64,000 nucleotides of DNA, taken from assembly GCF_008801925.2 (NCBI RefSeq), contig NZ_CP062805.1, forward strand, positions 1 to 64,000, read 5' to 3'. Within the stretch, counting starts at the first letter, position 1. Each line of letters opens with the position of its first letter. This document shows positions 1 through 64,000 of this stretch, piece by piece. The translations under genes were made by a program, and so were the position numbers. The notes beneath the pieces were generated by a model. That model ran no database searches. It had not been told where the DNA came from and worked only from the letters and a program-made list of their open reading frames with translations. Source of the DNA: Cupriavidus basilensis. Its GTDB lineage: Bacteria > Pseudomonadota > Gammaproteobacteria > Burkholderiales > Burkholderiaceae.

Positions 1-1197
1 ATGAGATATCGCTTCGACGGGCTTCCTATTGCCCGAAGAACAACAACGTGTGGCGGTGCGCCGCACTCTCCGGCCCCTGTCGAAAGCCACGGTTCGCAAG
101 CCAAGCCAGCCAGGTGCGATGCCGGCCGGCTGCCGGAGCGGATTCTCAGAGCGATCGCGTTGGTCTACGAGTCCGATGGGCTCCGCGCTTTGCACATCAC
201 CAATCGCCAAGTCTTGGCAACGCTCATCCGCTTCGCCCTGAACCAGAAGGATCCCACCTCGCTCGCCTTCATAAAGAAGGCAACGATTGCGCAGCACCTC
301 GCGATTAGCGAGGCCACTGTCTATCGGGCGCTTGGCGCACTTGAAGACGCCGGGCTTATTGAGCGTGAAAGGCAGCAACGCACGAGGACGCAACTCGAGG
401 TTGTCGGGCGCATCGGGTTCACCGCAAAGTTGCTACAGTGCATCGGGATCGCTAGCCGGGAGCTTGGGCACCCAGAACCTCGAACGGGCTCCGATGAGTC
501 GCGGTCCAGCTCCGCATGTCTCGCACCGGTGAGTGGCGTAAACAACCCCAACCAGTCTTCTACGAAGAAACATTCGGGGCCGAGAGAGTTTGTGCAAATT
601 GATGATCGGGCCGTGCCCATTGATCTAGCGCCTCTCGTGCGTGACCAAGAGCTGACGACGTCCGCCCTCTTCCTTTTGATGCGGCTCGCGAGGGAGGCCG
701 GCCACCGACTGTCGGACGTTGTTTCGGCAGCGGGTCACTTTCTTGGTCCACTCCGGGGACGAGAGCTGTTCGCCTACCTCAAGTCTCTCCTCGGAAGGCC
801 CATAGACTATAGGCATGTCGTCCAAACTCGGAAGGCCCAAGAAGACGAGAGGCGCGCAACCGCCGCGCAGGCGGCACAAGACCGGCTGGAGGTTGCCCAA
901 CTCATTGAGCGATACCGTGGGCGACGGGTGTCTGCACCCGACGGTCGGATCTATGAGGTCGACTCGGCGTCGATTGTGATCACCGAGGCCAACGGTCGCC
1001 GTAATTCATTAGGGCATGAGCAAGCGCGTGCCTGGCTGATCGAGATGGACAGAGCTGCGACTGGGCTCTCGCGTGCCCTAGCCCAGCCGTCGTCAGCGAA
1101 ACGGTCATCGTCGGCCATGGCACAGGCCGCTATTGAGCAAGTTCGCGGCATCCTCGGTGGCAGACCTCCTTCCAACATGTTCAGTCGGCCTGCTTAA
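1..1197 (+). CDS. Helix-turn-helix protein near the plasmid replication region
   Basis: This frame is open from the first base of the window, so the true start may lie upstream; the first 45 or so residues are rich in Pro, Arg and Ser and look weakly coding, so a later start is also possible. Residues about 94-128 form a winged helix-turn-helix (the segment IAQHLAISEATVYRALGAL followed by EDAGLIERE), as in replication-associated and GntR/MarR-like DNA-binding proteins. The C-terminal half (about 190-340) is charged and helical with no domain I recognise. It lies just before the tRNA and the rep gene, so a role in plasmid replication or copy control is possible, but that rests only on position. 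I do not recognise the family with certainty. Confidence 0.7.
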   Translation: MRYRFDGLPIARRTTTCGGAPHSPAPVESHGSQAKPARCDAGRLPERILRAIALVYESDGLRALHITNRQVLATLIRFALNQKDPTSLAFIKKATIAQHLAISEATVYRALGALEDAGLIERERQQRTRTQLEVVGRIGFTAKLLQCIGIASRELGHPEPRTGSDESRSSSACLAPVSGVNNPNQSSTKKHSGPREFVQIDDRAVPIDLAPLVRDQELTTSALFLLMRLAREAGHRLSDVVSAAGHFLGPLRGRELFAYLKSLLGRPIDYRHVVQTRKAQEDERRATAAQAAQDRLEVAQLIERYRGRRVSAPDGRIYEVDSASIVITEANGRRNSLGHEQARAWLIEMDRAATGLSRALAQPSSAKRSSSAMAQAAIEQVRGILGGRPPSNMFSRPA

Positions 1198-1220
1198 TGA
1201 GGGCATCGGCGTTGCGCATT

Positions 1221-1308
1221 TGGTGGGCCGGGTGGGATTTGAACCCACGGTGTCCTCTCGGAGGCGGATTATGAGTCCGCTGCCTGCAACCAGCACGGCG
1301 TCCGGCCC
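1221..1308 (-). tRNA. tRNA with CAU anticodon and long variable arm (isotype unclear)
   Basis: The minus strand folds into a full 88-nt cloverleaf with encoded CCA. The acceptor stem is GGGCCGG paired with CCGGCCC (7 bp, perfect). The D arm is GCC/GGC, the anticodon stem is GCGGA/UCCGC with loop CUCAUAA, and the T arm is GUGGG/CCCAC with loop UUCAAAU. The discriminator base is A. The anticodon is CAU, normally tRNA-Met or tRNA-Ile2. The variable region is 15 nt and can form a small CUC/GAG hairpin, a class II trait of Leu, Ser and Tyr tRNAs. Position 8 is A instead of the near-universal U. The perfect helices argue that it is expressed and folded. Which amino acid it carries cannot be read from the sequence. 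Confidence 0.85.
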
Positions 1309-1481
1309 TGAGTATTGCGCACCTGCACTTCCAGGTGCGGCGATTGTATGCGTGCAGCCGAGGTTGGTGGGGGCCGGCCCGCAATAGAGCGGACGCCGCC
1401 GTGGCCTAATTTGTCACGCGATACCGCTTGATGCCGGTGAGCGCGGTCCACGCTGCGCGGCGTTAGGCCGGCTTTCCGTCA

Positions 1482-2999
1482 CTAAAGAACGTTGTCCTGA
1501 CTATTCGCACGGCTGCGGGCAGCCTTCCTCAGCTCACCGGCCACAAATGAACAGAATGAAGTGGCAATATTTGGTCGCTCCATAATGTTCTTTGCGTTTA
1601 TGTCCGCAGGTTTGAGACCTTGACGCTCGATCGTTCGCGTCCCAATCGTCTTCGTCGTGACGAACTTACGGACTAGGTCTTCACGGGTCGTCATCTCGGC
1701 GCTCTCAAAATAGTCTCGAGCCGCGCGGACTTCCTCCAGCCTGCGACGCTCTGCGGCGGCGTCTGCCGCTGCAACGCTCGCCGCGACCGCGGTCTGCGCA
1801 GCAGACTTCGATTCGACTTCCTCCTTAGCCTTGTCTGCGAGCTTGGCTTGAACTCTCTCAACTTCCTTGTCTGCTTCGGAAACGCGATAGTCGTTTGCGA
1901 TTGCATCCAACAAATAGCCTGATGCTCGCTTGACCTTGTCACCGGAACGGATACGCCATCGAACGTATTCGATAGCCTGCTGAATCCTCTCATCCGTCCA
2001 GACGCTGCGGTTATCCGCGATTCGCTCGAACTGAGAGTCAGTCAGTGCAAACTCCTTCTCCAATGCCTGGAAGAGCGCCACCGAATTAAGCATGGCCGCT
2101 TTGGACGCCAGGGCGGCATCCTTTCGCTTCATCTGGAAACGAATCTGGTCTTTCTTCCTAGACCGGGGTGTCCCCGCACGGGTCTCATAGGACAGTTCAA
2201 TGTCGGAAAGCTCGTTGATTTGGCTTACTGCTTTGTCAAGGTAGTCACGCTTGAAGTACTTGAACTCCGCGTTATTGGCCCATGACTTGCCCGGTAGATT
2301 CCGCACAACATCGAGGGGCAACCAGTCCGTCCGCTCGTCCGATACGTTGGGCAGGATGTGGTCATAGATGGCGCGAGCGTAGATGAGCGTGAACTTCGAC
2401 GTGACCAGAAGGCTCGTCCAATACGAATTCTCCGGGTCTTTGATGAGCCGTTGAAGCTCTACAGGGACACGGAATCGAATCCGTCCGTCCCTCACACTGA
2501 CCCGACCGATCAATTCGAGCCAGTCGCCCTCTTCGTCTGAGACCCGCACGGTATCGACATCAGGATTGCGGGCATCGCTGTCAGTCTCGTCGCCGTCATG
2601 TGCCGCACCGGGGCTTTCAAGGAGACGGCCGCTCGCGTCCACCGACACAACGGGTGCGCTGGTCACTTCGAGCATCGACGACTTCACGCTGCGAATAACG
2701 CTCGAAAAGTGTTTCCTGTTCTTGCTGTCATAGCGCATCAGCCATTTGAAAAAGCTTAGCGAGACTTCGTAGCCTTCCTTGACCTCGGGTTCCTGCGCCA
2801 CGATAAAGTACGCAGCGTCGACAAACCGGCGAGCGGACATCCCCAGTCCGACAATGCGAGCGAAGACCTTGTTTTTGTGGTAGCCAATATCCTTGTCGGT
2901 GGCGACCTCATGTATGGCTGTCTGTGCGGGCGCCATCTCGACGAATAAGTCGAGCGCGTACTGTAGTGGTGTCACCCGCTTTGCTACGCTGCTTGCCAT
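1482..2999 (-). CDS. Plasmid replication initiator (Rep_3-like)
   Basis: A 505-residue protein resembling the Rep_3 / RepA-RepB initiators of Burkholderiales megaplasmids and chromids, which bind iterons and open the origin. Residues about 10-290 carry the winged-helix initiator region; this includes the stretch FFKWLMRYDSKNRKHFSSVI and the segment around TDWLPLDVVRNLPGKSW. Residues about 370-440 are Ala- and charge-rich and probably coiled. The start at 2999 has an AGGA motif about 9 nt upstream. Just upstream lies a block of inverted and direct copies of GGTGAGAGATTTTGT, the expected binding sites, and parAB is transcribed away on the other side of the origin. The repeat block and position make the initiator role fairly secure; the exact Rep subfamily is less so. 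Confidence 0.85.
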   Translation of the reverse strand: MASSVAKRVTPLQYALDLFVEMAPAQTAIHEVATDKDIGYHKNKVFARIVGLGMSARRFVDAAYFIVAQEPEVKEGYEVSLSFFKWLMRYDSKNRKHFSSVIRSVKSSMLEVTSAPVVSVDASGRLLESPGAAHDGDETDSDARNPDVDTVRVSDEEGDWLELIGRVSVRDGRIRFRVPVELQRLIKDPENSYWTSLLVTSKFTLIYARAIYDHILPNVSDERTDWLPLDVVRNLPGKSWANNAEFKYFKRDYLDKAVSQINELSDIELSYETRAGTPRSRKKDQIRFQMKRKDAALASKAAMLNSVALFQALEKEFALTDSQFERIADNRSVWTDERIQQAIEYVRWRIRSGDKVKRASGYLLDAIANDYRVSEADKEVERVQAKLADKAKEEVESKSAAQTAVAASVAAADAAAERRRLEEVRAARDYFESAEMTTREDLVRKFVTTKTIGTRTIERQGLKPADINAKNIMERPNIATSFCSFVAGELRKAARSRANSQDNVL

Positions 3000-3049
3000 G
3001 CCGGGATTCCTGAGAGGGCAGCTTGTTTACGTTATGAATTGCACGAGAC

Positions 3050-4020
3050 TTTAGTCAGGTGATGGTGAGATGTCAATGTGGACTCATCTCACCTGGAATA
3101 GGTGCCTCGTGTCGGCCGAGGTACATGATCTCTCACCTTGGTACACAATCTCTCACCTCACGATCGTCGGCTGGTTGAAATTGCTTTTATAAAACAAGCG
3201 TATACGAGAGATGTCCACAGGAGTGAATCAAAATCTCTCACCTGAACTACCTATCTGGTCTCTTTTCTCACCTTCGGCTCCGCGATCTCTCCCTTTAGAC
3301 GTATACAACTACCACCTGAGGGAACAAAGTTTCTCACCTTGCGGTAGGCGTATCCCTCACTTTTGGCTGATAAGTTTTTGATTTTTATGAGGATCACCCT
3401 GCTCTGTTTGTAGGTTTGTTGGTTTTTCTTTGTTTACAACACAAACAAACAAACAAACAGACGCCAGTCAAAATTCGGTCGCCATGGGTGGGAGCTGCAG
3501 GTGACTGAGTCCCACGCGAGATCCATTGAAGGTGAGAGATTTTGTGCCGCAGCTGTTCGGGCGCTGAAGTCAAGGTGTTATCCGAAGGTGAGAGATTTTG
3601 TAACCTGCGATCGCACTTGAGTTTTTGAACAGCGATGAAGCCTTCAAAAGGTGAGAGATTTTGTACCTAGGCTCGTTTTGAGAGTTCGCTGGTGGTCTGC
3701 TTGTGGCCACCTCAGCGCGCGTAGGCTTCTTGATTGGCTTGGCAGAGCACAAAATCTCTCACTTTTACAGCCCCCTGGTTCTAGGAAGTGGCTTCTAACT
3801 CTGCGGACCAGTCGATCGGGTGAGAGATTTTGTTCGGAGTTCTGTTGATGCTGTGCGTAGGCGTCGCGTGGCTTACAAAAACTCTCACCTTAGGTTTCAT
3901 CTTGAGCTTTGAAGTGTGGATCGAACAGCACATCGCTGGCGATGGATGCGGGATTGGGTGAGAGATTTTGTACCAAAGAACACGGCTAAGGTGAGAGGTG
4001 AGAGGACTTGGCTCTCACCT
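3050..4020. other. Iteron-rich origin of replication (oriV)
   Basis: This gene-free stretch between rep and parA carries many copies of GGTGAGAGATTTTGT. Direct copies lie at 3531-3545, 3587-3601, 3650-3664, 3819-3833 and 3957-3971. Inverted copies, exact or slightly diverged, lie at 3123-3137, 3143-3157, 3228-3242, 3324-3338, 3749-3762 and 3875-3889. The inverted group nearest rep could also serve rep autoregulation. Between the two groups lie an AT-rich stretch (about 3360-3440) and a short CAAA repeat (3442-3459), which fit a DNA-unwinding element. A weak DnaA-box-like TGTCCACA occurs near 3213. Iterons next to a Rep_3-type gene are the standard plan for this replicon class. Confidence 0.85.
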
Positions 4021-4230
4021 TTTATGGCTCCTTGGCGACTTCCAAAAGTTCTTTGAGTCGTTTGCGCCACCTCTTCCCATATCTTCCGAAAACGTTGTAA
4101 ATCAAAGGCTTGTAGCTTAGTTTCGTAAACTTTAGTGATTTCGCTGTGTCGCGGATTACACAAAATATGCGGACGCGTTTGCTCAATTGCTGTATTCTGC
4201 GCTTGTCCAAATTTCGGAAAAAGAGCTGCG

Positions 4231-5436
4231 ATGGCGAATATCAGTCAACCGATGCCCATAGACCCGACGGTCACCCTAGCTGAGATTAGCGATTTTGCAG
4301 ATGTGGTGACCGACTACGCAGTCGAGTTACGTGACCAGATTCTTGCGCCGCGGCCACGTAAGACGGCACCGATGTTTAGTACTTCAGAAATTGCAGAGCT
4401 GTGTGGTTTGAGCCGTCAGCAGGTCTTGCACATGGCGAAGAATAGCGACGGTGTGCTGCCTGAAGGGCAGACCGTTGGTCGCGGCCGAACGTTTACTTTG
4501 GCTGAGGCAAGAAATTGGGTCCAACAAGTATCGGACATCTACCAGACCCCGCTGGTTGCTGGACCTAGCGATTTCGAAGGCAAGATTATTATCACTTCGC
4601 AATTGAAGGGTGGGTCCGCAAAAACGACTACGACTATGTGCTTAGCGCAAGGCCTTAGCTTGCGTGGCCGTAAGGTGCTGGTCGTCGATTTGGACCCCCA
4701 GGCGTCCCTTTCTGAGTTGTGCGGCTTGTACGCGGAGAAGGAGGTATTCGCCGATGACTCAATTCTGCCTTTCATTTACAACCAGGATGTCGAAGGTGGC
4801 TTGGAAGCGAAGTTGCAATCGACATACTGGGATGGCCTGGACGTTATTCCGGCTCACACGGAACTAGTGGGTGCGGAGTACCACCTCCCTGCTATGCAGA
4901 TGAAGGTGCCAGGATTCAAATTCTGGCAGGTACTCCGTGATGGTCTCCAGCCACTGCGAAAGAAGTATGACTACATTATTCTGGATACTTCGCCGTCGCT
5001 GTCCTACCTCAACTTGAACGCATTGATGGCGGCCGATGCCATGGTCATGCCCATGGTGCCGGAAAACCTGGACTTCTTTAGCTCCTTGTCGTTCTGGCGA
5101 CTCTTTTCGGATGTCGCAAAGTCATTCATGAGATTCGAAGCCGATAAGAAGTACGACTTCGTGTCAGTGCTCTTGACGCGAGTTAACTATGGGCCCACAT
5201 CGGCAGCTCCTGTGGTGCGAACTTGGGCTCAAGGTGCATATCGGCATTGGCTCGCCCCTTTTGAAGTGCCTGCCAGCTCAGTGATGAGCTCCGGCGCACT
5301 GGCATTTACCACGGTGTTTGACATCAGCAGCTCACACAGCCAAGCCAAGTCGCTTCAGCGTGTTCGGCAGCCGCTGGTGGATTACTGCCGTTGGGTTGAC
5401 GACATGTTTGTGAAACAGTGGAGGCCTGCACAATGA
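4231..5436 (+). CDS. parA: Partition ATPase ParA
   Basis: A 401-residue plasmid-partition ATPase. Residues about 50-70 form an N-terminal helix-turn-helix (SEIAELCGLSRQQVLHMAK), the type Ia ParA layout in which the protein also represses its own promoter. The deviant Walker A KGGSAKTTT is at residues 126-134, followed by VLVVDLDPQAS and the Walker B segment YIILDTSPS. The ATG at 4231 was chosen because upstream codons are Cys-rich and unlike ParA, although the frame is open to 4135. The stop overlaps the parB start as ATGA, so the two genes are translationally coupled. It sits downstream of the iteron origin, which completes a standard Rep/Par backbone. Confidence 0.95.
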   Translation: MANISQPMPIDPTVTLAEISDFADVVTDYAVELRDQILAPRPRKTAPMFSTSEIAELCGLSRQQVLHMAKNSDGVLPEGQTVGRGRTFTLAEARNWVQQVSDIYQTPLVAGPSDFEGKIIITSQLKGGSAKTTTTMCLAQGLSLRGRKVLVVDLDPQASLSELCGLYAEKEVFADDSILPFIYNQDVEGGLEAKLQSTYWDGLDVIPAHTELVGAEYHLPAMQMKVPGFKFWQVLRDGLQPLRKKYDYIILDTSPSLSYLNLNALMAADAMVMPMVPENLDFFSSLSFWRLFSDVAKSFMRFEADKKYDFVSVLLTRVNYGPTSAAPVVRTWAQGAYRHWLAPFEVPASSVMSSGALAFTTVFDISSSHSQAKSLQRVRQPLVDYCRWVDDMFVKQWRPAQ

Positions 5437-6401
5437 GCAACATTCGCGAACAAATGCTCGCCAAGACGGCGAACATCCGCTCAACGGCGGACCGTAAGCC
5501 GGATGCCACTCGTCGAGCAAATCGGACTGAGACAGCGCCAGGTATGGCGGGCGCATTGGCTGCCGCGCAATTGAGGGTTCAAGAGTTAGAGGCGACGGGG
5601 TTGCCTTCGGAACTGCCGGTTGCGGATATTGTTCCCAACCCCTGGCAGCCGCGGCGCACCTTCAATGAACTCAAGCTGACAGAGCTTGCTGAATCGATTC
5701 GCGAGGTTGGGTTACTGCAGCCTATCGTAGTACGTCGCGTTGAGCCAGGTTTCCAACTTGTGGCCGGTGAGCGCCGGTGGCGTGCACATAAGATGTTGGG
5801 GCTCGAGAACATCAAGGCTGTCGTCGTCGACTGCAGCGACGCGGACATGATTGTGTTGGCCTTGGTCGAAAACATCGGCCGAGACGACCTTTCCGACTAC
5901 GAGATCGCCTTGTCTATTCAACGTTCGGAAAAGGAGTTCCCGAACCGTACACGACTTGCGGAGGCGGTAGGCTTGTCCAGGCGAGGGCTTTACAAGTTCA
6001 TGGCTTTCTATGATTTGCCCGATTTCGTGAAGCATGACTTGGACCTGCAGCCAAGTCTTCTTGGGAGTAACGCCGCAGATGCACTGGCGTCTTGCCTGAA
6101 GAAACACGGAGAGGCGGGTGTGTCGGCAACTAGAGAACTATGGACCGATGTCGTCGGGGGCCATCTTGATCAGGGCAAGCTCGCCGCGGCCGTAACCGCA
6201 TTGGCTACTAAAAAAGTGTCGGGCTCAGCGGCTCGCGAGCGCTCCATCGAAAAGTTCTTTGCTGGTCAGAACCACGCGGGCAGCATCACAAAGGATATAA
6301 AGAACTTTACAGTAAAAATCAAAACCGGAGTTCTATCCGACTCCCAGGAGACGCGGATTCGCCAGTTCATCAGCGAACTATTCAGTGGCACTCCAAATTG
6401 A
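5433..6401 (+). CDS. parB: Partition DNA-binding protein ParB
   Basis: A 322-residue centromere-binding protein that loads on parS and stimulates ParA ATPase. It has the ParB/Spo0J N-domain with NPWQPRRTF, VGLLQPIVVRR and the CTPase-type motif GERRWRA. A helix-turn-helix (RLAEAVGLSRRGLYKFMAF) lies in the middle, followed by a C-terminal dimerisation segment. The start at 5433 overlaps the parA stop and follows a GTGGAGG ribosome-binding site. A strong terminator follows at 6426, and candidate parS palindromes begin within about 60 bp of the stop. Confidence 0.95.
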   Translation: MSNIREQMLAKTANIRSTADRKPDATRRANRTETAPGMAGALAAAQLRVQELEATGLPSELPVADIVPNPWQPRRTFNELKLTELAESIREVGLLQPIVVRRVEPGFQLVAGERRWRAHKMLGLENIKAVVVDCSDADMIVLALVENIGRDDLSDYEIALSIQRSEKEFPNRTRLAEAVGLSRRGLYKFMAFYDLPDFVKHDLDLQPSLLGSNAADALASCLKKHGEAGVSATRELWTDVVGGHLDQGKLAAAVTALATKKVSGSAARERSIEKFFAGQNHAGSITKDIKNFTVKIKTGVLSDSQETRIRQFISELFSGTPN

Positions 6402-6425
6402 TGCGCAGTTTAGTCACATCAGAAG

Positions 6426-6447
6426 CCCGCCAATGGCGGGTTTTTTT
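6426..6447 (+). terminator. Rho-independent terminator after parB
   Basis: CCCGCC, loop AAT, GGCGGG, then seven T residues. It lies 25 bp after the parB stop and should end the parAB transcript. Confidence 0.9.
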
Positions 6448-6457
6448 ACGGCTTAAG

Positions 6458-6474
6458 TGTGCCTAAAAGGCCGA
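6458..6474. promoter_or_regulatory. Diverged candidate parS site
   Basis: TGTGCCTAAAAGGCCGA, a partial match to the 17-bp palindrome TGTGCCTATTAGGCACA that recurs downstream of parB. A second, more decayed copy (TGTGCTTCTAGGCATA) lies at 6508-6523. Confidence 0.5.
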
Positions 6475-6540
6475 CTCAGAGCGAGGGTGCCTACGGCCGC
6501 CAGAACTGTGCTTCTAGGCATAATCGGCGGTGGCGCGAGG

Positions 6541-6557
6541 TGTGCCTATTAGGCACA
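6541..6557. promoter_or_regulatory. Candidate parS site (perfect palindrome)
   Basis: TGTGCCTATTAGGCACA: two perfect 8-bp arms around a central T, about 140 bp after the parB stop. The identical 17-mer recurs at 7340-7356, and near copies lie at 7151-7167 and 7189-7205. Repeated palindromes clustered downstream of parB are the usual form of a plasmid centromere. Confidence 0.75.
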
Positions 6558-6569
6558 ACTTGTATCGCG

Positions 6570-6720
6570 TGACTTCAGTTGCTGAGATATTTCGTCACTT
6601 CGTCTGTGCCGCGTGCGCGCTCTGCCTGGACGTGGATGAAGTCGTCTGTTGGGAGCGTATATGAGGAGGCGCTGCAGGACGTCAATGGGCATCAGCTTTG
6701 CGGCTGGCTGCGTGGGAAAG
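6570..6720 (-). pseudogene. Decayed C-terminal fragment of a tyrosine recombinase
   Basis: On the minus strand this codes for MPIDVLQRLL followed by a degraded stretch with similarity to the 'DVLQRLLGHAS-QTT-IYV' end of phage-type integrases, then RARTRHRRSDEISQQL. Only the C-terminal helix region remains, and the catalytic Tyr region is replaced by Pro/Arg-rich sequence. Two similar scars lie at 8119-8975 and 9011-9385 on the same strand. Its borders are approximate. Confidence 0.45.
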
Positions 6721-7150
6721 GTGACAGACGAATGGAACCTACAAGCGCGCCGCGCCACACGCTTGCCGGGCAAGTCGGTACTCTGGTCGTCAACCCCGTT
6801 TGAACCTAACAAGTACTGTCCGGCGAAAAGCCGTTACCGGCCAGTGTGTTTGTCGTCTCAGTCGGGCTGAAATGCTTACCCGTGGGCCCATGGCGTGTCC
6901 GAAATCCCTACAGGGGATAGAAGCGCGAACGAACTCAATGATGAGTTGAAGTCGTAACCCGGCCGTCCCAACGCAACAGAATGGCGTCCACTACCGTGTT
7001 AGAGGAAAGGTATCTCTTTAAGTTACCCAATTCCCAGAGGACGGTGGGTCCGCCTGAGGTTGTGGCACGCGCAACCGTGGACGCGTCCCAGTCTGCTGAC
7101 GGCGCCGCTAGAGCCGGGCCCACTCGCCCTCGACCGCAGCCTACCGTCGG

Positions 7151-7205
7151 TGTGTCTAATAGGCGCACTCCTGGCGCCGTTCGCTGAGCGCGCCTATTAG
7201 GCACA
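7151..7205. promoter_or_regulatory. Pair of candidate parS sites
   Basis: TGTGTCTAATAGGCGCA (7151-7167, inverse orientation) and CGCGCCTATTAGGCACA (7189-7205) each match the 17-bp palindrome at 15 of 17 positions. Their centres are 38 bp apart. Confidence 0.65.
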
Positions 7206-7339
7206 GTGAGGGCCCACCTTCCCATTGTTCGAATGACAAGGTCATCTGGAGGCCGAGACGAGCTCCGCTCCCGCAGCCTAACAATGGTGTATAGGCTAGT
7301 CATCCTGTGGTTATGCCCGTTGTGACGGCGCCAAGAACG

Positions 7340-7356
7340 TGTGCCTATTAGGCACA
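7340..7356. promoter_or_regulatory. Candidate parS site (perfect palindrome)
   Basis: An exact copy of TGTGCCTATTAGGCACA, about 800 bp downstream of the first perfect copy. It is the last copy I see in the window. Confidence 0.75.
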
Positions 7357-7359
7357 CTC

Positions 7360-8118
7360 CGGAACCTCCGTCCTCTTGTGCGCAAGCCGCACTGTGCGTA
7401 GCTATGCTTAGCGGCACACGACGTCGCAACCGGACAGACGGTGATTTTGCGTTTGTAAAAGTCTCGAAACACTACAATTTGGTGACCTTACAAGAAGCTA
7501 CCCGCCGCGACCCACAATCTTGGTGTTCTTGCCGCAGTGAGAAAGGGCCACGAAGGCCGGATATAGAAGCATGAGGATGCTCCTCACTGCCATCGCAGAT
7601 CTCGACGCCGGAACAGACAACCGCGCGGTCGGCGGGCTTGTCGGCTGAGGGCGGCCTCGCTGCAACTTTGGCCACGGTGCAGGGCCAAGACGCCGGACAG
7701 GCTACGCGCCCAATGCTAAAGGAGCTCACACGCCTCGCCAGTCATCGCATTCGACTCTGGTGCGAAAACTCGGCCGTTGCCGGTTTGGCGCCATGCGCGC
7801 TAGGTCGGATGGGCCGGTGCCAAGTATCCCGTCGCTTATGAAGCCGTGGGCCTCTGCTGAATCCCACCTGTCGGATGACGGACATTTGTCTTAGTGGGGA
7901 GGAAGTGTGCTGCAGCTGGGGCACGTTCCCAATGAGATCATTCTGGTGAACCGCGGCGCAGTAGCCGGCTGGTACCCCGCTGGCCTCTAGCTTGATTACC
8001 GGCTCGTGTAACAACTAGAGCGTTTTGGTCAGCCCGACCCTACGCGGGTTGGCTCGTCCCTGTTGACGCTATGGCAGCGATCATCCTGTTCGCTTGGGAT
8101 TGCACTCTTCCCTTGTTG
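7360..8118. other. No gene recognised
   Basis: Short open frames exist on both strands, but none shows a conserved domain, a convincing ribosome-binding site or protein-like composition. The stretch lies between the last candidate parS and the first large integrase scar and is probably decayed sequence. Confidence 0.5.
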
Positions 8119-8975
8119 TCACGTATGGCTCTCAAAAAGCTTGGCGATTTCATGTAAGGTGCGCTTTCTCTCCGAGGGCACATACAGCGAAGTCGTTTGC
8201 AATGAGGCATGGTCCAGCAGCCTTTGAAGGACATCTGTCGGGACATCATTGGCTACCGCATGGGTGGCGAGGAAGGTGTTCCGCAATGGATGGGGCGTAG
8301 CAGCTGCCGCTCCACCTGATGAAGAAGTAACGTCGTATCCCCTGCGATGCGCTGCAACGCCCGTTGACAGCATTCGGTAGAGCCCATCCGGGGAAAACCA
8401 TGGCCCCGTCAGTGCTGGTATCTCCGCGCTTAGCTTAATGTGGATTGACTGTGCTGCGGGCGTAGAAGGCATTCACCACAGGGGAGAGCAGGGAGAGCTC
8501 CTGGTCTCCCGGATTCTCAAAATAACGTACGCCATCAACCCAACCCGCTCGCAATGCGTCAATGACGCGCGTGGGCAGGCGCACCGTGCGCCATTTGCTT
8601 CGCTTGCCGAGGAGTGCCCTGCCATAGCCAAGGATACCGTCTCGCCTCGCGAGGGCTTCCCACGACTCTCCAGACAACGCCTTGTCGACTGCAAAGGGGA
8701 TCTCGCGCCGTGCTGCAACTGGCTCTTTCGCTGTCAGCCAGGGGTTGCCGCCCCAAATAGCGCACGCCGGCCAACCAGAAACAAATCCGCGCGCACCGCA
8801 TAGCGCTGGGATTCCCCCTTTAGCGGTCCGGCGAACGGGCGTCAGCACGCTGCAGTTAGCGAAGTCTTGGGGCCGATCCAGAGCGCATCCGGCTGCGCTA
8901 GGAAATTCTTGTAGCGATCGCAATCGTCGGCGCCCACGTAACCCCATTGATATATTCTCGCCCCGCTGGAAATGA
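8119..8975 (-). pseudogene. Frameshifted tyrosine recombinase (integrase)
   Basis: Pieces of one integrase lie in several minus-strand frames. CDRYKNFLAQPDALWIGPKT (about 8860-8930) matches the core-binding domain of large Burkholderiales integrases. The segment KRSKWRTVRLPTRVIDALRAG (8560-8620 area) matches the catalytic-domain beta region. TPHPLRNTFLATHAVANDVP and DVLQRLLDHASLQTTSLYV (8119-8310) match the box II region ending in the nucleophilic Tyr. In the box II motif HPLRN, the second conserved His (usual LRHT) is replaced by Asn. The frames are joined only by frameshifts, so no full protein can be made. Confidence 0.7.
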
Positions 8976-9010
8976 GAATGGCTGGATCCGTCGGCGACGA
9001 CCTGTGAGGT

Positions 9011-9385
9011 TCACGACCGCTCGCGATGCTTTGTAAGTTGCGCTTCCTCTCCCCAGCGGACAGGCAGCGAACTCGTCTGCAGCGATGCCTGGCCAAGCAG
9101 CCTTTGGACGACGTCGGGCGGGATATCGTTGGCCACTGCCTGAATGGCGAAGGTGGGTCGCAGCGCATTGGGTGCGGCCCTGCGCAGCAAACGGCGCTCG
9201 GCCTCGTCAAGCGGCAGGGTACTGTCTACCGCGAGGCGAAGCAGCGTCGTTGTCAGCATCCGATAGAGTCCGTCCGGCAAGAACCCCTGGCCATGCCGCT
9301 GGCATCGGCAGCCTTCCAAGTGCCAAGTAATCGGCCGAACGCATGGCATGCCAACGCAGGTGGTGGAACCGGGCAGGGGATGCAC
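9011..9385 (-). pseudogene. Second decayed tyrosine recombinase fragment
   Basis: The frame reads LDEAERRLLRRAAPNALRPTF, then AIQAVANDIPPDVVQRLLGQASLQTSSLPV. This is again the C-terminal box II region of an integrase, with the LRHTF-type motif changed to LRPTF and the active Tyr position lost (SSLPV where SSLYV is expected). It resembles the scar at 8119-8472 closely enough to be a diverged relative or duplicate. Confidence 0.6.
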
Positions 9386-9812
9386 GCGCGGCTATTCCCC
9401 TATAGCAGCTTTGATGTAGTGCCAGATTCGTACTAGCTGACGGTCGAACCGATCGCCGCACACGCAGCCCCGCCGCACGTTCGGAGGATGGGCCGCAGCA
9501 CCCCTCCTGCCAGTGAAAAGCTGCCGGGGGGGCATGGCGGACTAGGATGCAGCAAGCGACCGGTTGGCGCCTCCCTACATTAGGCCGGTCAGGCCGGCAA
9601 TGCCGCGTAACCCATACAAAGTGTACACTCACTTTCCAAAATTCGGATAATGATAAGCCAAGTGACAAGGCAGGCCGAGGTCTACGAGCACTCCAGTCGG
9701 GATTGTCGGCCAGTAGACTTCTGTGAGCTGCTTGTGTTGTATGGACCCGCGGTGGGGGGAGGGATTTCGCCTCCGGCGCTTCGGTTGGCCTTGGCATCCA
9801 GGCGCTAGCAGC
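9386..9812. other. No gene recognised
   Basis: GC-rich sequence between an integrase scar and the 3' end of the large integrase gene. It may include the lost C-terminal end of that integrase, but I could not find the expected Tyr motif in any frame. Confidence 0.4.
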
Positions 9813-11366
9813 TCAGGCCCGGCTGGCGCGCGTGCGAAGCTGGCCGGGCGTGAACCCTTCCGATGGGACCCCGCGCTGCTCGCTGAAGCGCCGCCACAGA
9901 CTACGCAGCAATTGATCCAGGCCGGTGGCCGAGTACCCGCCCGCCACGCCCGCAAGCCGCTTGTTGCGCCCGCGCGCGGTGGCAGGCTGTATCGTGGGCG
10001 CCAACAGGGCTGCCTGCGCCGGCGGCATCATGCTTGGCCAGCCACGATCGACCCAATGCGCCTGCAAGGCCTGTCGGACGGCCGTGTCAAGGGCCACCAG
10101 CTGCTGCCGCGCACCCGGGCGTCGCAGGAAGGTGCCCTCGGCACTCGACTGCAGACTGGCGCAGCGCAGTGCGGCCAGCTCGCTCAGTGGCAAGCCTGCG
10201 TCGCGCATCAGATGTATGGCAGCCAGCGCAGCCCGATGCCTCGGGCCCTGGCGCGCCTCCCCCAGCCAGACCAGGAACGCCTCCGCGTCGGGTTGGACGG
10301 ACGGCGCGCGCAGCGCCGTGGGCGCAGCGGCGGCGGCTTGCCTTGGGATGAGCGGGGTGCCCGCCAGATGCCCGGCCTTGACCATTGCGCGTAGCAGCGC
10401 CCGAACCACCCGTAACGCGGCCGCCACCGAACTGGTCCCCAGTGGGCCTTCGAACGGCCGCCAGTGCATCCTGTCGCGCGCCCCGCTCGGGCCGCACCAG
10501 AACGCCGCCGGCTGAGGGTCCGCTAAAAATTCCGCATACGCCTCCAGATCGCAGGCCTCCAACGCCTGAAGCCCCTTCTTGCGCGCTGCATTCCACAACA
10601 GCAGCCTCTCGGCCTCGCGCCGGTAGCTGTTGCGGGTATGTGGCGCACGATCCTGTAGCCAGCCGCGTACGAACGCCAGATCGGCGGCAAGCCCCGGCCC
10701 TGTCGCGGTATTTGAGGCTGGCACCAGCATGTGCTCGAGTGGCACGGGATATGGCATACCGGGGGCCAAGGCCAAGGGCACCAGCGCGTCGCGGTGGGCG
10801 TGGGCGGCAGGCGGCAGCACATAGGCCTTGACCGCCGCGGCGCCCATGGCCGAGCGCTGGCGCACCAGCCAGTGCGTGATGACCTCGGCCGACTGCGCGC
10901 CAATGCGTGGCACGGCACGCCACCAGCTGCTGCCGCGCCGATTTGCCAAGGACGTCAGGTCCTCGATCCGCCGGATCTCGGCGGCCATCAGTCGGCGTGC
11001 CAGGCTCGGCTTGAACCAGAGCGACACCTCGTGCTGGGGCTGGGGGTAGCCTTGTCCAAGCTGCTCAAGCGCCGACACGGCGTCTACCCGCCGCGACATG
11101 CCCACCCCTGAACGCGCGCGCAGCGCCTCGAACATGCCGGCAATCTCGGGCCGGCCATGCTGCAAGGCGAACTGCACCAGCCGGTCGCGCAAGGCCAGGA
11201 TCCGCTGGATCGCCTGGGCCTCGCTCAGGTGCTCGTCCTCATCCGGGTCCAGCAAGTAGCGGTTGGCGATGTCCACCGGCCGCATGCCCTGCGCATAGGC
11301 ACGGACCACGGCAAACTCGGTGCGGGTGAGCTTGGTGACGGCGTTGAGGCTGGGATCCAGAACCAT
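9813..11366 (-). CDS. Large site-specific integrase, apparently C-terminally truncated
   Basis: A 517-residue phage-integrase-family protein with the long N-terminal region typical of the DUF3701-type integrases of Burkholderiales. Residues about 225-330 are the SAM-like core-binding domain (SYRREAERLLLWNAARKKGL, then DLEAYAEFLADPQPAAFWCGP). Residues 345-517 are the catalytic domain with the first catalytic Arg in DAGLPLSELAALR. The frame ends at GFTPGQLRTRASRA, exactly where the box II HxLR motif should lead to the final helices and the nucleophilic Tyr. The usual His is Gly here and the last 50 or so residues are absent. Activity is therefore doubtful. No clear ribosome-binding site precedes the start. 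Confidence 0.75.
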   Translation of the reverse strand: MVLDPSLNAVTKLTRTEFAVVRAYAQGMRPVDIANRYLLDPDEDEHLSEAQAIQRILALRDRLVQFALQHGRPEIAGMFEALRARSGVGMSRRVDAVSALEQLGQGYPQPQHEVSLWFKPSLARRLMAAEIRRIEDLTSLANRRGSSWWRAVPRIGAQSAEVITHWLVRQRSAMGAAAVKAYVLPPAAHAHRDALVPLALAPGMPYPVPLEHMLVPASNTATGPGLAADLAFVRGWLQDRAPHTRNSYRREAERLLLWNAARKKGLQALEACDLEAYAEFLADPQPAAFWCGPSGARDRMHWRPFEGPLGTSSVAAALRVVRALLRAMVKAGHLAGTPLIPRQAAAAAPTALRAPSVQPDAEAFLVWLGEARQGPRHRAALAAIHLMRDAGLPLSELAALRCASLQSSAEGTFLRRPGARQQLVALDTAVRQALQAHWVDRGWPSMMPPAQAALLAPTIQPATARGRNKRLAGVAGGYSATGLDQLLRSLWRRFSEQRGVPSEGFTPGQLRTRASRA

Positions 11367-11740
11367 GGAGGCAGCGGTAAGTGCTTGAACTATAACAATA
11401 TTCAGCAGGAGCCATCCGGAGCCGGGCCGAAATGCTGACTAAAGCGCAATGTAAATTATTTTTGTGCCGGCGGCTAGGCCTCACCCAGGACTGTACGCCA
11501 CGCCCATGACCGTGCCGTGCGAATGTCCCGAGGGCAGGGCGGCCACCGCTCCGGGCCAGATCGCTTACGCCTCTGCCGTCAAAACGATGTGGTCGCCTGC
11601 GGACGCGACGCCGCGCCAGATCCCGGCCTCGGGCGCTACGACAGAAGGGGAACTAGCGCCGGTTTCTGACAGCATCAATCGCCCGTCGTACGCCGCCGGG
11701 CAAGCTGTGGGTGCGGTTCGAGGTAGAACGTCTATACGCG
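11367..11740. other. No gene recognised
   Basis: Intergenic sequence between the integrase start and the mazEF-like promoter. Short frames lack recognisable domains. Confidence 0.5.
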
Positions 11741-11769
11741 TTGAAACTTCTAGTGGTTTTGTTTAGACT
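11741..11769 (+). promoter_or_regulatory. Promoter for the mazEF-like pair
   Basis: A TTGAAA -35 (11741-11746) and a TAGACT -10 (11764-11769) are separated by 17 bp. The antitoxin ATG is 30 bp further on, preceded by GGAAGG. Confidence 0.55.
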
Positions 11770-11798
11770 TGTATCAACGTTCTTGGAAGGCTTTGATC

Positions 11799-12053
11799 AT
11801 GCGAAAAAGTGCAACTCTGACGATCCAAAAGTGGGGGAACAGCTTGGCCGTCCGGATTCCGACCGCAGTGGCCCGCTCGGCCCATTTCGCTGAGGGTCAG
11901 GAAGTCGAGGTCTCGGTCGAAGAGATTGGTGTCACGGTACGGCCCGTTGGACGTCGTGCCCTCACGCTCGCGGAGAAGTTGGCTCTGTTTGATCCTATCA
12001 AGCATGGGGGTGAAGCCATGGCCACGCAGCGTGTCGGCGCGGAGGCTATCTGA
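11799..12053 (+). CDS. mazE: MazE/PemI-like antitoxin (AbrB fold)
   Basis: An 84-residue antitoxin. Residues 5-45 match the AbrB/MazE swapped-hairpin DNA-binding domain (IQKWGNSLAVRIPTAVARS, then EGQEVEVSVEE). The C-terminal tail (ALTLAEKLALFDPIKHGGE) is the usual toxin-binding segment. The ATG at 11799 follows a GGAAGG site. The stop overlaps the toxin ATG by one base (TGATG), the classic coupling of MazEF modules. It probably represses its own promoter. On a plasmid such a pair usually adds post-segregational stability. Confidence 0.92.
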   Translation: MRKSATLTIQKWGNSLAVRIPTAVARSAHFAEGQEVEVSVEEIGVTVRPVGRRALTLAEKLALFDPIKHGGEAMATQRVGAEAI

Positions 12054-12415
12054 TGGCGGGCAAGGTATGGGCACCTGAGCGACGCGACATCATTTGGATC
12101 GACTGCAATCCGCAAGCCGGCCGTGAGATGAAGGATATGCATCCGATGCTTGTGCTTTCTCCGCGGCCGTTCAATGAGCGGACCAGTATCGTGATTGGCT
12201 TGCCGATGACCACGGCGGCCTACAACGACACCAATCCGTTTGCGATCAGGTTTCAGGGACCGAAGGGGAAGGACAGCTACGTTCTGGCCCATCAGCCCAA
12301 GTCATTTGACTGGCGAGCCCGCAACGCAAAGGCCCACCCCTGGAAGCAGGCGCCTTTGGAGGTCTTTGCTGCCGCCTGCGAGCAATTGAATCAGATCATT
12401 GCGATCGCAGAGTGA
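12053..12415 (+). CDS. mazF: MazF/PemK-like endoribonuclease toxin
   Basis: A 120-residue protein of the MazF/PemK/ChpB family, which cleaves mRNA at short sequences. It has the expected start (PERRDIIWIDCNPQAGREM), with the conserved Gly-Arg-Glu, the PMLVLSPRPFNERTSIVIGLPMT core split around residues 31-51, and the late DWRARNA segment near the substrate cleft. It is full length with no visible damage. It is coupled to the antitoxin by a one-base overlap. Confidence 0.92.
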   Translation: MAGKVWAPERRDIIWIDCNPQAGREMKDMHPMLVLSPRPFNERTSIVIGLPMTTAAYNDTNPFAIRFQGPKGKDSYVLAHQPKSFDWRARNAKAHPWKQAPLEVFAAACEQLNQIIAIAE

Positions 12416-12658
12416 CCTCAAAGGGATTTGCCGACTGCCACGGTGTGAGTGTGGATGGTCACGTGACCTCCGCGCCCGGACTGGGGGCAACAGAAGATCC
12501 ATGATTTTCCCGACCACCGAACAAATTCAAGCCTGATAATACGCGCGGTGCCGCCCCAAGCTTGGCAGAAGTCATCGGTTGCCACAGCGCCGCCTTGCCA
12601 ACTGCCCGGATTGCGCCTGTAATGGCTGCGTGGCAGGCACAGGCAGTCGGGAGGCGAG
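12416..12658. other. No gene recognised
   Basis: A short intergenic stretch after the toxin gene, leading to the zinc-ribbon gene fragment. No terminator is evident. Confidence 0.5.
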
Positions 12659-12795
12659 ATGCGCTGCACGAATTGCCAGTTCGAAAACCCCGCGGGAGCC
12701 AGGTTCTGCGAGGAGTGTGGGCAACGGCTTGCGCAGATCTGCCCGCAATGCGGCAGCGCATCCAGCCCCACCGCGAGCGTGCGGCGCGTTGTTGG
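12659..12795 (+). pseudogene. 5' fragment of a double-zinc-ribbon (adenylate-cyclase-like) gene
   Basis: An ATG with a strong GGGAGG ribosome-binding site opens a frame with two zinc-ribbon CxxC pairs: CTNC followed by CEECG, and CPQCG. This start (RCTNCQFENPAGARFCEECGQ) is typical of class III adenylate/guanylate cyclases or ATPases with a double zinc ribbon at the N-terminus. After about 45 residues the similarity stops, and the sequence continues as a tniB remnant in another frame. So only the first exon-like end of the gene remains. Confidence 0.6.
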
Positions 12796-12804
12796 CGGAC
12801 ACGG

Positions 12805-13347
12805 CGGCGCTATTCCTCATTGCTCTTCGAGCTGGGCGCTCCCTTCAACGCCGCGGCAAGGCTATCAGCACTCGAGAAACTGAGTCGCGAACTGCTTCGA
12901 AAAGTTTCGGCGCGCATGCTGATCGTTGACGAGGTTCATCACTTGTTGGCAGGCTATCGGGAGCAGCGTGCATCCCTGAATCTGCTGAAGTTCCTCGCCA
13001 ATGACTTGAAAATCGCGGTTGTCCTCGTTGGCACTCAAGACGCCGTCTTGGCGCTCCAAACGGATCCTCAGATGGTCAGTCGATTCGCCCGTTTCGAGGT
13101 GCCGAGATGGCAGGAGACGGAGGCATTTCGTTCTCTTCTCGCAGCCTTCGAGATGATTTTGCCGCTTCGACGTCCGTCGAATCTCGCACGGCGAGAGATC
13201 GTACATGCCATTCTGACTGCAAGTGGAGGGCTAACCGGGGAAGTGTCGCGTGTCTTGACTGTTTCCGCAGAACTCGCGATCCGGGATGGGAAGGAGGCCA
13301 TCGACCTGGGTCACATAGAGAATGCAGCGCGAACCCTGCTCTCCTGA
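12805..13347 (+). pseudogene. tniB: TniB transposition ATPase, 5' truncated
   Basis: The frame carries YSSLLFELGAPF, the Walker B segment MLIVDEVHHLLAG, the sensor region VVLVGTQDAVLAL and the C-terminal helices of TniB, the ATP-binding target-selection protein of Tn5053/Tn402-type transposons. The N-terminal third with Walker A is missing: sequence before about 12805 belongs to a zinc-ribbon gene fragment. An open frame runs back to 12562, but this is a chance fusion. The stop overlaps the tniQ start. No tniA transposase gene is in the window. Confidence 0.8.
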
Positions 13348-13690
13348 GGGTGTCAGGCCTTGGCCCGTTGCTCCGCGTCCATTCGATGACGAAGCGTTTG
13401 GCGGTTGGCTCGGTCGCCTGGCCGCAAGGTATCAGATCAGTGTTGACCAGTTGTGGCAGATTGGCGACCTTGGTGCGTTTCCGGCGTTGACCAATTCTGG
13501 CTGGCTGCTATTTCCCCCGATGGACGAGCAGGCACTGTGCCGCCTTGCGATGCTGACTCATATTGGTATGCCAAGGCTCGAGGCACTTCAAACACCTATG
13601 GCGTGGGTGTCAGACCGAGATCAGCTCCCATACTGCTTCGACTGCCTGGTTCTGAATCCCGTCGACGCAGCTGTGGCAGCCTCAACTCAA
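13322..13690 (+). pseudogene. tniQ: TniQ, 3' truncated
   Basis: The N-terminal part of TniQ, the accessory transposition protein of Tn5053/Tn402-type elements: PRPFDDEAFGGWLGRLAARY, then WQIGDLGAFPALTNSGW, then LPYCFDCLVLNPVDAA. Similarity ends near 13690. The frame stays open to 13840 but there only runs antisense to the desaturase gene. It overlaps the end of tniB, as in intact tni operons. The rest of tniQ is deleted. Confidence 0.75.
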
Positions 13691-13764
13691 ACCAACTGGC
13701 CTCCTCGAAAGCCGGGGCGATTCAGGCCGACACGCGCGGTGGAGCCTGCATGCCCCCATGCCCT

Positions 13765-14910
13765 TCATGTCGCCTGTTTGGAAGCACAATCCATTTCTGC
13801 CGCGGGAAGAACGCTCTCGGAGACGCTGCGCAGCTTGTGAAGCAAGGCAACAGAGTCGCGCTCGATTCGCTTACGCAAAACCAGCCGATCAGCCATGCGG
13901 GCCACCACACTGGAAAACCGATACTCCAGCGTCCGCACGAAGCGCGTGCCAGTGGCTGTGCCGATGCACTCATACGTGACGAACATCTCAAGACCCCGGT
14001 TGCCACGGGCCCGGGTTCGCCAGAGCCGATCCGGAAGACTTTCCACGACTTCCCACTGCAACTTGCCTGCACGGCCGCCGACGTACGCAAAGTGGCTCCC
14101 AACCGGCAGCGACCCTCCCTGCCCGGTGACCGCTACGTGGTAAGGATGCCACTCATGCCAACGAAGCGGAGTACTCACGTAGGCCAGTACCTGGCTTGGC
14201 GTCCGGGCGATATCAATGGAATGCTGCATCTTGACGGTGGGGACCAGGCTCTCGCTTGCTTCTTCGGGCTCCCAATGAAGGGTTCCATAGATCCAGTCCC
14301 ACAGTGGAAACACTACGGCGAAGTTCTTGGTCTGCATCAGGTCACGGCGGTGATGCAATTCATGCAACCGCCGCATGTGGCGAATCCACGGCAGGCGACA
14401 GATCGGATTCTGCGGCGGGAGGTGCTCGCAGGCATGAAAGATCTCGTAGCTGAGATAACCGCCCAGTAGCGTGGCGGCAAACAGCGCAGCGACGTTCGCA
14501 TTGACCAGGCCGATGATCGACCAAGCGAGCAGCGCGCCAATGCTGTAGACAACGATCAGCCATGCCGGGAACAGAATCACCCGCCAGTCCTTGGCGAACT
14601 CGTAGCGCATCTGGTCATCTGCGAAAAAACTATGATGGTCGCCCGTGTGGCGCTGGTAGAACGCCTTCGCGAATCGCTTCTTGTTGTGCCCGAGACCCTT
14701 ATGGGTGCGGTACTCGCCCCTGCTGTAGAAAATTAAGGTCGCCGGCACAGTTAGCCACTCCACCGCGCTGACGTGGTCCAACTTGTTCAGCAAGAAGAGG
14801 ATCAAGGTCACGCCGAAAACAAGAACGAAGCCAGCATGCAGCCAGGGGTTGTAGTAAGGCGAAATGTTCGCCCGGTATTTCTTCCGGAAGGTTTGGGTAT
14901 CAAAAGACAT
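13765..14910 (-). CDS. Sterol-desaturase-family hydroxylase fused to an SRPBCC domain
   Basis: A 381-residue fusion protein. Residues 1-215 are a membrane di-iron hydroxylase/desaturase of the fatty-acid-hydroxylase superfamily, with membrane segments near 22-42, 48-62, 112-132 and 138-158. His clusters are at 70-75 (HKGLGH), 88-93 (HTGDHH), 159-163 (HACEH) and 183-187 (HELHH). Residues about 228-365 are an SRPBCC/START-like ligand-binding domain (IDIARTPSQVLAYVSTPLRW). A soluble hydrophobic-ligand pocket fused to a membrane hydroxylase suggests handling of a lipid or terpenoid. It is divergent from a LysR gene that probably controls it. Its 3' end overlaps antisense with the tniQ scar, so a transposon end may have landed close by. 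Confidence 0.8.
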   Translation of the reverse strand: MSFDTQTFRKKYRANISPYYNPWLHAGFVLVFGVTLILFLLNKLDHVSAVEWLTVPATLIFYSRGEYRTHKGLGHNKKRFAKAFYQRHTGDHHSFFADDQMRYEFAKDWRVILFPAWLIVVYSIGALLAWSIIGLVNANVAALFAATLLGGYLSYEIFHACEHLPPQNPICRLPWIRHMRRLHELHHRRDLMQTKNFAVVFPLWDWIYGTLHWEPEEASESLVPTVKMQHSIDIARTPSQVLAYVSTPLRWHEWHPYHVAVTGQGGSLPVGSHFAYVGGRAGKLQWEVVESLPDRLWRTRARGNRGLEMFVTYECIGTATGTRFVRTLEYRFSSVVARMADRLVLRKRIERDSVALLHKLRSVSESVLPAAEMDCASKQAT

Positions 14911-15075
14911 GATCGGCTCTCAAAGACTGTTGCGCTGTCGGGCTCGCGATACGTGGCCAGTTCCGCCAAGCCCCCGCGGACCTTTCTGACGTCTGGCGCC
15001 AGTAGGTCGCTTGGTGTTGTAGTCTATTGGTGCGATCATTTTCATTCCAATGGATATTGATGATGAGAATTATTG

Positions 15076-15990
15076 ATGAATCAGAATTTGCAGCAGATTG
15101 ATCTCAATCTCCTCTTCGTGTTCGACATGCTGATGCAGGAGCGCAACCTGTCACGCGCGGCCGAGCGACTGCACAAGAGCCAGCCGGCGGTGAGCAATGC
15201 TCTCAGTCGTCTGCGCGAGCAACTGGGGCAACCTCTTTTCCGCCGTACCGCTAAGGGACTCGAGCCCACTGCCGGGGCGATGACGCTGCACGTGCCGGTA
15301 CGGCAAGCCCTGCGCTTGCTGCAGGCAGGGCTTGCCGTTCAAGAGAGTTTTCAGCCGGACACGGAGCGAACCTTCCGACTGTCGATGAATGACTATGGGC
15401 AGCTACGGCTGTTACCGAGCCTGATGACCCGGCTGATGGCGCTGGCGCCGCAGGTGAAGCTGCAGGTACTGTCGGACGAAGGTGCCCTGATCCCGCAGCG
15501 GCTGGCCAGCGGAGATCTGGACTTGGCGATTGATTACCTGTACTTCGACGACGCCGATTTGCTCTACCAACCGATTCACGAAGAGCGCCTCGCAGTTATC
15601 GGCCGACCGGGCCACCCTGCATTCAAGGAAGGCCTCGACAAGACGGCGTATCTGGCCGCACAGCACGTCTCGCTCCTGCCGCGGGCCGGCCGCGGCAGTC
15701 CGCTCGAGATCGTCCTGGGCTCGGCCAAAGTGCAGCGCCATGTGCAGTTGCAAGTTCCGCACTACCTGACCATTCCAGCCATCGTCGCCAGCACCGATTT
15801 GCTGGGTACCGTGCCCTGGCACTTGGCCAGGCATTTCGTGCACAACTATGGCTTGCAGCTCGCGGATCTTCCTTTCGAAACGCCTGCGGTGCAGGTCAGC
15901 TTGATATGGCACCGTCAACAACAACACATGTCTGGTCTGCAATGGCTGAAGGAGCAAATTGCGCAAGTTGCACAGACCGAATCGAGCTGA
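15076..15990 (+). CDS. LysR-family regulator
   Basis: A 304-residue LysR-type regulator. The N-terminal winged HTH begins LQQIDLNLLFVFDMLMQER and includes SRAAERLHKSQPAVSNALSR, as in the NahR/LinR/NodD-type branch. A periplasmic-binding-fold effector domain follows from about residue 95. I use the ATG at 15076 and not the TTG just before it. It is divergent from the desaturase/SRPBCC gene, with 165 bp between them. That gap holds ATTGG and CCAAT as an inverted pair (15026-15051), a possible but weak operator. The effector is unknown; it may be the substrate of the desaturase. Confidence 0.9.
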   Translation: MNQNLQQIDLNLLFVFDMLMQERNLSRAAERLHKSQPAVSNALSRLREQLGQPLFRRTAKGLEPTAGAMTLHVPVRQALRLLQAGLAVQESFQPDTERTFRLSMNDYGQLRLLPSLMTRLMALAPQVKLQVLSDEGALIPQRLASGDLDLAIDYLYFDDADLLYQPIHEERLAVIGRPGHPAFKEGLDKTAYLAAQHVSLLPRAGRGSPLEIVLGSAKVQRHVQLQVPHYLTIPAIVASTDLLGTVPWHLARHFVHNYGLQLADLPFETPAVQVSLIWHRQQQHMSGLQWLKEQIAQVAQTESS

Positions 15991-16108
15991 TGTGGCGGGC
16001 CTCATTGGGCTGCCTGCGCGATGGATCTTTGAATCCATAGTGGCGCTGCCGGCGCTGTGTCGGGAAATCGGGCGGCGCGTTCGAGCCCTGCAGCCGCACC
16101 AATAAAAT

Positions 16109-16142
16109 CAAGGGTTTACAGGGGTTTTCCTGTAAACCCTTG
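16109..16142. repeat. Perfect 14-bp inverted repeat
   Basis: CAAGGGTTTACAGG (16109-16122), a 6-nt loop, then CCTGTAAACCCTTG (16129-16142). It lies 119 bp after the LysR stop. It has no U-tract directly after it, so it is at most a weak terminator; it could also be a protein-binding or recombination site. Confidence 0.7.
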
Positions 16143-16576
16143 TGCATTTTGCGGTCTATGTAACCGCCATGTAACCCGATTGGATCGCCGCGATCCATCT
16201 GGAACCATGTCCTGCCTGCGCCTACAGTTGCTTCGTGCCCCATTTGCCCGTGTGGCACATAGGTCTCGCGCGATAAAATCCTACCCACTGCATCAAAGGG
16301 GAACGGGATCGTGTCACAAGCAACAACGCCACAAGAACGCGTCGCTGCCGCAAGGCAGCTTTATGCCGTTTTGAAAGGGCATCTCGATCGTCCAACTTGC
16401 ACCGGCAGGATGTGCGGAATTCCCTCGTGAGGCGATGGGCCTCGATGGAAAAGCGGACGTCATCGACCGTCAGACCAAGGCTCGCGAAATCATGCGGCTA
16501 TGGGAAGTCTTGGGACGATCAGGACAGTAATGCATGATGGCAAGGTGTTGCACTTTTGATTTGAGGCCGCCATCTA
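16143..16576. other. No intact gene; a short scar-like frame
   Basis: A GTG-initiated frame at 16310 codes for about 39 residues (VSQATTPQERVAAARQLYAV, then a short Cys-containing end) and may be a gene fragment. I cannot assign it. Confidence 0.35.
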
Positions 16577-17596
16577 TTATCGAGGTGGCGCAGTACTTTC
16601 GCGAATTACTAGGTCAGGCTCGAACTCGGTCTGGATGTTTTTGGCTCCTCCTTCGATCTGCTCAATCAAGTTGCGCGAAGTAAGCTCGCCAATCAGAACG
16701 GGATTCGAGTGCACTGTCGTTAGCGCGGGTGTTACCAGTTCCGCCATCTGCCAGTCGCCGAAGCCTGTGACAGAGATGTCGCTCGGAACCGAAAGTCCCA
16801 ATGTGCGGCACTCCGCGATCGCCGCCACAGCAATGAAGTCATTGATGCATATCAGGGCGGTCGGCTGTTCCCGATGCAACAGCAAGTCCTTGCGCTGCAG
16901 GCAGACGCGCACCGCTTGTCGCACAGCAGATGCATCGTAAGGGGTCGGAAAAATGCGGTTATCGGGTAAGGAAATGTCGTTCTCGCTGAGGACGTCTCGG
17001 ATCCCCAGAAGCCGTTGAGACGATAGAAACTGAGTTTCGAGAGGACCTGGGAGCACTGCAAACTGCCGGTGTCCTTGTTTGACTAAGTAGGTGGTTAGCC
17101 TGCGCATAGCCAAGCGGTTGTCATACCCCACCGTCGGATGCATTCCTTCGCGGTCCACGGCCCACATTAGTACATACGGAATAGCGTGCTTGTGTATCAG
17201 CGAGAAGACTTCGGGATGATGTTGTGAACCGATTATTGCGATCCCGTCGACTCTACGCTCCAATAGGGCGCGCGCACAGCGCAATTCGGTCTCACTGTCG
17301 TCCCGATGGCAAGTCAACAGAACGGTATATCCAAGCCGGTCGAGCTGGGCCTCCAAGGTATCTACTGCTTTGGCGTAAAGTTCATTCATCAGTGTCGGCG
17401 CAATTATGCCGACCGATCGCGTGCGCCCCTGACGTAGTTCGCGAGCCGCCGAGAAGGGAACGTAGTTGAGGCTTGCAATAGCGTTCTGCACGCGCTCCAG
17501 CGTGTCAGGTCGCAGCCTATCCGGCGATGTCAGTGCACGGGAGACTGTTGCCGAGGAAACGCCGGCGAGGAGGGCGACTTGCTTGACATTCACCAT
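16577..17596 (-). CDS. LacI-family regulator, copy 1
   Basis: A 339-residue LacI/GalR-type repressor. The N-terminal HTH is VKQVALLAGVSSATVSRAL with a hinge helix near residue 50; the rest is a periplasmic-binding-like effector domain with the segment AIIGSQHH and ICINDFIAVAAIAE. It is nearly the same protein as that at 36218-37237. As there, it lies directly after a Bug gene on the same strand, separated by an 11-bp-stem hairpin. Here the Bug gene is cut by an insertion sequence. It may bind the TGCAATCGATTACAT palindromes seen further right. Confidence 0.93.
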   Translation of the reverse strand: MVNVKQVALLAGVSSATVSRALTSPDRLRPDTLERVQNAIASLNYVPFSAARELRQGRTRSVGIIAPTLMNELYAKAVDTLEAQLDRLGYTVLLTCHRDDSETELRCARALLERRVDGIAIIGSQHHPEVFSLIHKHAIPYVLMWAVDREGMHPTVGYDNRLAMRRLTTYLVKQGHRQFAVLPGPLETQFLSSQRLLGIRDVLSENDISLPDNRIFPTPYDASAVRQAVRVCLQRKDLLLHREQPTALICINDFIAVAAIAECRTLGLSVPSDISVTGFGDWQMAELVTPALTTVHSNPVLIGELTSRNLIEQIEGGAKNIQTEFEPDLVIRESTAPPR

Positions 17597-17674
17597 ATCG
17601 GGTCAGATGTTATCTTCAGCCGGAATGTCGGCCGTCTGCCATCCATTGTAACGATTGGTAGTCGAAAGCAGTTT

Positions 17675-17701
17675 CCGTCGTCGGGGGGTTCCCGACGACG
17701 G
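17675..17701 (-). terminator. Hairpin between the truncated bug gene and lacI copy 1
   Basis: CCGTCGTCGGG, a 5-nt loop, then CCCGACGACGG: a perfect 11-bp stem. The same stem recurs between the second bug/lacI pair at 37319-37346, so it is conserved despite drift around it. There is no long U-tract; it may partly terminate or stabilise the bug mRNA. Confidence 0.55.
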
Positions 17702-17720
17702 ATCGACATCCCTGGTGAGG

Positions 17721-18341
17721 CTAGTCGAGCCGGACCTTTGCTGAATCTGCCACTCGCTTCCACTTCGAAACTTCGGCGCGAAGAAACGCATTGAACGCCT
17801 CAGGCGTGCCGCCTGCGATCTGCGCTCCTTGAGCCATCAGCTTGTCGCGGAACTCCGGATCCTGAAGGGCTTTGTTGAACTCGCTGTTCATCTTAGCAAT
17901 GATGGCCTGTGATGTCCCGCTCGGGACCATGAACCCGCCCCAGGAAACGGCTTCGTAGCCGTTTATCCCGAGCGCTTCATCTACCGTGGGCACATCGGGC
18001 AGTGACGGTAATCGAGTCTTGCTCGTGACCGCGAGCGCCCTGAGCTTTCCACTCTTGACTTGCGGCATTCCCGCGAGCGAGGTGGGAAGGGCAACATTGA
18101 TCTGCTGACCGAGCACGTCTGTGAGCGAAGGCGCGTCTCCCTTATAGGGAACGTGGTTCATCTTGACGCCAGCCATGGTACTAAGGAGTTCCCCGGCCAG
18201 ATGGCTGCCCGAACCATTGCCGGCGGATCCAAAGGTGATCTGCCCTGGCCTAGCCTTTGCCATCGAGACTAATTGGCGCAGGTCCTTTATTGGCGAATTT
18301 GCTGCTGTGACGATAATGAGCGGCACCGTTGTCACTAAGGA
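17721..18341 (-). pseudogene. Bug/TctC substrate-binding protein, N-terminus lost
   Basis: Codes for the C-terminal two thirds of a Bug-family periplasmic binding protein, starting inside the fold at VPLIIVTAANSPIKDLRQLV and running to the natural end KWKRVADSAKVRLD. It is very close to the intact protein at 37367-38353. Similarity stops near 18341, where an IS5-type element begins; the open frame continues to 18377 only by reading into that element. The signal peptide and first domain are gone, so it cannot work as a binding protein. Confidence 0.85.
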
Positions 18342-18345
18342 ATTG

Positions 18346-19539
18346 CTGATCAATGAGGTTTGCGCTTGATGTTGCACAAGCCAAGGACTTCAGCTTTCGC
18401 AATCCGGGAGAGATGGGCCGATTCAAGCCGTCTTTCTCGCGTTTCGCACCTTTCCTGGTCGCGCTTTTGCGCGCTCAGGACGGATTGCTCCCCTCTGAGG
18501 ACAACAACAGCCTCCTGGCGAACACCAGATTCGCCAAACCAAACAGGCTGAACAACTGCGCCGTGTTCTTGAACAGGCCCTTGTAGCGAACCTTGCGATG
18601 ATCAAACAGATTCTTGATAACGTGGAACGGATGCTCAACCCGCGACCGAATCTGTGCCTTGACCCGCTCGACGGCGATCAGCAAGTCCTTGACGGCTCCG
18701 TCACACATCGCCTTGATCTTGCCGCGCTTGACGGCCACCTGCCACTTCACGGTCTTGCCTTGCATCTCCTCGCGCTTGTCCACGCCCGTGTAGCCCGCGT
18801 CGCCAAACGCATGCTCCTCGTGGCCATGCAGCAAGGCATGGGCCTGCGACACGTCCGACTCTTGGCCGCAGTGCCCACCACGCTATGCACCAGCCCAGAG
18901 GCCGCATCCACGCCGACATGGGCTTTCATCCCAAAGTGCCAAGCATTGCCTTTCTTGGCCTGGTGCATCTCCGGGTCGCGGCTCTTCTTTTTGTTCTTGG
19001 TCGACGGTGGCGCCTCGATGATGGTGGCATCCACAATCGTGCCTTCCTTCATCATCAGTCCCCGCTCGCACAGCATGATGCCGATCTCGTCGAACAGCTT
19101 TCGCGTCAGTTCATGCTCGACGAGCAGGCGGCGAAACTTCAGCAGCGTGGTCGCGTCTGGCACCGCCTCGACTGCCAGGTCGATCCCGGCAAACGCCCGC
19201 ATCGCCATGCTGTCGTACAGCGCGTCTTCCAGTGCCTCGTCCGACAGCCCGTACCACTGCTGGAGGAAGTAAATGCGCAGCATCCGCTCAAGGCCGATCG
19301 GCGGCCGGCCACGTTTGCCCTTGGGGTAGTACGGCTCGACCGCCGCAATCAGGCGCGCCCACGGCACCACGCTCTCCATCTCCGACAGGAAGCGCTGGCG
19401 GCGCGTCACACGCTTCTTGCCGTGACTTTCCGCTTCCGCAAAACTGATCTGTCGCTTCATCACAGGACCTGAATCATGGACACGCTCATGACAACGCGCT
19501 CACCCAATGCCTCGATGACTCGCGCACTGATTTAATCAG
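18346..19539. mobile_element. IS5-type insertion sequence 1 (inactive)
   Basis: A roughly 1.2-kb element that interrupts the bug gene. Its ends are proposed from imperfect inverted repeats starting CTGATCAA (left) and CTGATTAA (right, reverse strand); both then contain TGCGC. No target duplication is visible, and the missing half of the bug gene is not found on the far side, so a deletion accompanied or followed the insertion. Confidence 0.55.
18475..19463 (-). pseudogene. IS5-family transposase with a frameshift
   Basis: The frame 19463-18747 holds the N-terminal part of a DDE transposase (PPIGLERMLRIYFLQQWYGL and the first Asp in GTIVDATIIEA). The frame 18852-18475 continues it with HEEHAFGDAGYTGVDK (second Asp) and SRVEHPFHVIKNLF (the final Glu). 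The frames join near 18861, where one nucleotide appears to be missing within GCCAAGAGTCGG. A single deletion thus breaks the gene; all catalytic parts are otherwise present. Confidence 0.85.
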
Positions 19540-19675
19540 ACGGTATGGACGCCTCCCCCCGGCAACGGGGCGCCGCTTACCTGCAAGAGTAACTGTAAGG
19601 GTCCTCGCTGCCATGGCATCCCTATGCCAAAGTGGAGGTGTCGATTGCAAACGACCCTGATCGGGACGATCCAAA

Positions 19676-20686
19676 ATGAAGCTTACCGTCATCGGCATGG
19701 ATATTGCCAAGCATGTCTTCCAACTTCATGCGGTGAATGCCAACACTGGTGAAATCGAGCGCATCAAGTTGAAGCGGAGCCAGGTCACCGACTTCCTTGC
19801 TCAGCGGGAGCGTTCACTCATTGCCATCGAAGCTTGCGGCAGCGCCCACCATTGGGCACGAGAACTGCAGAAGCTCGGCCACGAAGTGAAGCTCATCTCT
19901 GTGCGATCGGTTCGTCCCTTTGTGTTGCGTAATAAAACCGACGCTGCCGATGCCAGAGCTATCTGGACAGCAGTCCAGCAGCCCGAGGCGCGGTTTGTTG
20001 CGATCAAGAGCGAGCAGCAACAGACCATTCTGGCGCTGCACCGCATCCGGGCTCAACTGATGAAGTTCCGGATCATGCAGACGAACGCATTGCGCGGCTT
20101 ACTCTATGAGTTTGGTGAAGTCCTTCCGGAAGGATATCGGGAATTTGCCGAAAAAATTTCTGGTGCGCTTGCCAAGATCGCGAATCGCTTGCCAGCCATA
20201 CTGATCGACAGCCTACGAGAGCAATGGGCACGCGTGCAGGCAACCGACAAGGAAATCGCTGTGCTGGAACGTCGGCTCAAGGTTGCGCTTTGCGACAATC
20301 AGGAATGCCAGAAGATCGCTGAAATTCCTGGCGTGGGGCTGCTAACCGCCACGGCTGCGGTGGCTGCGATCGGCGATGCCAAAACGTTTCGCTCCGGGCG
20401 TGAGTTCGCTGCCTGGTTAGGCTTGGTACCGAAACAAACGGGCACCGGTGGTCACGTGCGCCAGCTTGGCATTAGCAAGCGAGGTGACACCTACCTGCGC
20501 ACCCTACTCATACACGGCGCCAGATCGGTGATCATCAAAGGCGCATGAACCGCCTGGCTCGACGGATTGCTTCAGCGACGTCCTTTCAATGTAGTGGTGG
20601 CTGCCGTAGCCAACAAACTCGCCCGGACCATCTGGGCGGTGCTAGCAAGGGATACGAGATACACGGCACCCGCCATGGCTGCATAG
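19676..20686 (+). pseudogene. IS110/IS1111-type transposase with an in-frame stop
   Basis: A DEDD transposase of the IS110 family. The RuvC-like N-terminal domain has GMDIAKHVFQLHAV, IAIEACGSAHHWARELQKLG and KTDAADARAIW. The Transposase_20 domain follows with IPGVGLLTATAAVAAIGD and the serine region KQTGTGGHVRQLGISKRGD. The frame is stopped by TGA at 20546-20548, but the same frame goes on with TAWLDGLLQRRPFNVVVAAV to a stop at 20684-20686, as expected for the family. The wording of its N-terminus fits the IS1111 subgroup, in which a guide ('bridge') RNA would lie downstream. Confidence 0.85.
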
Positions 20687-21268
20687 CCAGGTGCGTGGCC
20701 CGCCTGAACTGACTTCTTCTCAAGGAGCGCAAGCATTGATCGCATGATGGCTAACAGGTTGGACCGGGGCGAGGAAAACCCGATAGGGAATGTGAGCAGC
20801 AACGCTCGATGATCAGATGAGGACCTCGCCAGCGAATTCCATATGGGCCAGCAGGCTGAGCGGCCTGCACAAAAGGGCCGGACATAGGCGTGCTGCCTTC
20901 ACCTGTCGACCACCATGTCAATCGGCTTGCAATCCGGGAGGCGTCCACATAAGGCGATTCCCTAGTGACGGATCGCGCCGCAGCAACTATGACAGTTGTG
21001 CATCGCCAGAACACCGGGTTGTCGCGCCATCATCAGTACGAGCACGCTGACAACCAAGGTGGCCGCATTGATCTGGAGTATCGGATGCGGGCTCAAAGTA
21101 CTGGCTACTGAGCGGCCCCAGATCTCAATGCCTTTACGTTGACCGCCAGCCAAAGCGGCAGTGTCGCAGACACCACGCATCAGAACAGCTTCGAAGATTG
21201 ATCCTGCCCGGCAACTTTCATGTCGCAGAATCGTCTGCGTAGCTAGGTACGCCTCCGCTACTCCCAAA
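20687..21268. other. IS110 3' flank and unassigned sequence
   Basis: It contains the non-coding 3' end of the IS110-type element (border not located) and then an unassigned stretch. A minus-strand frame at 20962-21267 has a hydrophobic segment (INAATLVVSVLVLMMA) but no recognisable family; I do not call it a gene. Confidence 0.4.
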
Positions 21269-21607
21269 TTAGGGCGTCATCTCCTGGATGCAGCTTGATG
21301 CGGGTTTCAACGTGCCTTCCTTCGGCGCGAGTATGCCTGCGGACGGTCCATTCTCGATCGTCTGTTGCGAAGATATTGGCGCCAACATGGGCGTTGCCGT
21401 ACGGGGCGTTAGTATGCGCAAGTGATCTGCTAATGCGATTTCCAGCGTCCCATTGCCAGTTGCAGCTAGTAGAACGACCACGCCTGGGTTACGGTGAAAT
21501 GGGAAGCGCTGATCATCCAAGAAATCAGAATCGTGCGTCAGTATGATGCGTCGCGTTTCACAAGCCGTCGCGAAACTGGCCTCGTCGGCGTGTCCAATGA
21601 GCGCCAT
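21269..21607 (-). pseudogene. DUF5615 PIN-like protein fragment
   Basis: A 112-residue frame. Residues 1-65 match the C-terminal half of DUF5615 PIN-like proteins, the putative toxins of small TA pairs: ACETRRIILTHDSDFLDD and NPGVVVLLAATGNG. The family's N-terminal strand with the first acidic residue is missing. The last 45 residues are not conserved. Upstream it abuts a ferredoxin-reductase scar, so it has been cut at the junction. Confidence 0.6.
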
Positions 21608-21612
21608 GCTAG

Positions 21613-21754
21613 GGTAAGCCGCCTACTTTTCCGATGAGCGTAAGGCGTCCGGGCCAGCCCTTGCGCCCGCAGCGCTCGTGCCGCCGTGATGCCGTGATGC
21701 CGTGATGCCGGCGGCGGGTGCCCCGACGACTACGATGTGCTCACGGGAAATCAT
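21613..21754 (-). pseudogene. Ferredoxin reductase N-terminal scar (module copy 3)
   Basis: An ATG at 21754 opens MISREHIVVVGAPAAGIT, the FAD-binding start of the reductase found intact at 50970-52169. The next bases hold three tandem copies of the 8-mer GCCGTGAT (plus strand, about 21690-21713), where the intact gene has one. The added 16 bp shift the frame. Reductase-like codons continue in other frames to about 21613 and then stop. Confidence 0.75.
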
Positions 21755-21845
21755 CAGAGATCCTCGTGAACCTCGATTGCAAGCGCCGGACAGATCCCAG
21801 CGGCCAAGCGGGCAGATTCGTGTTGATCAGTCGACGGTTCCGCAC
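21755..21845 (-). pseudogene. Ferredoxin C-terminal scar (module copy 3)
   Basis: This codes for the end of the small ferredoxin (ARLAAGICPALAIEVHEDL) that is intact at 52166-52363. It keeps the last cluster cysteine but lacks the start of the gene. It is joined directly to the 3' end of the iclR gene. Confidence 0.75.
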
Positions 21846-21866
21846 CCGGGGCGATGAGCGAACTCC

Positions 21867-22514
21867 CTACGCTGGCCCCATCCCAACAAGCCTTGAGACC
21901 ATCGCTGCGGCATTCTGAAGTGTTGGAATGATTTCATTCTCGATCCTTTCGGGTGTCGCCTCGGCTGGCGATGTGGAAATCCCGATAGCCAGCTGGCGGT
22001 TGCCAACCCGAGCAAGCGGGACTGCAACTGAGATCTGATTGCTCTCTGGATACTCGACCATCGCCCATTCACCGACCCCGAGGGTCAACGCCTGTGTGAG
22101 CGCGCTACTTGGAGGCAGGATGCTTCCAACCCGGAGATTCATCACCACGAGGCGACGGCGTTCCGCGAGTGCCATCGCCCTTCCAATAATGATCACCCCG
22201 TCGGGGTTCGCTTCACCCAGGTTGGATGTTCCTGCGTACGTGTCAGCCAGTTGCTGGAGCATCTGCTGAACCGAGTCTGTCACTCCCAAACTTTCCAAAG
22301 CAGCAAAGCCGATTTCGAAGACTCGGGTAGTCAAGCGCCATTGGTTGCCCTCGCGCGCGACATATCCCTCCTCCTCCAAAGTCAATAGAAAGCGCAGAAC
22401 GGTCGGGTGCGGCAGGTCTACGGCACGCGACAACTCCGCCAACGTAGGTCGCCCGTTCTCTCGGAAAGCGCGCAGCACCGCTAGACAGCGTTGGATCGAT
22501 CTATTATTCTTCAT
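21867..22514 (-). CDS. IclR-family regulator
   Basis: A 215-residue regulator. Residues 5-60 are the IclR winged HTH ([20 protein letters not shown], then [19 protein letters not shown]). The rest is the effector-binding GAF-like domain, with [20 protein letters not shown] and the late segment [15 protein letters not shown]. It is slightly shorter than the usual 250-270 residues. It is divergent from the bug-led catabolic operon, and two palindromes lie in the 94-bp gap, so it most likely controls that operon and itself. Confidence 0.92.
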
Positions 22515-22516
22515 TC

Positions 22517-22551
22517 GTACACCCTGTGTACCGCTAGTTCACCTAGTGAAC
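22517..22551. promoter_or_regulatory. Two tandem operator-like palindromes between iclR and the catabolic operon
   Basis: GTACACCCTGTGTAC (22517-22531) and GTTCACCTAGTGAAC (22537-22551): each has two 6-bp arms and a 3-bp centre, and the centres are 20 bp apart, about two helical turns. The first begins 3 bp upstream of the iclR start codon. These are strong candidates for IclR sites. Confidence 0.75.
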
Positions 22552-22608
22552 ATCATAAGCCAGGTGCCCTTGAGATGCAACCTGCTTCTTGAGGTCAGGA
22601 GACAACGA

Positions 22609-23592
22609 ATGAAACGATGGATATTGGGCTTGAGCGCCGCTGTGGTGGGGTGCTGGGCAGCGACCGGTCAATCTGTTGCGAACGCCAGCGAGTCCTGGCC
22701 GAGTCGCCCGATCAAGTGGGTCGTGCCGTATCCGCCGGGCGGCACCACTGACATGCTGGCACGTATCGTCGGTGCCAAGCTCTCTGAACGACTCGGGCAG
22801 CCCGTGGTGATCGAGAACAAGCCAGGCGCTGGGGGCGATGTTGGCACGGCCTATGTTGCGAAACAGCCCGCTGATGGATACACCATCGTTATGGGCAATA
22901 TTGGTCCTATTGCCATCAACCCCACGCTTACTCCCGACGCTCGCTTTTCTCCCACGCGAGATCTCGCGCCGGTGACGCTCCTGGCGGAGGTTCCCAACCT
23001 GCTGGTGGTCAACCCGCAACTGCCGGTCAAATCGGTGAAGGAACTCGTTCAGTACGCGAAGCAACAGCCCAATCCCTTGTCGTACGCAACGCCTGGCAAC
23101 GGAACATCTTTGCACTTGGCGGGTGAACTGTTCGCTTCGACAGCGGGCCTGCGCATGGTTCATGTGCCATACCGCGGTAGCGGCCCCGGCCTGAACGACA
23201 CGATGGCAGGCCATGTACCGATCATGTTTGACAACATGCCTTCGGCATTGAATCTCGTAAAAGGCGGAAAGGTTCGCGCACTCGCCATCACGAGTGCTGT
23301 CCGTTCCCCGTTGCTGCCGGACGTCCCAACGATGACTGAAGCTGGTCTGAGCAACTATCAGATCACTGGTTGGTTCGGCGTCTTGGTACCTGCCGCAACG
23401 CCGAAGCCGATCGTCACCCGTTTGGATGCCGAAATTCAAGCTGTACTCAAGATGCCTGACGTCCGCAGCAAGATTGGCGACATCGGCGGAATCATCTCTG
23501 GCGCAGGACGAGATGAGTTCGGCCGATTCATCCAGCAGGAGTCGGCGAAATGGCAAAAGCTCATTCGTACCGCGCACATCACCGTGCAGTAG
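22609..23592 (+). CDS. Bug/TctC-family periplasmic substrate-binding protein
   Basis: A 327-residue extracytoplasmic receptor of the Bug family (tripartite tricarboxylate carrier type). It has a signal peptide (MKRWILGLSAAVVGCWAATG, cleavage after about residue 28), then the family motifs WVVPYPPGGTTDMLARIV and IENKPGAGGDVGT, and GELFASTAGLRMVHVPYRG in the second lobe. The ATG at 22609 follows CAGGAGAC. It is the first gene of an eight-gene operon. Such 'orphan' Bug proteins usually bind small carboxylates or amides. The TctAB membrane partners are not in the window. Confidence 0.93.
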   Translation: MKRWILGLSAAVVGCWAATGQSVANASESWPSRPIKWVVPYPPGGTTDMLARIVGAKLSERLGQPVVIENKPGAGGDVGTAYVAKQPADGYTIVMGNIGPIAINPTLTPDARFSPTRDLAPVTLLAEVPNLLVVNPQLPVKSVKELVQYAKQQPNPLSYATPGNGTSLHLAGELFASTAGLRMVHVPYRGSGPGLNDTMAGHVPIMFDNMPSALNLVKGGKVRALAITSAVRSPLLPDVPTMTEAGLSNYQITGWFGVLVPAATPKPIVTRLDAEIQAVLKMPDVRSKIGDIGGIISGAGRDEFGRFIQQESAKWQKLIRTAHITVQ

Positions 23593-23616
23593 GTCAGTTA
23601 CTTTAAGGAAGAAGCA

Positions 23617-24486
23617 ATGTTGAACTCGGTTGACAGAATCCTCGTTGCGGTGCGCGACCTCGATCAAGCAGAGCAGAACTACAGGGAAGTACTTGGGGCG
23701 CAGTATCTTGATGAGCTTGCAAGCGACCATCTGAATGCCCGTGGCCGTAGCCTGGTAATCGGCGAAAGCACGGTCGAACTTTGGACCCCGCGGGGAGCAG
23801 GGGTCGTAAGTGATCATCTTGATAGCTTCGGGGAAGGCCTCTTCTTTGGAGGGGTCTCGACAGCTAGCCTGGCTGAATGCCAGAGGTTCCTTGCCGAGCA
23901 AGGTATCCGATTTGCTGAAGCCGACGGCCGTCTCTATTTGAACGCGGGCGGCCTCTATGGCATGCCACTCGTTGTCAGCGAAGCGGCAGCGCGGGTTCGA
24001 GCGAATGGTCCTGTGTCGTTTCTGTACGAGCTCACCATGGTTCTCAGCACCGACTGGCGAGAAGTCGCGGATTGCTACGCGCGAAAACTGGGCCTGCAGC
24101 GCGACAAGGCAGTAGACATCACGTTCGCGCGATTTGGCTATGAAGGCACGCTGCTGATGTTCGCGCCGGATCGTCTCGATCGCATCGAATTGGCTGAAGC
24201 GCATGATCCCGCCTTTGCCATGGGCAGGTTTTCGGGCAAGCGAGGTGACGCACTTTACATGTGCTACATCGAAACGCATGATTTGGCGGACGTAATCAGG
24301 CGACTCGAATCGCGCAACGCAAAGTGGACCCGAAGGACCGACACGGGCAAGCCCGAGCAGGACGGCCTCTGGATCCATCCGAGCGCGCTGAATGGCGTCC
24401 TACTTGGTGTATCCCGAACCTCGTTGGCGTGGGGATGGTCCGGTAGCCCCGAGAAAGTCGAAGAGATTTCAGAGGTGCAGTCGTGA
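23617..24486 (+). CDS. VOC-family (glyoxalase/dioxygenase-like) protein
   Basis: A 289-residue protein with two vicinal-oxygen-chelate modules. Residues 1-125 begin NSVDRILVAVRDLDQAEQNY, and residues about 135-270 begin with VSFLYELTMVLSTDWREVAD. The family includes glyoxalases, methylmalonyl-CoA epimerase and extradiol dioxygenases; the metal ligands cannot be assigned safely by eye. Its stop overlaps the ATG of the aldehyde dehydrogenase (TGATG). Its place between an uptake protein and an aldehyde dehydrogenase suggests a ring-cleaving or isomerising step, which is only inference. Confidence 0.8.
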   Translation: MLNSVDRILVAVRDLDQAEQNYREVLGAQYLDELASDHLNARGRSLVIGESTVELWTPRGAGVVSDHLDSFGEGLFFGGVSTASLAECQRFLAEQGIRFAEADGRLYLNAGGLYGMPLVVSEAAARVRANGPVSFLYELTMVLSTDWREVADCYARKLGLQRDKAVDITFARFGYEGTLLMFAPDRLDRIELAEAHDPAFAMGRFSGKRGDALYMCYIETHDLADVIRRLESRNAKWTRRTDTGKPEQDGLWIHPSALNGVLLGVSRTSLAWGWSGSPEKVEEISEVQS

Positions 24487-25901
24487 TGCCGGAGATCTTC
24501 GATCAGCAATACATCGGGGGATCGTGGCGCCGTGCTTCTGGCACACAGCTCATCGACGTAGAGGACCCGAATACTGGCCTGGTATCGGCCCAAATTCTTC
24601 CAGGTACCGAGGAGGACGTCGGTCTCGCCTTGGGTGCCGCGCAGAACGCATTGGCCAGCTGGTCCGCAACATCCGTGTCGGACAAATGCGCAATTCTTAA
24701 TCGCCTAAAAGACCAACTCACAAATCGGCAGGAGTCGTTGGCCGATGCTATCGCGGCTGAGGTTGGCACGCCCTTGAAGATCTCACGCATCGTTCAAGTC
24801 GACTCGCCCATTCGGAACATTGGGAACTTCGTAAAGCTGGCGGAAGGATTTCCATGGCAATCGCGAACGGGCCCATCTGTCATCGTCCGGGAGCCATTCG
24901 GCGTCGTGGCATGTATCACGCCATGGAATTTCCCGCTTCATCAGATCATTCTGAAGGTGGTGCCCGCGCTTCTGGCCGGGAACACAGTCGTGCTCAAACC
25001 AAGTGAATTGACGCCCCGAACAACGCGCCTTATCTGCGATGCCATCAATGACGCAGGCTTTCCTTCGGGCGTGGTGAACGTTGTGAACGGCTTGGGTGCG
25101 GTAGTGGGCGCAGCGTTGGCGCGAGCTGACGGCGTGGACATGGTTAGCTTCACAGGATCCACGGAAGCGGGTCGTGCAGTGTCTTGCTTGGCCGCGTCGA
25201 CCATTAAGAAGGTGACGCTGGAATTGGGCGGCAAGTCGCCTTCCTTGGTATTGCCGGGTGCGGACCTGACTGTGGCCGTCAAGGGAACGCTCGCTTCCTG
25301 CTTCCTCAACAACGGTCAGACTTGCAGCGCGCTGACCAGGTTGATTGTTCACTCGCGTGATGTGTCGGCCGTCGAAGCCCTGGTGAAGCAAGAACTCGCC
25401 AAGTTCTCTGTCGGATCCAGCCTCGTCGAAGGCCATCGGATCGGCCCGCTCATTTCTGGCAAGCAGCGTGACCGCGTGCAGGAACTAGCGGAAAAAGGGG
25501 TAGCGGAGGGCGCCACGCTCATCGCGTCAGGCCAGGATGTTCCGCCTGCAGGATTCTTCGTCAGCCCGAAGGTGTTTCTCACAGATCAACATAACTATCT
25601 GGCCAAGGAAGAGGTGTTTGGCCCCGTGCTCTGCGTGATTCCCTACGACGAAATCGACGACGGCATCCGCATCGCCAACGCAACGGTGTATGGCCTGGCG
25701 GCGGCCGTTTGGGGCGATCCTGACCTCGCACTCGACGCCGCTAAGAAGATTCGTGCAGGACAGGTCGATATTAACGGCGCCCGATTCAACCCCGTAGCGC
25801 CCTTCGGCGGCTTCAAACAAAGCGGTGTTGGCCGGGAGGCGGGTCACGTCGGTTTGGATGAGTTCCTCGAGTACAAATCTATCCAAATGAACGAGGGATG
25901 A
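24486..25901 (+). CDS. Aldehyde dehydrogenase, NAD(P)-dependent
   Basis: A 471-residue ALDH-superfamily enzyme. It shows the coenzyme-binding region ITPWNFPLHQIILKVVPALL, the Rossmann glycine region SFTGSTEAGRAVS, the general-base Glu in TLELGGKSPS, the catalytic Cys in NNGQTCSALTR, and EEVFGPVLCV near the C-terminus. It should oxidise an aldehyde to a carboxylic acid for the CoA-transferase encoded next. The start at 24486 overlaps the VOC stop; a GTG three bases earlier is possible. Confidence 0.95.
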   Translation: MPEIFDQQYIGGSWRRASGTQLIDVEDPNTGLVSAQILPGTEEDVGLALGAAQNALASWSATSVSDKCAILNRLKDQLTNRQESLADAIAAEVGTPLKISRIVQVDSPIRNIGNFVKLAEGFPWQSRTGPSVIVREPFGVVACITPWNFPLHQIILKVVPALLAGNTVVLKPSELTPRTTRLICDAINDAGFPSGVVNVVNGLGAVVGAALARADGVDMVSFTGSTEAGRAVSCLAASTIKKVTLELGGKSPSLVLPGADLTVAVKGTLASCFLNNGQTCSALTRLIVHSRDVSAVEALVKQELAKFSVGSSLVEGHRIGPLISGKQRDRVQELAEKGVAEGATLIASGQDVPPAGFFVSPKVFLTDQHNYLAKEEVFGPVLCVIPYDEIDDGIRIANATVYGLAAAVWGDPDLALDAAKKIRAGQVDINGARFNPVAPFGGFKQSGVGREAGHVGLDEFLEYKSIQMNEG

Positions 25902-25905
25902 CGGA

Positions 25906-27183
25906 ATGTCTCTTATGCAGAAACAAGCTCTAGGGAACATTCGCGTATTGGATATGACGCGAGTGCTCGCAGGGCCATGGTGTACCCAGATGCTGGGCGA
26001 CATGGGAGCCGATGTCATCAAGATTGAGCACCCATCGCGAGGGGATGATACGCGGCAGTGGGGGCCGCCGTATGCGATGACGAGTGAAGCGGAAGTGCTT
26101 GAGGATTCCACCTACTTCGCTTCCGCAAATCGGAACAAACGATCGGTTGGCGTGGACATCGCCAACCCAGACGGTGCGGATCTGATCCGTAAGCTCGTTC
26201 TTGAGTGCGACATCTTTGTAGAGAACTTTAAGGTTGGTGATCTGGCTCGTCGAGGGCTTGACTACGACAGTCTGAAAAAGATCAATCCGCGCCTGATCTA
26301 TTGCTCTATCACCGGGTACGGCCAATCCGGGCCGTACGCTGACCGCCCCGGCTACGACTTCGTTTTCCAGGGGGAAAGCGGGCTGATGAGCATAACGGGC
26401 GAGCGTGATGACGAGCCTGGTGGTGGGCCACAGAAGGTCGGGATCGCCATTGCTGATCTGACGACGGGACTGTATGCGACGGTCGCGATCCTCGCCGCGT
26501 TGAACCACAGGAATGTCACGGGAGAAGGTCAGCACATCGATTTGGCACTGCTCGATTGTCTGGTTGGCTTGTCGTCGAATCAGGGATTGTCGTGCCTGAT
26601 CAATGGCGCCGAACCGCACCGGTGGGGGAACGCGCATCCGTCTCTCGTACCGTATCAAGTCTTTGATACGGCAGACGGTAAGGTGGTAGTTGCTGTGGGG
26701 AACGATTCCCAGTGGCAACGCTTTTGCCAAGCGATCGACGCCAAAGAACTGGCCCGGGATTCGACGTTCTATTCCGCATCCGGACGCATTCGGAATCGAG
26801 AGGCGCTAATTGCGCAGGTGTCGTCGGTTCTTGCGGCGCGCCAAACCGAGCATTGGCTTGCCGCGTTCTCCGCAGCGGATATCCCGCACGGTCGTATCAA
26901 TACCTACAAGGAAGCCTTTGCTCACCCACAGGTCATCCACCGTCAGATGACGATCGACGTGCCGGTTGACAAAGGTATCGGCTCGGTACGGGGCATCGCC
27001 AATCCCATCAAATTCAGTAAAACGCCGGTGCACTACGTTCGGGCGCCCGCGAAACTCGGTCAGCACACAGAAGACGTGCTTTCCGACTTGCTAGAACTTT
27101 CCGCGGACCACATCGCCGGTCTCGAAGAACGTGGGGTGATTAGTTGCCAAACGTCAAAAAAGACACTTCAGGAGCAATCATGA
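25906..27183 (+). CDS. Class III CoA-transferase (CaiB/BaiF family)
   Basis: A 425-residue enzyme that moves CoA from a donor such as succinyl-CoA to a free acid. Motifs include VLDMTRVLAGPWCTQMLGDM, VIKIEHPSRGDDTRQWGPP and the catalytic-Asp segment IAIADLTTGLYATVAIL. It starts 4 bp after the ALDH stop and overlaps the following hydratase as ATGA. It would activate the acid made by the ALDH. A relative of moderate similarity is encoded at 38412-39635. Confidence 0.95.
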   Translation: MSLMQKQALGNIRVLDMTRVLAGPWCTQMLGDMGADVIKIEHPSRGDDTRQWGPPYAMTSEAEVLEDSTYFASANRNKRSVGVDIANPDGADLIRKLVLECDIFVENFKVGDLARRGLDYDSLKKINPRLIYCSITGYGQSGPYADRPGYDFVFQGESGLMSITGERDDEPGGGPQKVGIAIADLTTGLYATVAILAALNHRNVTGEGQHIDLALLDCLVGLSSNQGLSCLINGAEPHRWGNAHPSLVPYQVFDTADGKVVVAVGNDSQWQRFCQAIDAKELARDSTFYSASGRIRNREALIAQVSSVLAARQTEHWLAAFSAADIPHGRINTYKEAFAHPQVIHRQMTIDVPVDKGIGSVRGIANPIKFSKTPVHYVRAPAKLGQHTEDVLSDLLELSADHIAGLEERGVISCQTSKKTLQEQS

Positions 27184-27920
27184 GCATCCAAGCTAATAAT
27201 GTCGGAAACGTCCTGGAGATTTGCATTGCGCGTCCAGAAAAGCGCAATGCGATCAGCGCCGCGATGTACCAGGAACTGACCCGTCTTCTGGATGAGGCCA
27301 ACGCGGACAAGGAATGTGCCGCAGTCATCGTGCATGGTGCGGGCGGACACTTCACTGTCGGTGCCGATATCAATGATTTCCAGACCCGGCGGGGTAATGA
27401 AGATTCCCCTGCTGTCACGCTTCTCCGGAAGATGGCCGCGATCGATGTGCCGCTAATCGCAGCAGTCGAGGGACTGGCGATTGGAATCGGCGCCACGATG
27501 CTGCAACACGTCGATTTTGCCTACGCATCCCAAGATGCGCGCTTCCGCATGCCGTTCGTATCGCTGGGTCTGTGCCCCGAGGGCGCATCCAGCTACCTGC
27601 TCGAATCGCTGGTAGGTGTCCGGAAGGCACGTGAGTGGTTGATGCTTGGAAAGTTCTTTGATGCAGAAGAAGCTTTCGATGCCGGGCTTCTGACGTCGCT
27701 GACGCAGGACGGGGAAGCCCTTGCACGGGCGCGCGAAACGGCTGCCGAACTGGCAAAGCTTCCCAAGGCTTCGGTACGCGCGACAAAGCGGATGTTGAAC
27801 CACGAGAATCGTGCCGCTGTGGGTTCTGCGCTCGACCTGGAAGTGAAGATGTTCGCCGAACTCTTGAATACCGAAGCCACTCAGGAAATCTTCAAATCCT
27901 TCCTGAACAAGAAGCGTTAA
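27180..27920 (+). CDS. Enoyl-CoA hydratase/isomerase 1
   Basis: A 246-residue crotonase-fold protein. It has the N-terminal ICIARPEKRNAISAAMYQEL, the oxyanion-hole region HGAGGHFTVGADINDFQ and AAVEGLAIGIGATMLQHVDF, and a Pro-Glu-Gly in LGLCPEGASSYLLESLVG at the place of a catalytic Glu. The ATG at 27180 follows CAGGAG and overlaps the CoA-transferase stop. It probably hydrates or isomerises the unsaturated acyl-CoA made by the dehydrogenases encoded downstream. Confidence 0.93.
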   Translation: MSIQANNVGNVLEICIARPEKRNAISAAMYQELTRLLDEANADKECAAVIVHGAGGHFTVGADINDFQTRRGNEDSPAVTLLRKMAAIDVPLIAAVEGLAIGIGATMLQHVDFAYASQDARFRMPFVSLGLCPEGASSYLLESLVGVRKAREWLMLGKFFDAEEAFDAGLLTSLTQDGEALARARETAAELAKLPKASVRATKRMLNHENRAAVGSALDLEVKMFAELLNTEATQEIFKSFLNKKR

Positions 27921-27927
27921 GAACGCC

Positions 27928-28665
27928 ATGGCCGAGTTGATAAAAATCGAATCAGAAAATTTCGTCCGGGTCATTACGATGAATCGGCCGGATAAGAGAA
28001 ACGCGCTGAACTCGGAAATGTGCGACGCGTTGCACGACGCGTGGCAAGACTTCGCGGGCTCAGAGGATCGCGTTGCCCTGCTACGTGCAGAGGGGTCGGT
28101 GTTTACGGCAGGCCTCGACACGGACGATCCACCGGATTCCTTTTGGCATGCCATTCCCAATGTCGCATTTGACATTGGAAAGCCGGTTATTGCAGCGGTT
28201 AATGGCCCCGTGATAGCGGCGGGCGTATCGATGCTTGCATTCTGCGATCTTTGTGTAGCGACTTCGGCAACGACCTTCGTCTATCCCGAAGGTCGCCTAG
28301 GCATGGCAGCCGGCTTGATTAGCTCGCTGGTCGGTCGGATTCCCCACAAGATCGCGATGGAGCTCATGTTGACCGGGCGCCCGGTATCCGCCCAACGGGC
28401 CTATGAAGTCGGATTCGTAAACGAACTCTGTGAACCAGGAAGCGAAACAGAGGCAGCTCTAGTGACAGCGCGTCAGATTGCGAGCGCAGCGCCGCTGGTA
28501 CTGCGTTTCCTCAAACAGGCGGCGAGACACTCGATTCCGGTAGGACTGGTTGAGGCAGGCTATAGCGCCCAGTACCAAGCTCAGATGCTGGCCAGGAGTG
28601 AAGACGCCCGGGAAGGGGCGTTGGCGGCCAAGGAGCGTCGCGCTCCCGTTTTCGTGGGCCGCTAG
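27928..28665 (+). CDS. Enoyl-CoA hydratase/isomerase 2
   Basis: A 245-residue crotonase-fold protein, distinct from the preceding one. It has ITMNRPDKRNALNSEMCDAL, an oxyanion-hole region GSVFTAGLDTDD and AAVNGPVIAAGVSMLAFCDL, and FVYPEGRLGMAAGLISSLVG. It is 7 bp after hydratase 1 in the same operon. Two different crotonases side by side suggest that one may isomerise, dehydrate or cleave rather than hydrate. Confidence 0.92.
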   Translation: MAELIKIESENFVRVITMNRPDKRNALNSEMCDALHDAWQDFAGSEDRVALLRAEGSVFTAGLDTDDPPDSFWHAIPNVAFDIGKPVIAAVNGPVIAAGVSMLAFCDLCVATSATTFVYPEGRLGMAAGLISSLVGRIPHKIAMELMLTGRPVSAQRAYEVGFVNELCEPGSETEAALVTARQIASAAPLVLRFLKQAARHSIPVGLVEAGYSAQYQAQMLARSEDAREGALAAKERRAPVFVGR

Positions 28666-28694
28666 GACTAACTAACACAGTAGGGGACTGAGAA

Positions 28695-29876
28695 ATGGAT
28701 CTGAATTTCACAGAAGAAGAGCAGGAATTTAGAAAAGAGGTACATGCGTGGATCGACGCCCATTTGCCGAAGGAGATCTCGCACAAGGTGCACAACGGAC
28801 TGCAGCTATCCCGCACCGATATGCAGCGTTGGCACCAAATTCTGGGGAAAAAGGGTTGGCTGACGTATAAGTGGCCAGTCGAGTTCGGCGGCACGGGCTG
28901 GACACCAGTGCAGCGGCACATATTCGAGGAAGAGTGCGCGTTGGCAGGAGCACCGCGACTCGTGCCCTATGGGCCTGTCATGGTGGCACCAGTCATCATG
29001 GCATTTGGTAACGCTGAGCAACAGGCGCGCTTCTTGCCCGGCATTGCGACGGGCGATGTTTGGTGGAGCCAGGGTTACAGCGAGCCGGGATCGGGTTCCG
29101 ACCTGGCTTCGCTCAAGACACGAGCGGAGCGAAAGGGAGACAAGTACATAGTCAATGGTCAAAAGATCTGGACCACGTTGGCTCAGTACGGGGAGTGGAT
29201 TTTCTGTCTCGTCCGGACCAATACAGAAGGGAAGCCGCAGGCAGGGATCAGTTTCCTGCTCATTGACATGCGTTCGCCTGGCGTCACGGTTCGGCCCATT
29301 AAGCTGCTGGACGGCGAGTGCGAGGTCAATGAGGTCTGGTTCGACAATGTTGAGGTCCCCGTTGAGAACCTGATTGGCGAAGAAAATAAGGGCTGGACCT
29401 ATGCCAAACACCTTCTCAGTCACGAACGCTCGAACATTGCAGAAGTCGGGCGTGCCAAGCGTGAGCTCCGACGCCTGAAGCGAATCGCGGCTGCAGAAGG
29501 CATGATGGACGACCCTCGTTTCAAAGACGAGGTTTCGAAGCTCGAGGTAGATATTATCGCGCTCGAAATGCTGGTTCTTCGCGTTATCTCGGCAGAAAAA
29601 TCCGGGAAGAATCCATTGGATATCGCAGGCCTACTGAAAATCCGAGGCAGTGAGATTCAACAGCGCTACAGTGAATTGATGATGCTGGCTGCAGGTCCCT
29701 ATAGCCTCCCATTTATTCAAGACGCTATGTTGACGGAGTGGGATGGCGAGTTCCCAGGTGGAGAGCGACGGAACGCTCCGCTTGCCGCGACATATTTTAA
29801 TCTGCGGAAAACCACTATCTACGGTGGCTCCAATGAAGTGCAGCGTAACATTGTTTCGCAAGTGGTCCTCGGATAA
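28695..29876 (+). CDS. Acyl-CoA dehydrogenase 1
   Basis: A 393-residue flavoprotein. It begins MDLNFTEEEQEFRKEVHAWI. The FAD/substrate region is WWSQGYSEPGSGSDLASLKT, then KIWTTLAQYGEWIFCLVRT; the C-terminal helical domain holds the flavin-site end TTIYGGSNEVQRNIVSQVVL. It should make the alpha,beta-double bond in an acyl-CoA. It is followed 11 bp later by a second dehydrogenase. Pairs of unlike acyl-CoA dehydrogenases in one operon are known to form heteromers for steroid side chains and other bulky acyl-CoAs. Confidence 0.95.
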   Translation: MDLNFTEEEQEFRKEVHAWIDAHLPKEISHKVHNGLQLSRTDMQRWHQILGKKGWLTYKWPVEFGGTGWTPVQRHIFEEECALAGAPRLVPYGPVMVAPVIMAFGNAEQQARFLPGIATGDVWWSQGYSEPGSGSDLASLKTRAERKGDKYIVNGQKIWTTLAQYGEWIFCLVRTNTEGKPQAGISFLLIDMRSPGVTVRPIKLLDGECEVNEVWFDNVEVPVENLIGEENKGWTYAKHLLSHERSNIAEVGRAKRELRRLKRIAAAEGMMDDPRFKDEVSKLEVDIIALEMLVLRVISAEKSGKNPLDIAGLLKIRGSEIQQRYSELMMLAAGPYSLPFIQDAMLTEWDGEFPGGERRNAPLAATYFNLRKTTIYGGSNEVQRNIVSQVVLG

Positions 29877-29887
29877 AGGAGTAGAGC

Positions 29888-31003
29888 ATGGATTTCGAAT
29901 TCACTGACGACCAGGACCAACTGCGAGATGCAGTAAGAAAGTGGGTAAAGCGTAGCTATACGTTTGAGCACCGTCGCAGTTCCGAGAGCAGCGGCGGATT
30001 TTCCGCGGACGCGTATTCGGAGCTTGCGGAGCTTGGGCTGACTGGACTTTACGTCCCAGAAGAGTATGGCGGCGTCGGTATGGGGCCGGTCGACGTTATG
30101 GTGGTTATGGAGGAACTGGGGCGGGGCATCGTACTCGAACCGCTGGCGCAAGTTCTACTTGCGGGTGCAGTGCTGTCGAACTACGCCGAAGCAAGCGTAC
30201 GCGCGGCGTGGCTGCCTACGATTGCTTCTGGAGAAAGTCTGGTCGTACTGGCCCAGCAGGAGCGCGCGAATCGTTATCGCATCGATACGTGCGAGACGCG
30301 AGCAGTCGAGACGGCGGAAGGTTGGGAGCTTACTGGGAGTAAGAGCCTCGTGCCGGTTGGCGATCATGCTGCTGCGTACATTGTACCCGCCATGATTGCT
30401 GACACTCTCGGAGCGTTCCTTGTGGAGCGCTCCGCCCCAGGTGTATTGGTACACCCTTATCAAACTGTCGACGGCTCGCGCGCCGCGGAGCTGACGTTGT
30501 CGAAGGCGCCGGGCACGCTAGTCACCCGCGAAGGCCAGGATTGCCTGTCGTATGCCGTGGATCTTGGCATTGCAATGACGTGTGCAGAGGCCGTGGGCGT
30601 GATGGACGTAACCCTGGAGGCTCTGGTGGAGTACATGAAGACGCGCAAGCAGTTCGGCGTCGCTATCGCGAGCTTCCAAGCGTTGCGTCACCGCGTCGCA
30701 GATATGAAGATGAGTCTAGAGCTCGCGAGGTCTATGAGCTACTACGCCTCGCTCAACGTCAACGCGCCGGCGAACCAGAGACGTCGCGCCATGGCACAAG
30801 CGAAATATCAGTTGGGCGGGTCGATGCGATTCGTCGGCCAGCAGGCCGTGCAATTGCACGGTGGGATTGGAATGACGGATGAGTATATCGTCAGCCACTA
30901 TTTTAGACGCCTTACCCAAATGGAATCGGTGTTCGGAGATACGCTGCATCATCTGGCGCAGATGTCGGACTCCATGCATCCCGAGCTTGACAAGGCTGCC
31001 TAA
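29888..31003 (+). CDS. Acyl-CoA dehydrogenase 2
   Basis: A 371-residue protein, more diverged: MDFEFTDDQDQLRDAVRKWV, LTGLYVPEEYGGVGMGPVDV, then RKQFGVAIASFQALRHRVAD and the C-terminal VQLHGGIGMTDEYIVSHYFR. The middle flavin-contact region is weakly conserved compared with dehydrogenase 1, typical of the partner chain in heteromeric acyl-CoA dehydrogenases. It is the last gene of the eight-gene operon; no strong terminator is seen. Confidence 0.92.
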   Translation: MDFEFTDDQDQLRDAVRKWVKRSYTFEHRRSSESSGGFSADAYSELAELGLTGLYVPEEYGGVGMGPVDVMVVMEELGRGIVLEPLAQVLLAGAVLSNYAEASVRAAWLPTIASGESLVVLAQQERANRYRIDTCETRAVETAEGWELTGSKSLVPVGDHAAAYIVPAMIADTLGAFLVERSAPGVLVHPYQTVDGSRAAELTLSKAPGTLVTREGQDCLSYAVDLGIAMTCAEAVGVMDVTLEALVEYMKTRKQFGVAIASFQALRHRVADMKMSLELARSMSYYASLNVNAPANQRRRAMAQAKYQLGGSMRFVGQQAVQLHGGIGMTDEYIVSHYFRRLTQMESVFGDTLHHLAQMSDSMHPELDKAA

Positions 31004-31124
31004 GGCGCCGCGAAGAGTAAGTGCTCGATGAATTGCGATGGCGGGTGACCCTCATCGTTTCCGGCAGCGCGGTGGTACATCCTCGCGCTGCTCATAGTAT
31101 CGGACCGGGATAGTAGCGTAATTG

Positions 31125-31727
31125 ATGCAGACGCAACTTCAGTCACGAAGCCAAGTCGGGATCCATGATATTTTTCTTCCAATTCCAATGAAAGTGACTT
31201 CGTTGAGTGGCGAGCAGATAATCAGCCGACAAGGCTATTCACGCGTAATTAAAGAGGGGAAGTTCGTGAAGCTCCCCGCTTTTTCTCCTGCGAGTCTGTT
31301 CTTGGGCGGCTCTATTTTTAAGAGCTCGCATTGCAGCTTCGATCTGGATGTAACTAGTTATTCTGTGGTGCGTGATCAACCAATGCACGATCTGTGGGAT
31401 TCCAGGCCGCTTTGGGAGGCAATTTCATTGTCGGTGTTTATGAATCCAAAGGAAGCTTGGAATATTGCAGATATAGCGGATAGTTTGCAGACAACATCCT
31501 CGAGAGTCAGGCGGACCCTCTTCAGCCAGGGCAATTGCTTCACGGAAATATGTAACACGCAGCGGCTTATGCGTTCGCTGTTCGAATTGGCAGGACTGGA
31601 AAGATCTATACCGGATATTTCGAACAGAATTGGGTGGAGCCAATCCTATGACTTTGAGTCATCTTTCTATAATAGATTTAAAGTTTCGGCAGATGTTATT
31701 TGCGGAATGAAATTTTATGCCCGCTAG
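31125..31727 (+). CDS. AraC-like protein, AT-rich
   Basis: A 200-residue protein. The C-terminal half (about residues 110-200) resembles a divergent AraC-type double HTH (NIADIADSLQTTSSRVRRTL, then PDISNRIGWSQSYDFESSFY). The N-terminal half is not recognisable. Its codon use and base composition are visibly more AT-rich than those of neighbours, a sign of separate transfer. I use the ATG at 31125 (a TTG lies just before). It sits between the catabolic operon and a cut reductase gene, so its target is unknown. Confidence 0.65.
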   Translation: MQTQLQSRSQVGIHDIFLPIPMKVTSLSGEQIISRQGYSRVIKEGKFVKLPAFSPASLFLGGSIFKSSHCSFDLDVTSYSVVRDQPMHDLWDSRPLWEAISLSVFMNPKEAWNIADIADSLQTTSSRVRRTLFSQGNCFTEICNTQRLMRSLFELAGLERSIPDISNRIGWSQSYDFESSFYNRFKVSADVICGMKFYAR

Positions 31728-31739
31728 GCGATCTATTTA

Positions 31740-31915
31740 GAGGAGCTCTACTGAACGTTTGCCAGCCATCAACCGCTTCGAAAGAGATGGGCGGCCGTTG
31801 GGCAGGCCGCCCTCTTTTGCGATGGAAGTACCATCCGCCCCAGCCTCGCGCGCGCAGGCTGCTCGTGCCGCCGTGATGCCGGCGGCCGTTGCCCCGATGA
31901 CTACGATTTGCTTAG
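31740..31915 (-). pseudogene. Ferredoxin reductase N-terminal fragment (module copy 2)
   Basis: Codes for KQIVVIGATAAGITAARAA and later GLPNGRPSLSKRLMAGKRSV, matching residues about 7-65 of the intact reductase at 50970-52169. The rest of the gene is deleted at about 31740, next to the AraC-like gene. The start codon region is separated by an IS5-family element (31916-33246). Even without the element the reading frame looks shifted by one base near the start. Confidence 0.85.
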
Positions 31916-31999
31916 CAGGCCGCTGAAATACCTCCAACGGAAGTCAGCGCGAGGACTGGCTGAAGCGTTGGTTTGAGGACCCCATCCAACCCCACATTC

Positions 32000-33100
32000 A
32001 TGCGCGGCGCAGACACCTTCACCGAGAGTTTGTTCACGATGCGGAGGCTGGAGGATTTCGTGCCGAAGTCCCATCCGCTGCGCTCGATCCGCACCATGGC
32101 CAATCAGGCGCTGGTGAAGATGGACCGGTTGTTCGCGCAGATGTACGAGGCCGATATCAAGGGCGGCCGGCCAAGCATCGCGCCGGAGAAGTTGCTGCGG
32201 GCCATGCTGCTGCAGGTGCTGTACAGCATTCGCTCCGAGCGCCAACTCATGGAGCAGACGCAGTACAACCTGCTGTTTCGCTGGTTCATCGGGCTGTCGA
32301 TGGACGACCCAGTTTGGGTGCCCACGGTCTTCACCAAGAACCGCGAACGGCTGATCAAACATGATGCAGTGATCCAGTTCTTCAACGAGGTGTTGGCCAT
32401 CGCGCAGAAGAAGAACTGGCTGTCGGGTGAGCACTTCAGCGTAGACGGCACGTTGGTTCAGGCGTGGGCAGGCCACAAGAGTTTCGTGCGCAAGGATGGC
32501 GGCGACCAAGACGATAACGACGGCGGCAACTTCAAGGGGCGCAAGCGCAGCAACGAGACGCACGAGTCCAAGACCGATCCCGATGCCAAGCTGTACCGCA
32601 AGGGCAAGACAGCCAGCGAGCTGCGCTACATGGGTCATACCCTGAGCGACAACCGCCACGGCCTGGTGGTGAGCGCCATGGTGACCAATGCGGACGGACA
32701 CGCCGAGCGCGAGGCCGCAAAGGTAATGCTCAACGATGCCAGGCAGGTGGTTGAGGACCTGAACGTGGAAGTAACCGTCGGCGCGGACAAGGGATACGAC
32801 GCGCAGGAGTTCATTCAGGCCTGCCTGGAAATGAAGGTGACGCCCCACGTGGCGCAGAACACCTCGGGGCGGCGCTCGGCCGTTCCTGATGCCATTGCCA
32901 GCAGCGCCGGTTATGCGGTCTCGCAACAGAAGCGCAAGCTGATCGAACAGGGCTTTGGCTGGGTCAAGACCGTGGGGCGCATGCGTCAGGTGATGGTGCG
33001 CGGCCTGAAGAAGGTCGACCAGATGTTTGTGCTGAGCATGGCCGCCTACAACCTCGTGCGCATGCGCTCGCTGGGACAAATCCGTCCGCAGTTGCAGTAA
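32000..33100 (+). CDS. IS5-family transposase
   Basis: A 366-residue DDE transposase. The N-terminal segment is LEDFVPKSHPLRSIRTMANQ and GGRPSIAPEKLLRAMLLQVL; the first Asp lies in HFSVDGTLVQAWAG, the second in VGADKGYDAQEF, and the Glu in LIEQGFGWVKTVGRMRQVM. The ATG at 32000 is preferred over a TTG at 31973. The gene is full length with no visible damage, in an element with clean ends, so it may be active. Confidence 0.95.
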   Translation: MRGADTFTESLFTMRRLEDFVPKSHPLRSIRTMANQALVKMDRLFAQMYEADIKGGRPSIAPEKLLRAMLLQVLYSIRSERQLMEQTQYNLLFRWFIGLSMDDPVWVPTVFTKNRERLIKHDAVIQFFNEVLAIAQKKNWLSGEHFSVDGTLVQAWAGHKSFVRKDGGDQDDNDGGNFKGRKRSNETHESKTDPDAKLYRKGKTASELRYMGHTLSDNRHGLVVSAMVTNADGHAEREAAKVMLNDARQVVEDLNVEVTVGADKGYDAQEFIQACLEMKVTPHVAQNTSGRRSAVPDAIASSAGYAVSQQKRKLIEQGFGWVKTVGRMRQVMVRGLKKVDQMFVLSMAAYNLVRMRSLGQIRPQLQ

Positions 33101-33205
33101 TCGCGGTAATGAGGCCGGAAATGGGCGTCAAAACGCAGGAAAAGTCGATGCAGGGAGGTCCGACTTCCGGATTGTGAGAAATAGCGAACCTACCAGCCTT
33201 GAGGC

Positions 33206-33237
33206 GAAGTACTCATCGCTTGCGCGATGAGTACTTC
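33206..33237. repeat. Perfect hairpin at the right end of the IS5-family element
   Basis: GAAGTACTCATCGC (33206-33219), loop TTGC, then GCGATGAGTACTTC (33224-33237). One arm overlaps the terminal inverted repeat. It could end transcription entering the element or mark it for the transposase. Confidence 0.8.
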
Positions 33238-33246
33238 AGCAGCCTG

Positions 33247-33457
33247 TTAGGGGAATCATCAGAGAGCCTCGTGAATCTCGATTGCCAACGCCGGACAGAT
33301 CCCAGCAGCCAAGCGTGCAGATTTTGTATTGATCGGCCGACGGATCGGCATTCAAAAGAATGACGATTCCGTCATCCTTTTGGTCGAACAGATCCGGCGC
33401 ATTGACGACGCATTGGCCGGAACCGCAGCATTTTTCGGGATAGATTGTGATTTTCAT
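33247..33457 (-). pseudogene. [3Fe-4S]-type ferredoxin with frameshift (module copy 2)
   Basis: The start MKITIYPEKCCGSGQCVVNA is the same as in the intact copy at 52166-52363. Near 33321-33325 there is one extra base (GATTTTGT where the intact copy has GATTCGA). From there the frame reads ICTLGCWDLSGVG, and the expected AGICPALAIE segment with the last cluster cysteine is lost. The gene start is fine, but the product should not hold its cluster. Confidence 0.85.
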
Positions 33458-33477
33458 CGTGATTCGCCGTAGTGGAT

Positions 33478-34794
33478 TTACCAGCTAACGGGCAGTGCCC
33501 TAACACCATACATGAGCGAATCGCTCTTGAACGCGAGGCTCTCGATGGGCACGGCCAGCCGAAGATTCGGCAGGCGCTTCAGTAGGGCGGTGAACATGAT
33601 CTGCATTTCGACTCTGGCGAGAACTTGTCCCATGCACTGATGCGGGCCGTATCCGAATGCGATCTGTGTCCGGGCATCACGGCGGAGGTCAAAGACGTGG
33701 GGATCTTTGAACTGCTCCTGGTCGCGATTTGCGGAAATACTAAGCACGACAACGGGATCACCGGCTCGGATCAATTGCCCATTCACGACAACGTCCTCCA
33801 GTGCGACACGTCGCGTCCCGGACTGTATGACATCCAGGAAGCGTAGCATCTCCTCCACCGCGTTTGGAACGAGGCTTGGATTCTGGCGAAGCTCTTCCCA
33901 GATGTCCGGCCTCTGAAGTAGGAAGAGCACCCCCATCGACGTCGTATTTGCCGTCGTCTCGTGCCCGGCAATCAGCAGAAGCCTTCCAAGCGAGACCACG
34001 TCTGTTTCAGTGATATCGCCCTTCCGTACATGATTAACGATAAGGCGACTGAGGATGTCCTCCCCGGGGCTTTCGGATCTCTTCGCCACCAGTTCACGCA
34101 GGTATTCGCACAACGCTTGATTCGCGGCGCTAGCCTCTTCCCTCGTCGCGGTGCTCGACGTCATGATCATCGCCTGTTCTTGGAAGAAGTCGTGATCGTC
34201 GTATGGAACACCAAGCAACTCTGAGATAGCCAATGCTGGTGTCGCCAATGTAAAGGCGCTAACCAGGTCAGAAGGCTGCGGCCCCATCGCAAAATCTTCC
34301 AAGAGCTTGTCCACGATGGCCTGAAGTCGCGGCCGCAGATTCTCGATCTTTCGGATCGTGAATTCGCCGGTCAGCATCCGCCGTTGCTCTGAATGCTTGG
34401 GTTCATCCAGGGTAATGAAGGTCCGGTTACTACTCCGAACAACCTTTACTGCGGCGCTGGAAGAGGGAAATCCCGGATGTGAGACGTCGGAGCTAAAGCG
34501 AGAGTCCGACAAGACAGCGCGAACATCGTCATAACGCGTGACAAGCCAAGCGATCTTTCCGTCCCAAAGCTTACCTTGTGCCAATTCGCCCTTCTGTTGC
34601 ATCTGGAAGAACACCGGCGGCGGCGCCAAGGGATCTACGCGCTTAGGGGGGAAATCTGGGATTCCGCCGCTGTCGCCCTCAGCGTGAAAAGGACACGCTG
34701 ATTTCGGCTCGTTCGCAGCCGCATCAAAAGGACAGCGCCCTTCTACCGCGGAAGATGGGTTGGAGGAAGGGGTGGGAGCAGGCGACTCCGTCAT
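33478..34794 (-). CDS. Cytochrome P450, copy 2
   Basis: A 438-residue soluble bacterial P450. It has the I-helix AGHETTANT oxygen-activation motif, the K-helix ExxR (EMLR) and the haem loop FGYGPHQCMGQ with the axial Cys. The N-terminus has two CPFxA/H segments. It is a close relative of the P450 at 52387-53676. Its own ferredoxin and reductase are broken, so it would need those of the other copy. Promoter region: the palindrome TAGGTAGCCTACCTA lies 35 bp upstream of the start, as in the other copy. The gene looks intact. Confidence 0.95.
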   Translation of the reverse strand: MTESPAPTPSSNPSSAVEGRCPFDAAANEPKSACPFHAEGDSGGIPDFPPKRVDPLAPPPVFFQMQQKGELAQGKLWDGKIAWLVTRYDDVRAVLSDSRFSSDVSHPGFPSSSAAVKVVRSSNRTFITLDEPKHSEQRRMLTGEFTIRKIENLRPRLQAIVDKLLEDFAMGPQPSDLVSAFTLATPALAISELLGVPYDDHDFFQEQAMIMTSSTATREEASAANQALCEYLRELVAKRSESPGEDILSRLIVNHVRKGDITETDVVSLGRLLLIAGHETTANTTSMGVLFLLQRPDIWEELRQNPSLVPNAVEEMLRFLDVIQSGTRRVALEDVVVNGQLIRAGDPVVVLSISANRDQEQFKDPHVFDLRRDARTQIAFGYGPHQCMGQVLARVEMQIMFTALLKRLPNLRLAVPIESLAFKSDSLMYGVRALPVSW

Positions 34795-34828
34795 GGAAAT
34801 ATCTCCGAGGGCGATTGGTGGCTAATGT

Positions 34829-34843
34829 TAGGTAGCCTACCTA
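34829..34843. promoter_or_regulatory. Operator-like palindrome before P450 copy 2
   Basis: TAGGTAGCCTACCTA, 7-bp arms around one base. The same 15-mer lies at the same distance before P450 copy 1 (53712-53726), and in inverse orientation before the MFS gene (54625-54639). Confidence 0.8.
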
Positions 34844-34899
34844 TGTGGCGCAAAGGGGGTTTACCCTCAACAACAGAATCGAAGGTCGACCCGTAGACA

Positions 34900-35265
34900 T
34901 CAGAAGAAAGCGGAGAACCCATATGTGGCGATATGCCCGCCGACGTTGGAGTGCTTGCCCGCCCGCAACACCATCGCCATGGCATTCCAGCGCGCCATGG
35001 CGGCCAGTCGGCGCTCGATCGAGGTGTCGCCTGGGTACGGCTGCTCGCCCGATTCGGCAATCGTATTGACGTAGGGCGTCGTGATTGCGCCATGGAAATC
35101 CCCGTGTCGGGCCGCGTCCGATTCATGCAGGCGGCCGATCAGGTAGTGGGCGCGTTCGCGGCCTTCCACTTCGGTCACGGCGGCCAGGGCCTCAATCCAT
35201 TCCTGGGTTTCCTGCGGGTCCACATCCAGCGGCAATACGTGTAGCGGCAACACCGGGGCATTCAT
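34900..35265 (-). pseudogene. aceE: aceE fragment (pyruvate dehydrogenase E1 N-terminus)
   Basis: From an ATG at 35265 (GGAGAC site) the frame codes for the first 120 or so residues of a homodimeric pyruvate dehydrogenase E1: DPQETQEWIEALAAVTEVEG, ERAHYLIGRLHESDAARHG, then YVNTIAESGEQPYPGDTSIE and RWNAMAMVLRAGKHSNVGGH. The enzyme is normally near 890 residues, so over 85 percent is missing, including the thiamine-diphosphate site. It is divergent from a MarR gene. The cut is next to the P450 copy 2 promoter. Confidence 0.85.
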
Positions 35266-35344
35266 CTCTGTCTCCATGGGATTGACGGGGCTTCGGTTCG
35301 CATCAGGCCCGGTCGGATAGGCGTGGCCATTGCGCTTCAAATGA

Positions 35345-35404
35345 ATTGCAGTTGCAATCGTCTGGGCATTGTGAGCGCTCTGCGGCATAATTGCAACTGC
35401 AACT
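35345..35404. promoter_or_regulatory. Two inverted-repeat operators between aceE' and marR
   Basis: ATTGCAGTTGCAAT (35345-35358) and ATTGCAACTGCAACT (35390-35404) are two copies of one near-palindrome in opposite orientation. The second lies 12 bp before the marR start codon. They fit sites for the MarR protein itself. Confidence 0.75.
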
Positions 35405-35416
35405 ATTGGAGATACC

Positions 35417-35860
35417 ATGTCGACTGAGAAGCCGGATTTGTGGTTTTCGTTTGTACGGTCGCACCGGGCCTTGATACGTGAGGTGGATCGGCGTCTTGCC
35501 GAGGCTGGACTGCCAGTCTACGCGTGGTACGACGTGCTGTGGGGGATTGAAAGCGGGCCGGAGGAAAGCCGCCGGATGCATGAGCTGGCCGATGTGCTTG
35601 CCATCGAGCGGTACAACCTGACTCGCCTGATTGACCGGCTGGAGCGTGAAGAACTGGTGACCCGTATCCGGTCAGAGGAAGACGGCCGCGCCGCGTTCGT
35701 GTCCGTCACACGGCAAGGTAAGGCCTTGCGCAAGAAGATGTGGGGCATCTACGAGGCGGCGGTCAAAGAACTGTTTCTGGCCGAGTTCCGGCCGGAAGAC
35801 ATCGGGCGATTTTCTCGTGCGCTGGATGCGGCGGCAGCCAAAGCGGGGTGGCCGAAATAG
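35417..35860 (+). CDS. MarR-family regulator
   Basis: A 147-residue winged-HTH regulator: LPVYAWYDVLWGIESGPEES, HELADVLAIERYNLTRLIDR (recognition helix) and the wing ITRIRSEEDGRAAFVSVT-like segment at about 84-103. It is divergent from the aceE remnant, with two operator-like repeats between. It probably once controlled a pyruvate-dehydrogenase-like operon and itself; its other target is lost here. Confidence 0.9.
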   Translation: MSTEKPDLWFSFVRSHRALIREVDRRLAEAGLPVYAWYDVLWGIESGPEESRRMHELADVLAIERYNLTRLIDRLEREELVTRIRSEEDGRAAFVSVTRQGKALRKKMWGIYEAAVKELFLAEFRPEDIGRFSRALDAAAAKAGWPK

Positions 35861-36217
35861 GTTCGAACTCCCTTTTCGTGCGGTGACGCTTCTGGCTCGC
35901 GCCGGAGGGGACGAATGTGTCCGCTTTTTGGGACACGTTCGACTTAGTTGGCAACGGCGGTACCCTGACGCCTCAATCAAAGGTCAGTGGCATGACCGGC
36001 GCTTACCGACCCACCCTAAGCGGACATCAGGATGGAGCAGAGACTGATATCCATTAGGCGCCCCGCATGACTGAAGAATTCCCTCAGAACGTTGTCTGCA
36101 GCGCTTCATTTAATAGCTGGACAACGTATGCTTCGACCGCTTTGTGCCCGGTGAGGGCCTAGCTAGAGCGACGGCTGAGTTCCGTCCGTAGCGACAAAAC
36201 GTAGTTTGGCTCACCAA
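35861..36217. other. No gene recognised
   Basis: Sequence between the marR end and lacI copy 2. An inverted pair GTGTCC/GGACAC (35919-35938 area) could be a weak terminator or operator. Nothing else is seen. Confidence 0.5.
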
Positions 36218-37237
36218 CTATCGGGGCGGCGCCGTACTTTCGCGAACTACAAGGTCAGGCTCGAACTCGGTCTGATTGCGTTTGGACCCGCCTTCAATCT
36301 GATCAACCAGGTTACGAGAAGTAAGTTCGCCAATCAGAACGGGATTCGAGTGTACGGTCGTGAGTGCGGGCGTCATCAGTTCCGCCATCTGCCAGTCGCC
36401 GAAGCCTGAAACTGAGATGTCGCTCGGAACCGATAGTCCCAATGTGCGGCACTCCGCGATCGCTGCCACAGCAACGAAGTCATTGATGCATATCAGGGCA
36501 GTCGGCTGTTCCTGATGCGGCAGCGAGTCATTACGCTCGAGACAGGTCCGAACCGCTTGCCGGACGGCAGATGCTTCGTACGGTGTCGGGAGAATGCGGT
36601 CGTCGGGTATCGAAATGCCGTTCTCACTGAGGACGTCTTGGATGCCCAGAAGTCGTTGAGAGGAGAGAAATTGAGTCTCTAGTGGCCCTGGGAGGACGGC
36701 AAACTTTCGATGTCCCTGTTTGACCAAATAGCTCGTCAACCTGCGCATCGCCAAGCGATTGTCATATCCCACCGTGGGATGCATACCCTCACGATCGACG
36801 GCCCACATTAGGACATACGGAATGGCATGCTTGTGGATTAGCGAGAAGACGTCAGGGTGATGCTGTGACCCGATAATGGCGATTCCGTCGACTCTGCGCT
36901 CCAAAAGCGCGCGCGCGCAGCGTAGTTCTGTCTCACTGTCGTCCCGGTGGCACGTCAATAAAACGGTGTATCCGAGCCGATCGAGCTGCGCCTCTAAGGT
37001 ATCGACCGCTTTCGCGTAAAGCTCGTTCATCAGTGTCGGCGCAATGATGCCGACCGATCGCGTGCGCCCTTGACGCAGGTCCCGAGCCGAGGAAGACGGG
37101 ACGTAGTTGAGGCTTGCGATGGCGTTCTGCACGCGCTCCAGCGTGTCAGGTCGCAGCCGATCCGGCGATGTCAGTGCACGGGAGACTGTTGCCGAGGAAA
37201 CGCCGGCGAGGAGGGCGACTTGCTTGACATTCACCAT
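36218..37237 (-). CDS. LacI-family regulator, copy 2
   Basis: A 339-residue LacI/GalR-type repressor, nearly the same as copy 1 (16577-17596): the HTH VKQVALLAGVSSATVSRAL is identical, and differences are scattered (for example PSSSARDL against PFSAAREL). It is the last gene of a minus-strand unit FAD oxidase, CoA-transferase, Bug, LacI. The palindromes GTAATCGATTAC and TGCAATCGATTACAT before the FAD oxidase have the central CG typical of LacI-family operators, so it probably controls this unit. Confidence 0.95.
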   Translation of the reverse strand: MVNVKQVALLAGVSSATVSRALTSPDRLRPDTLERVQNAIASLNYVPSSSARDLRQGRTRSVGIIAPTLMNELYAKAVDTLEAQLDRLGYTVLLTCHRDDSETELRCARALLERRVDGIAIIGSQHHPDVFSLIHKHAIPYVLMWAVDREGMHPTVGYDNRLAMRRLTSYLVKQGHRKFAVLPGPLETQFLSSQRLLGIQDVLSENGISIPDDRILPTPYEASAVRQAVRTCLERNDSLPHQEQPTALICINDFVAVAAIAECRTLGLSVPSDISVSGFGDWQMAELMTPALTTVHSNPVLIGELTSRNLVDQIEGGSKRNQTEFEPDLVVRESTAPPR

Positions 37238-37318
37238 ATCGGATCAGCGGTTATCTTCAGCCTGGGATATCGGCCGACTGCCGTCATTGTAACGACCTTG
37301 GTAGTCCACAGGCAGTTT

Positions 37319-37346
37319 CCGTCGTCGGGGGGTATCCCGACGACGG
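37319..37346 (-). terminator. Hairpin between bug and lacI copy 2
   Basis: CCGTCGTCGGG, a 6-nt loop, then CCCGACGACGG. The stem is the same as at 17675-17701, while loop and flanks differ. Confidence 0.55.
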
Positions 37347-37366
37347 ACCGGCATTCCCGGTGAGGG

Positions 37367-38353
37367 CTAGTCGAGCCGGACCTTTGCTGAATCAGCCACG
37401 CGCTTCCATTTCGTAACTTCGGTGCGCAGAAACGCATCGAATGCTTCCGGGGTGCCGCCTGCGATCTGCGCGCCTTGAGCCATCAGCTTGTCGCGGACCT
37501 CCGGATCCTGAAGGGCTTTGTTGAACTGGCTGTTCATCTTAGCAACGATGGCTGGTGAGGTCCCGGTCGGCACCATAAATCCACCCCAAGAAACGGCTTC
37601 GTATCCGCTTATCCCGAGCGCTTCATCTACCGTCGGCACATCGGGCAGTGCCGGCAATCGAGTCTTGCTCGTGACCGCAAGAGCCCTGAGTTTTCCACTC
37701 TTGACATGTGGCATTCCAGCAAGCGCGGTGGGAAGGGCAACATTGATCTGCTGACCGAGCACGTCTGTGAGCGAAGGCGCGTCTCCCTTATAGGGAACGT
37801 GGTTCATCTTGACGCCAGCCATGGTACTAAGGAGTTCCCCGGCCAGATGGCTGCCCGAACCGTTGCCTGCAGATCCAAAGGTAATCTGTCCTGGCTTGGC
37901 CTTTGCTAATGAGACCAGTTGGCGCAGGTCCTTCACCGGCGAATTTGCTGCCGTGACGATAATGAGCGGCACCTTTGTCACCAAGACAACTGGCGTAAAG
38001 TCTTTCAGCGTGTCATAAGGAAGTCTCCCGTATACGGCCGGGTTGATGGCATTCGGCCCAAGGTTGGCCATCAGCACGGTGTAGCCGTCAGGCTGCGCCT
38101 TCGCAACGGCTTCATTAGCGATGATGCCGTTTGCGCCAGGCCGGTTCTCCACAACAACAGACTCTCCCCATGCCTGGCTAAGCTTAGCGCTTAGGAGCCT
38201 GGCGGTCACGTCTGAGGCGCCGCCAGGGGGATAGGGAAGAACGACCCGAATCGGCTGGACCGGCCATTCCTTAGCGTGGGCGGCGGCCAGACCGATGGTC
38301 AGTGTCACTCCGCAAACGGCTAATGCCCCCGCAATTCGTAGCAATCGATGCAT
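37367..38353 (-). CDS. Bug/TctC-family periplasmic substrate-binding protein
   Basis: A 328-residue extracytoplasmic receptor with signal peptide (MHRLLRIAGALAVCGVTLTI, cleavage near residue 27). Family motifs are IRVVLPYPPGGASDVTARLL and [20 protein letters not shown]; the C-terminal lobe has MNHVPYKGDAPSLTDVLGQQ. The ATG follows AAGGAGA. It is the intact version of the truncated gene at 17721-18341. Its ligand is presumably the acid handled by the CoA-transferase and oxidase encoded upstream. Confidence 0.95.
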   Translation of the reverse strand: MHRLLRIAGALAVCGVTLTIGLAAAHAKEWPVQPIRVVLPYPPGGASDVTARLLSAKLSQAWGESVVVENRPGANGIIANEAVAKAQPDGYTVLMANLGPNAINPAVYGRLPYDTLKDFTPVVLVTKVPLIIVTAANSPVKDLRQLVSLAKAKPGQITFGSAGNGSGSHLAGELLSTMAGVKMNHVPYKGDAPSLTDVLGQQINVALPTALAGMPHVKSGKLRALAVTSKTRLPALPDVPTVDEALGISGYEAVSWGGFMVPTGTSPAIVAKMNSQFNKALQDPEVRDKLMAQGAQIAGGTPEAFDAFLRTEVTKWKRVADSAKVRLD

Positions 38354-38411
38354 GTCTGTCTCCTTTGAACGTGATCTTTATGGTGATCACTGTGGTCGGG
38401 CGGATTACACG

Positions 38412-39635
38412 TCAGATCGTCCCATCGCGGCGCATTGCCTCAATTTGCTCCACAGACTTCCCGAGCTCATTTTTCAGGATGGTTTCAGTGTGTTCGCCCA
38501 GCGCTGGGGGCGCGCGAAGGTAGTCGATACTGCTGCGAGAGAACTTGATAGGGTTCGCAACCTGGGGCGCGCTTGCACCGCTGCTGTGGGGCAAAGAGAA
38601 AACCATTTCACGCGCCCGGATATGGGGATCCTCCAGTGCTTCTGGAATGCTCTGGATCGGGCCACAAGGTACGCCGACCGATTCCAGCAGTTTGAGCCAC
38701 GTGTCTCTCTCTTCTTCTTCAAAGCGAGCCGAGAGCACCTCCACAAGACTTTCACGGTTCTTTAGACGATCCGCATTGCGTCGATAGCGGTCATCATCCG
38801 GAAGATTGATTAAACCCAGCGCTTCGCACATGGCTCGGAACTGCCGGTCATTACCGACTGCTACGATCAGAGAGCCATCGCTTGCAGGGAATGACTGATA
38901 GGGTGCGAGATTGGGGTGCGCGTTGCCCCAACGACGCGGGTGGCTCCCGCCCACCAAATAGTTCGAGGCCTGGTTTGCCAGCCACGCCACCTGCGTATCC
39001 AGCAGGCTCATATCGACGTACTGCCCGCGGCCACTGCCGACTCGCTCAAATAGCGCGCTGACAATTGCAACGCTTGCATACATGCCAGTCATCAAGTCCG
39101 ATATGGGCACCCCGCATTTTTGCGGGCCGCCACCGGGGACGCCGTCGCGCTCGCCTGTGATGCTCATCAGCCCGCCCATGGCTTGCACCACGAAATCGTA
39201 TCCAGCCCGCTTGCGGTATGGGCCCGTCTGCCCGAAGCCGGTGATGGAGCAGTAGACGAGCCGAGGATTGATCTCACTCAGGGTCTTGAAGTCCAACCCG
39301 TAACGTTGCATATCGCCGAACTTGTAGTTCTCAACGAAGACGTCGCAATCTTTGACTAGCTCGTGCAGCAAATCCTGACCGACCTTGCTGCTGACATCCA
39401 GAGTGATCGAACGCTTCCCGCGATTGGCGCAAAGGAAGTACGCCGACTCTTCCGTCGTCGTGCCATCCTCACGAGTAAGGAAAGGCGGGCCCCAAGCTCG
39501 CGTGTCATCGCCGGTGCCGGGACGCTCAACCTTCATCACGTCAGCGCCCAGGTCGGACAATAGTTGCGTGCTCCAGGGTCCAGCAAGGATCCGGCTCAAG
39601 TCTAGGACCTTGATACCTGCAAGGGGGCCTGCCAT
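38412..39635 (-). CDS. Class III CoA-transferase (CaiB/BaiF family)
   Basis: A 407-residue enzyme: VLDLSRILAGPWSTQLLSDL, MKVERPGTGDDTRAWGPP and the catalytic-Asp segment VPISDLMTGMYASVAIVSAL. The start follows AGGAGAT. It lies 58 bp before the Bug gene and 35 bp after the FAD oxidase in one minus-strand operon. It would give the CoA ester of the acid made or imported by this unit. It is a paralogue of the enzyme at 25906-27183. Confidence 0.95.
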   Translation of the reverse strand: MAGPLAGIKVLDLSRILAGPWSTQLLSDLGADVMKVERPGTGDDTRAWGPPFLTREDGTTTEESAYFLCANRGKRSITLDVSSKVGQDLLHELVKDCDVFVENYKFGDMQRYGLDFKTLSEINPRLVYCSITGFGQTGPYRKRAGYDFVVQAMGGLMSITGERDGVPGGGPQKCGVPISDLMTGMYASVAIVSALFERVGSGRGQYVDMSLLDTQVAWLANQASNYLVGGSHPRRWGNAHPNLAPYQSFPASDGSLIVAVGNDRQFRAMCEALGLINLPDDDRYRRNADRLKNRESLVEVLSARFEEEERDTWLKLLESVGVPCGPIQSIPEALEDPHIRAREMVFSLPHSSGASAPQVANPIKFSRSSIDYLRAPPALGEHTETILKNELGKSVEQIEAMRRDGTI

Positions 39636-39669
39636 ATCTCCTACTCCTCTTTTTTGAGTTTCTAACTAA

Positions 39670-41274
39670 TTAGCTCGGGTCGAACAGCACGCCAGGGTTC
39701 AAGACCTGGTGCGGATCAAAGGCCTGCTTGGCGGCCTTTAGCGCGGTGCAGAACAGCTCCGGCCGTTCCTTGTCGTACCAAGGGCGATGGTCCCGACCAA
39801 GCGCATGGTGGTGGGTCACCGTACCGCCTGCGTCCACCATGGCTTGCTCTCCAATGCGTTTGATCGCTTGGAACTGCTCGGGCAATCGAGCCTTATCGCC
39901 ATAGGCAAACCACGTGAAATATGGCGCAGGGCCATCAGGGTAGAGGTGGGTAAAGCGGCAAGTCACCGAACCCGGGCGGCCGGTAACTTCGCGAATGGCC
40001 CGATGCGTTTCTGCCTTGACGTGCGCGTGAAGAGCGGCGAACTTGTCCCACGTGCACGCGGTTTCCATGGTCTCGCGCATGACGCCGCGAGCAATGGCGT
40101 ACTCGCGCAGGTATGGGCCGCGCAGGAACTTGTTTCGCCAGCTCGATGTCGCAGCGTCCGCACCACCTTGGTTTCCGCTGACCGGATCATCGTCCCATTC
40201 GCCGCCGCACTCCGCGCAAATTTCCAGTGCTCGCTTCAGGCGTGCCTCGACCGGGTGGTCGGCGGACTCGAATCCCAGCACGAGAATGTCATAGCTGCCG
40301 TCGCTCGAACCCGTGTACAAGGCTTCTTCGCGTTCCACAAGGCGGGCATTGGCAGGGTTCAGTCCAGATTGAGACAGTACCCGTGTGGCCTCGACAGCGC
40401 GCGCATAGTCACGGAAACGTACGGTCACCTGCTTGCGGAAGACCGGCCGGCGGTGAAGCTTGACCCACGCCTCGGTAATGATGCCCAGTGCGCCTTCGGA
40501 GCCGAGGAAAAGTCGATCCGGATTGGGTCCCGAACCCGATACCGGGAAACGTCGGGATTCAATGGCACCCTGGGGCGTTACCACTCGCATGCTCTCGACG
40601 TGGTCGTCGATCTGAGTGAACGCGGTCGCAAAGTGGCCTGCTGCTCGCGTTGCGATCCAACCCCCCAGTGACGAGAACTCCCACGCTTGCAGGAAGAATC
40701 GCATGGTCAGGCCGGTGGGCTTGAGCTGTCGTTCCAGCTCCGGGCCAAGGACGCCCGCTTGAATGCGCGCGGCCTGCGATGTTTGGTCTACCTCCAGCAC
40801 TTTGTTGAAGTGCTTCATGTCGATGGACACCACGCCACGGTAACGATCGTGCTCGGGCGGATTCACGCCGGCCACGACGCTGGTGCCGCCGCCGTACGGA
40901 ACTGCAGCAACGTTCTGGCGCCCGCACCAGTCGAACAGGTCCACGATGTCCTGCTCAGTGCGCGGGTAGGCGATGACGTCCGGCGGGTTGGAAAATTCCC
41001 GGCGCATTGCGCGCGCAACATCCATGGTGCCCGCGCCGTAGGTGTGATACAGGCGGTCGTAATGATCGCTTGTGCAGATTTCGCGAAGCGACGCGGGCAG
41101 CTGTACGCGAGGTTTGCGCAGCGAAATTTCTTCGGGCGTCGGAAAAGGTGTCGCTTCGAAGTGCTCGACACCCAGCAAGCGTGTCCACGCTGCCTCGAAC
41201 TCCCGGATTTCGTCCGGCGTGACGGTGTCACCCTCATAGCCCCACCCGTAAAACTTACGACGACGTTCCTGCAT
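39670..41274 (-). CDS. FAD-linked oxidase (alkylglycerone-phosphate-synthase-like)
   Basis: A 534-residue flavoprotein of the VAO/PCMH family, AGPS-like branch. It opens with RRKFYGWGYEGDTVTPDEIR; the FAD phosphate site is VAAVPYGGGTSVVAGVNPP, then LGGWIATRAAGHFATAFTQI. The C-terminal active-site HHH motif is GGTVTHHHALGRDHRPWY, and the family end is AFDPHQVLNPG. The ATG at 41274 follows AGGAGG; upstream codons in frame are not conserved. In bacteria such proteins are often hydroxy-acid or alcohol oxidases rather than ether-lipid enzymes. It leads a LacI-controlled unit with LacI-type palindromes in its promoter. Confidence 0.92.
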   Translation of the reverse strand: MQERRRKFYGWGYEGDTVTPDEIREFEAAWTRLLGVEHFEATPFPTPEEISLRKPRVQLPASLREICTSDHYDRLYHTYGAGTMDVARAMRREFSNPPDVIAYPRTEQDIVDLFDWCGRQNVAAVPYGGGTSVVAGVNPPEHDRYRGVVSIDMKHFNKVLEVDQTSQAARIQAGVLGPELERQLKPTGLTMRFFLQAWEFSSLGGWIATRAAGHFATAFTQIDDHVESMRVVTPQGAIESRRFPVSGSGPNPDRLFLGSEGALGIITEAWVKLHRRPVFRKQVTVRFRDYARAVEATRVLSQSGLNPANARLVEREEALYTGSSDGSYDILVLGFESADHPVEARLKRALEICAECGGEWDDDPVSGNQGGADAATSSWRNKFLRGPYLREYAIARGVMRETMETACTWDKFAALHAHVKAETHRAIREVTGRPGSVTCRFTHLYPDGPAPYFTWFAYGDKARLPEQFQAIKRIGEQAMVDAGGTVTHHHALGRDHRPWYDKERPELFCTALKAAKQAFDPHQVLNPGVLFDPS

Positions 41275-41295
41275 TGTTGCCTCCTGTGTGATGTG

Positions 41296-41307
41296 GTAAT
41301 CGATTAC
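41296..41307. promoter_or_regulatory. LacI-type operator 1
   Basis: GTAATCGATTAC, a perfect palindrome with central CG, 22 bp before the FAD oxidase start codon. Confidence 0.75.
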
Positions 41308-41383
41308 ATACGTTACGGTAACCTGCGTCAGAGACTGTAAATAACCAATGCCAGTACGGTGATGAGGCGAAAACAGCACTGCG

Positions 41384-41398
41384 TGCAATCGATTACAT
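41384..41398. promoter_or_regulatory. LacI-type operator 2
   Basis: TGCAATCGATTACAT. The same 15-mer recurs exactly at 54496-54510, before the MFS/GMC genes. The two operators here are about 89 bp apart, which would permit looping. Confidence 0.75.
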
Positions 41399-41746
41399 AA
41401 GTTTAGATTGGTGCGGCATAATGTCAAGCAGTTAACGCAGTCGCGGCCATGGGTTGGAGCAGGAGTCGACGAAGAGGTCGGATCGCTAAGAGACCTTCCC
41501 GCGGCGAGGTCACTGTGGGTTGGAGAGCGACTTACTTGGTGGTCTTCCCTTGCAGGGCGTCAGGTACGTCCTTGCCTGAGGACCCAGTGAGTCGATCCTG
41601 AGCAAGCAATCTGGGGGCGCTTGCTCGTTGCAGCGTTGGCATGGTGCTCGAGCGACAGAGCAGCAAGAAGTGTGGCCGCTCCCTAGGCCTCAAGCGATGA
41701 CATGCGGCATATCCGCCCTGGGTAGCCCACCAAACGGAGAGAAGAT

Positions 41747-42628
41747 ATGGCCCTGCAACACATCCCGCCCATTCAATGTCTTGTCACCTTCGAGACGGTT
41801 GCAAGGCTTCGGAGCGCCACACGTGCCGCCGACGAGTTGTGTGTAACAACCAGCGCCGTGAGTCATCGAATCCGCCAGCTTGAATCTCACCTCGGTGTTG
41901 AACTCTTCGGGCGGAGTGACTTCACGCTTTCTGCACATGGTGCAGCGTACCTGGCGAATGTCCGAAGCGGCCTCGCTGCGCTACAGCAGATGCCGGTCAA
42001 AAATGGAAAAGCCTCTTCCACGCGACTGCGGGTCGCGGTGACCCCAACTTTCTCCAGGCAGTTCCTGATGCCCAAACTGGAACTGTTCCGCAACAAGTAT
42101 CCGGACATCGACCTTATCTTGCAGGTCTCCATCCCATTCCTGGACGTCACAGCCGAGCCATCCGATTTGGAAATCCGGTACGGCGCGGGCGGATATGCGG
42201 ACGTCGATCATCGCGTCGTTCTCTCGGAGGAGGTGGCGCCGGCTTGCAGCCCTACCTATCTCAACGAGTTCGGCCCCTTCGAAGGCTTCGAAATGGCGGG
42301 TGAAATCGACCAGGCGCGTCTGATACGTAGCCCGCTTGAGCCTTGGACGACATGGTTCTCCGCATGTGGATTGACGAGAACGGAGCCGCATGTGGGCGCT
42401 CAATTCAACGATCTAGGGCTTCTCTATGACGCAGCCGCGTGCGGGTTCGGCGTGGCACTAGTGAGGACCCGTATGGCGCAGTCATGGCTAGAGGGGGGGC
42501 GACTCATCCGCATATCGGATCGATCCGTGCCTTCACAGATGGCGCACTACTTATGCTGGGAACCTGGGGCCCTGGAGAGATGGGAGTGCGCCGCCTTTAT
42601 GGAGTGGCTCACCGACTCGCTAAGTTGA
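41747..42628 (+). CDS. LysR-family regulator (GcvA-like)
   Basis: A 293-residue regulator. The HTH region is CLVTFETVARLRSATRAADE, then LCVTTSAVSHRIRQLESHLG, as in GcvA-type proteins; an effector domain follows (LRVAVTPTFSRQFLMPKLEL). The ATG has GGAGAGAAG just before it. It is transcribed in the same direction as the glcDEF-like genes, 332 bp upstream of them, and likely controls them. Confidence 0.92.
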   Translation: MALQHIPPIQCLVTFETVARLRSATRAADELCVTTSAVSHRIRQLESHLGVELFGRSDFTLSAHGAAYLANVRSGLAALQQMPVKNGKASSTRLRVAVTPTFSRQFLMPKLELFRNKYPDIDLILQVSIPFLDVTAEPSDLEIRYGAGGYADVDHRVVLSEEVAPACSPTYLNEFGPFEGFEMAGEIDQARLIRSPLEPWTTWFSACGLTRTEPHVGAQFNDLGLLYDAAACGFGVALVRTRMAQSWLEGGRLIRISDRSVPSQMAHYLCWEPGALERWECAAFMEWLTDSLS

Positions 42629-42960
42629 GCGGCCCAAACACGGCAATCAAGTTTTCTGCAACTCAACCGCAAATAACTCTCAACCTGCTATATCGCGTGA
42701 TTGTCTACAGTCAAGTCATGGCGTCTCGTCGACGCCTTTGACAGAAGTGTATTAGAACCTCCCCACACAATGCATCGCATTCATCGCTCAACGTTTGAGC
42801 CTCAGCGCCCGGAAGCAACGCTCCGCCTTGGAGCTGCAGCATCCGTCCAGGCTGATTGCGCGGTTCGCCGGCTCGCTACGGTCGCGCCGTCGCTCCGCAC
42901 TGATTATCCAATAGACCGGCACAGCACGACGCAGCTTCATCGCACCAGGAGGGCAAAGTC
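42629..42960. other. Upstream region of the glcDEF-like operon
   Basis: Gene-free. A TTGACA-like hexamer occurs near 42738, but no matching -10 is clear. A GGAGGGC-type site precedes the glcD start. Confidence 0.4.
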
Positions 42961-44472
42961 ATGAATGCGACGCGTGACGGCTGGTTGGCACATCCTACTG
43001 ACGCTGAGCGGAGGGAAGCCCGGCGTGCGGAAGTGGTTTCCGCGCTAGAAGGCGTGCTGCCTAGGGACCTTATCCTGTCGCAGCGCGAGGACACCCAGCC
43101 ATTTGAATGCGATGGCCTTACGGCCTATCGGGCGCAGCCGCTCGTCGTGGTGCTTCCCGAAACAGAAGAGCAGGTTGTTGCCATTCTGCGAACGTGCAAG
43201 ACGCTCGGTGCGCCCGTCGTGGCTCGGGGCGCAGGCACGGGATTGTCAGGCGGTGCGCTCCCACATGAGATGGGCGTGCTCCTTTCGCTCGCTCGTTTTA
43301 ACCGGATCGTCAGGGTAGATCCTGTGAGTTGTACCGCAGTGGTCCAATGCGGTGTACGCAACGCCGCAATCAGTGAGGCAGCCGCTACGTATGGGCTGTA
43401 CTACGCCCCCGATCCGTCCAGCCAGATTGCCTGCACGATCGGTGGAAACGTGGCCGAGAATTCCGGAGGCGTCCATTGCCTCAAGTACGGACTCACGTTG
43501 CAGAACGTAATGAAAGTACGGGGATACACCATTCAGGGCGAGGCGATAGAGTTTGGATCGGAAGCCCTTGATGTCCCTGGGCTCGATTTGCTCGGCGTCG
43601 TTGTAGGCAGTGAAGGGATGCTCGCAGTGACATTGGAAGTCACCGTCAAGTTAATTCCTAAGCCAGAACTTGCGCGATGCATCGTTGCAAGCTTCGACAC
43701 CGTCGAAGCCGCTGGTGACGCCGTAGCCAACGTCATCGCGGCCGGCATCATCCCAGCCGGCCTGGAACTGATGGACAAGCCGATGACCGCCGCCGTAGAG
43801 GACTTCGTGCATGCTGGCTATGACCTGGACGCGGCCGCAATCCTATTGTGCGAGAGTGATGGGACGGCGTTGGAGGTCGAGGACGAGATTGTGAAGATGA
43901 ATGCCGTCCTCACCGCCAGCGGGGCCACTCGTCTTGAAGCAAGTCAGGACGAGGCGCAGCGTCTTCGTTTCTGGAGCGGGCGAAAGAATGCATTTCCCGC
44001 GACGGGGCGCATGAGCCCGGATTACCTGTGCATGGATTCCACGATTCCTCGCAAGAGTCTCGCTGCGATCCTTCGAGCAATCAGCGAGATGGAGGTGCGC
44101 TATGGGCTTCGCTGCGTGAACGTGTTCCACGCCGGCGACGGGAATCTACATCCGCTGATCCTTTTCGACGCCAACAATCCCGAAGAACTGCACCAGGCGG
44201 AGCAATTCGGCGCAGAGATTCTGGAAACAAGCGTCACGCTTGGCGGGACGGTGACCGGAGAGCACGGTGTGGGCGTGGAGAAGCTGAACTCAATGTGCGT
44301 TCAGTTCTCAGGCGCAGAGCGAGAACAAATGTTTGCGCTGAAACGTGCATTCGATCCGCAATCGCTCTTGAATCCTGGGAAGGTAATTCCGACGCTGCAT
44401 CGATGTGCCGAATATGGTCGCATGACTGTTCGGCGTGGGATGCTGCCGCATCCAGAAATCCCGAGGTTCTAG
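42961..44472 (+). CDS. glcD: Glycolate/hydroxy-acid oxidase subunit GlcD-like
   Basis: A 503-residue FAD-linked oxidase. Motifs are GAPVVARGAGTGLSGGALPH (FAD phosphate loop), CTIGGNVAENSGGVHCLKYG, GLDLLGVVVGSEGMLAVTLE and the metal-binding end VFHAGDGNLHPLILFD and GEHGVGVEK. It is the flavin subunit of the three-part GlcDEF complex, which oxidises glycolate or D-lactate and similar 2-hydroxy acids at the membrane. It is followed by glcE after 1 bp. Confidence 0.93.
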   Translation: MNATRDGWLAHPTDAERREARRAEVVSALEGVLPRDLILSQREDTQPFECDGLTAYRAQPLVVVLPETEEQVVAILRTCKTLGAPVVARGAGTGLSGGALPHEMGVLLSLARFNRIVRVDPVSCTAVVQCGVRNAAISEAAATYGLYYAPDPSSQIACTIGGNVAENSGGVHCLKYGLTLQNVMKVRGYTIQGEAIEFGSEALDVPGLDLLGVVVGSEGMLAVTLEVTVKLIPKPELARCIVASFDTVEAAGDAVANVIAAGIIPAGLELMDKPMTAAVEDFVHAGYDLDAAAILLCESDGTALEVEDEIVKMNAVLTASGATRLEASQDEAQRLRFWSGRKNAFPATGRMSPDYLCMDSTIPRKSLAAILRAISEMEVRYGLRCVNVFHAGDGNLHPLILFDANNPEELHQAEQFGAEILETSVTLGGTVTGEHGVGVEKLNSMCVQFSGAEREQMFALKRAFDPQSLLNPGKVIPTLHRCAEYGRMTVRRGMLPHPEIPRF

Positions 44473-44473
44473 A

Positions 44474-45547
44474 ATGACGACGATCCCCACGGAAGTGTCT
44501 CATCTGATTGAGACAGTCCTGCATGCAAGAAAAACGAAGACCTCTCTCAACATCGTTGGCGGCGGTACGAAATGCTTCTACGGTGAAGAGCCGTCGGGTG
44601 AACCGTGTGATGTCCGGCGCCTCAGCGGAATTTGCAGCTATGAACCGTCTGAGCTGGTTGTCACCGCTCGTGCAGGCACACCGCTAGAAGAACTTGAGGC
44701 CGTGCTGGCCGAGCACAATCAGTACCTTGCCTTTGAGCCGCCACGCTTTGCTAAAGGAAGTACTGTCGGAGGAGCGGTCGCGGCAGGTCTGAGCGGGCCA
44801 GCACGCGTCGGGGTAGGGTCCATTCGGGACTTCGTTCTCGGCGCGACCATGATTAACGGCAAAGGCGAGCTTCTGACATTCGGCGGGCAAGTGATGAAGA
44901 ACGTTGCCGGTTATGACGTTTCGCGTCTCCTGGCCGGCTCAATGGGAATACTCGGTGTTATCTGTGAGGTCTCGCTGAAGGTTCTGCCCATTCATTCATC
45001 GAGGATCACCCTGGTCATCGAACGCGACGAAGCAGGGGCGTTGTCTCTCTTAAACGGGCTGACTCGGCAAGCATTGCCAGTCAATGCGAGTGCCTGGCAC
45101 GACGGAAAGCTGTTCCTCCGACTGAGTGGTGCAGCCTCTGCTGTCACGGAAGCCAGAAAGCGTTTGGGCGGGACTGAGCTGGAACCAGACGAAGCGTTGT
45201 CCTGGTGGGATGCCGTCCGCGACCACCGCCACGACTTCTTTTCACAGAGCGACGCGCCTCTCTGGCGTGTTTCCGTTCCGGCAGTCTCCCAACCCTTCTT
45301 GGCCGCGAATCAGCTTATTGAATGGGGTGGTGCATTGAGATGGCTATACACCGACGATCCCATCGAGGACGTTCGGGAAATGGCGTCATCGCTTGGTGGT
45401 CACGCCACGCTGTTCAGGGATCCGCATCATAGGAGCGGCGTGTTCACGCCACCGAGCGATGCGCTCTTCGAGATTCATCGCAATCTCAAGCAAGCGTTTG
45501 ATCCCGATGGCATCTTCAATGTTGGTCGGCTCTACCCCGGCCTGTAA
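44474..45547 (+). CDS. glcE: Glycolate oxidase subunit GlcE-like
   Basis: A 357-residue second FAD-binding subunit, shorter than GlcD: LNIVGGGTKCFYGEEPSGEP, LAFEPPRFAKGSTVGGAVAA, then GGQVMKNVAGYDVSRLLAGS and LGVICEVSLKVLP. The ATG at 44474 is one base after the glcD stop. The end (AFDPDGIFNVGRLYPGL) is normal for GlcE. Confidence 0.93.
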   Translation: MTTIPTEVSHLIETVLHARKTKTSLNIVGGGTKCFYGEEPSGEPCDVRRLSGICSYEPSELVVTARAGTPLEELEAVLAEHNQYLAFEPPRFAKGSTVGGAVAAGLSGPARVGVGSIRDFVLGATMINGKGELLTFGGQVMKNVAGYDVSRLLAGSMGILGVICEVSLKVLPIHSSRITLVIERDEAGALSLLNGLTRQALPVNASAWHDGKLFLRLSGAASAVTEARKRLGGTELEPDEALSWWDAVRDHRHDFFSQSDAPLWRVSVPAVSQPFLAANQLIEWGGALRWLYTDDPIEDVREMASSLGGHATLFRDPHHRSGVFTPPSDALFEIHRNLKQAFDPDGIFNVGRLYPGL

Positions 45548-45557
45548 GGGGCTCCAT

Positions 45558-46817
45558 ATGCAGACAAAACTAAGTCATGAGTTTGCCAACACTCCAGAAG
45601 GGGCGGAGGCCGAAGAGATTCTGCGCAAGTGCGTGCATTGCGGCTTTTGTACGGCAACGTGTCCGACTTACCTGCTTCTGGGCGATGAACGTAACGGACC
45701 CCGGGGACGCATCTACTTGATGAAGCAGTTGCTTGAGGGGGAAGAGGTCACAGCAAGCACCCAACAGAATCTAGACCGCTGCTTGACGTGCCGGAACTGT
45801 GAAAGCACCTGTCCCAGCGGTGTCGAGTACGGCAAGCTAGTTCACATTGGGCGGAAGCTAGTCGATGAGCGAATTCCTCGTCCGCCAAAAGACCGCGCGG
45901 TGCGTTGGCTGCTGCGTGAGGGGCTAACTTCGCCATTGTTCTTGCCGGCCATGAAGATTGGCCGAATGGTTCGGCCGCTACTTCCTTCCAAGCTCGCCAA
46001 CAAGCTTACGCCGAGCAGACCTGCGGGTCAGCGCCCAACGCGCCGCCACGCCAGGAAAGTGCTCATGCTCGAAGGTTGTGTGCAGCCGGCGATGATGCCG
46101 AACATCAATTCTGCGACCGCGCGGGTACTCGATGCAGCCGACTTTCAGGTTGTAAGTGTTCCTCGAGCCGGTTGCTGTGGCGCGATCCGGCTGCACACCG
46201 GAGATCACAAGGGCGGCCTCGATGATATGCGCAGAAACATCGACGCCTGGTGGCCGGCGATTTCCAGCGGTGAAGTCGAGGCAATTGTCATGAACGCGTC
46301 CGGCTGCGGCGCGACCGTGAAGGACTACGCCGACTTGCTAAAGCATGACGCGGAGTACGCCGAGAAGGCAGCTCGGGTTAGCGAGTTGACCCGCGACCTG
46401 AGCGAATTGCTTCCTGAACTTCTGCCAAGACTGCGCGGCAAAGTCAAAGCGTGCGACAAGCCGGCCTTGGCGTTCCATCCGCCGTGCACGCTGCAACACG
46501 GCCAGAAGCTGCGGGGAGTGGTGGAGGAGCATCTGGGACAGTTGGGCTTTTCCGTTCATCGTGCCAGCGTGGAGAGTCACCTTTGTTGCGGCTCAGCCGG
46601 CACCTACTCCGTTCTGCAGCCCGAAATTTCACTCCAGCTCAGAGACCGCAAGATCGAGCATCTGAGCGAGAAGCAACCTGACTGCATCGTGTCCGCGAAC
46701 ATCGGTTGCATCCAGCATTTGCAAAGTGGAACGCCCACGCCAGTAAAGCACTGGATCGAGGTACTGGATGATGCAATCGAGCCGGCAGTCCAACCAGAGG
46801 AACAAGTATTTATCTAG
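45558..46817 (+). CDS. glcF: Glycolate oxidase Fe-S subunit GlcF-like
   Basis: A 419-residue iron-sulfur subunit. It has two [4Fe-4S] motifs: CVHCGFCTATCPTY and CLTCRNCESTCPSG. Two CCG-type domains follow (LEGCVQPAMMPN, then AGCCGAIRLH; HPPCTLQHG and CCGSAG). It passes electrons from GlcD/E to quinone. It starts 10 bp after glcE. Together the three genes make a full GlcDEF-type complex; the real substrate may be another 2-hydroxy acid from the plasmid pathway. Confidence 0.94.
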   Translation: MQTKLSHEFANTPEGAEAEEILRKCVHCGFCTATCPTYLLLGDERNGPRGRIYLMKQLLEGEEVTASTQQNLDRCLTCRNCESTCPSGVEYGKLVHIGRKLVDERIPRPPKDRAVRWLLREGLTSPLFLPAMKIGRMVRPLLPSKLANKLTPSRPAGQRPTRRHARKVLMLEGCVQPAMMPNINSATARVLDAADFQVVSVPRAGCCGAIRLHTGDHKGGLDDMRRNIDAWWPAISSGEVEAIVMNASGCGATVKDYADLLKHDAEYAEKAARVSELTRDLSELLPELLPRLRGKVKACDKPALAFHPPCTLQHGQKLRGVVEEHLGQLGFSVHRASVESHLCCGSAGTYSVLQPEISLQLRDRKIEHLSEKQPDCIVSANIGCIQHLQSGTPTPVKHWIEVLDDAIEPAVQPEEQVFI

Positions 46818-46944
46818 CGGCAGGGCAAGAAACGGCGTCGAAGTCGGCACGGGCTGCGAGAGCGGCCCATGCAGTAGTGTTTCGCCTCCTGCAAGTAACG
46901 CGGTCGGCGAAAAGTTAGTCACATCAAGATAAGAGGAGCATTTT

Positions 46945-47469
46945 GTGGCGATCTATCGAATTGGAGAGAAAGAACCGACAATTCATCCGAGCTCGTATGT
47001 ATCCGAGCATGCGGTAATCATCGGCGACGTGGAAATCGCCGAAGACGTGTCCATCTGGCCCGGCGCTGTGATCCGCGGCGACAATGAAAAGATCACGATT
47101 AGGCGAGGCGTGAACGTCCAGGAGGGGGCTGTGTTGCACACCGATCCTGGCTTTCCCGTCGAGGTAGGCGAGATGGTCTCCATTGGACACCAGGCGATGC
47201 TTCACGGTTGCAAGGTCGGAGCACGTAGTCTGGTCGGCATTCAGGCTGTGATCCTGAATGGATCCGAACTCGGACAACAATGCCTCGTGGGGGCCGGATC
47301 CTTGATCGGCGAGCGCAAGAACTTCCCGGCAGGAAGCTTGGTCATGGGCACACCTGCAAAGCAGGTACGTGAACTAACGGAGGAAGTCAAAGCTGCGATC
47401 GAGAAGAACGCTGACGACTACATTAACAAGGCGAAGACGTACAAGAAGGACCTGGTCAAGCTGAGTTAG
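46945..47469 (+). CDS. Gamma-carbonic-anhydrase-family protein
   Basis: A 174-residue left-handed beta-helix protein. Hexapeptide repeats run from about residue 15 to 140 (VIIGDVEIAEDVSIWPGAVI, then RGDNEKITIRRGVNVQEGA). Metal ligands are probably the His in VLHTDPG, and HQAMLHG supplies the other two. The start is GTG with AAGAGG 8 nt before. It lies 127 bp after glcF. Proteins of this kind (PaaY-like) also occur in catabolic operons as thioesterase or carbonic-anhydrase-like accessories. Confidence 0.9.
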   Translation: MAIYRIGEKEPTIHPSSYVSEHAVIIGDVEIAEDVSIWPGAVIRGDNEKITIRRGVNVQEGAVLHTDPGFPVEVGEMVSIGHQAMLHGCKVGARSLVGIQAVILNGSELGQQCLVGAGSLIGERKNFPAGSLVMGTPAKQVRELTEEVKAAIEKNADDYINKAKTYKKDLVKLS

Positions 47470-47775
47470 CAAGCTCCGCGCGTCGGCGGATCAAGCGTCG
47501 ACGCCTTGAGACGAGAGCGCCAGCCAGCGCCTCGTCTCGTCATCCCTCTCCATCAAGATTGGTGCTCCGGCCATCGCGAACGAACGCGACAAGGCCCGGC
47601 CTTGAGTTGCTACCCGGCCACAGGCACAGAACCCCTTCACGCGCCGCCGCTGTCTGCGTGGTCGCTACCCTCACCAGTCGGACCATATCGACTCGGTGCC
47701 TCCAGGTACTTCGCGCGATCATTCTTCACTGAATCGTTATATCATCTGCTCAGTGATTGCCCCCTTTTTGTAGAC

Positions 47776-48222
47776 ATGACAGAACCTACGGTTGAAATGC
47801 TTGCGGACGAACTTAGACCCCGCTTGATGCGGATCGTTGTAGCGCTGCGGCGGGAAATGAGAGCGGCGCACGTGCCCCCCGCGCAGAGCGCTGTTCTTAG
47901 TGCATTGCTCGTAAGAGGGCCGATGCGAGTTAGCGATCTGGCCAGGAATGAAGGCGTCAGATTGCCTACGATGACGCAGATTGTCGGGCGGATGGTCGAC
48001 GCCGAGTTAATCGCGCGCTCCGCACCCGTCGGCTCGTACAACAACATGATTCAGATTACTGATGAAGGCCGGGCTGTGGCCGGCAAATTGGCCGCACAGC
48101 GGACGGCGGCACTGGGCAAGCGCATGGAGGGATTGACGCCCGAGGAGTTGCAGACGGTGATCGCGATGTTCCCCATCATCGATAAGATGTTCAAAAGAGA
48201 ACCGTGGCTGGACCACGAGTAA
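47776..48222 (+). CDS. MarR-family regulator
   Basis: A 148-residue winged-HTH protein: PAQSAVLSALLVRGPMRVSD, then LARNEGVRLPTMTQIVGRMV (recognition helix) and the wing SAPVGSYNNMIQITDEG. The ATG at 47776 was chosen because the open frame upstream to 47506 is Pro/Arg-rich and not MarR-like. It is a free-standing gene at the end of operon 3, facing the operon 4 aldehyde dehydrogenase. Its target is unknown. Confidence 0.88.
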   Translation: MTEPTVEMLADELRPRLMRIVVALRREMRAAHVPPAQSAVLSALLVRGPMRVSDLARNEGVRLPTMTQIVGRMVDAELIARSAPVGSYNNMIQITDEGRAVAGKLAAQRTAALGKRMEGLTPEELQTVIAMFPIIDKMFKREPWLDHE

Positions 48223-48390
48223 TACCAACGAAATCTTCCTGGAAGACGACACGATTCGAGAAGGCTTATCGCTAGCCGGCCGCGCTTGCGCTGCAACTGC
48301 GGAGCCATGCAGGGAGTTGTCAGAGTCGCCGAGAGCAACCGCATCGCCCAATATGGGCCGCACTGCCGCGACCTATACGCTAATAAAAAA

Positions 48391-48415
48391 GGCGCCTAAC
48401 ACTCACTTAGGCGCC
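48391..48415 (-). terminator. Rho-independent terminator for operon 4
   Basis: GGCGCCTAA, a 7-nt loop, TTAGGCGCC: a 9-bp stem. On the minus strand it is followed by a run of six T (48390-48385). It lies 65 bp after the ALDH stop; an AAAA on the other side could let it work weakly in both directions. Confidence 0.85.
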
Positions 48416-48479
48416 AAAACCTGACTGGGAACGTAGCTTCGGGGGAAAGGGCGACGTATCGCCCTTTGCGGCCCCCGAT

Positions 48480-49907
48480 CTACACTTGAGTTACAAATTT
48501 CGTGACGAGATAGCCGTCGAACGTCTCGGTCCCACCCTCACTCCCGATACCGCTATCTTTAATGCCTCCAAACGGTGTTTCGGCGAGAGCGCTTCCAAAG
48601 TGGTTGATGTTGACCATGCCGGCCTCAAGGCGGGTAGAGACAGCATGCGCTGTCTTCGCTGACTCGGTAAACACGTAAGACGACAGGCCGTAAGTCAGTT
48701 TGTTCGCCCGTGCCAGCACCTCATCCAGATCGTCGAATGCTACAACCGGGGCGACAGGGCCGAATGGCTCGCAAGTCATGAGCATGGAGTCGTCTGAAAT
48801 GTCTATAACGACGCTGGGCGCGAAGAAATGTCCTGTGTCGCTGCACCTGGTCCCTCCCACGACAACCTTTCCGCCGCGCGCTTTGGAGTCGGCAATCAAC
48901 CCTTCCATTGCAGCAACACGGCGTTGGTTTGCGAGCGGTCCCATCTGTGTCGAGCTGTCTATACCGTTGCCGACCCGCACTGCGCCAATGACGTCCGTAA
49001 AACGCCTGAGGAACCTATCGTAAGCCCCGCGCTGGACGAAGAAGCGGGAGGGCGAGACGCATACCTGACCAGCGTTTCGCAGCTTGTAGTTTGCAAGCAT
49101 CTCGGCGGCGGTATCGACATCCGCATCGTCGAAGACGATTGCAGGGGAGTGACCACCAAGCTCCATAGTGATTCGCTTCATATGGAATCCTGCGAGAGCT
49201 GCTAGTTGTTTGCCAACAGCAGTGGACCCCGTAAAGGAGATCTTCTGGACCAGCGGAGATGCAATGAGGTGTGCTGACACCTCCGCCGGGACGCCAAATA
49301 CAATGTTTAAGCAACCAGGAGGAAGGCCCGCATCATGGAACAGTTGAGCGATCGCCAGCACGGCACTCGGCGTCTCTTCTGGTCCCTTCAGAATGATCGT
49401 ACAGCCTGCGCCAAGCGCGGCAGAGATTTTCCGGATCGCCTGATTGAAGGGAAAATTCCAAGGGGTGAAGGCTGCGCAGACTCCGACCGGCTGACGTAGC
49501 ACGAGCTGGCGGACGTTAGGGTTGCGGCTGGGGATCACGCGGCCGTAGATCCGCCGAGCCTCTTCTGCATGCCAGTCCGCATGCTCTGCACAAACCGTTA
49601 CTTCGCCCACGGCTTCGTGCAGAGGCTTCCCCTGGTCAATGGTCATGTTGCGGCCGATTTCCGGCGCCCTTTGACGGGCGAGCTCCGCAACTTTACGCAA
49701 GATTGCACTGCGTTCCAAAGGCGATGAGTCGCGCCACGTCAGGAAAGCTCGATGAGCCGCCTCGACGGCGGTGTCGAGGTCCTCGCGGGTGGCGAGCGGC
49801 AGTCGCCCAACGACCTCCTCCGTCGCAGGGTTGACTACGTCCTGGTGTCGCCGGCCTTCAATGCCGAGAAATTCGCCATTGATGTAAAGGGATAATTCTG
49901 GATACAC
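48480..49907 (-). CDS. Aldehyde dehydrogenase (succinate-semialdehyde-dehydrogenase-like)
   Basis: A 475-residue [44 protein letters not shown], the Glu in [14 protein letters not shown] and the catalytic Cys in [16 protein letters not shown]. The overall layout matches NAD(P)-dependent succinate-semialdehyde dehydrogenases (GabD type), which have broad substrate range. It is the last gene of the minus-strand unit P450, ferredoxin, reductase, Bug, ALDH, so it may oxidise an aldehyde that follows P450 hydroxylation. Confidence 0.93.
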
Positions 49908-49969
49908 AGCGTGTACTCCAATGACTAAGAGGTTAGCTACGAAATTCTGTGCTTGTGACGGAGGTCGAT

Positions 49970-50938
49970 CTATTCGAGCTTAAAATCACCGACCTTAATT
50001 ACTGCATCAATGCTCTTCTTGCGCTGCTTAAGGTAGCCCTCGAAATCCTCCGGGGACTGCGTAATGACTTCCATTCCAGTGCCTTGCATCCGCGTGCGAA
50101 GCTCGCCGTTCTTCAAAATCGTAGCGACATCGCTCTGCATTTTTTTGATTGCGTTCTGGGGCATCTTGGCAGGCGCATACAGGGCGATGGTTCCCGTAAG
50201 CTGGACGTCAATCCCCGCTTCCTTGAATGTAGGGACGTTTGGCAGCATAGGCGAGCGTTCTGGCGTCGACACGGCAAAGGCCTTCACTTTTCCAGCCTTA
50301 ACGAGTTGCGCGATCGGTGCCATATCGATCATGAGCATATCGATCTCGCCTGAAACGATAGCGGGGACACTTTGCCCAGCACTCTTGTAGCCGACTGGGG
50401 TCATCTTTACCCCGGTCTTTTGCGCGAACTCCTCCATACCGACACGCATGCCCAAGTTGGCCCATCCGTACGTGAACTTCCCGTTGGCCGCACGAGCTGC
50501 CTTAATGAGGTCAGCGAGGTTGTTGTATGGCGCGGAAGCCGGGGTCACCACAACGAGTGGGGTTGCGGCTAGCCCGCTCACAAGGGTGAGTTCCTTGGTG
50601 GGATCGACAGCAACAGTGGGGCGCAAGTTTGCGTCGATGATCAACGTGGACGGGGGCATGACCAGAAGGATCGAACCGTCCGGTTCAGCTCGCGCGACAG
50701 CCTTGCTGGCGATCGCCCCGTTTGCGCCTGGCCGATTTTCGACGATTACGGGCCGATTCCAGATTTTTGCCAGCTCTTCGCCAACTGCGCGTGCAACTAC
50801 GTCGGTGCCACCGCCCGGTCCGTAGCCAACAAAGAGCCGGACCGGCAACGGGCCAGATTGCTGGGCGTACAGGATGGAGGGCAGGGCCAGGGAGCAGAGT
50901 AGGACTGCTCTGCGGATAGCCGAAGCGGGTTTTGTCAT
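49970..50938 (-). CDS. Bug/TctC-family periplasmic substrate-binding protein
   Basis: A 322-residue receptor with signal peptide (ending [10 protein letters not shown], about residue 26). Motifs are [20 protein letters not shown] and [20 protein letters not shown]. It is the fourth gene of the P450 unit, 31 bp after the reductase and 62 bp before the ALDH. It probably brings the P450 substrate or a related carboxylate to an uptake system that is not in this window. Confidence 0.93.
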
Positions 50939-50969
50939 GTTGTCTCCTCTTTTATTATGAAATACAGCC

Positions 50970-52169
50970 TTAACCTGCTACCGCAGCTGGAGCGTGGCTC
51001 TTCGTCCACTCCTCCTTCAACGGCTTGATGTGCTCACGCGCTTTTCTACTGGCGTTCCAACTAAGAACGCCCATCAAAACGTCTCCCTGGTAGTAGCGAA
51101 AGATGCAGGAGTCGTCTTTCAGTTGATCCCCTTCGACAACTTCAACGGTGTATTGAGGGCCGATGCGTCCGTAGCTGTGGATTTGGACCTGGTACTGATC
51201 CGACCAGAAGAACGGCAGCGGAGCGTATTCAACGCGAGAGCCGAGCATGTTCTTTGCCGCGGCCATCGCCTGTTCGCTTGCATTCGTCCGGTGTTCAATA
51301 CGCATGTGCTCGCCGTAGCCTTTGTGAAACCACTCTGCAGCATCGCCGGCGGCATATACGTTCGGGGCTGCTTCACAGTATTCATTGCAGACTACGCCGC
51401 TGCGGATGTTTAATCCGCTGCACCACTGCACGCTGGGAACTGCGCCGATAGCCACAACAATTACGTCGCAAGCAATCACAACCCCAGTGTCCAAGCGGAC
51501 TTCGGTAATGGTGCGGTCACGCCATTTCACCTCCCTGAGTTCGCAGTCGTTGTGGAAAACCACGCCGTTGGCTTCATGGAGTTTTTCGATCCGCTTCCCA
51601 ACGATATCCCCGACTCGCGCCCCGAGAGGAACTTTCGACTTGTCGATGACGGTCACCTCACAGCCGCTGGTCTTTGCAATCGCCGCTAACTCTGTGCCGA
51701 TGAAGCCCGCGCCGACTACTAGTACCCGCTTTCCGGCAGTCAGATGTTCCCGAATCGCCAGCGCGTCGTTTAAGTTGCGCAGGCTGTAGCAGTTCGCCGC
51801 CTGGCTGAGGTTGGGAATCACTCGAGCGTCCGCGCCCGTGGCGATCAGCAAGCGATCATATTGAAGTGTGGAGCCGTTGCTGAGTTGCAGTGAACTGGCG
51901 TCCGTATCGAGGCCGGTGGCCGATGTCCCGTCCAGGTAGTGCAGGTTCAGCGCCTTCATGCCGTCTTCGGACACAAGGTTGAGCGCCTCTACCGGACATT
52001 CTCCTGCCATCAGCCGCTTTGAAAGAGGAGGGCGGTCATAGGGCATGCCGCCTTCCTTTCCAATCAGCGTGAGCCGCCCTCCCCAGCCCTGTGCGCGCAG
52101 CGCTCGTGCTGCCGTGATGCCGGCGGCCGAGGCGCCGGCAACGACGATGTGCTCGGGGGAGTTCATCAC
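50970..52169 (-). CDS. FAD-dependent ferredoxin reductase
   Basis: A 399-residue pyridine-nucleotide-disulphide-type reductase, like the NADH-ferredoxin reductases of P450 and dioxygenase systems. FAD motif GASAAGITAARALRAQGW (near residue 11), RPPLSKRLMAGE, the NAD motif RVLVVGAGFIGTELAAIAKT and the second FAD segment NVYAAGDAAEWF. It overlaps the ferredoxin stop as ATGA. It passes electrons from NADH to the small ferredoxin. N-terminal scars of two more copies lie at 21613-21754 and 31740-31915. Confidence 0.95.
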   Translation of the reverse strand: MMNSPEHIVVAGASAAGITAARALRAQGWGGRLTLIGKEGGMPYDRPPLSKRLMAGECPVEALNLVSEDGMKALNLHYLDGTSATGLDTDASSLQLSNGSTLQYDRLLIATGADARVIPNLSQAANCYSLRNLNDALAIREHLTAGKRVLVVGAGFIGTELAAIAKTSGCEVTVIDKSKVPLGARVGDIVGKRIEKLHEANGVVFHNDCELREVKWRDRTITEVRLDTGVVIACDVIVVAIGAVPSVQWCSGLNIRSGVVCNEYCEAAPNVYAAGDAAEWFHKGYGEHMRIEHRTNASEQAMAAAKNMLGSRVEYAPLPFFWSDQYQVQIHSYGRIGPQYTVEVVEGDQLKDDSCIFRYYQGDVLMGVLSWNASRKAREHIKPLKEEWTKSHAPAAVAG

Positions 52170-52363
52170 TGATCCTCGTGAATCTCGATGGCGAGCGCTG
52201 GGCAGATGCCAGCCGCCAGGCGTGCTGATTCGAATTGGTCAGCCGACGGCTCTGCGTTCAAGAGAATGACGATGCCATTGTCCTTTTGGTCGAACAGATC
52301 CGGCGCGTTGACGACACATTGACCAGAACCGCAGCACTTTTCGGGGTAGATTGTGATTTTCAT
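52166..52363 (-). CDS. [3Fe-4S]-type ferredoxin
   Basis: A 65-residue ferredoxin of the class found beside CYP105-like P450s. Cys10, Cys11, Cys16 (PEKCCGSGQCV) and Cys54 (AGICPALAIE): three serve a cluster in which the fourth ligand of a [4Fe-4S] motif is absent. The ATG at 52363 follows GAGAAGC. It sits between P450 and reductase and is translationally coupled to the latter. Confidence 0.95.
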   Translation of the reverse strand: MKITIYPEKCCGSGQCVVNAPDLFDQKDNGIVILLNAEPSADQFESARLAAGICPALAIEIHEDQ

Positions 52364-52386
52364 GATGCTTCTCATTTAAGTCGGGA

Positions 52387-53676
52387 TTACCAGCGAACAG
52401 GGAGTTCCTTGACGCCATACATGAGTGAATCGCCCTTGAACTCAAGGCTTTCCACGGGAACAGCAAGCTCGAGGTTCGGAAACCGCTCCAGCAAGGCGGT
52501 GAACATGATCTGCATTTCGAGCCGTGCGAGGGGTTGACCGATGCACTGATGCGGGCCGTATCCGAACGAGACCTGCGTCCTTGAATCTCGGCGAAGGTCG
52601 AACACATTCGGATCTTCAAATTTCGAGCTGTCGCGATTGGCCGAGACACTCAGCACTACAACGGGGTCGCCCGCCTGGATCATTTGTCCGTTCACGACAA
52701 TGTCCTCGGTCGCGACACGACGCTTTCCTGAATGTGTGACATCCAGATAGCGCAGAATTTCTTCCACCGCATTTGGAACGAGGCTTGTGTCTTGTCGAAG
52801 CTCATTCCAGATATCCGGTCGTTGCAGGAGGAAAAGCACTCCCATTGCGGTCGTATTCGCCGTGGTCTCGTGGCCGGCAATCAGCAAGAGCCTTGCAAGG
52901 GAAACAACGTCCGTTTCGGTGATATCGCCCTTTCGTACGTGATTGACGATGAGGCGGCTGAGGATATCTTCCCCGGGGTTCTCCGATCTCTTCGCCACCA
53001 GGCCCTTCAGGTACACCTCGCACAACTCATGATTTGCGGCGATGGCCTCCTCAAGCGTCGCACTACTCGACGTCAGGACCATCGCCAGTTCCTGAAAGAA
53101 GTCATGGTCTTCGTACGGAACGCCAAGCAACTCTGAGATCGCCAATGCCGGCGTAGCCAACGTAAAGGCGCTAACCAGGTCGGAGGGTTGAGGCTTTGTT
53201 GCGAAGTCGTCCAGCAGCTTGTCTACGATCGCCTGAATCCGCGGGCGAAGGGCCTCGATTTTGCGGATCGAGAATTCACCTGTCAGCATGCGCCGATGCT
53301 CTGCATGCTTGGGTGCATCCATGGTGATGAAGGTCCGGTTACTACCCCGGGCAACTTTCATTGCAGCACTGACAGTGGGATAGCCGGGATTCGTAATGTC
53401 AGAACTAAAGCGAGGGTCAGACAGGACCGAGCGGACGTCGTCATAGCGCGTAATCAGCCAGGCGATCTTTCCGTCCCAGAGCCTAGCTTGCCCCAAGCCG
53501 CTTCCTTGCTGCATCTGGAAGTACACCGGCGGCGGCGACAAAGGATCGACCCGTTCGGGCGGAAAGTCGGGGATGCCGCTGTCCCCGCCAGCGTGCATCG
53601 GACACGTGGACTGCGCAGGTGAGGCCGCGTGAAACGGGCAGCCAGTCGACTGCGTGGGGGTTTGGGGGGCGGTCAT
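52387..53676 (-). CDS. Cytochrome P450, copy 1
   Basis: A 429-residue soluble class I P450. AGHETT (residues 267-272) is the oxygen-activation motif, EILR (306-309) the ExxR pair, and FGYGPHQCIG (371-380, axial Cys378) the haem loop. The N-terminus has two CPFH/CPMH segments, possibly a metal-binding or merely linker trait. The ATG at 53676 follows GGAGAC. It is first in an operon with its ferredoxin, reductase, a Bug protein and an ALDH. The closest family I can name is the CYP105/CYP107-type; no exact CYP number can be given. An operator-like palindrome is 36 bp upstream. Confidence 0.96.
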   Translation of the reverse strand: MTAPQTPTQSTGCPFHAASPAQSTCPMHAGGDSGIPDFPPERVDPLSPPPVYFQMQQGSGLGQARLWDGKIAWLITRYDDVRSVLSDPRFSSDITNPGYPTVSAAMKVARGSNRTFITMDAPKHAEHRRMLTGEFSIRKIEALRPRIQAIVDKLLDDFATKPQPSDLVSAFTLATPALAISELLGVPYEDHDFFQELAMVLTSSSATLEEAIAANHELCEVYLKGLVAKRSENPGEDILSRLIVNHVRKGDITETDVVSLARLLLIAGHETTANTTAMGVLFLLQRPDIWNELRQDTSLVPNAVEEILRYLDVTHSGKRRVATEDIVVNGQMIQAGDPVVVLSVSANRDSSKFEDPNVFDLRRDSRTQVSFGYGPHQCIGQPLARLEMQIMFTALLERFPNLELAVPVESLEFKGDSLMYGVKELPVRW

Positions 53677-53711
53677 GAATATGTCTCCGATGGGAAATTG
53701 TGAGTACATAT

Positions 53712-53726
53712 TAGGTAGCCTACCTA
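53712..53726. promoter_or_regulatory. Operator-like palindrome before P450 copy 1
   Basis: TAGGTAGCCTACCTA, identical to that before P450 copy 2 and placed at the same distance from the start codon. Confidence 0.8.
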
Positions 53727-53736
53727 CTATGTGCAA

Positions 53737-54278
53737 AAGGGGTTTACCCTAATCGGTGCAGAGGATTGACCTCGCGTCACAAATCTCGAGCGGGACCAGG
53801 GGTGGGAGAGGAGGGCGTGGCTAGACTGGGGGAGCCCAGTTGGCCTGAAGGCGGGCGACCGCCGATTTCAGTGGTCAAGATATGCCGCCGGTGACCCACT
53901 GGGTATGCGCGAGGACTGTTTGCCTTCTGGTTGTTATAGCTCGTCCCAGGGTAGATATGCGGTCCGGCCGGGCTGGCTGACGACAGAGGTCGGTACCGAG
54001 TGAGGCGCGGCCGGAGGCCCGCTTGGGACCTGCTGGAGGCCACCTTTGACGCCGGGACCTTCCGTGAGGTCGGGATCGCAGGGCTTCGGTTCTTACCTAT
54101 GCATAGGCGTGAAAAAACACCCGCATGGACGTGGGGTTAGAAGTGTGCGATCGCCACCACTCGCTGACCAAGGGGGCAGCCTCACGACGCGTTGTTAAAG
54201 AGGCGCGGGGGGACAGTGAAGCCGGTGCAAGAAGGCAAGCGAGAAAGCCGAAGCGACCTCGCTTTGGCAGCCTACAAA
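53737..54278. other. No gene recognised
   Basis: GC-rich, with short frames on both strands but no domain or ribosome-binding site. It may be gene debris. Confidence 0.5.
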
Positions 54279-54395
54279 TCAAATAAATAGGCTCCAGCTC
54301 TCCCCTAACTCGGCACTGAGGTACTCGAACATCGACATGAATCGAAAGCGCTCCCATTGATTGAACGCCTCGCGTACCGCTGCCATCAGTGACAT
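54279..54395 (-). CDS. Possible 38-residue small protein
   Basis: An ATG at 54395 has a strong GGAGG site 7 nt before it. It encodes MSLMAAVREAFNQWERFRFM, then 18 more residues (SMFEYLSAELGESWSLFI), rich in aromatic and amphipathic helix-forming residues. I do not recognise it. Its good start signal and protein-like composition argue for a real gene; its short length and isolation argue against. It could also be the start of a cut gene, but its stop is natural. Confidence 0.4.
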   Translation of the reverse strand: MSLMAAVREAFNQWERFRFMSMFEYLSAELGESWSLFI

Positions 54396-54495
54396 AGCTA
54401 CCTCCGGGGTGATCGACTTTAGTTAGGGGGGCCACCGCAAGAAAAAAGCAGGTCTTTCAACACTCGTTCGCATCGGCGCATAGCCCATTCCACGA

Positions 54496-54510
54496 TGCAA
54501 TCGATTACAT
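54496..54510. promoter_or_regulatory. LacI-type operator upstream of the MFS/GMC genes
   Basis: TGCAATCGATTACAT, the same 15 bases as at 41384-41398. It is about 200 bp before the MFS start codon. Confidence 0.7.
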
Positions 54511-54624
54511 GGAGCATAGGTCGCCACGATGGTCTGTCAAGATAAAGTGTAAAAGTGCCATTTGCGGCTCAAAATCAGCCACCTGACTTCGTTGATGGGA
54601 GGGTAAACGCCTATTTGATTGTAA

Positions 54625-54639
54625 TAGGTAGGCTACCTA
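54625..54639. promoter_or_regulatory. P450-type operator upstream of the MFS gene
   Basis: TAGGTAGGCTACCTA, the reverse complement of the 15-mer before both P450 genes, 73 bp before the MFS start codon. Confidence 0.8.
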
Positions 54640-54711
54640 ATATTTACGACAAATAAGAGTAAGCGCGCTTCGGTTTTTCAAACATTGCTTATAGAAGTGG
54701 AGACAAAATCA

Positions 54712-56088
54712 ATGCAACATCATCCCCGAAGAGGTTCGACCCCCACCCCCCAGCGGGTCCGGGATGTTCTCAAGCCGATCTCCGGTGCCGCCGTGGGAAA
54801 CATGCTGGAGTGGTTTGACTACTCGTTGTATGGCTATCTATCCGCCACCCTGGCGAAGGTGTTCTTCCCAAGCAGCGACCCGATCGTTAGCCTGATAGCG
54901 GCTTTCGCGGCATTCTCCGTCGCATTCGTTACCCGACCACTCGGCGCTCTGTTTTTTGGATCGCTGGGAGACCGGCTTGGACGGCGCGATACGCTCGCGA
55001 TTGTCGTTGGTTTGATCAGCGTTTCGACGGTGTTGGTCGGTGTCCTACCGGGATACGAGGCGATTGGCATCGCCGCTCCTTTGCTGCTGGTAGCCCTACG
55101 CATGATTCAGGGATTTTCCGCGGGAGGCGAAGCAGGTGGAGCACTCGCATTCCTTGCCGAGTACGCCCCGACACGCCGGCGTGGCGTTGTGATCGGGTTC
55201 TTTGGTATGTCGGCTGGAATTGGTGCGTTGAGCGGATCCGGTCTTGTTCTGGCGATCACCAGCATTTTTGGTCAGACGGCAGTTGAGGCATGGGCCTGGC
55301 GATTGCCCTTCCTGATCGCTGGCCCGATTGGGTTGGGTGCGTTCTGGCTGCGGCTGCGCATCGAGGAAACACCGGCATTCCGGTTGCACTTGGAACGCGA
55401 GGGCGCGGCACAAGCACCATTGCGGGAGGCCCTTCGTGACGACTGGCGAAGCATTGTCAAATGTCTTGGCGTAGCGATCTCACACGGCATCCCTTACTAC
55501 TTGATCCTGGCGTATCTCCCGTCATATCTCGTGTCAACTGGTCGGTTGAGTAGCGGGCAAGCTCTAGCGGCGTCCGGCCTGGCCTTTCTGGGTTCAGTGA
55601 TTGTGATCCCATTCGCTGCAGCGCTATCCGACCGCGTGGGTCGACGACCCGTCGCCTTTACGGCGGCATTGGCATACCTCGTCGTTGCGCTTCCTTTGTT
55701 CCGGATCGTCGTGGGCTCGACACCAGAGGTGGTAATTGCCACGATGGCTAGCGTCGGTGTACTGATAGGGATGTATGGCAGCGCGCCGTTCTGCATGATG
55801 ACGGAGCTGTTTCCGACACGCACACGCTACAGCGCCATGTCGATAGGCTACAACATGGCCATGGTGCTATTTGGCGGCACCGCTCCTTTAATCAGCGCTT
55901 CTCTGACGAAGCTGACCGGAAACCCTTCATCACCCGCCTATTTCATGATGGGAGGCGCGGTGTTGTCTATTTTTGCCATCTTGGCGTCTCCTGAAACGTC
56001 ACGAGTACCGATTGACGAGCTCGGACAGTCGGACGAGCACATTCGCCGCGTGCGCATGGCGCTCAAGGCATCGGCTCGCGTTGAGTGA
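54712..56088 (+). CDS. MFS transporter, metabolite:H+ symporter type
   Basis: A 458-residue membrane protein with about 12 transmembrane segments. It has the MHS-family signature: NMLEWFDYSLYGYLSATLAK in TM1, FGSLGDRLGRRDTL in the loop 2-3, and MIQGFSAGGEAGGALAFLAE in TM4. The second half repeats with LSDRVGRRPVAF. Relatives (ProP, KgtP, ShiA) import organic acids, osmolytes or shikimate. The ATG at 54712 follows GTGGAGAC; a TTG at 54685 is in frame. It is followed 10 bp later by a GMC oxidoreductase, so it probably imports the substrate of this or a co-regulated operon. Confidence 0.95.
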   Translation: MQHHPRRGSTPTPQRVRDVLKPISGAAVGNMLEWFDYSLYGYLSATLAKVFFPSSDPIVSLIAAFAAFSVAFVTRPLGALFFGSLGDRLGRRDTLAIVVGLISVSTVLVGVLPGYEAIGIAAPLLLVALRMIQGFSAGGEAGGALAFLAEYAPTRRRGVVIGFFGMSAGIGALSGSGLVLAITSIFGQTAVEAWAWRLPFLIAGPIGLGAFWLRLRIEETPAFRLHLEREGAAQAPLREALRDDWRSIVKCLGVAISHGIPYYLILAYLPSYLVSTGRLSSGQALAASGLAFLGSVIVIPFAAALSDRVGRRPVAFTAALAYLVVALPLFRIVVGSTPEVVIATMASVGVLIGMYGSAPFCMMTELFPTRTRYSAMSIGYNMAMVLFGGTAPLISASLTKLTGNPSSPAYFMMGGAVLSIFAILASPETSRVPIDELGQSDEHIRRVRMALKASARVE

Positions 56089-56098
56089 TCTCCTGATT

Positions 56099-57706
56099 AT
56101 GAAAACCGCTACATACGACTACATTGTTATCGGCGCCGGCTCGGCAGGGTGTGTTCTCGCTTCTCGGCTGAGTGAAGATCCCAGCGTCAAGGTACTGCTG
56201 ATAGAGGCGGGCGCTCCCGCGTCATCCATCTTTGTTCAGATGCCGGCAGGGATCCGGGTTCTCTATAAGAGTCAAAAATTCAACTGGCGCTATTGGACGG
56301 AGCCCCAGACACAGCTGGACAATCGGAATATTTATATACCCCGGGGCAAGGTGGTGGGCGGTTCATCCTCGATCAATTCCATGATTGCTATCCGGGGGAA
56401 CCGATCCGATTACGACAACTGGGCATCTCAGGGCCTGTCGGGCTGGGACTATGAATCCCTTCGTCCTTATTTTCGAAAGATTGAGGATGCATCACTGGTA
56501 ACGAAGGCGAGGAATGACGATCGCGGGTACGCGGGTCCGATTCGCCTGTCATACGGCACGCAGCAAAACGCCATATCGACTTCGTTCATAGAGAGCGCAG
56601 TATCTGCCGGTATGCCCGAGAACAACGGATTCAATGGCGCGTCGCAGGTAGGCGCAGGATTCTACGAGCTTACGATTGCCGAGGGAAAGCGATCCGGCGC
56701 TTATCGTTACCTGGATCGAGCAGGTAACCGATCCAATCTGACATTAATGGCGAACTGTAAAGTCCGCAGGATTCTCCTTGCTGGAAAGCGAGCGCAAGGC
56801 GTAGTGATTGAGGATGGATGGGAGGAGGTGGAGCTTCGCGCGGACCGGGAAGTGATTCTGACAGCAGGAGCCATTGCCTCACCGCAACTCCTGATGCTGT
56901 CGGGGATCGGACCGGCCAAACATCTGCAGTCGATTGGTATCGCTCCCGTGGTCGATCTGCAAGGCGTCGGTGAGAACCTTCAGGACCATCTTGATTGCGC
57001 GATTCGCTTAGAAGCGTCGCAGCCCAATACGCTTACGCCCTATATCGGCCTGGTAAGAGGCGGAATGGCAGGAGCTCGCTATCTTCTTTCAGGAGGCGGG
57101 CCGGCTTCCTCTCAAGGCGTTGAGGCAGGAGCATTCTACAGCTCCGGCGGAAATCCGGATCTGCCTGAGTGGCAGGCCCATCTGATCATTGCGATGCGTA
57201 ATCCACCGCCGAACGAAAAAGTTCCCCACGGATTTGCAGTCCGCGTATGCCAGCTGCGTCCAAAAAGTAGAGGCGTGCTGCGACTGCGTTCCTCAGATCC
57301 GTCCGCTTCTCCCCGAATCGACCCTCGCTTCCTCTCAGACGAGTCTGACCTGGAGAGTTTGGTGCGCGGCGTGGAACGCACGTGCGAGATTGTCGACCAG
57401 CCGGCGCTCCGGAAGTACATCAAACGAAGGCTCGACATCGATGCTTTCTCCACCGGTGCAGCCCGTAAGGCATGGATACGCTCGCATGCGGAAACCATCT
57501 ATCACCCGGTTGGCACGTGTCGCATGGGAGTCGACGACAACGCTGTTGTTGATGAGGAGTTGAAAGTTCGCGGGGTTGAGAATTTGAGAGTAATTGATGG
57601 ATCTGTGATGCCCACGATCATCAGTGGGAACACGAACCTTCCCATTATGGCCATGGCAGAGAAGGCCGCAGACTTGATACGAAATTCACGCACATCCGCT
57701 CGTTGA
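56099..57706 (+). CDS. GMC-family FAD oxidoreductase (alcohol dehydrogenase-like)
   Basis: A 535-residue flavoprotein of the glucose-methanol-choline family. The FAD motif is YIVIGAGSAGCVLASRLSED; GMC signature 1 is GKVVGGSSSINSMIAIRGN, signature 2 is LTAGAIASPQLLMLSGIGPA. The catalytic His region is ETIYHPVGTCRMG, and the end VIDGSVMPTIISGNTNLPIM is typical. It should oxidise an alcohol to an aldehyde, in line with P450 or hydroxylase products and with two ALDH genes nearby. It forms an operon with the MFS gene. Confidence 0.95.
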   Translation: MKTATYDYIVIGAGSAGCVLASRLSEDPSVKVLLIEAGAPASSIFVQMPAGIRVLYKSQKFNWRYWTEPQTQLDNRNIYIPRGKVVGGSSSINSMIAIRGNRSDYDNWASQGLSGWDYESLRPYFRKIEDASLVTKARNDDRGYAGPIRLSYGTQQNAISTSFIESAVSAGMPENNGFNGASQVGAGFYELTIAEGKRSGAYRYLDRAGNRSNLTLMANCKVRRILLAGKRAQGVVIEDGWEEVELRADREVILTAGAIASPQLLMLSGIGPAKHLQSIGIAPVVDLQGVGENLQDHLDCAIRLEASQPNTLTPYIGLVRGGMAGARYLLSGGGPASSQGVEAGAFYSSGGNPDLPEWQAHLIIAMRNPPPNEKVPHGFAVRVCQLRPKSRGVLRLRSSDPSASPRIDPRFLSDESDLESLVRGVERTCEIVDQPALRKYIKRRLDIDAFSTGAARKAWIRSHAETIYHPVGTCRMGVDDNAVVDEELKVRGVENLRVIDGSVMPTIISGNTNLPIMAMAEKAADLIRNSRTSAR

Positions 57707-57930
57707 AGTTTTCGGAGAACTCTGTTCACTGGCGATTGGAGCTTGCTCCGTCGCCTTCTTCCCGGTTGTCCCCTTACACGGGGACGAAAGGTTGCAGCAT
57801 AGATTTCCCAGCATCGAACGGGAACGTCTACGGGCTTGCGTCGTTTGATGGAAGCGTTGGGCCACACCCTTTCTCTCAAGCGCCGAAACCGCCGGAATGC
57901 CAAAGCGCGGGTTCCAGCAAAGAGGACCAC

Positions 57931-58017
57931 GTGAACAAGGGACTCGCCAGTCAACACATACCCATCACGGGCGCGTCACAGGGCATCGGCCGCTGGACAT
58001 TCCCTGTACTTCAATAA
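57931..58017 (+). pseudogene. Short-chain dehydrogenase scar
   Basis: GTG-initiated frame with LASQHIPITGASQGIGR, the TGxxxGIG nucleotide-binding start of an SDR, then a stop after 28 codons. The rest of the SDR is deleted, and the EthD-like gene follows 16 bp later. Confidence 0.6.
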
Positions 58018-58033
58018 CCTTAAGGAGATAAGA

Positions 58034-58372
58034 ATGGTCAAGTTCACCTATTTGGTACTCACGAACGCGGTTCCGGGGCGTGAAGAAGAGTTCAATCGCT
58101 GGTATACCGAGCAGCACCTTCCAGACGTGTTGCGTGTACCGGGCGTGGTGAGTGCACAGCGCTTCAGTCGCACGGAGCAGCAGCGAAAAGCGGGGCCTCA
58201 TCCGTGGCAGTACCTGGCACTCTATAACTGCGAAGCCGCTGACCCGCAGGTCGTCACAGATGGGATCCAGGCTCGCGTCAACACAGCGGAGATGCAAATG
58301 AGTGACACGGTAGGCGATGTCAAATATGGTTGCTATTTCGAGCCAATCACCGAGGTGATTCGCAGTAAGTAG
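58034..58372 (+). CDS. EthD/ABM-like small protein
   Basis: A 112-residue dimeric alpha+beta-barrel protein: FTYLVLTNAVPGREEEFNRW, YTEQHLPDVLRVPGVVSAQRF split at about residues 24-44, and the late segment GCYFEPITEVI. Such proteins (EthD, Dabb, ABM folds) accompany P450 ether-degradation and quinone- or lactone-handling systems; their exact roles are mostly unknown. An AAGGAG site precedes the ATG. It lies after the SDR scar and before the convergent AraC gene. Confidence 0.75.
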   Translation: MVKFTYLVLTNAVPGREEEFNRWYTEQHLPDVLRVPGVVSAQRFSRTEQQRKAGPHPWQYLALYNCEAADPQVVTDGIQARVNTAEMQMSDTVGDVKYGCYFEPITEVIRSK

Positions 58373-58602
58373 ACGGCATGGAAGTACCTGCTTTCCCGTC
58401 GTCTCAAAGATGAGTCGGGTAGAAGCTCAACAGCTTCTCCGCCACGTGAGGCGACGGGCCAGGGCGGGTCGCTTACTCCGCCGTAGCGGCGATGGAAGGC
58501 CATGCAACCCGGTGCGAGAGCTTGGGACTTGGGCCCAGGAGGCCAGCCTAAAACCTTCAGCGCTGCAATCACATGGGCGACTGCGTTGTTGCCCGTAGCG
58601 GA

Positions 58603-59601
58603 TCACGCATCCATTTCGCGGCGCCAGGCTTGCGGGCTCTGCGATGTCCATCTCCGGAATGCGCGAGTAAATGCACTGTGCTCCGAGTACCCAAGTATCC
58701 AGGCCACCTCAGCGAGCGAAAGCCGTGGATCTTTTAGGTAATTCTCTGCAATCCGGCGTCTCGTGTCGTCACGTAGCTCGCGAAATTTCAGACCCAGTTT
58801 GTCGAGTCGCCGCTGCAACGTGCGGGGGGTCATGTGCATGGAGGAAGCCACTGTTTCAAGGCTCACTTCGCCTTGACGCGCGAGCCCGGCTACCGCTTGC
58901 CTGATGGCATGTTCCATGTCATCCATCTTCGGCATGGCACCCAACACAGCCTGTACCTGAAGCTCCATGATTCGCAGTAGCGCTTCATCAGGTTGACGCA
59001 GAGGCGCCTGCAAAAGGTCGGCGGGGAAGCGCAGACTCGTCTCCGGTTGGTCGAACTTCACCGGGCAGCCGAAGTATGCAAGATAAGGGGTGGTGTCTTG
59101 AGGTGTTGCGTTAACAAAGCACACCTCCTCCAGCCTCACATCACCATCTGTCATGGCTCGCGTGAAACGGGTCATCGCAGCCAAGGCCGTTTCGTCAACG
59201 AGCGGCCCCGTTGGTTCCGTCGAACGGGGCCACGTCATCACGACGGACTTACCTTCGGTTCTTAGCTCCGCCGGCGTTACGTTTGCAACCACACGGTCGT
59301 ACTGTTGCCAGCGTTGCAAGACAGCCCCGACGTCAGGGCAAGCCCCAAGTGCGTATCCAAGCACGCCGAGATGCGCAGGCGCAATGCGCTGGCCAACGTG
59401 CAATCCGAGGAGCGGATCATTGCAAACCTCGGCGGCACGCTCAAGCAAACGCCGCCAGTGATCGAGCGCGTAGAGTCGCACTTCCTGGCAATTAGGGCTG
59501 GATTCCCCCAGCACATGCACGGCATCCAGCCCTTGGTCCTGCAAGTAGTCGAAAAGCAGGTTCACGTAGGTGCTGGCGTAGTAAGCGGTGGGCGCGGACA
59601 T
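58603..59601 (-). CDS. AraC-family regulator
   Basis: A 332-residue regulator of the type with an arabinose-binding-like N-terminal domain. The C-terminal double HTH has VSLETVASSMHMTPRTLQRR and RLSLAEVAWILGYSEHSAFT, then RAFRRWTSQSPQAWRRE. I use the ATG at 59601; a TTG start at 59655 is possible. It is divergent from the desaturase-like gene (59726), which it probably controls. Such proteins often sense the substrate of the neighbouring operon. Confidence 0.92.
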   Translation of the reverse strand: MSAPTAYYASTYVNLLFDYLQDQGLDAVHVLGESSPNCQEVRLYALDHWRRLLERAAEVCNDPLLGLHVGQRIAPAHLGVLGYALGACPDVGAVLQRWQQYDRVVANVTPAELRTEGKSVVMTWPRSTEPTGPLVDETALAAMTRFTRAMTDGDVRLEEVCFVNATPQDTTPYLAYFGCPVKFDQPETSLRFPADLLQAPLRQPDEALLRIMELQVQAVLGAMPKMDDMEHAIRQAVAGLARQGEVSLETVASSMHMTPRTLQRRLDKLGLKFRELRDDTRRRIAENYLKDPRLSLAEVAWILGYSEHSAFTRAFRRWTSQSPQAWRREMDA

Positions 59602-59725
59602 GGGATGACAATGAACAATGTCGCGAAGTGTCAAGAAAGTGTCGAGGACTGTCAATGCGGAGGGTCACCAGTTTGATCAAACTGTCGGCAAGCCAAGCGA
59701 ACAGGAGTCTAAATTGCCGTCCGAT

Positions 59726-60682
59726 ATGATGAACTGGCTGCATTCCATATTTGGGAAGTCCGTGGATTGGAAGCAGGCGTTCATGCTCAGCATGGTTCCT
59801 CTCTTCATCATTGCATTCAGTCTCGAGACCCTGATCAATCGAAGGCGTAGAGCCGAATCGACACTGAACTGGAAGGAGGTGTGGGCGAACATCGCATTGG
59901 GCACCACTTACCAGATCATGGAGCCCCTGGGAGTGGCTCTTGTGACAGGATCCATCTATGCGTGGGTATATTCAAAACGTTTGTTTGATATCCCGGTGGA
60001 CGGTTGGACCATTCTCCCAATCATTCTGTCGGTCGAGTTCTGCTACTACTGGTTTCATCGCGCCAGCCATCGAATCCGCTGGTTTTGGGCGGCGCACGTC
60101 GTTCATCATACCGGCGAGAGCATGAACTTCACTACGGCGGCACGACAATCGATGCTCAATGTGGTCGCTGGGAGTTTCATCTTTTTCCTTCCTCCCGTGC
60201 TCCTCGGTGTGCCGCCGGCCGCAGTCGCACTCATCCTGGCCGTGAATCTGTCCTATCAGTATTTCATTCATACCGAACTGATCCGCCGCCTTCCTGGCTG
60301 GATTGAGTACATCTTCAATACACCGTCCCATCACCGTGCCCATCATGGCCGAAACGACCAATATATCGACAAGAACTACGGTGGCATGTTGATCATTTTC
60401 GATCGCATGTTTGGCACTTTCGAAGAAGAACGGGAGACGGTGCAATACGGCATCACCCAACAGATTAAGTCCTACAATATCCTGGTGCTGAATCTCCACG
60501 AGTTTGTCGACATGTGGCGTGACGTGATGTCACCGGGGCCCGTGTGGCAGCGACTGCAACACCTGTGGCGGCCGCCGGAATGGGTGCGCCGTGGTCATGA
60601 ACCCATCCACACATGGACGGTGGACAGGAACGAGCCGACCGGCAGTGAGTCGACACCCACTCCGTCAACATCCGCTACCTGA
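59726..60682 (+). CDS. Sterol-desaturase-family membrane hydroxylase
   Basis: A 318-residue membrane protein with hydrophobic segments near 16-34, 58-78, 95-110, 145-178. The three His clusters of the fatty-acid hydroxylase superfamily are present: HRASH (111-115), HVVHH (124-128) and HHRAHH (202-207); they bind a di-iron centre that hydroxylates or desaturates a lipid or terpenoid. The last 40 residues are a soluble tail. It is only distantly related to the fusion at 13765-14910. It is followed by a DUF4345 gene in the same direction. Confidence 0.9.
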   Translation: MMNWLHSIFGKSVDWKQAFMLSMVPLFIIAFSLETLINRRRRAESTLNWKEVWANIALGTTYQIMEPLGVALVTGSIYAWVYSKRLFDIPVDGWTILPIILSVEFCYYWFHRASHRIRWFWAAHVVHHTGESMNFTTAARQSMLNVVAGSFIFFLPPVLLGVPPAAVALILAVNLSYQYFIHTELIRRLPGWIEYIFNTPSHHRAHHGRNDQYIDKNYGGMLIIFDRMFGTFEEERETVQYGITQQIKSYNILVLNLHEFVDMWRDVMSPGPVWQRLQHLWRPPEWVRRGHEPIHTWTVDRNEPTGSESTPTPSTSAT

Positions 60683-60692
60683 GAGCCAACTC

Positions 60693-61100
60693 ATGCATCG
60701 CCTCTCTCAAATATACCTGGCCGTTTCGGCACTGGCTTTCCTGCTAATTGGCTTGCATACGTTTCACGACCCCGTTACGGCAATGGCGGGCCTCGATATG
60801 CAACCCCATTCGGTGAATGCCTTCAATGAGATCCGTGCCAACTACGGTGGCATGCATCTCGGTATCAGTCTGTTGCTGGCCCTGGGTCTACTCTCGAAGG
60901 CGTGGCGAAAGCCCGCGATGTGGATCAACGTCGTGTTCACCAGCGGCCTGGTGCTCGGGCGGCTGGTCAGCATTTCCGCTGACGGTTGGCCAAATGATCT
61001 CGTTCGAATGTTGCTTGGAATCGAAGCAGCAGCGGCATTGACCGGCCTAGCGCTGTTGTGCTTCCTCAACAAACATGATGCGCGCTCTTCCATGAGATGA
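60693..61100 (+). CDS. DUF4345 membrane protein
   Basis: A 135-residue protein with four hydrophobic segments: LAVSALAFLLIGLHTFHDPV, GMHLGISLLLALGLLSKAW, WINVVFTSGLVLGRLVSISA and a last one near 110-128. The pattern (GlxxxxD...N..R...GG...) fits DUF4345. Its function is unknown. It begins 10 bp after the desaturase-like gene, so both are probably one transcript. Confidence 0.85.
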   Translation: MHRLSQIYLAVSALAFLLIGLHTFHDPVTAMAGLDMQPHSVNAFNEIRANYGGMHLGISLLLALGLLSKAWRKPAMWINVVFTSGLVLGRLVSISADGWPNDLVRMLLGIEAAAALTGLALLCFLNKHDARSSMR

Positions 61101-61117
61101 GCGCTCACTTTGAGCGC
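61101..61117 (+). terminator. Short hairpin after the DUF4345 gene
   Basis: GCGCTCA, loop CTT, TGAGCGC, directly after the stop codon. No U-tract follows, so it is a weak terminator candidate. Confidence 0.4.
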
Positions 61118-61531
61118 CCGCGACGCGTGGACATGAGGTCATCGTTCACCCAGTCCTATCAAGTTAAACTCGCACCGATCAACCTCCACCTGTCCTGATA
61201 CCGGTCTTGCGGACAACGCGCGAGATATCCGCATTGACGGGCTTCACCGCTTTCTAAGCATCCTTTCATCGCGACGGGTCCGACGCAGCGAAGAGAACGC
61301 TAGCTCTCCCGAGAGCAGTCAAGGTGTTGGGGCCTGGCCCCAGTAGAGACTACGGAGGTCGCGTCCAGGACCGTAGTGTTCGGTCTCTTCTGGAGTCTTT
61401 CGATGCCGTGTCTGCACAGCGCTTTTTTGACGGCTGCCCGGCGGTCCTTACACGCGTGGGCTGGTCGAGGCAAATCGAGACGAATCGCAATGACAAGCGG
61501 GCGCCGGCATCCGGGCGCTGGAGTACCTGCT
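61118..61531. other. No gene recognised
   Basis: Sequence between the DUF4345 gene and the IS66 left end. It contains short frames without domains. Confidence 0.5.
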
Positions 61532-61602
61532 GTAAAAGCGACTCTATGACCCCAGTCCTATTGGGTCAGATCCGCACTTGTCGCGTGATTGAGCAGACGC
61601 GC

Positions 61603-63201
61603 TCAGCGTGCGGGACGCCAGTTGTGGGGAAGCAGCTCGTCGATGCGGCTGTTCAGATGGGTGGGCAGGCGGGTCAGCACATCGGTGATGTAGGCCCATG
61701 GATCGTGCCCTTGCAGCCTGGCTGATTGCACCAGGCTCATCACGACCGCGGCGCGCTGACCGGCCAGTTCGCTGCCAGCGAACAACCACGAGCGCCTTCC
61801 TAGGGCCCAGGGGCGGATCAGATTTTCTAGGCTGTTGTTGTCCACACTGACCTCTCCATCGAGGAGGTGGTGCGTCAGCGTCGGCCAGTTCTTGAGGCTG
61901 TAGTCGAGCGCCTTGGCTGTGATGCTGCCCTCAGGCACACGTGACCGCTCCAGTTGCAGCCAGGCATGCAGTTGCTCCCACAGCGGCTTGGCGTCGCTGT
62001 GCCTCCTGGCCTGACGTTGCTCGCTGCTCAGCGTGGCGAGCTCGCGCTCAAGACGGTAGATCTGCGCGATGCGACGCAGCGCCTCTGGGGCGACCGTGCT
62101 GTTGCCCTGGTTCCGCAGCAGTTCGTCGTACCGACGTCGGGCATGAGCAAGACATCCCGCCGCTACGCGACCGGGGCTGGCTTGCAACACGCTGTCATAG
62201 GCAGCGTATTCGTCGCGCACCAAGGTACCTTGCCAACATCGCTCGTTGCGGTCTTCGCTAGCACCTCCCAGGAAGGCAATCGGGTACTGCGCGCCTCGGC
62301 CAATACAGAAGTCGTAGATCACGCCAGGCAGTGGATCGAAGGCGCCGCGCGAGTAGGCCCAGACGTACGCTCGCTTGGTCTTGCCGGCTCCCGGGTCGAG
62401 CAATGCCACCGGCGTCTCGTCGGCGTGCAGCCCCCTTGCTGCAAGTACGAAGCGCTTGTGCGCTTCATAGAGCGGTTCAAGCGCCGCACCAGCACGCCCG
62501 GACCAGGCAGCCAGTGTTGAGCGCGGCGTGTGTACGCCCGAACGGGCGTTGATCGTCTCCTGCCGGTAGTAAGGCCGATGGTCGACGAAGCGGCTGATCA
62601 GCGTGTGCGCCACCAGCCCGGCTGCAGGCAGCCCACCGTCGATGATCTGGGGTTCGACGGGTTCCTGCACCAGGCGTTGGCAGCAGCGGCAGGCCCACTT
62701 GCCATAGATGTGGCGGTGCACGAAGAACTCCGCCGGCACGATATCCAGCTTCTCGCTGACGTCCTCACCCACGCGTACCATGGTCCGTCCACAGCCCGGT
62801 GTTGGGCAGTGAGTATCCTCGGGTTCGTGGTGATGCTCGACTCGGCGCAGGTGGGCCGGCAGTGGCTGGCGACGGGGCTTGCGCGTGGACCTGGTGTTGT
62901 CTTCAACAGAGGGCTCGCCCTTGGCCTGCTGTAACTGCGCTTGCAGACTGGCCTCGTCCTCGGCCAGGGACTCCTCGAACAGCCGGCGCTGCTCAGCGCT
63001 CATCGCCTCGGTCTTGGCCCCGAACTTCCAGGCCTTGAGTCGCGCCAGCTCGAAGGTGATCTTCTCGATCTTGACGTCCTTGAGCTTGATCTCGCGTTCC
63101 TGCTGCTGAATGTGTGCGAGCATCTGCTGCGCCAATGCCAGCACGTCCTCGGGCGCGAGGTCCTGAAGGCCTTGATCTTGTAGTTGGCGCAGGTTCAGCA
63201 T
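61603..63201 (-). CDS. tnpC: IS66 transposase TnpC
   Basis: A 532-residue DDE transposase. The N-terminal leucine-zipper region is ALAQQMLAHIQQQEREIKL, then FELARLKAWKFGAKTEAM. The zinc-finger region is CPTPGCG and CRCC. Catalytic residues are in RGLHADETPVALLD, TLVRDEYAAYDSVL and VSVDNNSLENLIRPW. The C-terminal IS66 tail ends DELLPHNWRPAR. The ATG at 63201 is preferred over the upstream GTG. The gene is intact. Confidence 0.95.
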   Translation of the reverse strand: MLNLRQLQDQGLQDLAPEDVLALAQQMLAHIQQQEREIKLKDVKIEKITFELARLKAWKFGAKTEAMSAEQRRLFEESLAEDEASLQAQLQQAKGEPSVEDNTRSTRKPRRQPLPAHLRRVEHHHEPEDTHCPTPGCGRTMVRVGEDVSEKLDIVPAEFFVHRHIYGKWACRCCQRLVQEPVEPQIIDGGLPAAGLVAHTLISRFVDHRPYYRQETINARSGVHTPRSTLAAWSGRAGAALEPLYEAHKRFVLAARGLHADETPVALLDPGAGKTKRAYVWAYSRGAFDPLPGVIYDFCIGRGAQYPIAFLGGASEDRNERCWQGTLVRDEYAAYDSVLQASPGRVAAGCLAHARRRYDELLRNQGNSTVAPEALRRIAQIYRLERELATLSSEQRQARRHSDAKPLWEQLHAWLQLERSRVPEGSITAKALDYSLKNWPTLTHHLLDGEVSVDNNSLENLIRPWALGRRSWLFAGSELAGQRAAVVMSLVQSARLQGHDPWAYITDVLTRLPTHLNSRIDELLPHNWRPAR

Positions 63202-63271
63202 GGAGCCATCGTGCCAGCCACCGGGCACTACCACCATCCGGATTTATGCTGTCAACGCGCCGTGATCATCC

Positions 63272-63610
63272 TCATATCCGCGTAATGGCGCGCAGGTCCT
63301 CCAGGCGCTGCCAAGGCAGGCCGAGGACCAGGGCGTCGAACTGCGCCTGCGTCAGTTGTGCGCCGGTGGCGCCGGCCTGTACCGCAGGCCAGACAAATCG
63401 TCCCTGGTTGAGGCGGCGAGCGGCGCACCACACGCCAAAGCCGTCATGTATCAATAGCTTGACGCGGGTGTGGCGGGCGTTCGCAAACAGGTAGGCGTGA
63501 TGAGACTGGGCTGCGCCGAAGACCTGTACCACGCGCGCCAGCAGCCGCTCGGTGCCGGCACGCATGTCGATGGGCTCGACGGCCAACCACAGCGCGTCGA
63601 TGCGGATCAT
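63272..63610 (-). CDS. tnpB: IS66 accessory protein TnpB
   Basis: A 112-residue IS66 Orf2 protein: LWLAVEPIDMRAGTERLLAR, then AYLFANARHTRVKLLIHDGF and GVWCAARRLNQGRFVWP. The ATG at 63610 overlaps the tnpA stop as ATGA, the usual coupling. It is needed for transposition in this family. Confidence 0.93.
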   Translation of the reverse strand: MIRIDALWLAVEPIDMRAGTERLLARVVQVFGAAQSHHAYLFANARHTRVKLLIHDGFGVWCAARRLNQGRFVWPAVQAGATGAQLTQAQFDALVLGLPWQRLEDLRAITRI

Positions 63611-64000
63611 CGCAGCCAGTCCCGAAGCAGTTGGGCACATTGCTGTGCCGCTGACAGAGGCCAGTGCACAACCAGCGTGCCGCCTGGGCGCTGGATCTCG
63701 ATGCGGATGGCGTCGGGAGCTACCGGAGCTGGCGTCTCGCATGGGACCGCCTAGGCCGGCTGCATGGTTGGTGTCAAAGGCTGAACATGCAGTGGAATAA
63801 ACGCACGGCCCTCGCGCTGCGTTGCCCGCATCTGGCGTTCACGTTCCTCTCTGACCCATCTGTGCACCATGTTCGGGTGCAGCCCATGGCTGAGCGCCAC
63901 GCCGGCTACCGATGCCCCAGGCTGGCGAGCTTGCTCCAGTACCGTCGCCTTGAACTCGGCGCTGTACTCTCTGCGGCGCGGCCGCTCGATAGTTGTCGAC
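63607..64000 (-). pseudogene. tnpA: IS66 tnpA with amber codon, 5' end outside the window
   Basis: The frame holds the IS3/IS66-type HTH (RREYSAEFKATVLEQARQPG, then VALSHGLHPNMVHRWVRE). It is stopped by TAG at 63753-63751. The same frame then continues with AVPCETPAPVAPDAIRIEIQ and RPGGTLVVHWPLSAAQQCAQ, the expected TnpA end, to a TGA that overlaps tnpB. One base change may have made the amber. The gene start lies beyond the window edge. Confidence 0.85.

Follow-up and report, generated by a model that had tools for sequence, protein, structure and literature searches.

A class II tRNA with a CAU anticodon on a Cupriavidus plasmid, probably a tRNA-Ile2 from a mobile family that replaced the class I gene in several Burkholderiaceae genera

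The stretch analyzed here (the window, the first 64 kb of a 425-kb contig of Cupriavidus basilensis) contains a single tRNA gene, placed by ARAGORN on the minus strand at 1221-1308 with the anticodon CAT and labeled tRNA-Met. The gene lies between a helix-turn-helix open reading frame and a Rep3-type replication initiation gene, with parA and parB further out (Table 1), and the matched parts of the first 8 kb of the contig are identical to plasmid pMTS2 of Cupriavidus sp. P-10. A preliminary description made from the DNA letters had reported a class II tRNA beside a replication gene, and the neighbor is indeed the Rep3-type gene.

Table 1. Features of the tRNA gene and its neighbors in the window
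Feature	Position	Strand	Basis
Class II tRNA, anticodon CAU, 88 nt including encoded CCA; read as tRNA-Ile2 of a mobile class II family	1221-1308	-	ARAGORN, RF00005, fold, family alignment
Acceptor stem, 5' strand GGGCCGG	1302-1308	-	Sequence; G3-C70, C4-G69, and C5-G68 are TilS determinants in the excerpt of PMC12514573
A8, forming with U14 (1295) a flipped 8-14 tertiary pair	1301	-	Sequence; columns 8 and 14 invariant in an alignment with most rows picked by D-arm motif
D arm, 3-bp stem and 12-nt loop; family signature	1282-1299	-	Pattern searches and family alignment
Anticodon arm GCGGA-CUCAUAA-UCCGC, mostly inside a 19-nt identity with host class I tRNA-Ile2	1264-1280	-	Comparison with host tRNAs
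Anticodon CAU; C34 is the expected lysidine position	1271-1273	-	ARAGORN
Variable region, 15 nt; 3-bp stem of 1260-1262 with 1253-1255, tetraloop 1256-1259	1249-1263	-	Alignment: 100% of cells paired, 3 of 3 pairs changed on both sides
T arm; a common family variant has 22 nt identical to host tRNA-Ser(CGA)	1232-1248	-	Comparison with host tRNAs
A73 and encoded CCA	1221-1224	-	Sequence
Helix-turn-helix protein gene of the plasmid backbone	1-1197	+	Pfam MarR/HTH_36; gene order kept in C. oxalaticus and P-10 plasmids
Rep3-type replication initiation gene	1482-2999	-	Pfam PF21205

The stems of this tRNA are complete, with the acceptor stem paired at 7 of 7 positions, a D-stem of 3 bp, and anticodon and T-stems each paired at 5 of 5, and the stem of its 15-nt variable arm is closed by a GAGA (GNRA) tetraloop. 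The gene matches RF00005 at 1224-1308 (minus strand) with 46.7 bits (E value, 8.3e-07; gathering cutoff, 29). Its minimum-free-energy fold (-42.6 kcal/mol) consists of the five stems and one further D-loop helix, with a z score of -3.15 and 1 of 200 shuffles folding at least as well. In the position numbering assigned here, the 8-14 pair is A8-U14 instead of U8-A14. The CAU anticodon, the 15-nt arm, and A8 had all been listed in the preliminary description and are seen in the sequence, and U14 is added here. Because the 15-nt arm and the A8-U14 pair do not fit class I architecture (a variable loop of 4 to 5 nt and U8-A14), the gene is termed a class II variant of tRNA-Ile2. Complete stems, an encoded CCA, the Rfam score, and the covarying family described below all support the earlier view that this is a real and probably functional class II tRNA. 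A consensus scan of 1100-1500 returned no sigma-70-like promoter or terminator, which is weak evidence either way.

The search of plasmid databases for the same 88-nt sequence that had been proposed at the outset recovered the identical 88-mer or close relatives in other records. Thirteen plasmid records had a match to the window tRNA, and in the 10 that were opened, ARAGORN called a complete class II tRNA-CAU at seven loci, a class I CAU tRNA at two, and, at one (L036), only the 3' part of a class II tRNA, which adjoins a phage integrase gene. Class II relatives were found on plasmids of Cupriavidus, on chromosomes of Burkholderiaceae, and in IMG/VR viral contigs. The class II pattern occurred in 80 of 398 Burkholderiaceae genomes, representing 4 of 25 genera, and in 2 of 398 Pseudomonadota genomes, both members of that same family; a longer pattern (positions 7 to 74) confirmed 79 of the 80, with the 3' part only in the other (G220). 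Viral contigs yielded 96 matching stretches (of 80 inspected, many but not all have the family D arm), and a scan of named genomes yielded at least 119, with most of the 80 examined belonging to this family in Paraburkholderia, Ralstonia, Trinickia, and Cupriavidus. A D-arm search allowing up to 3 mismatches gave mostly chance matches among the matches listed. A link with named phages found no support: when the window tRNA and one viral tRNA were compared by blastn to 50,697 phage records, all matches were partial and none covered more than 80% of the query, most of them falling under annotated tRNA-Lys, -Leu, or -Asn genes.

An alignment of 33 distinct sequences (31 of the 44 distinct 88-mers plus two viral sequences with another base 7) had standard pairs in 99.2% of paired cells and changes on both sides in 15 of 23 pairs. 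The covariation score was 0.377, compared to 0.102 in shuffles; kinship among the aligned sequences inflates such scores, and the signal was lost when pairing partners were slid. The three pairs of the variable stem occur in four, four, and three forms. A73 is present in all 33 rows, position 20a is U or C, and CAU is accompanied by A37, A38, and A73, the loop having been included in the search pattern. Because most rows were found by their D arm, the constancy of that arm is in part a product of the selection. Since the 88-mer and its close relatives recur and the variable stem covaries, chance or a sequencing error is excluded, and the fallback offered earlier, an ordinary Met or Ile2 tRNA with an error in the variable loop, is at odds with a long arm that is both conserved and covarying.

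Parts of the tRNA resemble different host genes. The T arm of the common family variant shares 22 identical nucleotides with host tRNA-Ser(CGA), and the anticodon arm shares 19 with class I tRNA-Ile2, a pairing of resemblances that weakly suggests a chimeric origin of the class II family. In overall arm similarity to host tRNAs, Lys(CUU) scored 37 of 48, and Ser(CGA), Lys(UUU), Leu(CAA), and Ile2 scored 36 of 48 each, a sequence comparison that does not single out Ile2.

Across several Burkholderiaceae genera, at the rpoD-linked site, the class II gene took the place of class I tRNA-Ile2, the ileX-type gene, which in E. coli also lies near rpoD. In the contexts read from Paraburkholderia, Ralstonia, and Trinickia, the class II gene is downstream of rpoD. 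Upstream homologs of dnaG were seen in 16 loci and of rpoD in 16, with either or both in 18 of 20 chromosomal contexts; of the remaining two, L201 is a partial context and L212 is another locus. Among 30 genomes in which the site downstream of rpoD was surveyed, it was occupied by class I tRNA-Ile2 in 17, by an interrupted class I gene in 12, and by a class II gene in 1 (G231).

Genus tallies were obtained by crossing the class II pattern table by eye with a class I signature table. All 59 Paraburkholderia genomes had one or the other and never both (class II in 48, class I signature in 11). Ralstonia (n = 16) had the class II gene in 10 genomes, the class I signature in 4, and neither in 2, one with a 76-nt-type class I match (G165) and the other a 90% complete genome (G151). 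Trinickia (n = 11) had class II in 7, the class I signature in 1, and a 76-nt class I gene in 3. The class II pattern occurred in 15 of 59 Cupriavidus genomes (14 in full), and since the class I 5' signature was present in 59 of 59, the class II copy is usually redundant in that genus. Every one of the 65 class II genomes outside Cupriavidus carries the gene from position 7 to 74; the class I signature was found in none of them, versus 16 of 21 others (Fisher test, p = 2e-13). A wider class I pattern had no match in 63 of the 65. In controls lacking the class II gene it matched in 8 of 15, and six of the seven misses are intron carriers, because the insert hides the pattern, the seventh being the 90% complete G151. 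Two class II Paraburkholderia genomes (G248 and G379) additionally contain class I tRNA-Ile2 within a Gly-Ser-Ile2 tRNA array. By these exact or near-exact pattern searches, which a very different AUA reader would escape, 63 of the 65 genomes with a resident class II gene have no other candidate for reading AUA.

In the 11 class I Paraburkholderia genomes and one Trinickia genome (G114), an insert of 248 to 304 nt separates U33 from C34 in the anticodon loop of class I tRNA-Ile2 (L285 to L288, L290, and L292 to L298), and the 3' half of the gene was found 248 to 304 nt further on in 12 of 12 cases. With an E-value threshold, the insert matched a group I intron model, below Rfam's cutoff, at each of 4 loci examined, with one match being partial; at the gathering cutoff, it was not called an intron in three loci. 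Group I introns in tRNA-Ile2 are named for Acidovorax and Burkholderia in the excerpt of PMC8450103. The inserts lie in the same gene and the same anticodon loop as those introns, and each of the 59 sampled Paraburkholderia genomes has one of the two, insert or class II gene; in the sampled Paraburkholderia and Trinickia, the intron-bearing class I gene is present instead of, and never together with, the class II gene.

In other records, members of the class II family act as integration sites, and at one locus the family arrived with an element that entered the class I gene. In a Cupriavidus genome (G231), the rpoD-side class I gene breaks off in its anticodon loop, at GCGGACTCATAAT, and is followed by other DNA. 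Counted from the first base of the class I fragment, an intact class II tRNA begins 233 bp further on, and the class I 3' half, with the same core, ACTCATAAT, lies 47.9 kb away; ARAGORN found no further tRNA in the 54-kb stretch. At the right end, the adjoining open reading frame matches a PHROG integrase over residues 14 to 327 (E value, 8.5e-17), with no Pfam model match. This layout indicates that the class I gene was split by a 48-kb island with an intact class II tRNA as cargo, making G231 the one locus at which a split target, an intact tRNA inside, and an integrase at one end were found together, as in replacement-tRNA elements. A second class II copy is on contig C3 of this genome. The same core also serves as a cut site in class II genes, as in G143, where a second 3' part lies 3.65 kb away, and several elements hold only a 3' part starting near the anticodon loop (L036, L081, L119, L140, L051, and L360). 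The G231 island (C1:2440001-2494000; L335 to L337) also encodes an SNF2/DEAD helicase, an Eco57I-type methylase, a GmrSD-type endonuclease, and a sacsin-domain protein, a gene set that looks like a defense cluster.

TilS, the enzyme that modifies tRNA-Ile2, was found above the cutoff in 35 of 35 genomes, 17 of which have class II without class I. No candidate tRNA-Ile(UAU) was found in the 35 genomes, the one match being a tRNA-Cys stretch, and the class I CAU tRNAs of the 17 were of Met and fMet types, plus four odd matches resembling neither. In the excerpt of PMC12514573, the acceptor determinants of TilS are C4-G69 and C5-G68 for E. coli, with G3-C70 in addition for B. cenocepacia, whose TilS also requires the D-loop of its tRNA. 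The window copy has all three acceptor pairs. Over the 33 alignment rows, C4-G69 is present in 31, C5-G68 in 29, and G3-C70 in 31, and some family members have U5-A68, U5-G68, or A4-U69 in place of these pairs.

Codon meaning was assessed by comparing a Ralstonia genome with class II only (G024) to one with class I (G144) over 238 orthologous pairs and 90,176 codons. The 48 aligned ATA codons face I in 24 cases, V in 15, M in 5, S in 2, T in 1, G in 1, and L in none, so that 44 of 48 face Ile, Val, or Met. In 19 of the 48, both genomes have ATA, which carries little information on meaning; the 29 positions with a differing partner codon face V 15, I 5, M 5, S 2, T 1, and G 1. As a control, CTA with a differing partner codon faces Leu in 95 of 103 cases. 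A first run with half the data (21 ATA codons) gave a similar trend, and 25 AUA codons were counted in the first 94 gene pairs of G024. Other comparisons were small and mixed: Paraburkholderia G315 against Burkholderia G011 aligned only 4 ATA codons (I 2, L 2), and cross-genus runs aligned 4 in all, none facing Ile (G315 versus G144, C, M, and L; G024 versus G011, R). Judged by the G144 orthologues, AUA positions of G024 appear isoleucine-like.

Because the family sits at the rpoD locus where class I is absent, with TilS present and AUA positions resembling isoleucine, the window tRNA is very probably a class II tRNA-Ile2, likely lysidinylated, charged with isoleucine and reading AUA, from a mobile family that replaces the class I gene. 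Building on the observed structure, covariation, replacement pattern, TilS presence, and split class I gene, the host TilS would add lysidine at C34, IleRS would charge the class II tRNA with isoleucine, and the modified tRNA would decode AUA as isoleucine. The window copy would be expressed, and the family would move on plasmids, integrative islands, and probably phages. The preliminary description had left CAU as either Met or lysidine-Ile, and the genomic evidence favors the latter. An additional Met elongator, with an unmodified C34, charged by MetRS and adding methionine capacity at AUG, would agree with the ARAGORN label and with CAU and A73, which suit MetRS. However, Met elongator and fMet tRNAs are already present in the 17 checked class II genomes, which on this reading would be left without an AUA reader, although G024 uses AUA; all 17 retain TilS, which would be left without another known substrate; and Met faces only 5 of the 48 AUA codons. 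Such a role is therefore very unlikely.

The earlier proposal of a leucine or serine identity, with AUG or AUA read as another amino acid, fared worse. In this proposal, LeuRS or SerRS would read the long arm and not the anticodon, and a Leu, Ser, or Tyr tRNA with CAU would misread AUG or AUA; the long variable arm, A73, the 22 nt shared by the T arm of the family variant and host tRNA-Ser(CGA), and the 2 of 4 ATA codons facing Leu in the small G315/G011 comparison all lean this way. Serine tRNAs carry G73 (PMC7609411, in excerpt), whereas this tRNA has A73. For leucine, A73 and a large variable region agree with the excerpt of PMC9976931, but A20a and a normal tertiary core are missing, and U14 and U20a are not among the determinants in that excerpt (A20a for bacteria; U8:A14 listed for eukaryotes). 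Moreover, none of the 48 aligned AUA codons of the class II-only genome faces Leu and 2 face Ser, tRNA-Ile2 occupies the same locus in related genomes, and the aligned AUA codons mostly face Ile, Val, and Met, which leaves reassignment of AUA or AUG without support and this identity highly improbable. An equally slim chance goes to a nontranslational role, in which plasmids keep the gene as a relic attachment site or as a decoy for anticodon nucleases or tRNA-cutting toxins. Such a role would suit the elements that hold only a 3' part starting near the anticodon loop (L036 beside a phage integrase) and the Cupriavidus copies that coexist with class I genes; however, plasmid copies too form a complete, covarying cloverleaf, and no other candidate AUA reader was found in 63 of 65 genomes from three further genera. 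A nontranslational role accounts for the persistence of some copies and not for the function of the family.

For the class II tRNA-Ile2 family, a more speculative proposal, which we consider rather unlikely, is that a mobile tRNA of foreign class captured an essential decoding slot, with replacement serving as tRNA-based addiction. Elements would cut class I tRNA-Ile2 in the anticodon loop and supply a class II tRNA-Ile2; the element-borne tRNA would become the AUA reader, making the element hard to lose; the flipped core and long arm might resist integrases, introns, or tRNA-cutting toxins that hit the old gene; and the element would then decay, leaving the class II gene alone beside rpoD, as in most sampled Paraburkholderia and Ralstonia. 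The addiction part is weakened by the second class II copy in G231 and by class II genes cut at the same core.

The host of the window has a complete class I tRNA-Ile2 gene at rpoD, and because this gene is intact, the window copy is a redundant spare or else ready cargo. An AUA-rich plasmid needing its own tRNA was considered and found no support: ATA occurs 4.0 times per 1,000 codons in mechanically called window open reading frames and 3.4 times in chromosomal loci of the same genome, and it makes up almost the same fraction of Ile codons (0.086 and 0.088, respectively). The window's own plasmid also has a relic of class I tRNA-Ile2 (G000:C3:296135, L512; pMTS2 counterpart at 133819, L505) with three nucleotides gone at the anticodon loop and the first base changed, at which ARAGORN called no tRNA; pMTS2 has a plasmid-borne rpoD gene about 2.9 kb from the relic. 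On pHG1 of C. necator H16, an intact class II copy lies at about 194 kb (L034, around 8996), with a decayed class I-like 3' part about 4 kb from it, and the class II copy beside the replication gene (L514) is degenerate.

To our knowledge, the only tRNAs with long variable arms are those for Leu, Ser, Tyr, and Sec, and we know of no tRNA-Ile with such an arm and A8-U14. With these class II tRNAs the gene shares the long variable arm, the 3-bp D-stem, and a T arm like that of host tRNA-Ser(CGA), but it has an Ile2-like anticodon arm, a flipped 8-14 pair, and a variable stem of only 3 bp with 4 unpaired nucleotides on its 3' side. With class I tRNA-Ile2 it shares CAU, the CUCAUAA loop, A73, the chromosomal locus, a presumed role as TilS substrate, and, in most members, G3-C70, C4-G69, and C5-G68; it differs in having a 15-nt arm with a stem, a 3-bp D-stem, and A8-U14 in place of a variable loop of about 5 nt and U8-A14. 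Tycheposons are phage- or island-borne replacement-tRNA elements. Like them and like an integrating Rhizobium phage that carries a tRNA-Leu (PMC8631192, in excerpt), the G231 element enters a tRNA gene and supplies an intact tRNA, but the tRNA it brings belongs to a different structural class from the one destroyed, and in many genomes that type of tRNA is the resident gene.

No report of a class II tRNA-Ile2 was found in open-license PubMed Central in titles and abstract starts among the matches listed; Silva et al., cited in PMC5143459, reportedly studied CAT-anticodon tRNAs and may mention class II CAU genes. Because ARAGORN labels the class II gene Met, these genomes can seem to have no AUA reader. 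A natural class II isoleucine tRNA, if confirmed, would test the real requirements of IleRS, TilS, and EF-Tu and would be an unusual scaffold for AUA decoding, and an essential translation gene would have been replaced by a mobile version in recognizable steps.

Class II CAU tRNAs with other D arms were seen elsewhere, including on viral contigs (L078, L107, L109, L129, L136, and L137, which by eye also have A8 and U14, and L084, L089, L108, L118, L145, and L149) and in MAGs; the records of L108 and L118 each contain two class I CAU tRNA-like matches. Cyanobacterial examples called by ARAGORN have an unrelated D arm (L369 and L422 in Chamaesiphon, L370 in Okeania, and L430 in Microcoleus). Finally, two loci of genus g9 (L291 and L299, both downstream of rpoD) and one of Caballeronia (L038) have a class I tRNA-CAU with A8, a short variable loop, and acceptor and T arms like those of the class II family, possibly a shortened class II gene or an intermediate.
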